Below, one piece after another: positions 1-35,824 of a stretch of DNA of 35,824 bases; within the stretch, counting starts at the first letter, position 1; each line of letters opens with the position of its first letter. This DNA comes from Betaproteobacteria bacterium (GTDB lineage Bacteria; Pseudomonadota; Gammaproteobacteria; Burkholderiales; SG8-39). The notes beneath the pieces were generated by a model. That model had not been told where the DNA came from and searched no databases. It saw nothing but the letters and a program-made list of their open reading frames with translations. The DNA lies in contig VBCH01000001.1 in the NCBI GenBank assembly GCA_005884455.1, positions 1 to 35,824 on the forward strand, given 5' to 3'. A program made the position numbers and the translations under genes.

Positions 1-596
1 GCTTCGGTCACGCACACACCATTGGCGGCAGTCGTGACGGTGCCCGTTGTATTGCTCACCGTGGTCGTGCACAGCGGATTCGTCAGAGCGCCGGTGGTGT
101 CGCCGTTGCCCACGATGACACCGCCAGCCGAGAAGCCACCCGAGGTGAGCGAGTTCCACGTGAACATACTAACCTTGTAAGGCGTGTCCCAGATGCCGAA
201 CATGATGTCGCCGAGGGCGCTCGAGACGCCGAGACCCGAATTCCGGCCGCCGAAGTGAGAGCCCGTGGTCGCCGCGGAGTCCAGACGTCCATCCGGCCAT
301 GCGCCTGCTTCGAGCTGGAACCACGCGGCCGTGCCGCCGCCCAGGTCTTCCCGGCCGCGCACGCCGATTGCATTGCCCGCCGAATGGATGTCGCCTTTTT
401 TCACTTCGCTAATCGTCCCGGAGCCGTTGCTTGAGAACTTGTTGCTCATGATCGCTTCATCGAGGCGCCCGTAGAGCGTGATGCCGGCATTCGACGCCAC
501 CCCCGCCGTGGGTGCTCCCGTGGTAATCTGCGCTACCGCCAGGCCCGGGGCAGTCACCGCGCCAGCCACTGCGAGTGCCATCAGTTTCTTGTTCAT
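1..596 (-). CDS. Gram-negative porin, N-terminal part (cut by window edge)
   Basis: Outer-membrane general diffusion porin of the betaproteobacterial OmpC-like (Porin_4) type; about 198 residues are visible and the gene runs off the left edge. Translation from ATG 594-596 gives a signal peptide starting MNKKLMALAVAGAV and ending near GLAVAQ. It is followed by the family's first strand, ITLYGRLDEAI, and by the strand pair GVRGREDLGGGTAAWFQLEAG, here GVRGREDLGG then GTAAWFQLEAG, which is typical of these trimeric porins. A good Shine-Dalgarno (AGAGGAG) lies about 7 nt before the ATG. The gene is downstream of trpC on the same strand, but 187 nt of AT-richer DNA separates them, so it probably has its own promoter. 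Substrate preference cannot be told from this part. The start and family are well supported. Confidence 0.9.
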   Translation of the reverse strand, partial: MNKKLMALAVAGAVTAPGLAVAQITTGAPTAGVASNAGITLYGRLDEAIMSNKFSSNGSGTISEVKKGDIHSAGNAIGVRGREDLGGGTAAWFQLEAGAWPDGRLDSAATTGSHFGGRNSGLGVSSALGDIMFGIWDTPYKVSMFTWNSLTSGGFSAGGVIVGNGDTTGALTNPLCTTTVSNTTGTVTTAANGVCVTE

Positions 597-742
597 CAAT
601 ATCTCCTCTTCATATTTGACTCGAGGGCAGCCGCACCGCACCGCCCGCTCTCACCCCTGAACCGGGCTGTTGCAATTCTGCCAATCGAACCTTTCAAGCT
701 CAATAGAGAACTGTGAATTTTTACGCATCCGGGACCTCGCGA

Positions 743-760
743 TGTTGCATTTTCGCAACA
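743..760. promoter_or_regulatory. Palindrome TGTTGC-N6-GCAACA upstream of the porin
   Basis: A perfect 6-bp inverted repeat with a 6-nt AT-rich centre lies in the 187-nt gap between trpC and the porin start, about 150 nt upstream of the porin ATG. On the minus strand a weak promoter pair (TTGAGC, 17 nt, CAGAAT) falls between it and the porin, and a second TGTTGCA copy occurs near 667. The symmetry and spacing suit a dimeric repressor or activator site. The regulator is unknown. Confidence 0.3.
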
Positions 761-783
761 CCAATGCGATACCTCAATTCGAA

Positions 784-1578
784 TCAAAAGGTTAAGAATA
801 TGCGGGCAAGCTCGCTTCCGGGGTCATCGGCCCGCATCAGGGCCTCCCCGACCAGGAACACCTGAACGCCCCCTTGTCGCAGCTGCGCTGCATGATCGGC
901 GGAGAGAATCCCGCTCTCGCTCACTGCGATTCGCGGTCGCGAAATCCGCGGCGCCAATCCGAGGGTCGTTTCGAGCCGAGTCTCAAAGCTGCGCAGGTCG
1001 CGGTTATTGATGCCGATCAGCGGGGTCGCGAGCTCGAGGGCGAGTTCGAGCTCGGCGCGGTCATGCACTTCTGCGAGCACTGCCATGCCGAGCGAAGCCG
1101 CCGCAGCTTCGAGCTCGCGCATCTGCGACAGCTCGAGCGCCGCAACGATGAGCAGAATGCAATCCGCACCCATCACGCGCGATTCGTACACCTGGTAGGG
1201 ATCGATCACGAAATCCTTGCGCAAGGCCGGGAGGTCGCAAGCCGCGCGCGCCGCAACAAGATCCTCGGCACGACCCTGAAAAAAGCGTTCGTCGGTGAGC
1301 ACCGAGAGGCAGGCCGCGCCGTGCTGCGCATAGGAGCGGGCGATCGCTGCCGGATCGAATCGCTCGCGAAGAACGCCCTTGCTCGGGCTCGCCTTCTTGA
1401 TCTCGGCGATCACCGCCGGCTTCCCGGCGGTGATCTTCGCGCGCAGGGCGCCGACAAAATCCCGGGGTTTTCCCGCCGCTTCCGCCCGGCGCCGTGCAGC
1501 GGCCGCGCCCAGGGTTCTCTTCGCGCTTGCGATCTCCTCGGCCTTGACCGCGAGGATCCTGTCCAGAATGTCAGCCAC
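784..1578 (-). CDS. trpC: Indole-3-glycerol phosphate synthase
   Basis: Converts 1-(2-carboxyphenylamino)-1-deoxyribulose 5-phosphate to indole-3-glycerol phosphate in tryptophan synthesis; cytosolic TIM barrel. The 264 residues match the usual monofunctional length, with no fused TrpF. Visible signatures are [12 protein letters not shown] at 57-68 (catalytic Lys and phosphate site), LRKDFVID at 119-126 (second Lys), GINNRDL at 189-195, VSESGI at 219-224 and FLVGEALM at 241-248. The start is GTG at 1576-1578, overlapping the trpD stop by 8 nt; no ATG is available nearby, so translation is probably coupled. It is the last gene of the trpE-G-D-C operon. Confidence 0.97.
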
Positions 1579-2605
1579 GCGCGAGCTGCTGGGTGAATTT
1601 CACGAATGCATCGAGCTTGGAACGTGCGGCGCCGCTCTTGATCAAGTCGAAGGCCTTTTCCACGCCGTCCTCGAGACTCGCCGCTCTGCCGGCAACGTAG
1701 ATGGCGGCTCCGGCGTTGAGCGCGACGATGTCACGCGCTGCTCCAGCTTTGTTTTCGAGCACCGCCACGACTACGTTTCGCGACTCTTCCACCGTCGTCA
1801 CGCGCAGCGCTTTCGGATCGTGCACGGGCAAGCCAAACTTTTCGGGGTGAATCGCGTACTCGAGAACCTTGCCGTTCCTCAACTCCCCGATCATCGTCTG
1901 GCCGCTCACCGAGATCTCGTCCAAGCCTTCCAGGCCGTAGACGGTCATCGCGTGGCGCGCCCCGAGCCGCTGCAGCACCCGGACCTGGATTCCGACGAGA
2001 TCGGGATGAAAAACGCCCATCAACTGCGTCGGCGCGCCGGCCGGATTGGTGAGCGGTCCCAGGATGTTGAACAGGGTGCGCACCCCAAGCTCCCGCCTCA
2101 CCGCGGCGGCGTGTTTCATCGCCGCGTGGTGCGCAGGCGCAAACATGAAGCCCACCCCGATCTCATCGATGCAGCGGCCCACTTGCTCGGGCTTCAAGTT
2201 GATGTTCGCGCCGAGGGCCTCCAGCACATCCGCGCTGCCCGACTGTGAAGACACCGCGCGGTTGCCGTGCTTGGCGACGCGACCCCCGGCCGCAGCGCAA
2301 ACGAACATGGACGCGGTCGAGATATTGAAGGTCTGCGCGCCGTCCCCACCGGTACCCACGATGTCCACCAGGTTGTCCGGATCCTTAACCGTCACCCGCG
2401 TTGCGAGCTCGCGCATCACTTGCGCCGCGGCCGTGATCTCGCCGATCGTTTCCTTCTTTACCCGCAGCCCCACGATGATGGCCGCGATCATGACGGGCGA
2501 GATCTGCCCACTCATGATCTGCCGCATCAGGTCGAGCATTTCGTCGTGGAATATCTCGCGGTGCTCGATCGTACGCGTCAGCGCTTCCTGGACCGTGATG
2601 CTCAT
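1571..2605 (-). CDS. trpD: Anthranilate phosphoribosyltransferase
   Basis: Transfers phosphoribose from PRPP to anthranilate. It is 344 residues long when started at the ATG 2603-2605, which forms an ATGA overlap with the trpG stop; the frame is open further upstream but that part overlaps trpG and has no family similarity. Key motifs are [19 protein letters not shown] at 81-99 (PRPP/pyrophosphate loop), [15 protein letters not shown] at 112-126 and the Mg-binding DE pair at 229-230. It is a stand-alone TrpD, not fused to TrpG. The overlaps at both ends (4 nt with trpG, 8 nt with trpC) indicate one transcript with coupled translation. Confidence 0.97.
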
Positions 2606-3174
2606 GCCGCCTCCCGTTGCAGGAAATTTTTCAAGAGCGCGTGCCCATGCTCGGTGAGAAAGGACTCCGGGTGGAACTGCACGCCCTCCACGGCGAACTC
2701 GCGGTGGCGCACGCCCATGATCTCGCCGTCTTCGGATTCCGCCGTGATCTCCAGGCACTTTGGCAGGGTCGCCCGGCGAATCGCGAGCGAATGATAGCGG
2801 GTCGCCACGAAGGGACTCGGCAGTCCGCGAAACACCCCGAGGCCCGAATGGCTGATCGCCGAGGTTTTCCCGTGCACGACCTTGCCCGCATGCACGACCT
2901 CGCCGCCGAAAGCCTGGCCGATCGCCTGATGACCGAGGCACACGCCCAGTATCGGGACCCGGCCCGCAAACTCGCGTACGGCAGCGAGCGAGATCCCCGC
3001 TTCAGCGGGAGTGCAGGGCCCCGGTGAGATGACGATGCCTCTCGGCTTCATCGCGGCGATGTCCGCCGCCGCGATCTCATCGTTGCGAAACACTCTGACG
3101 TCCGCGCCCAACTCGCCCAGATACTGCACCAGATTCCAGGTGAAGGAATCGTAGTTGTCGATCATCAGGATCAT
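2602..3174 (-). CDS. trpG: Anthranilate synthase glutamine amidotransferase subunit
   Basis: Class I glutamine amidotransferase that feeds ammonia to TrpE. It is 190 residues from ATG 3172-3174, which overlaps the trpE stop as ATGA; the family start [14 protein letters not shown] fits exactly. The catalytic triad is visible as Cys79 in GVCLGHQ, with His168 and Glu170 in GVQFHPES. Other signatures are ISPGPCTP at 49-56 and the RYHSL segment at 126-130. In many proteobacteria the same protein also serves p-aminobenzoate synthesis as PabA. No pabB is seen here, so a dual role is possible but not shown. Confidence 0.96.
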
Positions 3175-4646
3175 GCCCGCCGGTCCATTCCGTTCGAAGC
3201 GATCTCCGCAGCGCACAGCACGGCCCGCGCCTTGGCACGGGTTTCCTGCAATTCGCTTTCGGGCACCGAGTCGGCGACGATCCCGGCACCCGCCTGCACG
3301 TGCATCTGGCCGCCTTTCACAACAGCCGTGCGGATCGCAATCGCCAGGTCCATATCACCGTTGAATCCCAGATAGCCTGCGGCACCCGCGTAGACGCCCC
3401 GCTTGTCCGGCTCGAGCTCATCGATGATCTCCATGGCACGTACCTTGGGCGCGCCGCTCACCGTTCCCGCGGGAAATGCCGCGCGGAACACGTCGAGGCA
3501 ATCCAGCCCGTCCCGCAGCCTTCCTTCCACGTTCGACACGATGTGCATCACGTGCGAGTAGCGTTCGACTGTCATCGTTTCGGTGAGCCGGACCGTTCCC
3601 GTCGCGGCTACGCGCCCGACGTCGTTGCGGCCGAGGTCGGCCAACATCACGTGCTCCGCACGCTCCTTCGGATCAGCGAGCAACTCGCGCTCCAGCGCGA
3701 CGTCCTCGTCTTGTGTCGCCCCGCGGCGGCGCGTTCCGGCGATCGGGCGCACCGTAACCGTACCACGCTCCAGACGCACCAGGATTTCGGGTGAGGCGCT
3801 TACCACCTGGAAGTCGCCGAAATCGAAATAGAACATGTACGGCGACGGATTGATCGAGCGCAAAGCCCGATACAGGGACAGCGAGGAGCCGGCAAACGGA
3901 CGCGACAACCGCTGGGACAGCACGACCTGCATGATGTCGCCGTCGTGAACGTACCGGATTGCGCGGTCGACCGCAGCGCGGAAGCTGCCCGCGTCGAAAT
4001 TCGATGCGACCTCCATTTCCGCGTCACGCGTCTCGGAAGGCGGTGACAAAGGCAATCTAAGCGCGCCCAGCAGTTCGCGCAGACGCGCTTGGGCGTCCTG
4101 CCATGCGCGCGGCTTGGTCGGGTCGGCATAGACGACGAGGTAGAGCTTGCCCGAAAGATTGTCTATGACCGCAAGCTCTTCGGACACCAGCAGCAGCATG
4201 TCCGGACAACCAAGCGCATCGGGCTTGAGCCATCCTCCGGCGAGTCGCGGCTCGATCCACCGCACCGTGTCGTAGCCGAAGTATCCGACAAGGCCCCCGC
4301 AGAACCGGGGCAGGCCGGGGAGTTCCGCGACGCGGTAGCGCGAAAGAAATTCGCGCACGAAGACGAGCGGATCGGCCGTCTGGGACTTCTCCACGATAAC
4401 GTCTCCATGCATCACCGTCACCAGGCTCCCGACGGCCCGCAGCCTCACCGGGGCTGCCAGTCCAATGAACGAATAACGCCCGAAGCGCTCTCCGCCCACC
4501 ACGGACTCGAGCAGATAGGTGTTGGAGCGATTGGCAAGCTTCAGGTAAAGCGATAGCGGCGTTTCGAGATCGGCGAAGGTCTCCGCGAGGAGCGGAACGC
4601 GGTTAAAACCCTGTGCGGCAAGCCGCTGGAATTCTGCTTCGGTCAT
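3171..4646 (-). CDS. trpE: Anthranilate synthase component I
   Basis: Chorismate-binding subunit that makes anthranilate from chorismate and ammonia; the first committed step to tryptophan. The 491 residues are the normal length. LLES at 45-48 is the N-terminal tryptophan-binding (feedback inhibition) motif. The C-terminal half carries the chorismate-enzyme signatures [41 protein letters not shown] and [12 protein letters not shown]. The start at ATG 4644-4646 is preceded by GGAG with 5 nt spacing. It is the first gene of the trpE-G-D-C operon. Upstream lie a promoter and a leader frame rich in Trp codons, and the GGAG site can pair with the start of that leader, so expression is likely tuned by tryptophan supply. 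Confidence 0.97.
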
Positions 4647-4650
4647 GACT

Positions 4651-4772
4651 GCTCCACGAAAACGTTGCGGGGTACTGCGGGGCGCGCGGGGCGCGCGAGC
4701 GACTGCAGACTAGCTGCGCCACCAGCGCCAACTGTGCGATTGCACCCGTTTCCCGTCGTTTTCGAAGAGCAC
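4651..4772 (-). promoter_or_regulatory. Putative trp leader control region with long-range pairing onto the trpE ribosome-binding site
   Basis: Between the likely transcription start (about 4802) and trpE lie a Trp-rich leader frame, a tandem 9-bp repeat (GGGGCGCGC on the plus strand at 4679-4687 and 4688-4696) that folds as a GCGCGC/GCGCGC hairpin, and two distant complementary arms. Arm 1 (4770-4752, the beginning of the leader frame) pairs with arm 2 (4671-4651): GCTC with GAGC, CGAAAACG with CGTTTTCG (8 bp), CGGG with CCCG. The only interruptions are a T-G wobble, a T-T mismatch and a 1x3 internal loop. Arm 2 includes most of the trpE GGAG site. The Trp-codon segment contains GGCGC twice and could pair with the GCGCC repeats instead of their own hairpin. 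A T run follows the hairpin only about 20 nt later, so a classic terminator is not obvious; control of trpE translation is the simpler reading. The complementarity is direct observation; the mechanism is inference. Confidence 0.6.
4710..4772 (-). CDS. trpL: trp leader peptide, 20 codons with three Trp codons before the stop
   Basis: From GTG 4770-4772 the frame reads MLFENDGKRVQSHSWRWWRS and stops at TAG 4710-4712. Trp is codon 15, 17 and 18, so three of the last six codons are Trp, in a window where Trp is rare. The position (40-odd nt upstream of the trpE start region and about 30 nt after the likely transcription start) and the codon pattern are those of proteobacterial trp attenuator peptides. 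The start is uncertain: no strong Shine-Dalgarno precedes GTG 4772. The GTG at 4743-4745, preceded by CGGGAA, would give an 11-residue peptide with the same Trp codons. It probably acts through ribosome stalling when charged tRNA-Trp is short, not through the peptide itself. Confidence 0.7.
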   Translation of the reverse strand: MLFENDGKRVQSHSWRWWRS

Positions 4773-4808
4773 GATTGATTTAGCTTGCGTCTTGTTCAGA
4801 GGACCCAC

Positions 4809-4836
4809 TCTATAACACCCCTGCGCGGCTTGTCCA
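4809..4836 (-). promoter_or_regulatory. Likely trp operon promoter
   Basis: On the minus strand TGGACA (4836-4831) and TATAGA (4814-4809) are 16 nt apart, a good sigma70-type pair. Transcription would begin near 4802, about 30 nt before the leader frame and about 155 nt before trpE. No TrpR-like operator was recognised over the -10. Confidence 0.5.
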
Positions 4837-4903
4837 GCTTGGGGTTTGACACCAAAGACGACGGCACCACCGCGATGGCGCGTGGCCTCTTGCCACTACA
4901 GCG

Positions 4904-6310
4904 CTAGAGCACCTTGCCGGGATTCATGATGCCGTGTGGGTCGAGAGCACGCTTGAGCTTGCGCATCAGGTCCAGTTCGAGAGGCGATTTGTAGCGCTGG
5001 ATCTCATTGCGTTTCAGCTGGCCGAGTCCGTGCTCGGCGCTGATCGAGCCGCCGAAACGCGCCACGCTGTCATGCACCAGGCGATTGATCCCCGCTGTAT
5101 TCCTGATAAAAACATCCGGGGCGACTCCTTCGGGAGCGGACACATTGTAGTGGACGTTTCCGTCGCCGACGTGTCCGAAAGTCACCATGCGCACGCCCGG
5201 ATGAGCGCGCGCGAGTTCCTGGTCCGCCGCCGAAATGAAATCGGCGATGCGCGAGATCGGAATCGATACGTCGTGTTTGATATTCGGCCCCTCTTGGGCC
5301 TGCGCTTCGGAGATGAATTCACGGAGTTTCCAGAAAGCCCGTGCCTGGGTCTCGCTCTGCGCGACCGCAGCATCGAGAATGCTTTTCTCCTCGAGAGCCG
5401 CTTCGAGCACGTTTTCGGCCAGTGCCGTGATGCCTCCACCCGACTGCGTGTCCGAGAGTTCCATCAGCACATAGTGAGGGAAGCGGCGCGGAAAAGGCGC
5501 CGCAGTATCCCTGAAGTGCTTCAGCACCAGCGCGAGGCAAAAATCGGAGAATAGCTCGAATCCAGTGAGCCTCTCGCCGCAGGCCCCCAAAACCCGTTCC
5601 AGGAGTGCCAGCGCCTTTTCAGGACTTTGCAGCGCGACCACTGCGGTCGCACGAGACCTGGGCAGGGGAAAAAGCTTCAAGACCGCCGCTGTGATTACGC
5701 CTAGCGTTCCTTCGGCACCGATGAAAAGCTGCTTGAGGTCATAGCCGGTGTTGTCCTTGCGCAGGCCGCGCAGGCCCCCCCATACCTCGCCAGAGGGCAG
5801 CACGACCTCGAGCCCCAGCACGAGTTCGCGGGCGTTGCCGTAGCGCAGCACCGCGGTTCCCCCCGCGTTGGTTGAAAGATTGCCGCCGATTTCGCAACTG
5901 CCTTCGGCCGCAAGGCTCAAGGGGAAGAGGCGACCGCCTTCTTCGGCGGCCTTGTGCAGCGTGGCCAATACGCAGCCGGCTTCGGCGGTCATCGTGTTGT
6001 TGCGCGCATCGACTTCGCGGATCCGGTTCATGCGCGAAAGATTGAGGATGATCTGCGTACCGCTCGCGTCCGGGGTCGCGGCGCCGCAAAGGCCCGTGTT
6101 TCCCCCTTGAGGGACGATCGCCGTGCGCGAGTCGGCGCACGCGCGCACCACCCCGGCCACCTCGGCGGTGGACGCCGGCTTGACCACGGCTGCCGGCTTG
6201 CCCCGGTAGCGCTTCCGCCAATCTGTCGCGTAGGGCGCGACCTCCGCCGGCGAGGTGATCAGCCCCACCGGTCCGACGATGGCCTGGATTTCCTCGATGA
6301 ACGATCTCAA
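4904..6310 (-). CDS. FAD-linked 2-hydroxyacid oxidase (GlcD / D-lactate dehydrogenase family)
   Basis: Flavoenzyme that oxidises a 2-hydroxyacid (glycolate, D-lactate or D-2-hydroxyglutarate are the family's substrates) to the 2-oxoacid. The 468 residues carry an N-terminal FAD domain with PQGGNTGLCGAATP at 67-80 and IGGNLSTNAGGTAV at 141-154. The C-terminal cap has GHVGDGNVHYN at 379-389 (metal/substrate histidines), SAEHGLGQLKR at 424-434 and the closing GIMNPGKVL. The start is TTG 6308-6310 preceded by AAAGG with about 5 nt spacing. It lies 45 nt after rpe on the same strand and before the trp promoter. A GTGGC/GCCAC hairpin (4882-4896) just past its stop may weakly end transcription. Substrate is not decidable from sequence; no glcE or glcF neighbour is present. 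Confidence 0.85.
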   Translation of the reverse strand: MRSFIEEIQAIVGPVGLITSPAEVAPYATDWRKRYRGKPAAVVKPASTAEVAGVVRACADSRTAIVPQGGNTGLCGAATPDASGTQIILNLSRMNRIREVDARNNTMTAEAGCVLATLHKAAEEGGRLFPLSLAAEGSCEIGGNLSTNAGGTAVLRYGNARELVLGLEVVLPSGEVWGGLRGLRKDNTGYDLKQLFIGAEGTLGVITAAVLKLFPLPRSRATAVVALQSPEKALALLERVLGACGERLTGFELFSDFCLALVLKHFRDTAAPFPRRFPHYVLMELSDTQSGGGITALAENVLEAALEEKSILDAAVAQSETQARAFWKLREFISEAQAQEGPNIKHDVSIPISRIADFISAADQELARAHPGVRMVTFGHVGDGNVHYNVSAPEGVAPDVFIRNTAGINRLVHDSVARFGGSISAEHGLGQLKRNEIQRYKSPLELDLMRKLKRALDPHGIMNPGKVL

Positions 6311-6355
6311 TTCGGCCTTTCGTCGCGGCCGCTCGGCGCTCCGCGGTAGCCGTCT

Positions 6356-7030
6356 CTAGCCGACGGACTTGAGCGCATCCCGCATCTGCGAGATGGCCGC
6401 CCGGTAGTCCTTCGAGCCGAAAATCGCTGAGCCCGCGACGAAGGTATCGGCCCCGGCGCGTGCGATTTCGGCGATGTTTCCGGCGTTCACGCCGCCGTCC
6501 ACTTCCAGCATGATCGCGCGCCCCGTGTCGTCGATTTTCCTGCGCGCGACGCGCAGCTTTTCCAGGGCGTGCGGGATGAATTGCTGCCCGCCGAATCCGG
6601 GATTCACCGACATGATGAGAACCAGGTCGAGCTTATGCAGGACGTGATCGAGGCAGGACAACGGCGTCGCGGGGTTCAGCGCGAGGCCCGCCTTGCAGCC
6701 CGAGTCGTGGATCAAGCCTACGGTGCGATCGACGTGCTCGCTTGCCTCCGGGTGGAAGCTGATGACGCTGGCTCCGGCGCGAGCGAAATCCGGAATGATG
6801 CGATCCACCGGCCGGACCATCAAGTGCACGTCGATTGCGCTCTGGATGAGCGGGCGGATTGCCTCGCACACGACCGGTCCCACGGTGAGGTTCGGGACGT
6901 AATGATTGTCCATCACGTCGAAGTGAATCATGTCGGCCCCGGCTGCGACGACCGCAGCCACTTCGTCTCCGAGGCGCGCGAAATTTGCCGACAGGATGCT
7001 CGGTGCGATTCGGAACGTGCGCGCAGCCAT
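6356..7030 (-). CDS. rpe: Ribulose-phosphate 3-epimerase
   Basis: Interconverts ribulose 5-phosphate and xylulose 5-phosphate in the pentose phosphate and Calvin pathways; cytosolic TIM barrel. It has 224 residues from ATG 7028-7030; the frame continues open upstream but only this start gives the family beginning [18 protein letters not shown]. Metal ligands are His36 and Asp38 (MIHFDVMD), His69 (DVHLMVRP) and Asp178 (EVDGGVN). NPGFGGQ at 143-149 is the phosphate-side loop. It heads the minus-strand group followed by the FAD oxidase. A TAGAAT box lies only 8 nt before the ATG and no ribosome-binding site is visible, so the mRNA may be almost leaderless. Confidence 0.96.
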
Positions 7031-7038
7031 CTCGGGAA

Positions 7039-7044
7039 ATTCTA
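7039..7044 (-). promoter_or_regulatory. Candidate -10 box (TAGAAT) of rpe
   Basis: TAGAAT ends 8 nt before the rpe ATG. A start 6-7 nt downstream would leave only one or two nucleotides of 5' leader. No convincing -35 hexamer is found 16-18 nt upstream, so the call rests on the -10 and on the absence of any Shine-Dalgarno. Confidence 0.3.
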
Positions 7045-7121
7045 CTTGGATTCGCCCGGGGCCGCATGAAACGGCGATCCCCGCCCTTGTCAGTCCACGC
7101 GATTTCGTGTGGAATGACCGA

Positions 7122-7505
7122 ATGGTCGCGGAGAACAAATACGAGGTCGCGGTCTCCTCGCAGACGCAGTACATCCCGGAACAATCCGACGAGGAGAACG
7201 CACGCTTCGTCTTCGCCTATACCATCACGATACGCAACAACGGAAACCTCCCTGCTCAACTGATCTCTCGGCACTGGATCATCACCGACGGCCGCAACCA
7301 AGTGCAGGAAGTGCGGGGGCTGGGCGTGGTCGGCGCTCAGCCGCTGCTCAAACCCGGGGAAAGCTTCGAGTACACGAGCGGCACCGCGATCGCTACGCCG
7401 GTCGGGACGATGCGAGGCAGCTACCAGATGGTGGCCGAGGACGGCACTCATTTCGATGCACCGATTCCCGAGTTCACGCTCTCGGTGCCCCGTGTCCTGC
7501 ACTAG
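7122..7505 (+). CDS. apaG: ApaG domain protein
   Basis: Small cytosolic immunoglobulin-fold protein of the ApaG family (linked to Co2+/Mg2+ homeostasis in older genetic work; molecular role unclear). It has 127 residues from ATG 7122-7124, the family's usual length. The frame is open further upstream but that DNA is the divergent rpe start. Conserved features are the N-terminal strand [35 protein letters not shown], and the signature [20 protein letters not shown] followed by GTMRGSYQM. It is divergent from rpe with 91 nt between the starts, and its stop overlaps the stop of the convergent small membrane protein gene. Confidence 0.95.
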
Positions 7506-7648
7506 GGCCGCTCTGACCTGCTGGAGGAATCCTCCGGATCGCCGTCCTCGCTTTCCCGTCTGCGCGGCAGCGTCCACCACACGAGGAACGCGACGAGCCC
7601 CAGGGCGAGTCCCGCCTCGAGCACGATGATCCACAATCCGGAACTCAC
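7502..7648 (-). CDS. Small single-pass membrane protein, 48 residues
   Basis: From GTG 7646-7648 to TAG 7502-7504 the minus strand encodes MSSGLWIIVLEAGLALGLVA, then FLVWWTLPRRRESEDGDPED and a Ser/Arg-rich end. It has one clear hydrophobic helix (about residues 4-25) ending in WW and a positively charged RRR stop-transfer patch, then an acidic, polar tail, giving a likely N-out/C-in topology. An in-frame TAG lies eight codons upstream of the GTG and AAAGGG precedes it at about 10 nt, supporting the start. Its stop overlaps that of apaG tail to tail, and its start lies 33 nt from the divergent mltA start. I do not recognise the family. It could be a regulatory or assembly microprotein; no function is claimed. 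Confidence 0.6.
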   Translation of the reverse strand: MSSGLWIIVLEAGLALGLVAFLVWWTLPRRRESEDGDPEDSSSRSERP

Positions 7649-7681
7649 TTGGCGACACCCTTTCTAAGCGCTTGGAAGCCG

Positions 7682-8875
7682 ATGATAGAGCACTTGCGCT
7701 GGTTTTTTCCTGCGGCGGCGGGCTTGATTGCAGGCTGCGCTCTGCTGCCGCCGCCGGAAGGGGCCTGCCCGTGCCCCGGGCTGCCCACCGTTACCCCTCG
7801 CATCAACCCGCTCGAGCCCGTCGAGTTCGGAGCGCTGGCGGGCTGGAAAGAGGGTGAGCAGGCGGCGGCATGGCCCGCTTTCCTTGCATCGTGTCAGGCA
7901 TTGCGCTGGCGCGAGGCGTGGCGCGCCGTGTGTGCGCGAGCGATGGAGCTGCGCTCGCCGGGCGACGAGGAGGCGCGGCGTTTCCTGGAAGAAAATTTCA
8001 CCCCGTGGCGTCTCGCCAACCCCGACGGGGCGATCGAGGGGCTGGTCACGGGTTATTACGAACCGCTCCTGCGCGGCAGCCGCGCCCGGGCCACGCCGTT
8101 TCTTTACCCTCTCTACGGGCCGCCGGACGACCTGCTCACCATCGACCTTTCCGCGACCAACCCGGAGCTGCGCGGCATGCGCTTGCGCGGGCGCGTCGAG
8201 GGAAAACGTGTCGTGCCGTACTACTCACGCGCGGAAATCGCTCGCGGCGCCGCGCCCGTCGCCGGGAAGGAAATCCTGTGGGTCGACGATCCGATCGAGG
8301 CCTTTTTCCTCCAGATCCAGGGTTCCGGAAGAATCCAGCTCGAGGGCGGCGAGACGCTGCGCCTCGGCTACGCCGACCAGAACGGCCATCCTTTTCAATC
8401 GATCGGGCGCTATCTCGTCGAGCGCGGTGAACTCCAGCTCAGCGAAGCTTCGATGCCTGCAATCAAGGCCTGGGCGGCGGCGAATCCGAAACGTCTCGAG
8501 GAGCTCCTCAACCAAAACCCGAGCTTCGTGTTTTTTCGCGAGCTGCCGCTCGCCGACCCGACAAGCGGCCCCGTCGGCGCGCTCGGCGTTCCGCTCGCGC
8601 CGGGCCGCTCCATCGCCGTCGATCCGCGCTACGTTCCGCTTGGCGCTCCCGTATTTCTCGCGACGACGTTTCCGGCAAGCACCACTCCTCTCACGCGCCT
8701 CGTCCTCGCTCAGGATACGGGAGGTGCAATCCGCAACCCGGTGCGTGCGGATTTCTTCTGGGGGTTCGGGCCCGAGGCGGGTGCTCAAGCGGGCCGCATG
8801 CGGCAACAGGGGAGGATGTGGGCCCTGCTCCCGAGGGACCTGAAACCCGCTTCAGCCGGCGCTGTGGCGCCCTGA
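7682..8875 (+). CDS. mltA: Membrane-bound lytic murein transglycosylase A
   Basis: Outer-membrane lipoprotein that cleaves peptidoglycan to 1,6-anhydromuropeptides. Starting at ATG 7682-7684 gives 397 residues with a lipoprotein signal peptide ending in the lipobox LIAGC (Cys19). Earlier non-ATG starts would only lengthen the signal. The MltA core begins near VTGYYEPLLRGS at 122-133, with VDDPIEAFFLQIQGSGRI at 201-218. The C-terminal 3D domain carries AQDTGGAIRNPVRADFFWG at 343-361, holding the conserved aspartates 345 and 357; the catalytic Asp is in this domain in E. coli MltA. It is convergent with dsbC, 24 nt apart. The muropeptides it makes could feed the AmgK/MurU recycling enzymes encoded later in the window. 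Confidence 0.95.
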   Translation: MIEHLRWFFPAAAGLIAGCALLPPPEGACPCPGLPTVTPRINPLEPVEFGALAGWKEGEQAAAWPAFLASCQALRWREAWRAVCARAMELRSPGDEEARRFLEENFTPWRLANPDGAIEGLVTGYYEPLLRGSRARATPFLYPLYGPPDDLLTIDLSATNPELRGMRLRGRVEGKRVVPYYSRAEIARGAAPVAGKEILWVDDPIEAFFLQIQGSGRIQLEGGETLRLGYADQNGHPFQSIGRYLVERGELQLSEASMPAIKAWAAANPKRLEELLNQNPSFVFFRELPLADPTSGPVGALGVPLAPGRSIAVDPRYVPLGAPVFLATTFPASTTPLTRLVLAQDTGGAIRNPVRADFFWGFGPEAGAQAGRMRQQGRMWALLPRDLKPASAGAVAP

Positions 8876-8899
8876 AGCCAAGGTAGGCCCGCTCAAAGC

Positions 8900-9601
8900 T
8901 TATTTTTTGGCCTCGCCGATCAGCTTGACCAGCTCTTCGGGGCGCGCGCCGAGGATTCTCTCCCCATTCGTCGTGAAGCTGGTTGGTGTCGCTCGCACGC
9001 CCATTTTCTGACCGAGGGCAAGCCACTTGTCGACCGGCGCGTTACAGGAGGGCGCAGCAGCCGGTTCGCGGCCGTTCAGCATGAAATCGTAGTAAGCCTT
9101 GGCCCGGTCGGGCGCGCACCAGATGGTGCGCGCCTTGTCCGGCGACTCGGGCCGCAGAATGGGATAGAGAAACGTATAGATCGTGATGTCGTCCTGCCGC
9201 AACAGCGCGCGGTCGAGGCTCTTGCAATAGGGGCAGAAGGGATCGGCGAAAATCGCCACCACGCGTTTGCCGTTGCCCCGCACCTGCTTGATCGCGAGAT
9301 CGAGCGGCAAATCCTCGAACTTGATCGCGGTAAGTTTTTGCTGGCGCTCCTCGGTGAGATTCTTCTGGGAGCGCGCGTCGATGATCTCGCCCTTGAAAAC
9401 GAAGTTCACGTTCTCGTCGGTATAGAACAGCGTCTCCCCGACCACGATCTCATACAGGCCGCCATAGGAGATCTTGGTCACGCTGTCCACCTTGATGCCC
9501 TCGAAGCGGGCTTCGACGCCTCGCCTCACCGAGGCCTCGTCGGCGAGCGCCGTTGCGGCAAACACCGCGGCGAGAAATAGAGCCGGCAATCGCAAGCTCA
9601 T
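8900..9601 (-). CDS. dsbC: Thiol:disulfide interchange protein DsbC
   Basis: Periplasmic disulfide isomerase. The 233 residues begin with a Sec signal peptide (cleavage after ALA at 20). An N-terminal dimerisation domain (about 21-80) and linker follow, then a thioredoxin-fold domain with the active site CPYC at 123-126, the cis-proline region ATPTSF at 204-209 (Pro206), and a second cysteine pair, Cys162 and Cys186, as in E. coli DsbC. The ATG at 9599-9601 overlaps the stop of the upstream flavin hydroxylase as ATGA, so the two are translationally coupled. LptD, encoded in this window, is a known type of isomerase client in E. coli. Confidence 0.93.
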   Translation of the reverse strand: MSLRLPALFLAAVFAATALADEASVRRGVEARFEGIKVDSVTKISYGGLYEIVVGETLFYTDENVNFVFKGEIIDARSQKNLTEERQQKLTAIKFEDLPLDLAIKQVRGNGKRVVAIFADPFCPYCKSLDRALLRQDDITIYTFLYPILRPESPDKARTIWCAPDRAKAYYDFMLNGREPAAAPSCNAPVDKWLALGQKMGVRATPTSFTTNGERILGARPEELVKLIGEAKK

Positions 9602-10782
9602 GATGATTCCCTATGATGACGGCCGCCGCCTATCCCCATGGCGCGCCGCGCAAGCAGCGTCTTCACGACCGGATTGGAGTTCGTCAGGTTCAATCCGAAG
9701 TTCCGGATCCGCGCGGCCATTCGGTGGTTCGCATCAAATAGGCGGAACAACCCGTCGGTGACCCAGCGCAATGCGAGTATATCCTCGGCACGGGCGCGCT
9801 CATAGCGGCGCAGCAGGAGGCGATCTCCCGGGTCGGGGGCTGCGCGAAGCAGGTCGGCGAGCGAGTGCGCGTCACCCAGTCCCAGATTGACTCCCTGCCC
9901 AGCGAGCGGGTGCAAGACGTGCGCCGCGTCGCCGACGAGCGCTATCCTTCCTTCTGCGATCCGATCGGCAACCATGCGGCCCAAGGGAAAGGCGGCCGGC
10001 GCGGTGAGCGGCTCCAGGGCACCCAGAGCCTTGCCGCCCGCTTCGCTCACGCGAGCGCAAAACGCCGCAGGCGCGAGAGCGAGCAGATCGGTGGCGTGCG
10101 TTTCCGGCGCGGACCAGACGATCGAGACGCGCCGGTCGGGCAAGGGCAGATAGGCGAGAACACCGTCGCTGCGAAACCATTGATAAGCGATATTGCGATG
10201 CTCCCGAACGCAGGTGAAATTGGCGACGACGCCGAGCTGCGCGTAGCTCGCGTTTCGGGTCTCGATGCGCGCGGCACGCCGCACCCACGACTCGGCTCCA
10301 TCGGCGCCGACTGCCAGTTTCGCCCTAACCACTCTGCCGTCTTCGAGTCCGATTTCGACGCGATTCCCGGCGCGACGCAGCTCCGAGGGCGCCGCCGGGC
10401 ACAGCAGCGACAAATTTCGCTGACGCTCGAAACCCTGCCAAAGGGCATGATGAAGCCGGCTCGATTCGACGGTCGCCGCGAGTTGCAGCGTCCCCGACTC
10501 GTAAGCGGAAAAATCCAGGCGTGAGCGCCCGTCATCACCGAAGACCCGCATCGCGTAAATCGGCGTGACGCGCCCGGCTTCGAGGCGCCGCCACGCACCG
10601 ATGCGATCGAGAAACGCCGTGCTCGCCGGAGTCAGCGCGTAGACGCGCGAATCCCAGTCCGGACCCGGCGAAGGCGGCGCCTTGCGCTCGATGAGGGCAA
10701 GCCTGAAGCCGCTTTCGGCAAGCGCCGCCGCCAGACTCGCCCCGGCAAGCCCTCCGCCGACGATGACGACGTCGAAATCCAT
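9598..10782 (-). CDS. UbiH/UbiF-family FAD-dependent ubiquinone hydroxylase
   Basis: Aromatic-ring hydroxylase of the ubiquinone pathway family (Ubi-OHases: UbiF, UbiH, UbiI, UbiL, UbiM). It has 394 residues. DVVIVGGGLAGASLA at 4-18 is the dinucleotide fold, VGADGAESWVR at 158-168 the DG motif, and GDAAHVLHPLAGQGVNLGLGD at 284-304 (two segments GDAAHVLHP and AGQGVNLGL) the second FAD motif. Which ring position it hydroxylates cannot be read from sequence. A second family member (ubiH) lies at 30397-31521, so the two probably divide the positions. It is the first gene of a pair with dsbC. A TACAAT box directly before the ATG and no ribosome-binding site suggest a leaderless message. Confidence 0.88.
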   Translation of the reverse strand: MDFDVVIVGGGLAGASLAAALAESGFRLALIERKAPPSPGPDWDSRVYALTPASTAFLDRIGAWRRLEAGRVTPIYAMRVFGDDGRSRLDFSAYESGTLQLAATVESSRLHHALWQGFERQRNLSLLCPAAPSELRRAGNRVEIGLEDGRVVRAKLAVGADGAESWVRRAARIETRNASYAQLGVVANFTCVREHRNIAYQWFRSDGVLAYLPLPDRRVSIVWSAPETHATDLLALAPAAFCARVSEAGGKALGALEPLTAPAAFPLGRMVADRIAEGRIALVGDAAHVLHPLAGQGVNLGLGDAHSLADLLRAAPDPGDRLLLRRYERARAEDILALRWVTDGLFRLFDANHRMAARIRNFGLNLTNSNPVVKTLLARRAMGIGGGRHHRESS

Positions 10783-10788
10783 TCGTGG

Positions 10789-10794
10789 ATTGTA
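10789..10794 (-). promoter_or_regulatory. Candidate -10 box (TACAAT) of the hydroxylase-dsbC pair
   Basis: TACAAT ends 6 nt before the ATG at 10782, so transcription would start at or next to the initiation codon. There is no Shine-Dalgarno in the intervening CCACGA. A -35 element is not evident. Confidence 0.3.
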
Positions 10795-10854
10795 CCCGCG
10801 AAGTGGAACGAGCTACTTGGGGCTAATTAGGACAGCACCCGAAGTGAGCCTTCC

Positions 10855-10884
10855 TTGACAACCATCGAACGCAAAAAGGATAAT
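10855..10884 (+). promoter_or_regulatory. Promoter of tRNA-Met
   Basis: TTGACA (10855-10860, perfect consensus) and GATAAT (10879-10884) are separated by 18 nt, and the tRNA begins 15 nt after the -10. It is a strong sigma70-type promoter that may also drive the downstream protein genes, because no terminator is seen after the tRNA. Confidence 0.75.
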
Positions 10885-10899
10885 TTCCGGTTTTCCCGT

Positions 10900-10976
<77 letters not shown>

Positions 10977-10996
10977 TTTCTCCTCGAGCGAGCACC

Positions 10997-11323
10997 ATGG
11001 CCCCACGCCGAGCCGCCTGCCTTGCGCTCCTTCCGGCCTTCCTTTGGGCCGTATCGGTTCTCGCTCAGACGCGGCCGAGCCCGATCCCTCAGGACTCCAG
11101 GCGAGGCTATATCCGCCACGTCCAAGAGATGGCCGTAACCGTGGACGATAAGGCGATGCAGCTCGCCGCGGGCGCGGTCATCCGCGATCAGCAGAACCTG
11201 ATCATCGTGCCCGTGACCATTCCGCGCGAGGGGGCTTGGGCTGCCTACAACCTGGATCGCGACGGCCAGATTTTTCGCGTGTGGCTGCTGACACCCGGTG
11301 AGCTCGCGCGGCCGGGCCGCTAG
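10997..11323 (+). CDS. Small exported protein of unknown function
   Basis: 108 residues from ATG 10997-10999. A basic start (MAPRRAACL), a hydrophobic core and VLAQ near residue 23 form a Sec signal peptide, leaving a mature protein of about 85 residues without cysteines or further membrane segments. The mature part ([48 protein letters not shown]) reads as a compact beta-rich periplasmic domain; I do not recognise a characterised family. It starts 20 nt after the tRNA-Met CCA end and ends 10 nt before miaB, so it is probably transcribed with the tRNA and with miaB. The ribosome-binding site is weak. Confidence 0.75.
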
Positions 11324-11333
11324 GGCGGATGAC

Positions 11334-12665
11334 ATGACGAAAAAGCTGTTCATTCGGACATTCGGCTGCCAGATGAACGAGTACGACTCGGACAAGATGG
11401 CCGACCTCCTGCGCGCGGAGAACGGTTTCGAGATCACCGACCGGCCTGAAAATGCGGACCTGATCCTGTTCAACACCTGCTCGGTGCGCGAGCGGGCGCA
11501 GGAAAAGGTATTTCACGATCTCGGGCGCGTGAAGCACCTGAAGCAGGCGCGGCGCGACCTTCTCATCGGCGTGGGCGGCTGTGTCGCGAGCCAGGAAGGC
11601 GCGGCCATCGTGGCGCGCGCGCCCTATGTCGATCTCGTGTTCGGCCCGCAGACGCTGCACCGGCTTCCCGAGCTGATCGACGCTCGGCAACGCTCCGGCC
11701 AGCCTCAGGTGGACGTCTCCTTCCCGGAGATCGAGAAGTTCGACAGGCTTCCGCCGGCCCGCGTCGAAGGGCCGAGCGCCTTTGTATCGATCATGGAAGG
11801 CTGCAGCAAGTACTGCAGCTTCTGCGTCGTTCCCTACACCCGCGGGGAGGAAATGTCCCGCCCCTTCGAAGATGTGCTCACGGAGGTCGCGGACCTCGCC
11901 GAGCAGGGCGTCAAGGAAGTGACTCTGCTCGGTCAGAACGTCAACGCCTACCGCGGCAGGATGGCGGACGGCGTCATCGCGGATTTTGCCCTCCTTCTCG
12001 AATACGTCGCGGAGATTCCCGGCATCGGGCGCATCCGTTATACCACGTCGCATCCGAAGGAATTCACCCAGCATCTGATCGATGCGCACGCGCGGATCGA
12101 GAAGCTCGCTCCGCAGGTGCACCTTCCAGTGCAGTCCGGCTCGGACCGCGTGCTCGCGGCGATGAAGCGCGGGTACACCACGCTCGAGTACAAATCGATC
12201 GTGCGCAGGCTGCGCACCGCGAGACCCGGCATCAGGATCTCCTCGGATTTCATCGTGGGCTTCCCCGGGGAGACTGAGCAGGATTTCGATGCGACCCTGA
12301 GACTGGTGGACGAAGTCGGTTTCGACAGCTCGTTTTCGTTCGTCTACAGCCGGCGGCCGGGAACCCCTGCAGCGGAGCTTCTGGACGATACTCCGCAGGA
12401 GGCGAAGCGCGCCCGGCTTGCCCGGCTTCAGCGGAATATCGATGCGCATGCGAGCAGGATCAGCGAAAGCCTGATCGGCACGCGCCAGCGCATTCTCGTC
12501 GAAGGCGCCTCGCGCAGGGATGCCGGGGAGCTCTCGGGTCGCGCGGGAGACAACCGCGTCGTCAATTTTCGCGGTCCCCGGCACCTCGTGGGCCAGTTCG
12601 TCGAGGTGACCGTCACCGCGGCGATGGCGCATACGCTGCGCGGCGAGGTCCGCGTTGCGGCGTAG
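11334..12665 (+). CDS. miaB: tRNA-2-methylthio-N6-dimethylallyladenosine synthase
   Basis: Radical-SAM methylthiotransferase that modifies i6A37 to ms2i6A37 in tRNAs reading UNN codons. It has 443 residues from ATG 11334-11336, preceded by AGGGCGG. The N-terminal UPF0004 domain supplies three cluster cysteines (Cys12 in [12 protein letters not shown], Cys49 in [10 protein letters not shown], Cys83 in GGCVA). The radical SAM motif is Cys157-X3-Cys161-X2-Cys164 ([18 protein letters not shown], split as GCSKYCSFC). A C-terminal TRAM domain (about 375-440) binds RNA. It opens the conserved block miaB-phoH-ybeY-corC-lnt and overlaps none of its neighbours. Confidence 0.97.
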
Positions 12666-12669
12666 GCCT

Positions 12670-13605
12670 TTGAAGACCGGTCCCCTGGAACTCGTCCTCA
12701 CTCCGGTCGACAACCAGCGCCTCGCCAATCTCTGCGGGACGCTGGACGAGAACCTGAGGCAAATCGAGACCGCGCTGGACGTCAGGATCGCGCGCCGCGG
12801 CGAGCGATTCACCGTTCGCGGAGCGCACGCCGCCCAGGCGGCAGACGTGCTGCAGAAATTCTACGACGACGCCAAGCGCGGCCTCACCCTGGACGACATT
12901 CAGCTCGGCCTGATCGAGGTCCGCTCCCGCGGCCGGGCGAAGGAAGACACGCCGCTGCTTACTCGGCGGGCGGACCTGCGCGGCCGCACGCCCCGGCAGC
13001 GGCAGTACATCCAGAACATCCTCGAGCACGACATCACCTTCGCGATCGGTCCCGCGGGCACTGGCAAGACCTATCTCGCGGTGGCGTGCGCGGTGGACGC
13101 GCTGGAGCGCGACGCCGTGAAGCGCATCGTGCTGGTGCGGCCCGCAGTCGAGGCGGGCGAACGCCTTGGGTTCCTCCCGGGAGATCTTGCTCAGAAGGTC
13201 GATCCCTACCTACGCCCGCTCTACGACGCGCTCTACGACCTTCTGGGTTTCGACAAGGCCGGGAAGCTCTTCGAGCGCGGCGCGATCGAACTCGCGCCGC
13301 TCGCCTACATGCGCGGCCGCACGCTGAACCATTCGTTTGTCATTCTCGACGAGGCCCAGAACACCACCCCCGAACAGATGAAAATGTTCCTCACGCGCAT
13401 CGGCTTCGGCTCGAAGGCGGTGGTGACCGGTGATATCACGCAGATCGACCTCGCGCGCGGGCAGAAGAGCGGCATGGTGGCGGTCCAGAAGATCCTGGCT
13501 CAGGTGCGGGGTATCGCGTTCACCGCGTTCAAGAGCGAGGACGTCGTCCGCCATCCTCTGGTGCAACGCATCGTGGATGCCTACGAACGTTACGGGGACG
13601 AGTAA
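12670..13605 (+). CDS. ybeZ: PhoH-family ATPase (YbeZ)
   Basis: PhoH-like P-loop ATPase that works with the YbeY endoribonuclease in rRNA/RNA quality control. The best start is TTG 12670-12672 (MKTGPLELVLTP, 311 residues), 4 nt after the miaB stop and preceded by TAGG; an alternative TTG at 12655 would add five residues inside miaB. Walker A is GPAGTGKT at 127-134 and Walker B is VILDEAQN at 224-231. RPAVEAGERLGFLPGD near 157-172 and VVTGDITQIDL near 251-261 are family signatures. The stop is followed 5 nt later by ybeY. Confidence 0.93.
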   Translation: MKTGPLELVLTPVDNQRLANLCGTLDENLRQIETALDVRIARRGERFTVRGAHAAQAADVLQKFYDDAKRGLTLDDIQLGLIEVRSRGRAKEDTPLLTRRADLRGRTPRQRQYIQNILEHDITFAIGPAGTGKTYLAVACAVDALERDAVKRIVLVRPAVEAGERLGFLPGDLAQKVDPYLRPLYDALYDLLGFDKAGKLFERGAIELAPLAYMRGRTLNHSFVILDEAQNTTPEQMKMFLTRIGFGSKAVVTGDITQIDLARGQKSGMVAVQKILAQVRGIAFTAFKSEDVVRHPLVQRIVDAYERYGDE

Positions 13606-13610
13606 CCGCC

Positions 13611-14111
13611 ATGAGCGCCGGCGGCTCGTCGGACACAGCCCGGACCGCACGATCGGGGCGCTCCCCAAAGCCGCGCCTCGCGCTCCATCTCCAGGTCGTC
13701 TCGCGCGCCGCGCCTGTGCCTGCTTCGGCGCAGATCCGTCGATGGGCGCTCGCGACGCTCAAAGGCTCGGCCGAGATCACCGTGAGGATAGTCGGAGCTG
13801 CCGAAGCCCGCATTCTCAACCGCCGCTATCGGGGACGCGACTATGCCGCCAACGTGCTGAGTTTTCCTTATGCGCTGCGGCGCGGCTTGGTGCAGGGCGA
13901 CATCGTCCTTTGCGCCCCCGTGATCGCCCGAGAAGCGCTCGTGCAAGGCAAGGCGGTGGAAGCGCATCTTGCGCACTTGACGGTTCACGCGCTTCTACAC
14001 TTGCAGGGCTACGATCACCTTAGGCGGCGTGACGCTGCGCGCATGGAAGCCCTGGAAAAGAAGCTTCTCGCCAAACTCGGTTATCCTGATCCCTACGACT
14101 CTCCCCGGTGA
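13611..14111 (+). CDS. ybeY: Endoribonuclease YbeY
   Basis: Zinc-dependent single-strand endoribonuclease needed for 16S rRNA 3' maturation and ribosome quality control. It has 166 residues with about 20 extra, Ser/Arg-rich N-terminal residues before the core starts at LALHLQVV. The metal site is HALLHLQGYDH at 126-136 (His126, His130, His136), with Ala where most homologues have Gly after the first His. NRRYRGRDYAANVLSFPY at 70-87 is the conserved substrate region (RDYAANVLSFPY). It lies 5 nt after phoH and 51 nt before corC. Confidence 0.95.
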   Translation: MSAGGSSDTARTARSGRSPKPRLALHLQVVSRAAPVPASAQIRRWALATLKGSAEITVRIVGAAEARILNRRYRGRDYAANVLSFPYALRRGLVQGDIVLCAPVIAREALVQGKAVEAHLAHLTVHALLHLQGYDHLRRRDAARMEALEKKLLAKLGYPDPYDSPR

Positions 14112-14162
14112 GGACTCCCACACCCGGGTGAGCGACCTCGTGGCACGGGCCCCGCGGTAAAC

Positions 14163-14993
14163 ATGGACGAATCGAACAAACCTTCGCTGCTCGAACGGCT
14201 TTCCGCGCTGCTCATGCGCGAGCCCGAGGACCGGGAGCAGCTGCTCAAGCTGCTGCACTCGGCCTTCGCGAGAAATCTCCTCGACGGTGACGCCCTGTCG
14301 ATGATCGAGGGCGCGCTGCAGGTCTCCGAGATGCAGGTGCGCGACATCATGGTGCCGCGCGCGCAAATGGACATGATCGACGTCAACGAGACCCCCGACA
14401 AGTTCATTCCGCACGTGATCGCCACGGCACACTCGCGCTTCCCGGTCATCGACAAGAATCGCGACGACGTCATCGGCGTCCTGCTCGCCAAGGACCTGCT
14501 GCGCTACTACGCCGGGGAGGAAGAGTTCAAGGTGCGCGACATGCTCAGGCCGGCCGTCTTCGTGCCCGAGTCCAAGCGCCTCAACGTGTTGCTGCGCGAA
14601 TTCCGCGCGAACCGCAACCACATGGCGATCGTGGTCGACGAGTACGGCGGCGTGGCGGGCCTGGTGACCATCGAGGACGTGCTCGAGCAGATCGTCGGCG
14701 ATATCGAGGACGAATACGACTTCGACGATTCGGAGGACAACATCGTGCGCGAGCAAGGGGGCCACTACCGCGTCAAGGCGCAGACGGAAATCGCCGATTT
14801 CAATCGCGCCTTCGGAACGAAATTCTCCGACACCGATTTCCACACCGTCGGCGGCCTCGTGGTAAGCCGTTTCGGGCGCGTTCCCAAGCGCGGCGAGGCC
14901 ATCACCATCGACGGCCTGCGCATCCAGGTGCTGCGCGCCGACAGCCGCAGGCTGCACGTCCTCCAGGTGCACCGGCTGCCAAGCAAGGCTTGA
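14163..14993 (+). CDS. corC: CorC/HlyC-type transporter-associated protein with CBS pair
   Basis: Cytosolic CBS-domain protein of the CorC (YbeX) family, tied to Mg/Co efflux and, through its operon, to RNA metabolism. It has 276 residues with no membrane segment. RDIMVPRAQMDMID at 60-73 opens the CBS pair (about 65-120 and 130-185, the latter with VVDEYGGVAGLVTIEDVLEQIVGDIEDE split over 157-184). The C-terminal CorC_HlyC domain spans about 195-272. The last codon and TGA overlap the TTG start of lnt (TTGA). Gene order matches the usual ybeZ-ybeY-ybeX-lnt block. Confidence 0.94.
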   Translation: MDESNKPSLLERLSALLMREPEDREQLLKLLHSAFARNLLDGDALSMIEGALQVSEMQVRDIMVPRAQMDMIDVNETPDKFIPHVIATAHSRFPVIDKNRDDVIGVLLAKDLLRYYAGEEEFKVRDMLRPAVFVPESKRLNVLLREFRANRNHMAIVVDEYGGVAGLVTIEDVLEQIVGDIEDEYDFDDSEDNIVREQGGHYRVKAQTEIADFNRAFGTKFSDTDFHTVGGLVVSRFGRVPKRGEAITIDGLRIQVLRADSRRLHVLQVHRLPSKA

Positions 14994-16370
14994 AAGCTTT
15001 TCTCCAATCGCCGCTCGCTGCGATTGCCGCGGCTCTGGTCGCAGGCGCTTTGACTGTCGCCGCATTCGCTCCGTTCGCCGTATTCCCGCTGTCGTTTTTG
15101 ACTCTCGCAGGCCTGCTGCTCATCTGGCGGTTGGCGGCGGCGCCGCAGGCCGCGTTTTGGGCGGGCTTCGCCTTCGGCGCAGGCCTCTTCGGGGTCGGCG
15201 CCTCCTGGGTCTACATCAGCCTGCACGATTTCGGCATGATGCCGGCACCGCTCGCTGCGATCGGCACGCTCGCCTACTGCGCGATCCTCGCGCTATATCC
15301 AGCCGGCACGGGCTGGTGCCTCACGCGGCTCGGGTGCGCCCCACTTGCCTCGGCCCTGATCGCGTTCCCTGCGGCGTGGACACTGTTCGAGTGGCTGCGC
15401 GGCTGGGTCGACCACCGGCTCCCCGAAAGCCCGCCTCGCTAGCGGCATCGCTCTCGCATTTGCTTTCGGCCTGGGCCAGTTGCTCAAGCAGATCGACTGG
15501 ACCTCGCCCCAGGGCGCCCCCCTCAAGGTAGCCCTGCTCCAGGGAAACATTCCCCAGGACCTGAAGTTCAAGGCGGACCGATACGCGATGACTCTGTCGA
15601 TCTACAAGCGCCTCATCGAGGCGAGCAAGGGCCAGCTCATCGTCCTGCCCGAGACCGCCATTCCGCGTTTTCTGGACGCAGTCGACCCGAGCTACCTGAA
15701 GGAGATAGAGCGGGTCGCCGTAGCGCGTCGCGGCGACGTTCTGATCGGCGTGCCCATCCGGGACCCTGCGGGACGCTATTTCAACAGCGTGGTCAGCGTT
15801 GGGGCATCGCCCTCGCAGCGCTACGACAAGTCGCACCTCGTTCCCTTCGGAGAGTTCGTGCCTTCCGGCTTCGGCTGGGTCGTGAGAACATTTGCCATTC
15901 CGCTCTCGGATTTCTCACTGGGCGCGGCAAATCCGAAACCGCTCGCGCTCGCCGGACAGCTCGTCGCGCCGAACATCTGTTGGGAGGACGCCTTCGGCGA
16001 GGAGATCATCCGCCAGTTGCCTGAAGCAAGCCTGCTGGTGAACGTCTCGAACGTCGCCTGGTTCGGCGACTCGCTCGCTCCGGCCCAGCACCTGCAGATA
16101 TCACGCATGCGCGCGCTCGAGACCGGACGCGCCATGGTGCGCGCGACCAATACCGGCATGACCGCGATCATCGATCCCCGCGGCGGGGTTGTCGCGAGGC
16201 TGCCGCAGTTTGCCGAGGGCGTCCTCGAGGGTGAGGTGCAAGGGCATTCCGGAGCGACGCCTTATGTGAGACTCGGGAACTACCCGATCGTGCTCGCTTG
16301 CCTTGCGCTCATTGCAGCACTCGTGTTCCGCCGCATCCGGATCGTTGGTCGCGCTGGGGAAAGCCGGTAG
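14990..16370 (+). pseudogene. lnt: Apolipoprotein N-acyltransferase, disrupted by an internal deletion and frameshift
   Basis: Lnt adds the third acyl chain to lipoproteins in the inner membrane. The first part (TTG 14990 to TAG 15442, 150 residues) encodes the N-terminal membrane helices and stays Lnt-like up to FEWLRGWV at 133-140, where FTGFPW is expected; it then reads DHRLPESPPR and stops. The catalytic part continues in another frame (recognisable from about 15411, open through 16370) with KVALLQGNIPQDLKF. All three catalytic residues are present: Glu in VLPETAIPRF, Lys in YDKSHLVPFGEF, Cys in NICWEDAFGEE. A closing hydrophobic helix is also present. Compared with homologues, roughly 50-60 residues after RGWV (the last membrane helices before the hydrolase domain) are missing. 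It is either a recent inactivation or an assembly/collapse error; the undamaged catalytic domain favours recent or artefactual. Confidence 0.85.
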
Positions 16371-16373
16371 AAT
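16345..16373 (+). promoter_or_regulatory. Likely glyQS promoter inside the end of lnt
   Basis: TTGGTC (16345-16350), 17 nt, TAGAAT (16368-16373). Transcription from about 16380 would give a 5' leader of about 14 nt before the glyQ ATG, which lacks a clear Shine-Dalgarno. This would let glyQS be expressed independently of lnt. Confidence 0.45.
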
Positions 16374-16393
16374 CCATCGCTGTCACCGCGCTC

Positions 16394-17282
<889 letters not shown>

Positions 17283-17290
<8 letters not shown>

Positions 17291-19355
17291 GAAGAAACCC
17301 GCTAAAGCTCCCACAACTGCGAGCCTGCTCGTTGAACTTTTGACCGAGGAGTTGCCGCCTAAGTCCCTTCGGCTGCTTGGCGAGGCATTCGCCGAGCAAC
17401 TGGTGGCTGAGATCGTTCGGCATCGTCTAAAGGATCGTGCTGCCTCAAAGCAGCAGTTTGCGACGCCTCGAAGGTTGGCGGTTTTGATTCAAGATGTTCG
17501 GGGAATGGGACTCGATTCGGAACATGAAGTTGAGGGTCCCGCCAGTTCAAACGGCAGGGCTGTCGAAGGTTTTGCGAGGAAGCACAACATCGCGCCGGAG
17601 TTGCTTGAGCGTCGTCAGACACCGAAAGGAGAGATTGTCGTAGCTCATCTAAAGATGTCTGGCGTCAAGCTTGATTCTGTTCTTCCGAGCATTGTCGACA
17701 ACGTCATAAAGAAACTCCCCGTTTCCAAGATCATGCGCTGGGGCGATGGCCAAGCGCAGTTCGTGCGCCCCGTACACGGACTCGTAATGATGCATGGCAA
17801 GCGCGTCGTCCCGGGCACCGTTCTCGGCGTCCGTGCAGCCAACACGACGAGCGGGCACCGATTCATGGGCGCAGCGTCGATTCTTCTGGCGAACGCCGAC
17901 GAGTACGAGGCAAGGCTGCGCAAGAGCGGCAATGTCATCGCCGACTTCGCGCAGCGCAAATCGGAGATCGAGAAGCAGCTCCAGGCAGAGGCTAAGCGCC
18001 AGAAAGCAAGTCTCGGCGACTATCACGACCTGCTGGACGAAGTCACGGCACTAGTCGAGTTCCCGGCCGTTTACGCAGGCGAATTCGACGCCTCATTTCT
18101 CGAGGTGCCGCAGGAATGCCTGATCCTCACCATGCGGCAGAATCAGAAGTATTTTCCGCTGTTCGCCTCCGACGGAAGGCTTCTGCCGAAATTTCTCATC
18201 GTCTCCAATATGCGCGTCGATGATCCGCGCCCAATCGTCGGCGGCAACGAGCGGGTCGTCCGGCCCAGGCTTGAGGATGCGCGGTTCTTCTTCAACCAGG
18301 ATTTGAAGACCCGCCTCGAGGCGCGCGTTCCGCAGCTGGCGAAAGTCGTGTTCCACAACAAGCTCGGCAGCCAGCTCGAGCGCGTGCAGAGAATCAAGCT
18401 GTTGGCCGGGGAGGTTGCGCGCTCGCTTCGCGCGGATGTAATGCAGGCCGAGCGCGCCGCCGAGCTTTCTAAAGCGGATTTGCTCAGCGCCATGGTCGGC
18501 GAATTTCCGGAACTGCAGGGCGTCATGGGGCGCTACTACGCGCTCCACGATGGCGAGCCGCGAGAAGTTGCCGATGCGATCGAGCAGCATTACCGCCCGC
18601 GCTTCGCCGGCGACAAGCTTCCCGAAGGGCCGATCGCCAGTGCCGTAGCGCTCGCCGACAAGCTTGATTCGCTCGCGGGCTTGTTCAGCATCAAGGAGCT
18701 GCCGACCGGGGACAAAGATCCGTTCGGACTTCGTCGCGCAGCTCTGGGGGTCATCAGAATCGTCGTCGAAAATCAGCTTCTCTTGTCCCTGAGGGATCTC
18801 GTGGACGCCGCTTTCGGGCCTTTCAGAGGCAAGCCGCAAACGGATCTCAAGATGTTTTTCACAGAACGCATGCGCGGCTATTTCCTTGAGCGCGGCTATT
18901 GCGCGAACGAGGTCGAGGCGGTTCTAAGCCTGAACCCGGTTGCGATTGCCCTTATCCCCAAGCAACTCGAAGCTGTTCGCGCGTTTTCCGCACTTCCCGA
19001 AGCAGCCAGTCTTGCCGCGGCCAACAAGAGAATTGCCAACATACTGCGACAGGCGGAAGCCATGGGCGAGGTATTCGGTGATGCCGATTTCTCAGCGCTC
19101 AAGGAGCCCGCCGAGATCTCGCTTTTCGAGGCCCTGCAGACGGCGTCCCGTTCGGCGAAGCCTCTATTTGACTCCGGAGATTTCTCTGGATACCTGAAAG
19201 CTTTTGCGTCTTTGAAGAGCCCGGTGGATTCGTTCTTCGACGCGGTCATGGTCATGACGGACGACAAGAAGCTTCGCGAAAATCGGCTCGCGCTGCTAAC
19301 CGATATGCAGAAGGCGATGAATCGGTTCTCCGATATCTCCAAGCTGGCAGCATGA
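17283..19355 (+). CDS. glyS: Glycyl-tRNA synthetase beta subunit
   Basis: Beta chain that binds tRNA-Gly and completes the alpha2beta2 enzyme. It has 690 residues, the standard length, from GTG 17283-17285 overlapping glyQ by 8 nt. Landmarks are [15 protein letters not shown] near 15-29, [58 protein letters not shown], and a C-terminal DALR-like anticodon domain ending in [15 protein letters not shown]. The first 420 nt are about 54% GC by hand count and use more TTG, CTT, GTT and AAA codons than glyQ, whose sampled lines are about 58-67% GC. The stop overlaps gmhB as ATGA. Confidence 0.97.
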
Positions 19356-19885
19356 AACTCATCATCCTCGACCGCGACGGCGTGATCAACTACGACAGCG
19401 ACGAGTTCATCAAGCATCCGGACGAGTGGCGGCCGATCCCGGGAAGCCTCGATGCCATCGCCCGCCTGACGCAGGGCGGCTGGCGTGTCGTCGTGGCGAC
19501 CAATCAGTCCGGCATCGGCCGTGGCCTCATGGACATGGCAAGCCTGAATGCCATCAACTCCAAGATGCACAGAGCCGTAAACCAAGCGGGCGGACGCATC
19601 GAGGCGGTGTTCTATTGCCCCGATACGGCCGAGTCCCAGTCGCCCTGCCGCAAGCCCAATCCGGGAATGTTTTTCGCCGTAGCCGAGCGCCTCAATGTCG
19701 CGCTCGAGCGGGCGCCTTGCGTGGGCGACAGCCTGCGCGACCTCCAGGCCGCGGCCGCGGTCGGGGCCCATCCGATCCTGGTACTCTCCGGCAAGGGCGC
19801 GAAAACGCGCTCCGCCGGGCAGCTTCCCGAAGGAACCGGCGTCTATCCGGATTTGGCCGCGGTGGCGCACGCGCTGTGCCTATGA
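19352..19885 (+). CDS. gmhB: D-glycero-D-manno-heptose 1,7-bisphosphate 7-phosphatase
   Basis: HAD-family phosphatase that removes the 7-phosphate in synthesis of ADP-heptose for the LPS core. It has 177 residues. HAD motif I is LDRDGVIN at 6-13 (Asp7 and Asp9), motif II lies in VVATNQSGIGRG at 47-58, Lys101 is in CRKPNPGMF, and motif IV is VGDSLRDLQAA at 124-134. The structural zinc loop, usually Cys-X-His ... Cys-X-Cys, here reads CPDTAESQSPCRKP. Cys89 and Cys99 remain, but the His is Asp91 and the third ligand is Ser97, so zinc binding may be lost or altered. ATGA overlaps with glyS before it and plsC after it show coupled translation. Confidence 0.93.
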   Translation: MKLIILDRDGVINYDSDEFIKHPDEWRPIPGSLDAIARLTQGGWRVVVATNQSGIGRGLMDMASLNAINSKMHRAVNQAGGRIEAVFYCPDTAESQSPCRKPNPGMFFAVAERLNVALERAPCVGDSLRDLQAAAAVGAHPILVLSGKGAKTRSAGQLPEGTGVYPDLAAVAHALCL

Positions 19886-20595
19886 CCTTTCTGCGCTCGC
19901 TCGTCTTCCTGATCGCCGAGATCCTCGTCACTCCGCCGTACGCGATCGTCGCGCTCGCCACTTTCCCCTTGCCGCGGCTTGCGCGCTATCGAGTCATCTC
20001 CGGCTGGTCGCGCGCCATGATCTGGCTGGCGAAAAACGTGCTGGGCATCGACTACCGTGTGATCGGCCTGGAAAACCTCCCGCGAACTCCGGCTGTGATC
20101 CTGGCAAAGCATCAATCGGCCTGGGAAACTTTGGCCTTTCAGGTCATTTTCCCGCCGCAGGTGCTGGTATTGAAGCGAGAGCTCCTGTGGATCCCATTCT
20201 TCGGCTGGGGTCTTGCGCTTACGAGCCCGATCGCGATCGACCGTAGCCGTGGCGTCCGGGCGCTGAATCGGATGGCCGAGCTTGGCTGCGAGCGGCTCGC
20301 GCAAGGGTTCTGGATCGCGATCTTCCCGGAGGGCACGCGCGTAAAACCGGGCGAACGCCGCAAGTATCACGAAGGCGGCGCATGGCTTGCGGTGAAATGC
20401 GGCGCGTCGGTCGTTCCGGTCGCGCACAATGCTGGCCTGTTTTGGGGACGCAACGCCTTTCTCAAGCGTCCGGGAACGGTGACCGTTGAGGTCGGGCCGG
20501 CGATCGATTCGCGTGCCCACACACCGGAATCGCTGAACCTGTCGGTCGAGGAGTGGATCGAGGGCCGCATGGCGAGTCTCTGTCCCCAGCGCTGA
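19882..20595 (+). CDS. plsC: 1-acyl-sn-glycerol-3-phosphate acyltransferase
   Basis: Inner-membrane acyltransferase that turns lysophosphatidate into phosphatidate. It has 237 residues from ATG 19882-19884, overlapping the gmhB stop as ATGA. There is a hydrophobic N-terminal segment (about 5-30). The catalytic motif is KHQSAWE at 76-82, that is His-X4-Glu (His77, Glu82) where the textbook motif is His-X4-Asp. The glycerol phosphate binding motif is [11 protein letters not shown] at 148-158. PIAIDRSRG at 116-124 and [11 protein letters not shown] are further block motifs. A complete, normal-length enzyme; the Glu variant is a substitution to note, not evidence of inactivity. Confidence 0.93.
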
Positions 20596-20608
20596 GAGGA
20601 GATCATCG

Positions 20609-21001
20609 ATGCGAATTCTCCATACCATGTTGCGAGTCGGCGATCTGGAGCGGTCGCTGCGCTTCTACACCGAGGTTCTGGGCATGCGCCTGCTCCGCCG
20701 CAAGGACTATCCAGAGGGCAAATTCACCCTGGCTTTCGTCGGTTACGGCGACGAAGCCGATACGGCGGTGATCGAGCTGACCCACAACTGGGGCGTGGAC
20801 AAGTACGAGCTTGGCAACGCCTTCGGCCACATCGCCGTGGCAGTGGACGACGCTTACAAGGCTTGCGAGGAAGTGAAGCGGCGCGGGGGAAAGGTCACTC
20901 GCGAGGCCGGGCCTATGAAGCACGGCACAACCGTGATCGCCTTCATCGAGGATCCCGACACTTACAAGATCGAGCTGATCGAGCGCAAACAGGCTCGATG
21001 A
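20609..21001 (+). CDS. gloA: Lactoylglutathione lyase (glyoxalase I)
   Basis: Metal-dependent enzyme (Ni/Co type in E. coli) that isomerises the methylglyoxal-glutathione hemithioacetal to S-lactoylglutathione. It has 130 residues. The four metal ligands fall at the E. coli positions: His5 (ILHTMLRV), Glu56 (AVIELTHN), His74 (FGHIAVAV) and Glu122 (YKIELIE). A strong ribosome-binding site (GAGAGGAG) precedes the ATG by 7 nt, 13 nt after plsC. It is the last gene of the long plus-strand run and faces the convergent gene at 21035. Confidence 0.97.
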
Positions 21002-21034
21002 CGCTCCAAGAACCGGGAACTCGCGCGCGGCCGC

Positions 21035-21706
21035 TCAGCGAAACGTCCCGGGCGCGCCTGCAACGCGGTATTTGCGGATTTCGCTTTGCTGCCCGATCAG
21101 CGCCTTGGCGAAGTCCTCGAGCATGTCGTCGCTGACTTCCTGTCCAGGAATGGAGAAGTATTCTACCCCGAGGCCGAAGAGATGCGTCGCTTGGATCTGC
21201 AGCCTGCCTTGCTCGTGGTCCGCCTTGATGACGATGTCGGTGAGGACCGCGGTGGGAACGATGAATTTGGCACCGATGACGAATCCCCTGGCGCTCTTCT
21301 TCTCCTCCTCCACGAATTTGACCTTGCTGAGCCATAGAGATTCGCGGATCCGCTGCATCGCGGGGGGCATGTCTTTCTCGATCACCACGGTATCCGGGCC
21401 GACCCACTTGACGAAGAAATGCATCGTGTCGAAATATTCCTTGTCGTTGATGCGCTTTTTCCGGTAGTCGATGAACGACTCGCCGAACACGAGATTCCGG
21501 AAATCGGCGACCCCGGGGATCGAGTACACGAGGGGGCTAGTGGGTTTGAGCACCGCGAGCTGCTTGAGCAACTCGTGCACGTACTGGAACGTCTGCTTCA
21601 TCTTGTCTTCGACCAGCTTGAGCTTGTCTCCCTGCAGATTCTGCTGAAGAATCTGCTGGGTCTTCACCAAGTCGGCCTGTTTTTTCAGGTCGTCAAGAAG
21701 GCCCAT
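21035..21706 (-). CDS. Conserved-looking cytosolic protein of unknown function
   Basis: 223 residues from ATG 21704-21706 (MGLLDDLKKQADLVKTQQIL); this start has AGGGGG at 6 nt spacing, while the ATG two codons earlier abuts the G run directly. The first 55 residues or so are highly charged and helical, probably coiled-coil (LKKQADLVKTQQIL, KLVEDKMKQTFQYVHELLKQL). The rest is mixed alpha/beta with several aromatic-rich strands (VYSIPGVADFRNLVFGES, MHFFVKWVGPDTVV, FIVPTAVLTDIVIKAD). There is no signal peptide, cysteine motif or nucleotide-binding motif. It stands alone: convergent with gloA, and its start is 71 nt upstream of the rsmA stop. I do not recognise the family. Confidence 0.8.
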   Translation of the reverse strand: MGLLDDLKKQADLVKTQQILQQNLQGDKLKLVEDKMKQTFQYVHELLKQLAVLKPTSPLVYSIPGVADFRNLVFGESFIDYRKKRINDKEYFDTMHFFVKWVGPDTVVIEKDMPPAMQRIRESLWLSKVKFVEEEKKSARGFVIGAKFIVPTAVLTDIVIKADHEQGRLQIQATHLFGLGVEYFSIPGQEVSDDMLEDFAKALIGQQSEIRKYRVAGAPGTFR

Positions 21707-21777
21707 GGCCATCCCCCTGCTTCAAACTTCGTATCCATCTATCTATACACTATTTTGCCAGTGGGCGTTCGCGGGGT

Positions 21778-22563
21778 CTAGGTGCGCCGCTGCGCAAGCC
21801 GGTTGGCGATTGTGACAAAAGCCGCAACCGGGAGAGTTTGTGCGCGCTTGCCCGGGTCGATGCCCAGTTCGGCGAGATCAGAAGGGGAAATCAGCCCCGA
21901 AAGATTGTTTCTCAGAGTCTTTCGCCGCATCGAAAACGCCCGGGCGACGATTCCGGAGAAGCCGGCTTCATTCAAGGCATCGAGCTCCGCAATAGGGCGC
22001 GGTACGAGGCGCACGACGGCGGAGTGAACTTTAGGCGCAGGCCGGAACGAACCAGGGGCGACCGTGAAGAGCCGCTCGAGGCGGAAGCGGTACTGCAGCG
22101 AGACCGACAGCCGCCCGTATTCGGGTTCCGACGGCTTCGCGATCATCCGTTCAACGACCTCGTGTTGAAGCATGAAATGGAGATCCGTGCACCGGGCAGC
22201 CGCGGCGGCAACGTGGAACAGGAGCGGGGTGGAAATATTGTAAGGGAGGTTGCCGACGATTCTGAGCGGCGCAGGCAGCGTCGCAAAGTCGAAGCGCAGC
22301 GCATCGGCTTGGTGCACGGTCAGGCGATCGACGGGATAGCGCTCGCGCAGGCGCCCGCTCAGATCCCGATCGAGCTCCACGACGTGCAGGTGCTCGACCC
22401 GCTCGAGCAGCGGGGCGGTCAGCGCTCCGAGCCCGGGGCCGATTTCGACGATATGTTCGTTGGAGTGCGGATCGATCGCGGAGACGATGCGCTCTATGAT
22501 CCCCCGGTCGACGAGAAAGTGCTGACCGAATCTTTTCCGCGGGACATGCCGACGGGTCGTCAC
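21778..22563 (-). CDS. rsmA: 16S rRNA dimethyladenosine transferase RsmA (KsgA)
   Basis: SAM-dependent enzyme that dimethylates the two adjacent adenosines in the 3' terminal loop of 16S rRNA and acts as a late 30S assembly checkpoint. It has 261 residues from GTG 22561-22563. KRFGQHFLVD at 10-19 is the family N-terminus, VEIGPGLGALT at 39-49 the SAM loop, NLPYNIS at 105-111 the catalytic N-X-P-Y motif, and SFRPAPKVHSAVVRL the target-site region. It starts 3 nt after the pdxA stop, so it is cotranscribed with surA-pdxA as in E. coli. Confidence 0.96.
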   Translation of the reverse strand: MTTRRHVPRKRFGQHFLVDRGIIERIVSAIDPHSNEHIVEIGPGLGALTAPLLERVEHLHVVELDRDLSGRLRERYPVDRLTVHQADALRFDFATLPAPLRIVGNLPYNISTPLLFHVAAAAARCTDLHFMLQHEVVERMIAKPSEPEYGRLSVSLQYRFRLERLFTVAPGSFRPAPKVHSAVVRLVPRPIAELDALNEAGFSGIVARAFSMRRKTLRNNLSGLISPSDLAELGIDPGKRAQTLPVAAFVTIANRLAQRRT

Positions 22564-22566
22564 TGT

Positions 22567-23607
22567 CTAGGGCGCTGTCCGCATCTCGGCTTGCGCCATT
22601 TCGATCGCCGCTTCGACCGCCTCGATGAGACTGCCGGGCTCTGCCCGACCGGTGCCGGCGAGCTCGATCGCGGTGCCGTGGTCGACCGAAGTGCGGACCA
22701 TGGGCAGGCCGAGCGTGACGTTGATACCCCTGCCGAAGCTCGCGTACTTGAGAACGGGCAGGCCCTGATCGTGATACATCGCAAGCGCGCAATCGGCCCG
22801 GGCGAGCCGATCCGGAACGAACAGCGTATCCGCCGGCAGCGGTCCGGTGAGCCGCAGACCTTCCGCGCGCAATTTCTCGAGAACGGGCCCGATCACTTCG
22901 ATTTCCTCTCGCCCGAAGTAGCCACCCTCGCCGCTATGTGGATTGAGACCGGCAACCAGGATCCGCGGGGCTGAGATTCCGAACCGGCTGATAAGCTCCG
23001 CGTGGAGCACCCGGATGGTCCGTTCGAGGCCTTCGCGCGTCAGGGCGCGCGGCACATGCTTCAAGGCGAGGTGAGTCGTCGCGAGCGCGACGCGCAGGCC
23101 TCCGCCCGCGAGCATCATGACCACCTGAGCGGCGCCGGTGCGCTCGGCGAGATACTCCGTGTGGCCGATGAAAGGGATGCCGCAGTCGTTGATGACGCCC
23201 TTGTGCACGGGAGCGGTCGTGAGCGCGGCGAACTCCCCGGCCTTGCAGCCTTCGATTGCACGCTCGATGAGCGAAATCACGTAGGGCGCGTTGCGCGGAT
23301 CGAGCGTGCCCGCCCGACAGGGGACCGAGAGCGGGATATGCAGGCATGCGACCGAATCCGGCGTCAAGCCTGCACCGGGATCGCTCAGCTGAACGCGGAG
23401 CCCCAGCTGCCGGGCGCGGCTCTCGAGCATCTCCCGGTCTCCAAGAACCACGATGCGCGCGGCGAACGTCTTTTGCGCGAGGGCCAGACAGACATCGGGG
23501 CCGATGCCCGCCGGCTCCCCCGAGGTCACCGCTATGACTGGAACGGAATTCGAGCGCGACGCAATGCCTGCGCGAGAGGCCGCCGGTTTTTCGAATCGAG
23601 CGTTCAC
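22567..23607 (-). CDS. pdxA: 4-hydroxythreonine-4-phosphate dehydrogenase
   Basis: NAD(P)- and metal-dependent enzyme of pyridoxal 5'-phosphate synthesis. It has 346 residues from GTG 23605-23607, which overlaps the surA stop as GTGA; there is no ATG before the core, and the first 20 or so residues are an unconserved extension before VPVIAVTSGEPAGIGPD. The three metal histidines are offset by 13 from the E. coli numbers: His179 (TTHLALKHV), His224 (GLNPHSGEGG) and His279 (AMYHDQGLPVLK). TSVDHGTAIELAGTG near 306-320 is also diagnostic. It is the middle gene of surA-pdxA-rsmA. Confidence 0.96.
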   Translation of the reverse strand: MNARFEKPAASRAGIASRSNSVPVIAVTSGEPAGIGPDVCLALAQKTFAARIVVLGDREMLESRARQLGLRVQLSDPGAGLTPDSVACLHIPLSVPCRAGTLDPRNAPYVISLIERAIEGCKAGEFAALTTAPVHKGVINDCGIPFIGHTEYLAERTGAAQVVMMLAGGGLRVALATTHLALKHVPRALTREGLERTIRVLHAELISRFGISAPRILVAGLNPHSGEGGYFGREEIEVIGPVLEKLRAEGLRLTGPLPADTLFVPDRLARADCALAMYHDQGLPVLKYASFGRGINVTLGLPMVRTSVDHGTAIELAGTGRAEPGSLIEAVEAAIEMAQAEMRTAP

Positions 23608-24917
23608 CGTTCTTCGAGCCGCATCTCGATGTAGGCGCGGTCGCGCAGCTGGCGAACCCATTCCTGATAGGCCTCGTCACCCTTTCTATCGAGAAGTGCC
23701 TTGCGCGCCTCGATGCGCTTGCGGTCCGAGGACATGTCCGCAGTACGCCGCTCGAGCACCTGGATGAGATGCCATCCGAAGGGAGTCTTGACGGGCTGGC
23801 TTACATCCATCGGCTTCAGCTCCGCAAAAGCCCGCTCGAATTCCGGCACGGTATCACCCGGATAGATCCATCCCAGATCTCCTCCCCGGGAAGCCGAACC
23901 GTCGTCCGAATTCAGCCGAGCGAGCTCCGCGAAGTTCACTCCGTTTACGATGCGTTCCCGTAGGCTTAGCAGCTTCCTCTTGGCCTCGTCCTCGGAAACG
24001 AGATCGTTGGTACGCGCCAGAATATGACGCACGTGCGCCTGCTCCACGAGGAGAGGCGCACCGGCACCGCGCAGCTCGAGGAGCTTGAGAACGTGGAATC
24101 CAGCGGCGCTTCGAAACACGTTGCTGATGTCTGCGGGCTTCAGGCCCGCCAGGGCTTCGACATACAATTCCGGCAGCCGCTGCTGACTGCGCCAACCCAT
24201 TACCCCTCCCTGAAGCGCATCGGGTGCATCGGAGTAGGTCGCGGCGAGCTGGGCGAACTCCGTGCCGTCCCTGAGCCGCTTGACCACTTCCTCGGCGCGG
24301 GCACGCCGGCTTTCCAGCTGTTCGGGGGTCGCCTGCTCGGGTACCCGGATCAGAATGTGCGCGATGTTGTATTCGGTTGCGGTGTCTTTTTTTTCGCTCT
24401 GCTCGAGGAGCAGATTCTCGATCTCACCTTCGCTGACCGTGATCTTGCCGGTGACTTCGCGGTCCCGTAAGCGATTCATCAGAATCTCATTGCGCAGCTC
24501 TTCCCGAAATTCGTCGAACCGGATCGAATCGCGCTCGAGCGTCTGCCTGAATTCCGTCAGTGAGAGCTTGTTCCCCTCCGCGACCCGGCTGACGGTGCGA
24601 TCGAGCTCCAAATCGTCCACGCGCACCCCCGTCTCCCGGGCATATTGCAGTTGAACTTTTTCGATGATGAGGCGCTCCAGCACCTGGCGCTCGATCTCGG
24701 CGCGAGCGGGGAGGGATGTCCCGCGGCGCTGCAGCTCCTTCTGCACGCGATTCATCCGCTCGGTCAACTCGTACTGCGTGATCACCTCCTTGTTGACTAC
24801 CGCGACGATCCGGTCGATCAAGTCGATGCGCGCCGGCGCGGCCTGCTCCGGGCGAGGGCTTTGCGCGAGCGCTGCACCGCATGCCGCCAGCAGCGGAATG
24901 GCAAGTGGAAATCTCAT
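23604..24917 (-). CDS. surA: Periplasmic chaperone / peptidyl-prolyl isomerase SurA
   Basis: Main periplasmic chaperone carrying unfolded outer-membrane proteins, including LptD and porins, to the BAM complex. It has 437 residues with a signal peptide ending ALA at 16-18. The N-terminal chaperone domain starts at IDRIVAVVNKEVIT (34-47). Two parvulin domains follow (about 183-283 with NIAHILIR and FHVLKLLE, and about 293-391 with VRHILARTN, GGDLGWIYPGDTVPEFE and FGWHLIQVLE). A C-terminal helix completes the chaperone module. It starts 18 nt after the lptD stop. The operon lptD-surA-pdxA-rsmA is the classic proteobacterial order. Confidence 0.96.
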   Translation of the reverse strand: MRFPLAIPLLAACGAALAQSPRPEQAAPARIDLIDRIVAVVNKEVITQYELTERMNRVQKELQRRGTSLPARAEIERQVLERLIIEKVQLQYARETGVRVDDLELDRTVSRVAEGNKLSLTEFRQTLERDSIRFDEFREELRNEILMNRLRDREVTGKITVSEGEIENLLLEQSEKKDTATEYNIAHILIRVPEQATPEQLESRRARAEEVVKRLRDGTEFAQLAATYSDAPDALQGGVMGWRSQQRLPELYVEALAGLKPADISNVFRSAAGFHVLKLLELRGAGAPLLVEQAHVRHILARTNDLVSEDEAKRKLLSLRERIVNGVNFAELARLNSDDGSASRGGDLGWIYPGDTVPEFERAFAELKPMDVSQPVKTPFGWHLIQVLERRTADMSSDRKRIEARKALLDRKGDEAYQEWVRQLRDRAYIEMRLEER

Positions 24918-24935
24918 CGGTTCATTGTCAAGCCA

Positions 24936-27296
24936 TCAGTCGTAGAAATCAAATGAGTCGCCGGGCTTCCTGTCGGCTGAGGGCGCGTTGATCCGCTGAT
25001 AGCCCGGAATGTTGCGTTTCAAGGCCTCGAGGGGATTGGACCCGAGGGCCGAAAAGCCGTTCAGCTCCAGCTGCAGGAACACGCTCGACGAGGAAGTTCC
25101 GGCGGTCAGTGCGAATCGCTGCATGATGATCCGGCTTGTCCAGCAGTCGGCTCCGTATTCGAGCCCGCCTATGCCTTCGACGATCCGGCTATCGACCAGC
25201 GAATAGTTGAAGCGCCCTACGCCGTACCAGCGCCCGGCGATCGGCCACTGTGCCGACAGGTCCACCTGCTTGAGCGGAGCCGTCGTCGTAATGTCCCCGC
25301 TCAGGTACCGGTAGCTCAGGTTGAGCGCCTTGAGCCCTTCGGGCCGATAGCGCGCTGCCAGGGTCAGGCGCTCGGTACGGTAGTCGCGCTGATCGTATTC
25401 GGTAGCACCCTCGAAGGTCCAGTGCTGGCTCACGCGCCCCGACAGCGCGGCGAGCCAGTTCGACGCGTTGTAAGTGCGCGGCACGTCGTTGGGATTGAGC
25501 GTGACCCGCTGGTCCCTGAAATAGTAGCGCTGACCGAACGTGCCGCGCAGCACTTCCTGCCCGTTCGACGGCAGGAGCAGGCGCGACGTGACCGCTGCAG
25601 TGAGCTGGCGCGCGTCGTTGATGCGGTCGCCGCCGGAGAACATGTTCTCGGAAAAGATCTGGGCATAGTTGAAGTCCGCGATCGCAGTGTCGAACAGAGG
25701 AATTTGATTCTGGTCGCGGAATGGGATGTTCACATAGTAGAAACGCGGCTCGAGCGTCTGCACCACCGCTTGCCCGAGTGCGTGGGTTTCTCTCTCGTAG
25801 ATCAGTCCGCTGTCGACGCTGAAAATGGGAAGCGTGCGGCTGATCCAATTCGGGAACGCCGGAACGTTCGAGGTCGCTCCTATCGGGAGCACCGGGAAAG
25901 CGGTCGAGGTCGGTGTTACCTGGATCGTTGGGATGTCATAGAGCGAATAGTACGTGTAGTGCACGCCGACTTTCGGTGTGAGGAAGGAACCCGGAGTGAT
26001 GAGCGGCAAGCTGAGGCTCGGATAGAGCGTCGAGCGCTTGCCGTTCACGAGCGAGGGATGGGTGAAGTCTACGAACTCGGCCGAGGACCCGAAATCGAAG
26101 CCGCCGATGTCCTGGCGCAGAGTGGACAAGGTGAGCTGCGGGGTGCGTCCGTAGGGGATGGGGTTGGGGATGGGATTGTCCGGATCCTGCAGGACCTGGA
26201 AGCGTTGTACCCGCGCAGTCGCCGAGTAGCTCCCCGTGTCCCACCACTTGCCGTTGTAGGTCAAAAAGCCCTCACGAGGCAGGTTGGTCGTCGAAGTGAT
26301 GTTGATGCGGGTCGCAAGGTCGCGGAAATAGCTGTCGTCGGAAACTTTGTTCAGGTTAAGTCCGCCCAGGACGGTTCCGTCGCGGTTGTAGCTGCCTGTC
26401 AGGCTCATCGCCGAGCGGCGATCGCCATCCGCTGCACGATCATTCGGGAGCACCTCCGCGCTGAAATCGCCCTTGTAATCCTTCTGCAAATAACGGAACT
26501 GCTCCGCGACCTGCAATCCGCGCTTTTCCATGTAACGCGGCGTGAGCGTGAGGTCGTAGTTGGGCGCGAGATTCAGGTAATACGGAATTGCGACCTCGGG
26601 TCCGCTCTTCCCGGTAACGCCGATCGAAGGCGGGAGAAAGCCCGATTTGCGCTGGTTGTTCAGGGAGAAGTCGAAAGAAGGCGCCGGGATGATGCTCAGT
26701 CCCTCGAAATACAAGCTGGCGCCGCGGGCGGTCCCCACGTCGCGCGTGAAATCCAGCTCCAGCTCGTCGGCCTTGACCAGCCAGCTATCGTCACCCGGCT
26801 TGCAGGAGGTGAAGAAGCCGTCCTTGATTCTGTACTGGCCGTCACCCAGGAACTCGATCGTCTCCGCCTGCCCGCGCGCCGAGATGGGTGGCTGGCCTGT
26901 CTTCGGGCGCTGCGTGAAAGTAAAGTCCGGCTTCTCGAATAGTCCGGTCGCATCCCTGATGGAATACTTCAGCGCGGGGCCCTTCAAAGTGTCCCCGTTG
27001 CGCTTGAAGAGCACGTTGCCGCGGGCTTCGACGTCTTCGCTTTCTTCGTGATATGTCAACGAGTCGGCGCGGATCGACAAGTCCCCTTGGCGCAAGCTCG
27101 CGTTGCCCTGCGCCGTCGTGTCCTTTCCCGCGACGCCTTCGATGCGGTCCGCGTCGAGGGTGATCGGCAAGGCGCGCGTCTTGGAGCGTTGCTCGGAAGA
27201 ACTCTGCGGCCGAAGTCCCTGCCCCTGTGCGTACACCGCGGCAGAACAAGACAGCGCAAGAGCCAACGCCGCACGGCGGGCAGGTGAACAAGACAT
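24936..27296 (-). CDS. lptD: LPS-assembly protein LptD
   Basis: Outer-membrane barrel that, with LptE, inserts lipopolysaccharide into the outer leaflet. It has 786 residues. The signal peptide ends near VYAQ at 21-24. The periplasmic beta-jellyroll (OstA/LptA-like, about 45-230) has ITLDADRIEGVAGKDTTAQGN-type repeats (segment ADRIEGVAGKDTTAQG). The remaining part is the 26-strand barrel, ending in FDFYD. Mature cysteines seen are only Cys165 (FFTSCKPGDD) and Cys718 (YGADCWTSR), enough for one plug-to-barrel disulfide rather than the two of E. coli LptD. It is divergent from amgK by 88 nt, with a weak ribosome-binding site. Confidence 0.96.
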   Translation of the reverse strand: MSCSPARRAALALALSCSAAVYAQGQGLRPQSSSEQRSKTRALPITLDADRIEGVAGKDTTAQGNASLRQGDLSIRADSLTYHEESEDVEARGNVLFKRNGDTLKGPALKYSIRDATGLFEKPDFTFTQRPKTGQPPISARGQAETIEFLGDGQYRIKDGFFTSCKPGDDSWLVKADELELDFTRDVGTARGASLYFEGLSIIPAPSFDFSLNNQRKSGFLPPSIGVTGKSGPEVAIPYYLNLAPNYDLTLTPRYMEKRGLQVAEQFRYLQKDYKGDFSAEVLPNDRAADGDRRSAMSLTGSYNRDGTVLGGLNLNKVSDDSYFRDLATRINITSTTNLPREGFLTYNGKWWDTGSYSATARVQRFQVLQDPDNPIPNPIPYGRTPQLTLSTLRQDIGGFDFGSSAEFVDFTHPSLVNGKRSTLYPSLSLPLITPGSFLTPKVGVHYTYYSLYDIPTIQVTPTSTAFPVLPIGATSNVPAFPNWISRTLPIFSVDSGLIYERETHALGQAVVQTLEPRFYYVNIPFRDQNQIPLFDTAIADFNYAQIFSENMFSGGDRINDARQLTAAVTSRLLLPSNGQEVLRGTFGQRYYFRDQRVTLNPNDVPRTYNASNWLAALSGRVSQHWTFEGATEYDQRDYRTERLTLAARYRPEGLKALNLSYRYLSGDITTTAPLKQVDLSAQWPIAGRWYGVGRFNYSLVDSRIVEGIGGLEYGADCWTSRIIMQRFALTAGTSSSSVFLQLELNGFSALGSNPLEALKRNIPGYQRINAPSADRKPGDSFDFYD

Positions 27297-27330
27297 ATCG
27301 GAGAAGCCTGGACCTGGGCTTTCGGGCGGG

Positions 27331-27339
27331 TGCTAAAAT
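27331..27339 (+). promoter_or_regulatory. Extended -10 promoter of amgK-murU
   Basis: TGCTAAAAT in the 88-nt gap between lptD and amgK is an extended -10 (TG, one nt, TAAAAT). The -35 region has only TGGACC at a long spacing. Transcription would start near 27346, about 39 nt before the amgK start. Confidence 0.4.
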
Positions 27340-27384
27340 CGCACAAATCTGCGGCGAAGGCAATGCTTTGTTTCAGGAGGATTT

Positions 27385-28383
27385 TTGGATCGCGCGGAGC
27401 AATTGCGGCGATGGCTGGCGGCGACCCTCGGAGGCGGTGATTTCAGCATCGCGCCCGCCTCCGACGACGCGAGCTTCCGGCGTTATTTCAGGATCCGACG
27501 CGGCGAAGCACAGCCGTCGCTCGTCGTGATGGACGCGCCGCCCGACAAGGAGAACTGCGGGCCGTTCGTGCATGTAGCGCATCTCCTTGCCGAGGCCGGA
27601 GTGCACGTGCCCGAAATCTTTGCGCAGGACCTCGAACAGGGCTTTCTGCTGCTCTCGGATCTGGGCAGCACGACTTACCTGGACGCGCTCGACGAGCACA
27701 ACGCCGGAAGGCTTTACGAAGACGCGCTCGACGCGCTGCTGCGGATTCAGCGCGCGAGCCGCCCCGGCCTGCTCCCCGATTACAGCAGGGAATTGCTCGA
27801 GAGGGAGCTTCGCCTCTTCCCCGACTGGTACGTAGGGCGCCAGCTGCGCCGCGAGCTCGACACGGCACAACTCCAGACGCTGGAGAAAACGTTTTCGACG
27901 ATCCTCGATAACAACCTCGCGCAGGCGCGCGTGTTCGTGCATCGCGACTACCACTCGCGCAACCTCATGGTCTGCGAGCCCTGCCCGGGAATTCTCGATT
28001 TTCAGGACGCGGTCTACGGCCCGATCACCTACGATCTCGTCTCGCTCCTGCGCGACGCCTACATCGCTTGGGACGAGGAACGCGTCATCGATTGGGCGGT
28101 CCGCTATTGGGAGAGGGCCCGGGGCCAAGGGCTGCCGGTCGGCCCCGATTTCGCGGATTTCTATCGGGATTTCGAGTGGATGGGGGCCCAGCGGCAACTC
28201 AAGGTGCTGGGGATCTTCGCGCGCCTATCCTTTCGCGACGGCAAGGACGGCTATCTGAAAGACCAGCCGCTCGTGATGAGCTACCTGCGGCGCACGTGCG
28301 GGCGTTATCCCGAGCTTGCCGCGCTCGGGCGCCTGCTCGAGGAACTCGAGCGGCAGGAGAAGCGCGTTGGCCACACGTTCTAG
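27385..28383 (+). CDS. amgK: N-acetylmuramate/N-acetylglucosamine kinase AmgK
   Basis: Sugar kinase of the aminoglycoside-phosphotransferase fold that makes MurNAc 1-phosphate for cell-wall recycling. It has 332 residues from TTG 27385-27387, preceded by a perfect AGGAGG 4 nt away. SDDASFRRYFRI at 26-37 is the N-lobe, VFVHRDYHSRNLMV at 183-196 the catalytic loop (Asp188), and GILDFQDAVYGPITYDL at 202-218 the metal-binding segment (Asp205). The neighbouring murU encodes the next enzyme of the pathway known from Pseudomonas, which makes the assignment much safer than the fold alone. Confidence 0.9.
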   Translation: MDRAEQLRRWLAATLGGGDFSIAPASDDASFRRYFRIRRGEAQPSLVVMDAPPDKENCGPFVHVAHLLAEAGVHVPEIFAQDLEQGFLLLSDLGSTTYLDALDEHNAGRLYEDALDALLRIQRASRPGLLPDYSRELLERELRLFPDWYVGRQLRRELDTAQLQTLEKTFSTILDNNLAQARVFVHRDYHSRNLMVCEPCPGILDFQDAVYGPITYDLVSLLRDAYIAWDEERVIDWAVRYWERARGQGLPVGPDFADFYRDFEWMGAQRQLKVLGIFARLSFRDGKDGYLKDQPLVMSYLRRTCGRYPELAALGRLLEELERQEKRVGHTF

Positions 28384-28392
28384 TCTCGAACG

Positions 28393-29058
28393 ATGAAAGC
28401 CATGATCCTTGCCGCAGGCCGCGGCGAGCGCATGAGACCCCTCACCGAGGCGATCCCCAAGGTGCTCCTCGAAGTGCGCGGCAAATCTCTGATCGCCTGG
28501 TCGATCGAGGCGCTCGCGCGCTCGGGCGTTCGCGAGATCGTGATCAATCACGCGCATCTCGGCCACATGATCGAGGCGGCGCTGCGCGACGGACGCCGCT
28601 TTGGCGTCGCAATCCGCTACTCGCGCGAAGCCGAAGCGCTCGAAACCGCGGGCGGAATTGCCCAAGCCTTGCCCCTGCTCGGCGACAAGCCCTTCCTCGT
28701 CGTCAACGGCGACCTCTTCTGCGACTTCGACTTTTCCCGTCTCGTTGGGATCGACCTGGGACAAAATCTCGCACATTTGGTACTGGTCCCAAATCCGCCG
28801 CATCACCCGCTAGGGGACTTCGCGCTCAACGGCGCGCAAGTCGCCGAATCCGGGCAATCCAAGCTCACCTACAGTGGGATAGGTCTTTACCGCGCGGAGC
28901 TCTTCTCGAGCATCAGGCCAGGTTCGAAGGGACAGATTGCCCCGCTCCTGCGCGCGGCGATGGCGCGCGAGCAGGTCTCCGGCGAGATGCATCGCGGCGT
29001 CTGGCATGACGTCGGCACGCCTGCGCGCCTTTCCGCGCTGAACGAGCGCGTCGCTTGA
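28393..29058 (+). CDS. murU: N-acetylmuramate 1-phosphate uridylyltransferase MurU
   Basis: Nucleotidyltransferase that makes UDP-MurNAc from MurNAc 1-phosphate, bypassing MurA/MurB and so giving intrinsic fosfomycin tolerance where it has been studied. It has 221 residues. LAAGRGERMRPLT at 6-18 is the nucleotide loop, PKVLLEV at 22-28 carries the conserved Lys23, ETAGGI at 84-89, VNGDLFCDFDF at 104-114 (metal Asp107) and WHDVGTPARL at 204-213 (Asp206). It lies 9 nt after amgK. Other sugar-phosphate nucleotidyltransferases look similar, but the pairing with amgK decides it. Confidence 0.9.
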   Translation: MKAMILAAGRGERMRPLTEAIPKVLLEVRGKSLIAWSIEALARSGVREIVINHAHLGHMIEAALRDGRRFGVAIRYSREAEALETAGGIAQALPLLGDKPFLVVNGDLFCDFDFSRLVGIDLGQNLAHLVLVPNPPHHPLGDFALNGAQVAESGQSKLTYSGIGLYRAELFSSIRPGSKGQIAPLLRAAMAREQVSGEMHRGVWHDVGTPARLSALNERVA

Positions 29059-29090
29059 TCGTCGCTGCAAAGGGGACGACAATCGCGGCA

Positions 29091-30404
29091 ATGGACACTA
29101 CCAGCAATCTTTCGCGCTGCGCCGAGCGCCGTCACGCGCTGCAGTCGCGCATGGGCAAGGGTGTCGCGATCATTCCGACCGCGGCGGAACGCATCCGCAA
29201 TCGCGACAGCGACTACCTGTATCGATTCGACAGCTATTTCTACTATTTGAGCGGGTTCCCCGAGCCCGAGGCGGTGCTCGTCCTCGTCGCCGGAGAGGAG
29301 CCCAGGTCGATTCTCTTCTGCCGCGAGCGCAATCCGGAGCGCGAGCTCTGGGAAGGCGTTCGCAACGGCCCCGAGGGTGCGAGGGCCGCGTTTGGTTTCG
29401 ACGAAGCCTATCCGGCGCAGTCGCTCGACGAGCAGATGCCGAAGCTGCTCGCTGATCAGCCTGCGCTTTATTACGCTCCCGGAGCCGATGCAGCCTGGGA
29501 CGCGCGCATCATGGGATGGCTGAACCAAGTCCGGGCGCAGGCGCGAGCGGGCGTCACGGCGCCCGCCGAGATTCGCGACGTGCGCACCGCGCTAGACGAG
29601 ATGCGTCTCATCAAGGACGACGGGGAGCTCGCCGTGATGCGGCGCGCCGCAGCGATCTCGGTGGCCGCCCACGAACGCGCGATGCGCGCGACGCGCCCTG
29701 GACGCAACGAATACGAAATCGAGGCGGAGCTTCTCTACGAGTTTCGCCGCCACGGCGCCCAGTATCCGGCGTACTGGCCCATCGTTGCCGGAGGAGCCAA
29801 CGCCTGCGTCCTGCATTACCGCGACAACAACGCGCGGCTCGCCCAAGGGGATCTCTTGCTCATCGACGCAGGCTGCGAGCTGGACGGATATGCCTCGGAC
29901 GTAACGCGGACTTTCCCCGTGAACGGAAAATTCGGCGGCCCGCAGAAGGACGTCTACGAACTGGTCCTCGCTGCGCAGACCGCGGCGATCGCCGCGGTGA
30001 AGCCGGGCAGCCGCTGGGACGAGCCGCACGATACCGCGGTGAGAACGCTCGCTCAAGGATTCGTGGATCTGGGACTGTGCCGCGGGACGCTCGACAAGGT
30101 GATCGAAGCCGAGGATTACAAGCGCTTCTACATGCACCGCACCGGACATTGGCTCGGTCTGGACGTCCACGATGCAGGAGAATATAAATCGGGCGGGCAA
30201 TGGCGCCGGCTCGAGCCGGGCATGACCCTGACCGTAGAGCCCGGCTGTTACATCCGGCCGGCCGATGACGTGCCCCGGCAGTTCTGGAACACGGGGGTGC
30301 GCATCGAGGACGACGTCGTCGTGACAGCTTCGGGCTGCGAGGTATTGACTGCGGCCGCACCGAAATCGGTCCGGGATCTCGAGGCCCTGGTCGGCCGTGG
30401 CTGA
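29091..30404 (+). CDS. pepP: Xaa-Pro aminopeptidase
   Basis: Dimetal aminopeptidase P that removes N-terminal residues preceding proline. It has 437 residues from ATG 29091-29093; a TTG at 29055 overlapping the murU stop would add 12 residues without similarity. The metal ligands are Asp259 (LLIDAGCELDGY), Asp270 (SDVTRTFPVNG), His353 (MHRTGHWLGLDVHD), Glu383 (TVEPGCYI) and Glu406 (GVRIEDDVVV). The N-terminal creatinase-like domain covers about 1-170. The stop overlaps ubiH by 8 nt, reproducing the pepP-ubiH pair of enteric bacteria. Confidence 0.96.
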   Translation: MDTTSNLSRCAERRHALQSRMGKGVAIIPTAAERIRNRDSDYLYRFDSYFYYLSGFPEPEAVLVLVAGEEPRSILFCRERNPERELWEGVRNGPEGARAAFGFDEAYPAQSLDEQMPKLLADQPALYYAPGADAAWDARIMGWLNQVRAQARAGVTAPAEIRDVRTALDEMRLIKDDGELAVMRRAAAISVAAHERAMRATRPGRNEYEIEAELLYEFRRHGAQYPAYWPIVAGGANACVLHYRDNNARLAQGDLLLIDAGCELDGYASDVTRTFPVNGKFGGPQKDVYELVLAAQTAAIAAVKPGSRWDEPHDTAVRTLAQGFVDLGLCRGTLDKVIEAEDYKRFYMHRTGHWLGLDVHDAGEYKSGGQWRRLEPGMTLTVEPGCYIRPADDVPRQFWNTGVRIEDDVVVTASGCEVLTAAAPKSVRDLEALVGRG

Positions 30405-31521
30405 GCTGCCAGAGGTGGATGTCGCCATCGCCGGCGGCGGACCCGTCGGGTGCGCGCTGGCTCTTGCCCTGTCCGGGAGCTCGGTCTCCGTCGCCCGAGT
30501 CGCGGGCGAAGCCGATTTCGCCGATCGACCCATCGTCCTCTCCTACGGCAGCCGCCTCATCCTTGAGCGCCTAGGCATATGGGACTCGGTCCGAAGCAAC
30601 CCGATCGAAACCATCCATGTCAGCCAGCGGGGCTTCGGCAGAACGGTAATGCGCTGCGCTGATCACGGCTTGCCCGCGCTGGGATACGTCACCGCATACT
30701 CCGAGCTCGTCGCGCAGCTTGCGGGCCTCACTCCCGCAGGGGCGGAATCCTTGAGAGACTGGAAACCGGCTGACGACGAAGTCTTGCTGCAGCTGTCCCG
30801 CGGCGAAAAGAAAACAGGCATGCGCGCTCGGATGCTCGTGCTGGCCGACGGCGGCCAGAATCGCCGTACGTCGTATGCCAGGGATTATCGCCAGCAGGCC
30901 ATCGTGGCCGAGGTCACGGCCGAGCACCCGCGCTCCGGGGTCGCGTGGGAACGCTTCACGGCCGAGGGGCCGCTTGCCTTGCTCCCGTTCAGAGACCGCT
31001 ACGCGCTGGTCTGGAGCGTGCGCCCGGCGAGCGCCGCCGAGTTGCTCGGGCTTTCCGATCCGGATTTCCTCGCGCGCCTGCGCGAAATCTTCGGCGGAAG
31101 GCTCGGGAATTTCGCGTCGGTCGGGCCGCGCTCGACCTTCCCGCTCTCTCTGCGTTATGGCAGGATCGATCCCGCGCCGAGAGTCCTCGCAATCGGAAAC
31201 GCCGCGCAAACGCTGCACCCGGTGGCCGGCCAGGGACTCAATCTCGGCCTGCGGGACGCATGGGAATTGGCTCAGATGTTGCTTGACGTCGCAAAAGAAG
31301 AAATTGGCGCACCCCGCTTTCTCGCTCGCTACGCCCGCAGCCGCAGTTTCGACCGCTACGCCGGAATCGGATTCACCGATTTTCTGGTGAGAATATTCTC
31401 GAATTCTCTTGCGCCGCTCGCGCTGGCGCGCGGCGCCGGCCTTGCAACGCTCGATGCTCTGCCGCCCGCGAGGAGTTTTCTCGCCCGCCGCATGATCTTC
31501 GGCGCTCGCGCGCTGCCCTGA
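30397..31521 (+). CDS. ubiH: 2-octaprenyl-6-methoxyphenol hydroxylase-like UbiH
   Basis: FAD monooxygenase of ubiquinone synthesis. It has 374 residues from GTG 30397-30399, overlapping the pepP stop by 8 nt. VDVAIAGGGPVGCALALAL at 7-25 is the dinucleotide fold, and LVLADGGQNRR at 147-157 the DG motif. GNAAQTLHPVAGQGLNLGLRD at 267-287 (segments GNAAQTLHP and AGQGLNLGLRD) is the form typical of true UbiH. The normal sheet after the first fold lacks the E/D-R segment seen in the other family member at 9598-10782; RPIVLSYGSRLILERLG at 44-60 occupies its place. The operon position after pepP supports the name. Confidence 0.9.
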   Translation: MAELPEVDVAIAGGGPVGCALALALSGSSVSVARVAGEADFADRPIVLSYGSRLILERLGIWDSVRSNPIETIHVSQRGFGRTVMRCADHGLPALGYVTAYSELVAQLAGLTPAGAESLRDWKPADDEVLLQLSRGEKKTGMRARMLVLADGGQNRRTSYARDYRQQAIVAEVTAEHPRSGVAWERFTAEGPLALLPFRDRYALVWSVRPASAAELLGLSDPDFLARLREIFGGRLGNFASVGPRSTFPLSLRYGRIDPAPRVLAIGNAAQTLHPVAGQGLNLGLRDAWELAQMLLDVAKEEIGAPRFLARYARSRSFDRYAGIGFTDFLVRIFSNSLAPLALARGAGLATLDALPPARSFLARRMIFGARALP

Positions 31522-31588
31522 ACGGCACGGCGCCGCTCTTTGCGGTGCGGGGACAACAAGAAATCCTCGGTCGATTTTCTTTTCGCGC

Positions 31589-31634
31589 GAAGCGCTGGAG
31601 CGCTTCCCTAAACGCTCATGTTTAGGTATAGAAT
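31589..31634 (+). promoter_or_regulatory. dusB-fis promoter with two stacked palindromes
   Basis: Two perfect inverted repeats abut: GAAGCGCT-GG-AGCGCTTC (31589-31606) and CCTAAAC-GCTCAT-GTTTAGG (31607-31626). They are followed directly by TATAGAAT (31627-31634), a good -10. A -35 would fall inside the repeats (about 31604-31611), so they look like operators or activator sites. The stretch after the -10 is GC-rich (TGCGCTCC), the kind of discriminator associated with stringent control of the enteric fis promoter. The first repeat could also help end ubiH transcripts, but has no T run. Confidence 0.5.
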
Positions 31635-31667
31635 TGCGCTCCGCCCGAAAAATTTCCGTGATCGTCG

Positions 31668-32675
31668 ATGCGAATCGGTTCGCGCACTTTGCGCAATAAT
31701 CTTTTTGTCGCGCCGATGGCCGGGGTCACGGATCGCCCCTTCCGGCAGCTGTGCAAGAAATTCGGTGCGGGCCTGGCCGTATCCGAAATGGTGGCCTCGA
31801 ACTCGTTGCTGTGGGGGAGCGAGAAAACACGCCGCCGCGCCAATCACGAAGGCGAGGTCGAGCCGATCTCGGTGCAGATCGCCGGGGCCGACCCGGTCAT
31901 GATGGCCGAGGCCGCCCGCTTCAACGTGGAGCGGGGCGCGCAAATCGTCGACATCAACATGGGTTGTCCGGCCAAGAAAGTCTGCAACACCCTCGCCGGA
32001 TCCGCGCTCCTCAAGGATGAGCCCCTGGTCGGGCGCATCCTCAAGGCCGTGGTGAAGGCGGTGAATGTGCCCGTGACGCTGAAGTTCCGAACGGGGTGGG
32101 ATCCGGTCAACAAGAACGCTCTGAAGGTCGCGAAGATCGCCGAGGACAGCGGCGTTCAGCTTTTGTCCCTGCACGGCCGCACCCGCGCCTGCGGCTTCTC
32201 GGGCCGGGCCGAGTACGACACGATCCGCGAAGTCAAGCGGTCTACGCGTCTGCCCGTGGTGGCAAACGGCGACATCACCACGCCAGAGGAAGCGAAGTAT
32301 GTGCTCGACTATACGGGCGCCGACGGGATCATGATCGGCCGCGCGGCCCAGGGGCGGCCCTGGATCTTCCGCGAAATTGAGCACTACCTTTCAACGGGCG
32401 AGAAACTGCCCCATCCCCTCGTTTCCGAGATCCATGCCGTGTTGCTCGCGCACCTGCATGAGCTCTACGCATTCTATGGAACGGAAACGGGAGTCAAAGT
32501 CGCGCGAAAGCACATCTCCTGGTATACGAAGGGGCTCGCCGGTTCCGCGAGCTTCCGGCATCACATGAATCAGCTTGAAACCCGCGAAGAGCAACTCGAC
32601 GCGGTCAATCGTTTCTTCGAGCAGTTCGGGCGCGAGAATCTGCGCCTGCGCTATGACGTGGAGCTGGCGGCATGA
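31668..32675 (+). CDS. dusB: tRNA-dihydrouridine synthase B
   Basis: FMN enzyme that reduces a specific uridine of tRNA (U17 in E. coli) to dihydrouridine. It has 335 residues. NNLFVAPMAGVTDRPFR at 10-26 is the FMN-binding start, DINMGCPAKKVCN at 95-107 holds the catalytic Cys100, HGRTRACGFSGRAEYD (about 167-182) the second FMN region, and VVANGDITTPEEA and GIMIGRAAQGRPW the phosphate site. The ATGA overlap with fis reproduces the dusB-fis operon, which supports DusB over DusA or DusC. Confidence 0.96.
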   Translation: MRIGSRTLRNNLFVAPMAGVTDRPFRQLCKKFGAGLAVSEMVASNSLLWGSEKTRRRANHEGEVEPISVQIAGADPVMMAEAARFNVERGAQIVDINMGCPAKKVCNTLAGSALLKDEPLVGRILKAVVKAVNVPVTLKFRTGWDPVNKNALKVAKIAEDSGVQLLSLHGRTRACGFSGRAEYDTIREVKRSTRLPVVANGDITTPEEAKYVLDYTGADGIMIGRAAQGRPWIFREIEHYLSTGEKLPHPLVSEIHAVLLAHLHELYAFYGTETGVKVARKHISWYTKGLAGSASFRHHMNQLETREEQLDAVNRFFEQFGRENLRLRYDVELAA

Positions 32676-32911
32676 GGCAGACAAACGAGATCGCAGACTG
32701 TGTCCGCCGGTCTCTGGAGCGGTACTTCAAGGACCTCGACGGGGCAAAGCCGCGCGCCATCTACGACATGGTGCTGAAGAACGTCGAGCGTCCGATGCTC
32801 GAGCTCGTGCTCGACCGGGCCGAGGGAAATCAGTCCATCGCCGCCGAGATGCTCGGCATCAACCGCAATACCCTGAGAAAGAAGATCCAGTCGCTCAAAA
32901 TAAAGATGTGA
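32672..32911 (+). CDS. fis: Fis-family nucleoid/DNA-binding protein
   Basis: 79-residue Fis-like protein, shorter than the 98-residue enteric Fis because the N-terminal beta-hairpin arm is largely missing. Helices A and B run about 5-48 ([25 protein letters not shown] region). The C-terminal helix-turn-helix is [20 protein letters not shown] at 52-71 followed by IQSLKIKM. Betaproteobacterial Fis proteins are usually of this short form. Expression is probably coupled to dusB and controlled from the promoter at 31589-31634. Confidence 0.93.
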
Positions 32912-32942
32912 GCGGTGGTCCCGCCGTTCACCGTCGACCTGC

Positions 32943-34505
32943 ATGATTCCCATCCGGACGGCGCTGATCAGCGTATCCGATAAGAGCGGCCTTGCGGAGT
33001 TTGCGCGCGCCCTCACCCGGTTCAAGATCAAGATCCTGTCTACGGGCGGCACGGCGAAACTTCTCGCCGAGCAAGGCCTCCCCGTAACCGAGGTGGCCGA
33101 CTATACCGGCTTCCCGGAAATGCTCGACGGGCGGGTGAAAACCCTGCACCCGAGACTGCACGCCGGCATACTCGCCCGGCGCGATTCCCCCGCGCACTTG
33201 GCCGCGATCAAGGCGGCGGGCATCGAGCCGATCGATCTCGTCGCGGTCAACCTCTATCCGTTCGCACGAACCGTCGCGAAACCGGATTGCACTCTCGCCG
33301 AGGCGATCGAGAGCATCGACATCGGGGGTCCCAGCATGCTGCGCGCAGCGGCCAAGAACTACGCGGGCGTCGCAGTCGTGACCGATCCATCCGACTATTC
33401 GAAGGTCCTCGCGGAAATGGGGGAGCGCGGCGGCGCCTTGAGCGAGGGCACGCGCTTCGCCCTCGCCCAAAAGGCGTTCGCCCACAGCGCGGCGTACGAA
33501 GCCGCCATCGGCAATTACTTCACGGGGCTGGGGAGCGGCGGGGAACTTGCGCCTTTCCCCGAGCACCTTACGCTTCAGTTCGAAAAAGCTCAGGACCTGC
33601 GCTACGGCGAAAACCCGCATCAGGCTGCGGCATTCTATCGCGACGGCAATCCGACTCCCGGCGGCATCGCCGGCTACACTCAGATTCAAGGCAAGGAGCT
33701 GTCGTACAACAACATCGCCGACGCCGACGCAGCCTGGGAATGCGTGAAGACCTTCGATGAGCCGGCCTGCGTGATCGTCAAGCACGCCAATCCCTGCGGC
33801 GCCGCGATCGGAGCCTCACCCCGCGACGCGTACGAGCGCGCCTTCGCCACCGACCCCACGGCTGCATTCGGGGGCATCGTCGCGTTCAACGTCGAACTCG
33901 ACGCCGCGGCGGCCGGAGCGATATCCAAACAGTTCGTCGAAGTGGTGATCGCGCGCGAAATCGACGCCGAAGCACGGCGGATCCTTGCCGCCAAAGCCAA
34001 CGTGCGGGTGATGTCGGTGAACCTGGCGCACGCCGTGCAGACGTACGATTTCAAGCGCGTCGGAGGAGGGCTCCTCGTGCAATTCCCGGACCACCGTAAG
34101 GTGGAAGCTTCGGAGCTGCGCACGGTCACCCAGCTGAAGCCAAGCGCGACACAAGTGGCCGACTTGCTGTTCGCGTGGCGTGTGGCGAAGTTCGTCAAAT
34201 CGAACGCGATCGTGTTTTCCTCGGGCGGTCGCACGCTCGGCATCGGCGCAGGCCAAATGAGCCGCGTCGACGCCGCCCGTATTGCCGCGCTCAAGGCGCA
34301 GGACGCGGGGCTGTCCCTCAAGGGATCCGTCGTCGCGTCGGACGCGTTCTTCCCGTTTCGCGACGCCGTGGAAGTAGTCGCCGCTGCGGGCGCGAAGGCC
34401 GTCATCCAGCCCGGCGGAAGCGTGCGCGATGACGAGGTGGTCGCTGCCGCCGACGAGCTCGGGCTTGCCATGGTGTTCACCGGCGTGCGGCATTTCCGGC
34501 ATTGA
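32943..34505 (+). CDS. purH: Bifunctional AICAR formyltransferase / IMP cyclohydrolase
   Basis: Catalyses the last two steps to IMP. It has 520 residues. The N-terminal MGS-like cyclohydrolase domain (about 1-190) has [27 protein letters not shown] and [17 protein letters not shown] (66-80 region). The C-terminal formyltransferase domain has [13 protein letters not shown] at 218-230, the catalytic [11 protein letters not shown] at 280-290 (Lys280, His281), [17 protein letters not shown] and the ending GVRHFRH. It starts 31 nt after fis with a poor ribosome-binding site. Confidence 0.97.
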
Positions 34506-34521
34506 AGCCCGACCGCCGCTC

Positions 34522-35799
34522 ATGAAGCTTCTCGTCGTCGGCTCGGGCGGCAGGGAACACGCGATCGCGTGGCGCCTGGCGCAAAGCCCACGCATACAAA
34601 AAGTCTTCGTCGCCCCGGGAAATGGCGGTACTGCCCGCGAGGCCGGCCTGGAGAACGTCGCGATCTCGGCAATCGACAAGCTCGCCGAATTCGCGCGCGC
34701 TGAAAATATCTACCTCACCGTGGTGGGACCCGAAGCGCCGCTCGCCGGAGGCATCGTCGATCTGTTCCGTTCCAGGGGTTTGCGGATCTTAGGCCCGACC
34801 CAGGCTTGCGCCCGGCTGGAGAGCTCCAAGCAGTTCGCCAAGGAATTCATGATCCGGCACGGAATTCCCACCGCGGAATTCTCGAGCTTCGACACGGCCA
34901 GCGCCGCGCACGCCTATATCGACGCGCACGGCACGCCCATCGTCGTGAAGGCGGACGGGCTCGCCGCGGGGAAGGGCGTGGTCGTCGCGACGAGCGCAGA
35001 CGAAGCTCATCGTGCGGTCGAGAGAATCCTCGTCGAGCGTTCGCTGGGCGCTGCGGGCAGCCGGGTCGTGATCGAAGGATTCCTCGATGGAGAGGAAGCG
35101 AGCTTCATCGTGCTGGCGGACGGCGAGCACGTGCTCCCGCTTGCGACCAGCCAGGACCACAAGCGCCTCAAGGACGGCGACAAGGGGCCCAATACCGGCG
35201 GCATGGGCGCGTACTCTCCGGCGCCAGTAGTGACTCCCGAGCTGCACGCGCGAGTGGTGCGCGAAATCATCCAGCCCGTGCTCGCGGGAATGACCGAGGA
35301 AGGCCAGCGCTATACCGGGTTCCTCTACGCCGGACTCATGATCGACGGCTCGGGCAATCCCCGCGTGCTGGAATTCAACTGTCGTCTCGGCGATCCCGAG
35401 ACACAGCCGATCCTGCTACGTCTGAAAAGCGACCTGTTCGAGCTGATCGAGCACGCCATGGACGGGAAGCTCGATCGAGTCAAGGCCGAGTGGGACCGCC
35501 GCGCCGCGTTGGGGGTGGTTCTCGCGGCCGCGGGTTATCCGGACGCTCCGAAAAAGGGCGACGTGGTGACAGGACTTCCTGCGACGGGAGAAGACTTTCG
35601 GGTGTTTCACTCGGGTACGGCACTGAAAGATGGCTTCGTCGTTACCAGCGGCGGGCGCGTGCTGTGCGTGACCGCCCTGGGAGATTCGATCAAGGTGGCG
35701 CAGCGGCGCGCGTACGAAGTCGTGGAAGGCATCCGCTTCGCCGGCATGCAGTATCGGCGCGACATCGGGCACCGCGCGGTTGCCGCACGAAGATCTTGA
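34522..35799 (+). CDS. purD: Phosphoribosylamine-glycine ligase
   Basis: ATP-grasp enzyme making glycinamide ribonucleotide, step two of purine synthesis. It has 425 residues from ATG 34522-34524; an open stretch upstream lies inside purH and is not family-like. VGSGGREHAIAW at 6-17 is the N-terminal nucleotide fold, VKADGLAAGKGVVVA the ATP-grasp loop, SQDHKRLKDGDKGPNTGGMGAYSP (segments DHKRLKDGDKGPN and GGMGAYSP) the substrate region, and EFNCRLGDPETQ the metal site. It lies 16 nt after purH, so the two purine genes form one unit. Confidence 0.97.
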   Translation: MKLLVVGSGGREHAIAWRLAQSPRIQKVFVAPGNGGTAREAGLENVAISAIDKLAEFARAENIYLTVVGPEAPLAGGIVDLFRSRGLRILGPTQACARLESSKQFAKEFMIRHGIPTAEFSSFDTASAAHAYIDAHGTPIVVKADGLAAGKGVVVATSADEAHRAVERILVERSLGAAGSRVVIEGFLDGEEASFIVLADGEHVLPLATSQDHKRLKDGDKGPNTGGMGAYSPAPVVTPELHARVVREIIQPVLAGMTEEGQRYTGFLYAGLMIDGSGNPRVLEFNCRLGDPETQPILLRLKSDLFELIEHAMDGKLDRVKAEWDRRAALGVVLAAAGYPDAPKKGDVVTGLPATGEDFRVFHSGTALKDGFVVTSGGRVLCVTALGDSIKVAQRRAYEVVEGIRFAGMQYRRDIGHRAVAARRS

Positions 35800-35815
35800 C
35801 CTGTGAATCGGTGCG

Positions 35816-35824
35816 ATGAACCCG
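35816..35824 (+). CDS. Possible start of the next gene
   Basis: ATG at 35816 opens the frame MNP at the window edge, 16 nt after purD. There is no clear ribosome-binding site and three codons do not identify anything. In related genomes hemF often follows purD, but that is only context. Confidence 0.2.

Follow-up and report, generated by a model that had tools for sequence, protein, structure and literature searches.

A tryptophan-rich leader upstream of trpE in a betaproteobacterial genome, complementary at its start to the trpE ribosome-binding site, as a candidate translational attenuator

A short tryptophan-rich reading frame upstream of trpE in this betaproteobacterial genome is best read as a cis-acting, Trp-sensing leader that controls trpE translation, in other words a translational trp attenuator, and we assign this reading a probability of roughly 0.7. 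Comparison among relatives shows a leader with a conserved Trp-containing tail and a predicted pairing between two arms: the 5′ end of the leader, at its start codon (arm A), and the trpE ribosome-binding site with its GGAG (arm D), to which arm A is antisense. With ample Trp, ribosomes would complete the 20 codons and depart, arm A would pair with arm D, and trpE would be little translated, as would the operon behind it, probably by polarity. With scarce charged tRNA-Trp, ribosomes would halt at the Trp codons near the leader end and a following ribosome would be held on the leader start, so that arm A would be occupied, arm D free and trpE translated. We infer that the leader is transcribed and translated, that ribosomes stall and queue on it, and that the switch runs in this direction. 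The original prediction had left the output step open; the evidence set out here points to translation of trpE and not to a classical transcription terminator.

The leader frame (MLFENDGKRVQSHSWRWWRS) lies on the minus strand at 4710-4772 and, as originally predicted, reads 20 codons from a GTG start (4772-4770) to a TAG stop (4712-4710) ahead of trpE. Directly before the stop, at 4713-4730 of the same strand, stands the putative sensor Trp-Arg-Trp-Trp-Arg-Ser, with Trp codons at 4730-4728, 4724-4722 and 4721-4719. The claim that three Trp within four codons are unlikely to occur by chance held up in the window (the whole 35,824-nt stretch of DNA analysed), where a scan of all six frames for WWW, WW.W or W.WW found a single place, the leader itself. 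The inner GTG at 4745 that had been pointed out as another start is also present, giving an 11-codon version, but the outer GTG is judged from related sequences to be the better start because three relatives (L005, L006 and L008) keep a start codon there, ATG in L005 and GTG in the other two, and have no in-frame start at the inner position. By eye, no obvious Shine-Dalgarno sequence for the leader itself was found at the focal locus.

The promoter-like pair proposed ahead of the leader is likewise present on the minus strand, with a -35-like box TGGACA (4831-4836) and, across a spacer of 16, a -10-like box TATAGA (4809-4814). The boxes are largely kept in four other members of the genus (L002, L003, L004 and L070): the first is identical in all four, and the second is identical in three and reads AATAGA in L003. 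These four genomes keep the leader and both arms of the pairing as well as the -35 box, and conservation upstream of that box is far weaker. Across the 162 loci used for the pairing test described below, -10-like hexamers are enriched 40-79 nt before the leader start, and because they concentrate there, transcription probably starts upstream of the leader. Downstream, trpE (anthranilate synthase component I, 491 aa, Pfam PF00425 and PF04715) occupies 3171-4646 of the minus strand with its ATG at 4646, and trpG, trpD and trpC come next (PF00117, PF00591 and PF00218, respectively). On the other side, an FAD-linked oxidase gene (PF02913, PF01565; 4904-6310, minus strand) lies between rpe and the trp leader, and in several relatives the upstream sequence instead resembles, by eye, the final portion of a gph-type phosphatase gene. 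Pfam and NCBIfam profiles placed the focal peptide and those of three relatives in 0 families, very short peptides being hard for profiles. Looking by pattern for a further leader of this type in the genome was uninformative, with 51 places matched by the pattern and 64 by its reversed form.

For comparison we assembled 252 trpE upstream regions. Of these, 172 come from genomes of the focal genus, family and order; the other 80 are named loci that include a few from gammaproteobacteria, and the two sets may share species. Throughout the counts, the order is GTDB Burkholderiales and the class GTDB Gammaproteobacteria, the former being placed by GTDB, as we take it, inside the latter. TrpE-profile matches with names were mostly betaproteobacterial (Zoogloea, Nitrosomonas, Massilia, Vogesella and others). 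The best candidate leader carried at least two Trp among its last 14 residues in 168 of the 252 regions, one in 46 and none in 38. Under a stricter rule, a Trp leader was found in 161 of 248 regions (each of at least 400 nt), compared with 7 of 248 for a control stretch further upstream that was treated alike and 0-4 of 248 in five shuffles.

The interpretation of the frame as a Trp-sensing leader was supported by comparison of relatives, the check that had been proposed for it, in which the Trp codons and stop are kept and the rest drifts. In the same-family sample (40 loci fetched out of 52 genomes with a trpE match), 33 loci retain the two-Trp tail; among these, Trp occupies codon -3 in 31 and codon -6 in 31, Arg occupies codon -2 in 31, and no residue reaches a majority at codons -12 to -10. 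L004 (SWRWRRS) and L067 (AAWISGRRWRR) have two Trp each with a spacing outside the search pattern, the genus member L004 having lost one Trp relative to the focal leader; L042 (SWRR) and L063 (SWRS) have one Trp each in an SWR-type tail, and no leader was found at the same-family loci L045, L052 and L065. The tail reads SWRxWR[SRP] in the focal family, AWPWRPWR in Accumulibacter (L097, L110), EAWLWRRWQSW in Collimonas and Massilia (L120, L132) and SWRWQR in Vogesella (L116). We also noted a leader tail of the same style, SWRWRH, at gammaproteobacterial trpE loci of Microbulbifer (L159, L161, L172).

At the focal locus, arm A (TGCTCTTCGAAAACG; 4757-4771, minus strand) overlaps the start codon of the leader together with the codons that follow and is identical in L002, L003, L004 and L070, and arm D (CGTTTTCGTGGAGCA; 4650-4664, minus strand) includes the trpE Shine-Dalgarno sequence GGAG (4655-4652). 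Fourteen of the 15 positions are paired in the predicted duplex, one of them as G-U, and the remaining position is a T-T mismatch; the predicted fold of the leader likewise joins the leader start to the trpE ribosome-binding site. As the whole 162-nt focal fold was unremarkable when compared with shuffles (z -1.17, with 26 of 200 shuffles folding as well), we used a pairing test across lineages. The same layout recurs with other letters at L009 (CGCTCTTCGGG/CCCGAAGAGCG), L195 (CCCGGATCCTGAA/TTCAGGATCCGGG) and L220 (TGCATTTACCTT/AAGGTAAATGCA).

The pairing test covered 162 of the 252 loci, including those that had suggested the idea, and 90 were dropped. Inclusion called for two Trp and WR in the last 14 residues, a leader stop at least 35 nt before trpE, and enough upstream sequence with no N. 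Arm A consisted of the 60 nt preceding the first Trp codon, and arm D of the 40 nt ahead of trpE together with the trpE start codon, and each own A:D duplex was compared with those formed with A and D of unlike genomes after correction for row and column means. Own duplexes had an energy of -25.8 kcal/mol versus -19.0 kcal/mol for foreign ones (permutation z -22.5, 0 of 5000), and the own pair fell within the best 1, 5 and 10% of foreign pairs at 52, 79 and 98 of the 162 loci, respectively, lying outside the best 5% at 83; the focal pair stands at the 0.3 percentile. Leaving out the trpE ATG hardly altered the result (z -21.1), thinning to 93 dissimilar loci left 48 in the best 5%, and ungapped helices scoring at least 26 were found in 32 of 162 own pairs compared with 368 of 25,374 foreign pairs. 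By raw energy, arm A beat the upstream region as a partner of arm D at only 87 of 162 loci, a comparison that looked poor until the foreign-pair test showed this upstream control (130-190 nt before the first Trp codon) to be flat across the 162 loci (z +0.9). An earlier duplex test with wider windows on 51 loci, in which the own pair ranked best in its row for 8 of 51 and in its column for 7 of 51, was superseded by the row- and column-corrected test; its weak ranks probably arose because duplex energy tracks GC content.

Pairing above chance was not confined to the last 40 nt before trpE, for at the 62 loci with long spacers arm A also paired with positions -80..-41 (z -3.3, compared with z -6.8 for the last 40 nt). 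The stretch of Trp codons paired with the spacer above shuffles too, more weakly than A with D (mean z -0.73 versus -1.36). The comparison shows predicted A:D complementarity maintained lineage by lineage with differing letters, and leader sequence is predicted by this complementarity to mask the trpE ribosome-binding site. As a separate observation, the A:D helix of L021 (genome G073) is a 27-nt perfect pairing built of CACAGAG-type repeats. One arm lies 44-18 nt ahead of the first Trp codon and the other 35-9 nt ahead of trpE, and the two look as though a repeat element had supplied both.

One subclade, with the tail W[RHCQ]SWRxWRR, keeps the Trp codons and lacks own-specific A:D pairing at seven of its eight loci (percentiles 0.2-0.97), the seven (L055, L057, L058, L064, L066, L068 and L069) all belonging to the focal family. 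A longer partner region brought no gain for the group of 8 loci (percentiles 0.17-0.83), with L064 as an exception (percentile 0.03 with -80..-41), and since the loci of this subclade are too alike, they yield no valid z.

Outside the order and within the same class, the layout was noticed in L275-L303, after which the test was fixed in advance and 60 more loci were fetched. Under the looser rule applied there, by which one Trp with WR suffices, a leader was found at 40 of 88 loci, 30 of which have two Trp, compared with 2 of 87 for the control stretch. The A:D test gave z -12.8 for these loci, with an upstream control that was not flat (z -2.3, 52 of 5000). For the 31 leader-bearing loci among the 60 freshly fetched, A:D gave z -11.5 (0 of 5000), and 20 of the 31 own pairs were in the best 5%.

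Among the alternatives, classical transcription attenuation, in which the Trp leader governs an intrinsic terminator before trpE as in E. coli, has a sensor half identical in kind. A hairpin-plus-T-run scan that detects the E. coli trp terminator found none between the focal leader stop and trpE, an interval that includes the GC-rich spacer from the stop to arm D (4665-4709, minus strand). Over all 162 loci the scan was positive at 16, compared with approximately 5.6 expected from shuffles, and the positives comprised 8 of 12 Oxalobacteraceae/Alcaligenaceae-type leaders, a group drawn up after the positives were known, versus 8 of 150 other loci. The expectation that loci with terminators would lack A:D pairing was unsupported (median percentile 0.07 for Oxalobacteraceae-type loci versus 0.047, Mann-Whitney p 0.25). 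An Rfam scan of the window returned only a tRNA, with no match to RF00513 (Trp_leader) at the gathering score, and with filters stricter than usual RF00513 exceeded its cut-off in E. coli and in 0 of 100 genomes of the order; weaker matches in 11 of those 100 lay away from trpE in the eight for which its place was listed. Because no terminator was found and RF00513 was unmatched, the focal leader is probably not a classical transcription attenuator. Such an attenuator would also leave the A:D pairing unexplained, and we consider it unlikely here even though the Oxalobacteraceae/Alcaligenaceae-type loci count in its favour.

Those eight loci (L121, L131, L132, L134, L148, L153, L156 and L160), from Oxalobacteraceae, Polynucleobacter, an Alcaligenaceae bacterium and an unnamed beta proteobacterium, carry Trp leaders followed by terminator-like hairpins, and apparently combine the same Trp sensor with a classical output.

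Polarity of untranslated mRNA is well established, and a second explanation, which we hold to be just as improbable, follows from it: the leader would set trpE translation, Rho would end the untranslated mRNA, and regulation would show up mostly in mRNA level. Both sequestration by A:D and the absence of a terminator fit this account, but Rho-dependent polarity alone has no need for A:D to include the trpE Shine-Dalgarno sequence.

How a translating ribosome would act on the pairing was approached with a folding model in which assumed ribosome footprints were masked and the cost of opening the trpE start region was computed for the 162 loci. At these loci the median distance is 33 nt from the leader start to the first Trp codon (5-95%: 18-57) and 74.5 nt from the leader stop to trpE, and at the 32 strong-helix loci the arm begins a median of 3 nt downstream of the closest in-frame start codon. 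The modelled median opening cost was 15.7 kcal/mol for the free leader and 15.4 when a ribosome stood at the leader stop; it came to 13.0 for a ribosome stalled on the first Trp codon, 9.0 for a stalled plus an initiating ribosome and 9.4 for an initiating ribosome alone, and the cost dropped by more than 2 at 129 of the 162 loci with stalled plus initiating ribosomes, at 64 with a stalled ribosome alone and at 24 with a ribosome at the stop. The corresponding focal costs in the model were 19.4 kcal/mol free, 19.4 at the stop, 19.7 stalled and 7.5 stalled plus initiating. As a stalled ribosome alone changes nothing there and the cost falls to 7.5 once an initiating ribosome is added, the focal geometry would call for a queue; with the assumed footprints, a second ribosome would fit on the leader start behind the stalled one and would keep arm A occupied. 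Elsewhere a single stalled ribosome lowers the cost strongly in the model (24.5 to 13.7 at L195, 20.7 to 11.8 at L186).

Because an initiating ribosome alone is predicted to open the focal site equally (7.5 kcal/mol), Trp dependence would rest on queueing. The same modelled values, together with the median of 9.4 kcal/mol over the 162 loci, speak for constitutive translational coupling, whereby translation of the leader opens trpE and the Trp codons are of little weight. We rate this as less probable again than the two preceding explanations, for Trp codons kept beside the stop in many families would then serve no purpose. That the frame is a chance ORF without function, as its shortness, GTG start and lack of an obvious Shine-Dalgarno sequence might suggest, is extremely improbable in light of the leader counts (161 versus 7 of 248 in the control) and the Trp at -3 and -6 (31 of 33 each).

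Trp leaders and translational attenuators are both known kinds of element; what appears to be new, among the literature matches listed, is a trpE leader with its own start antisense to the ribosome-binding site of trpE, an arrangement kept across lineages. None of the open-licence matches listed, judged by titles and abstract starts, described this leader or, for these bacteria, a Trp leader that controls trpE at translation, and a Bordetella sRNA paper concerns another locus in its accessible part (PMC11722255). The general idea is already in print, as an excerpt of one paper credits attenuation by overlap with the ribosome-binding site to Lopatovskaya 2010 (PMC4833913), and another, in the section available, holds that Rfam attenuator motifs may have arisen in gammaproteobacteria with very few horizontal transfers (PMC3766115). 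Judging from our comparisons, a translational form of trp attenuation built on two simple arms seems to be common among betaproteobacteria and to extend into other gammaproteobacterial orders, and Rfam's model missed betaproteobacterial trp leaders in the 100 genomes examined. We regard as evenly balanced the broader proposition of a translational trp attenuator widespread in beta- and gammaproteobacteria, in which the leader and trpE start sites mask each other, a ribosome queue is the switch, the arms are rewritten by lineage, and Oxalobacteraceae-type leaders add a terminator. If true, one sensor peptide would be joined to different output devices, the ribosome-queue mechanism would be directly testable, and there would be a rule by which to look for leaders of this sort at operons for other amino acids.

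Trp-leader attenuation is textbook transcription control, and E. coli trpL (RF00513; K-12 sequence) resembles the focal leader in being a short peptide with adjacent Trp codons near its end, encoded before trpE. The two differ in that E. coli has a terminator hairpin and U tract between leader and trpE, where none was found at the focal locus, and in that the focal leader start is predicted to pair with the trpE ribosome-binding site. A further parallel is rtpLP, the Bacillus subtilis at operon leader, where Trp codons within a leader peptide determine how the following gene is translated; this Firmicutes system differs in its target, controlling anti-TRAP and not trpE. The leader of ermC, another translational attenuator, has a multi-hairpin layout, and trpL of Sinorhizobium meliloti presumably has three adjacent Trp codons. 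The latter is alike in that a leader peptide, peTrpL, is encoded by the trp attenuator, and this peptide also acts in trans, according to the accessible text (PMC7298713). Actinobacterial trp attenuators encode leader peptides with double or triple UGG before trp genes and differ in having GC-rich terminators followed by poly-U, as an excerpt of the source describes them (PMC1262725). In erm attenuators, as outlined in part of a further paper, a ribosome stalled on the leader destabilises an inhibitory stem-loop and the next gene is thereby activated (PMC5118997). The erm signal is a macrolide, whereas at the focal locus the signal would be charged tRNA-Trp and the leader start itself would serve as the antisense arm.
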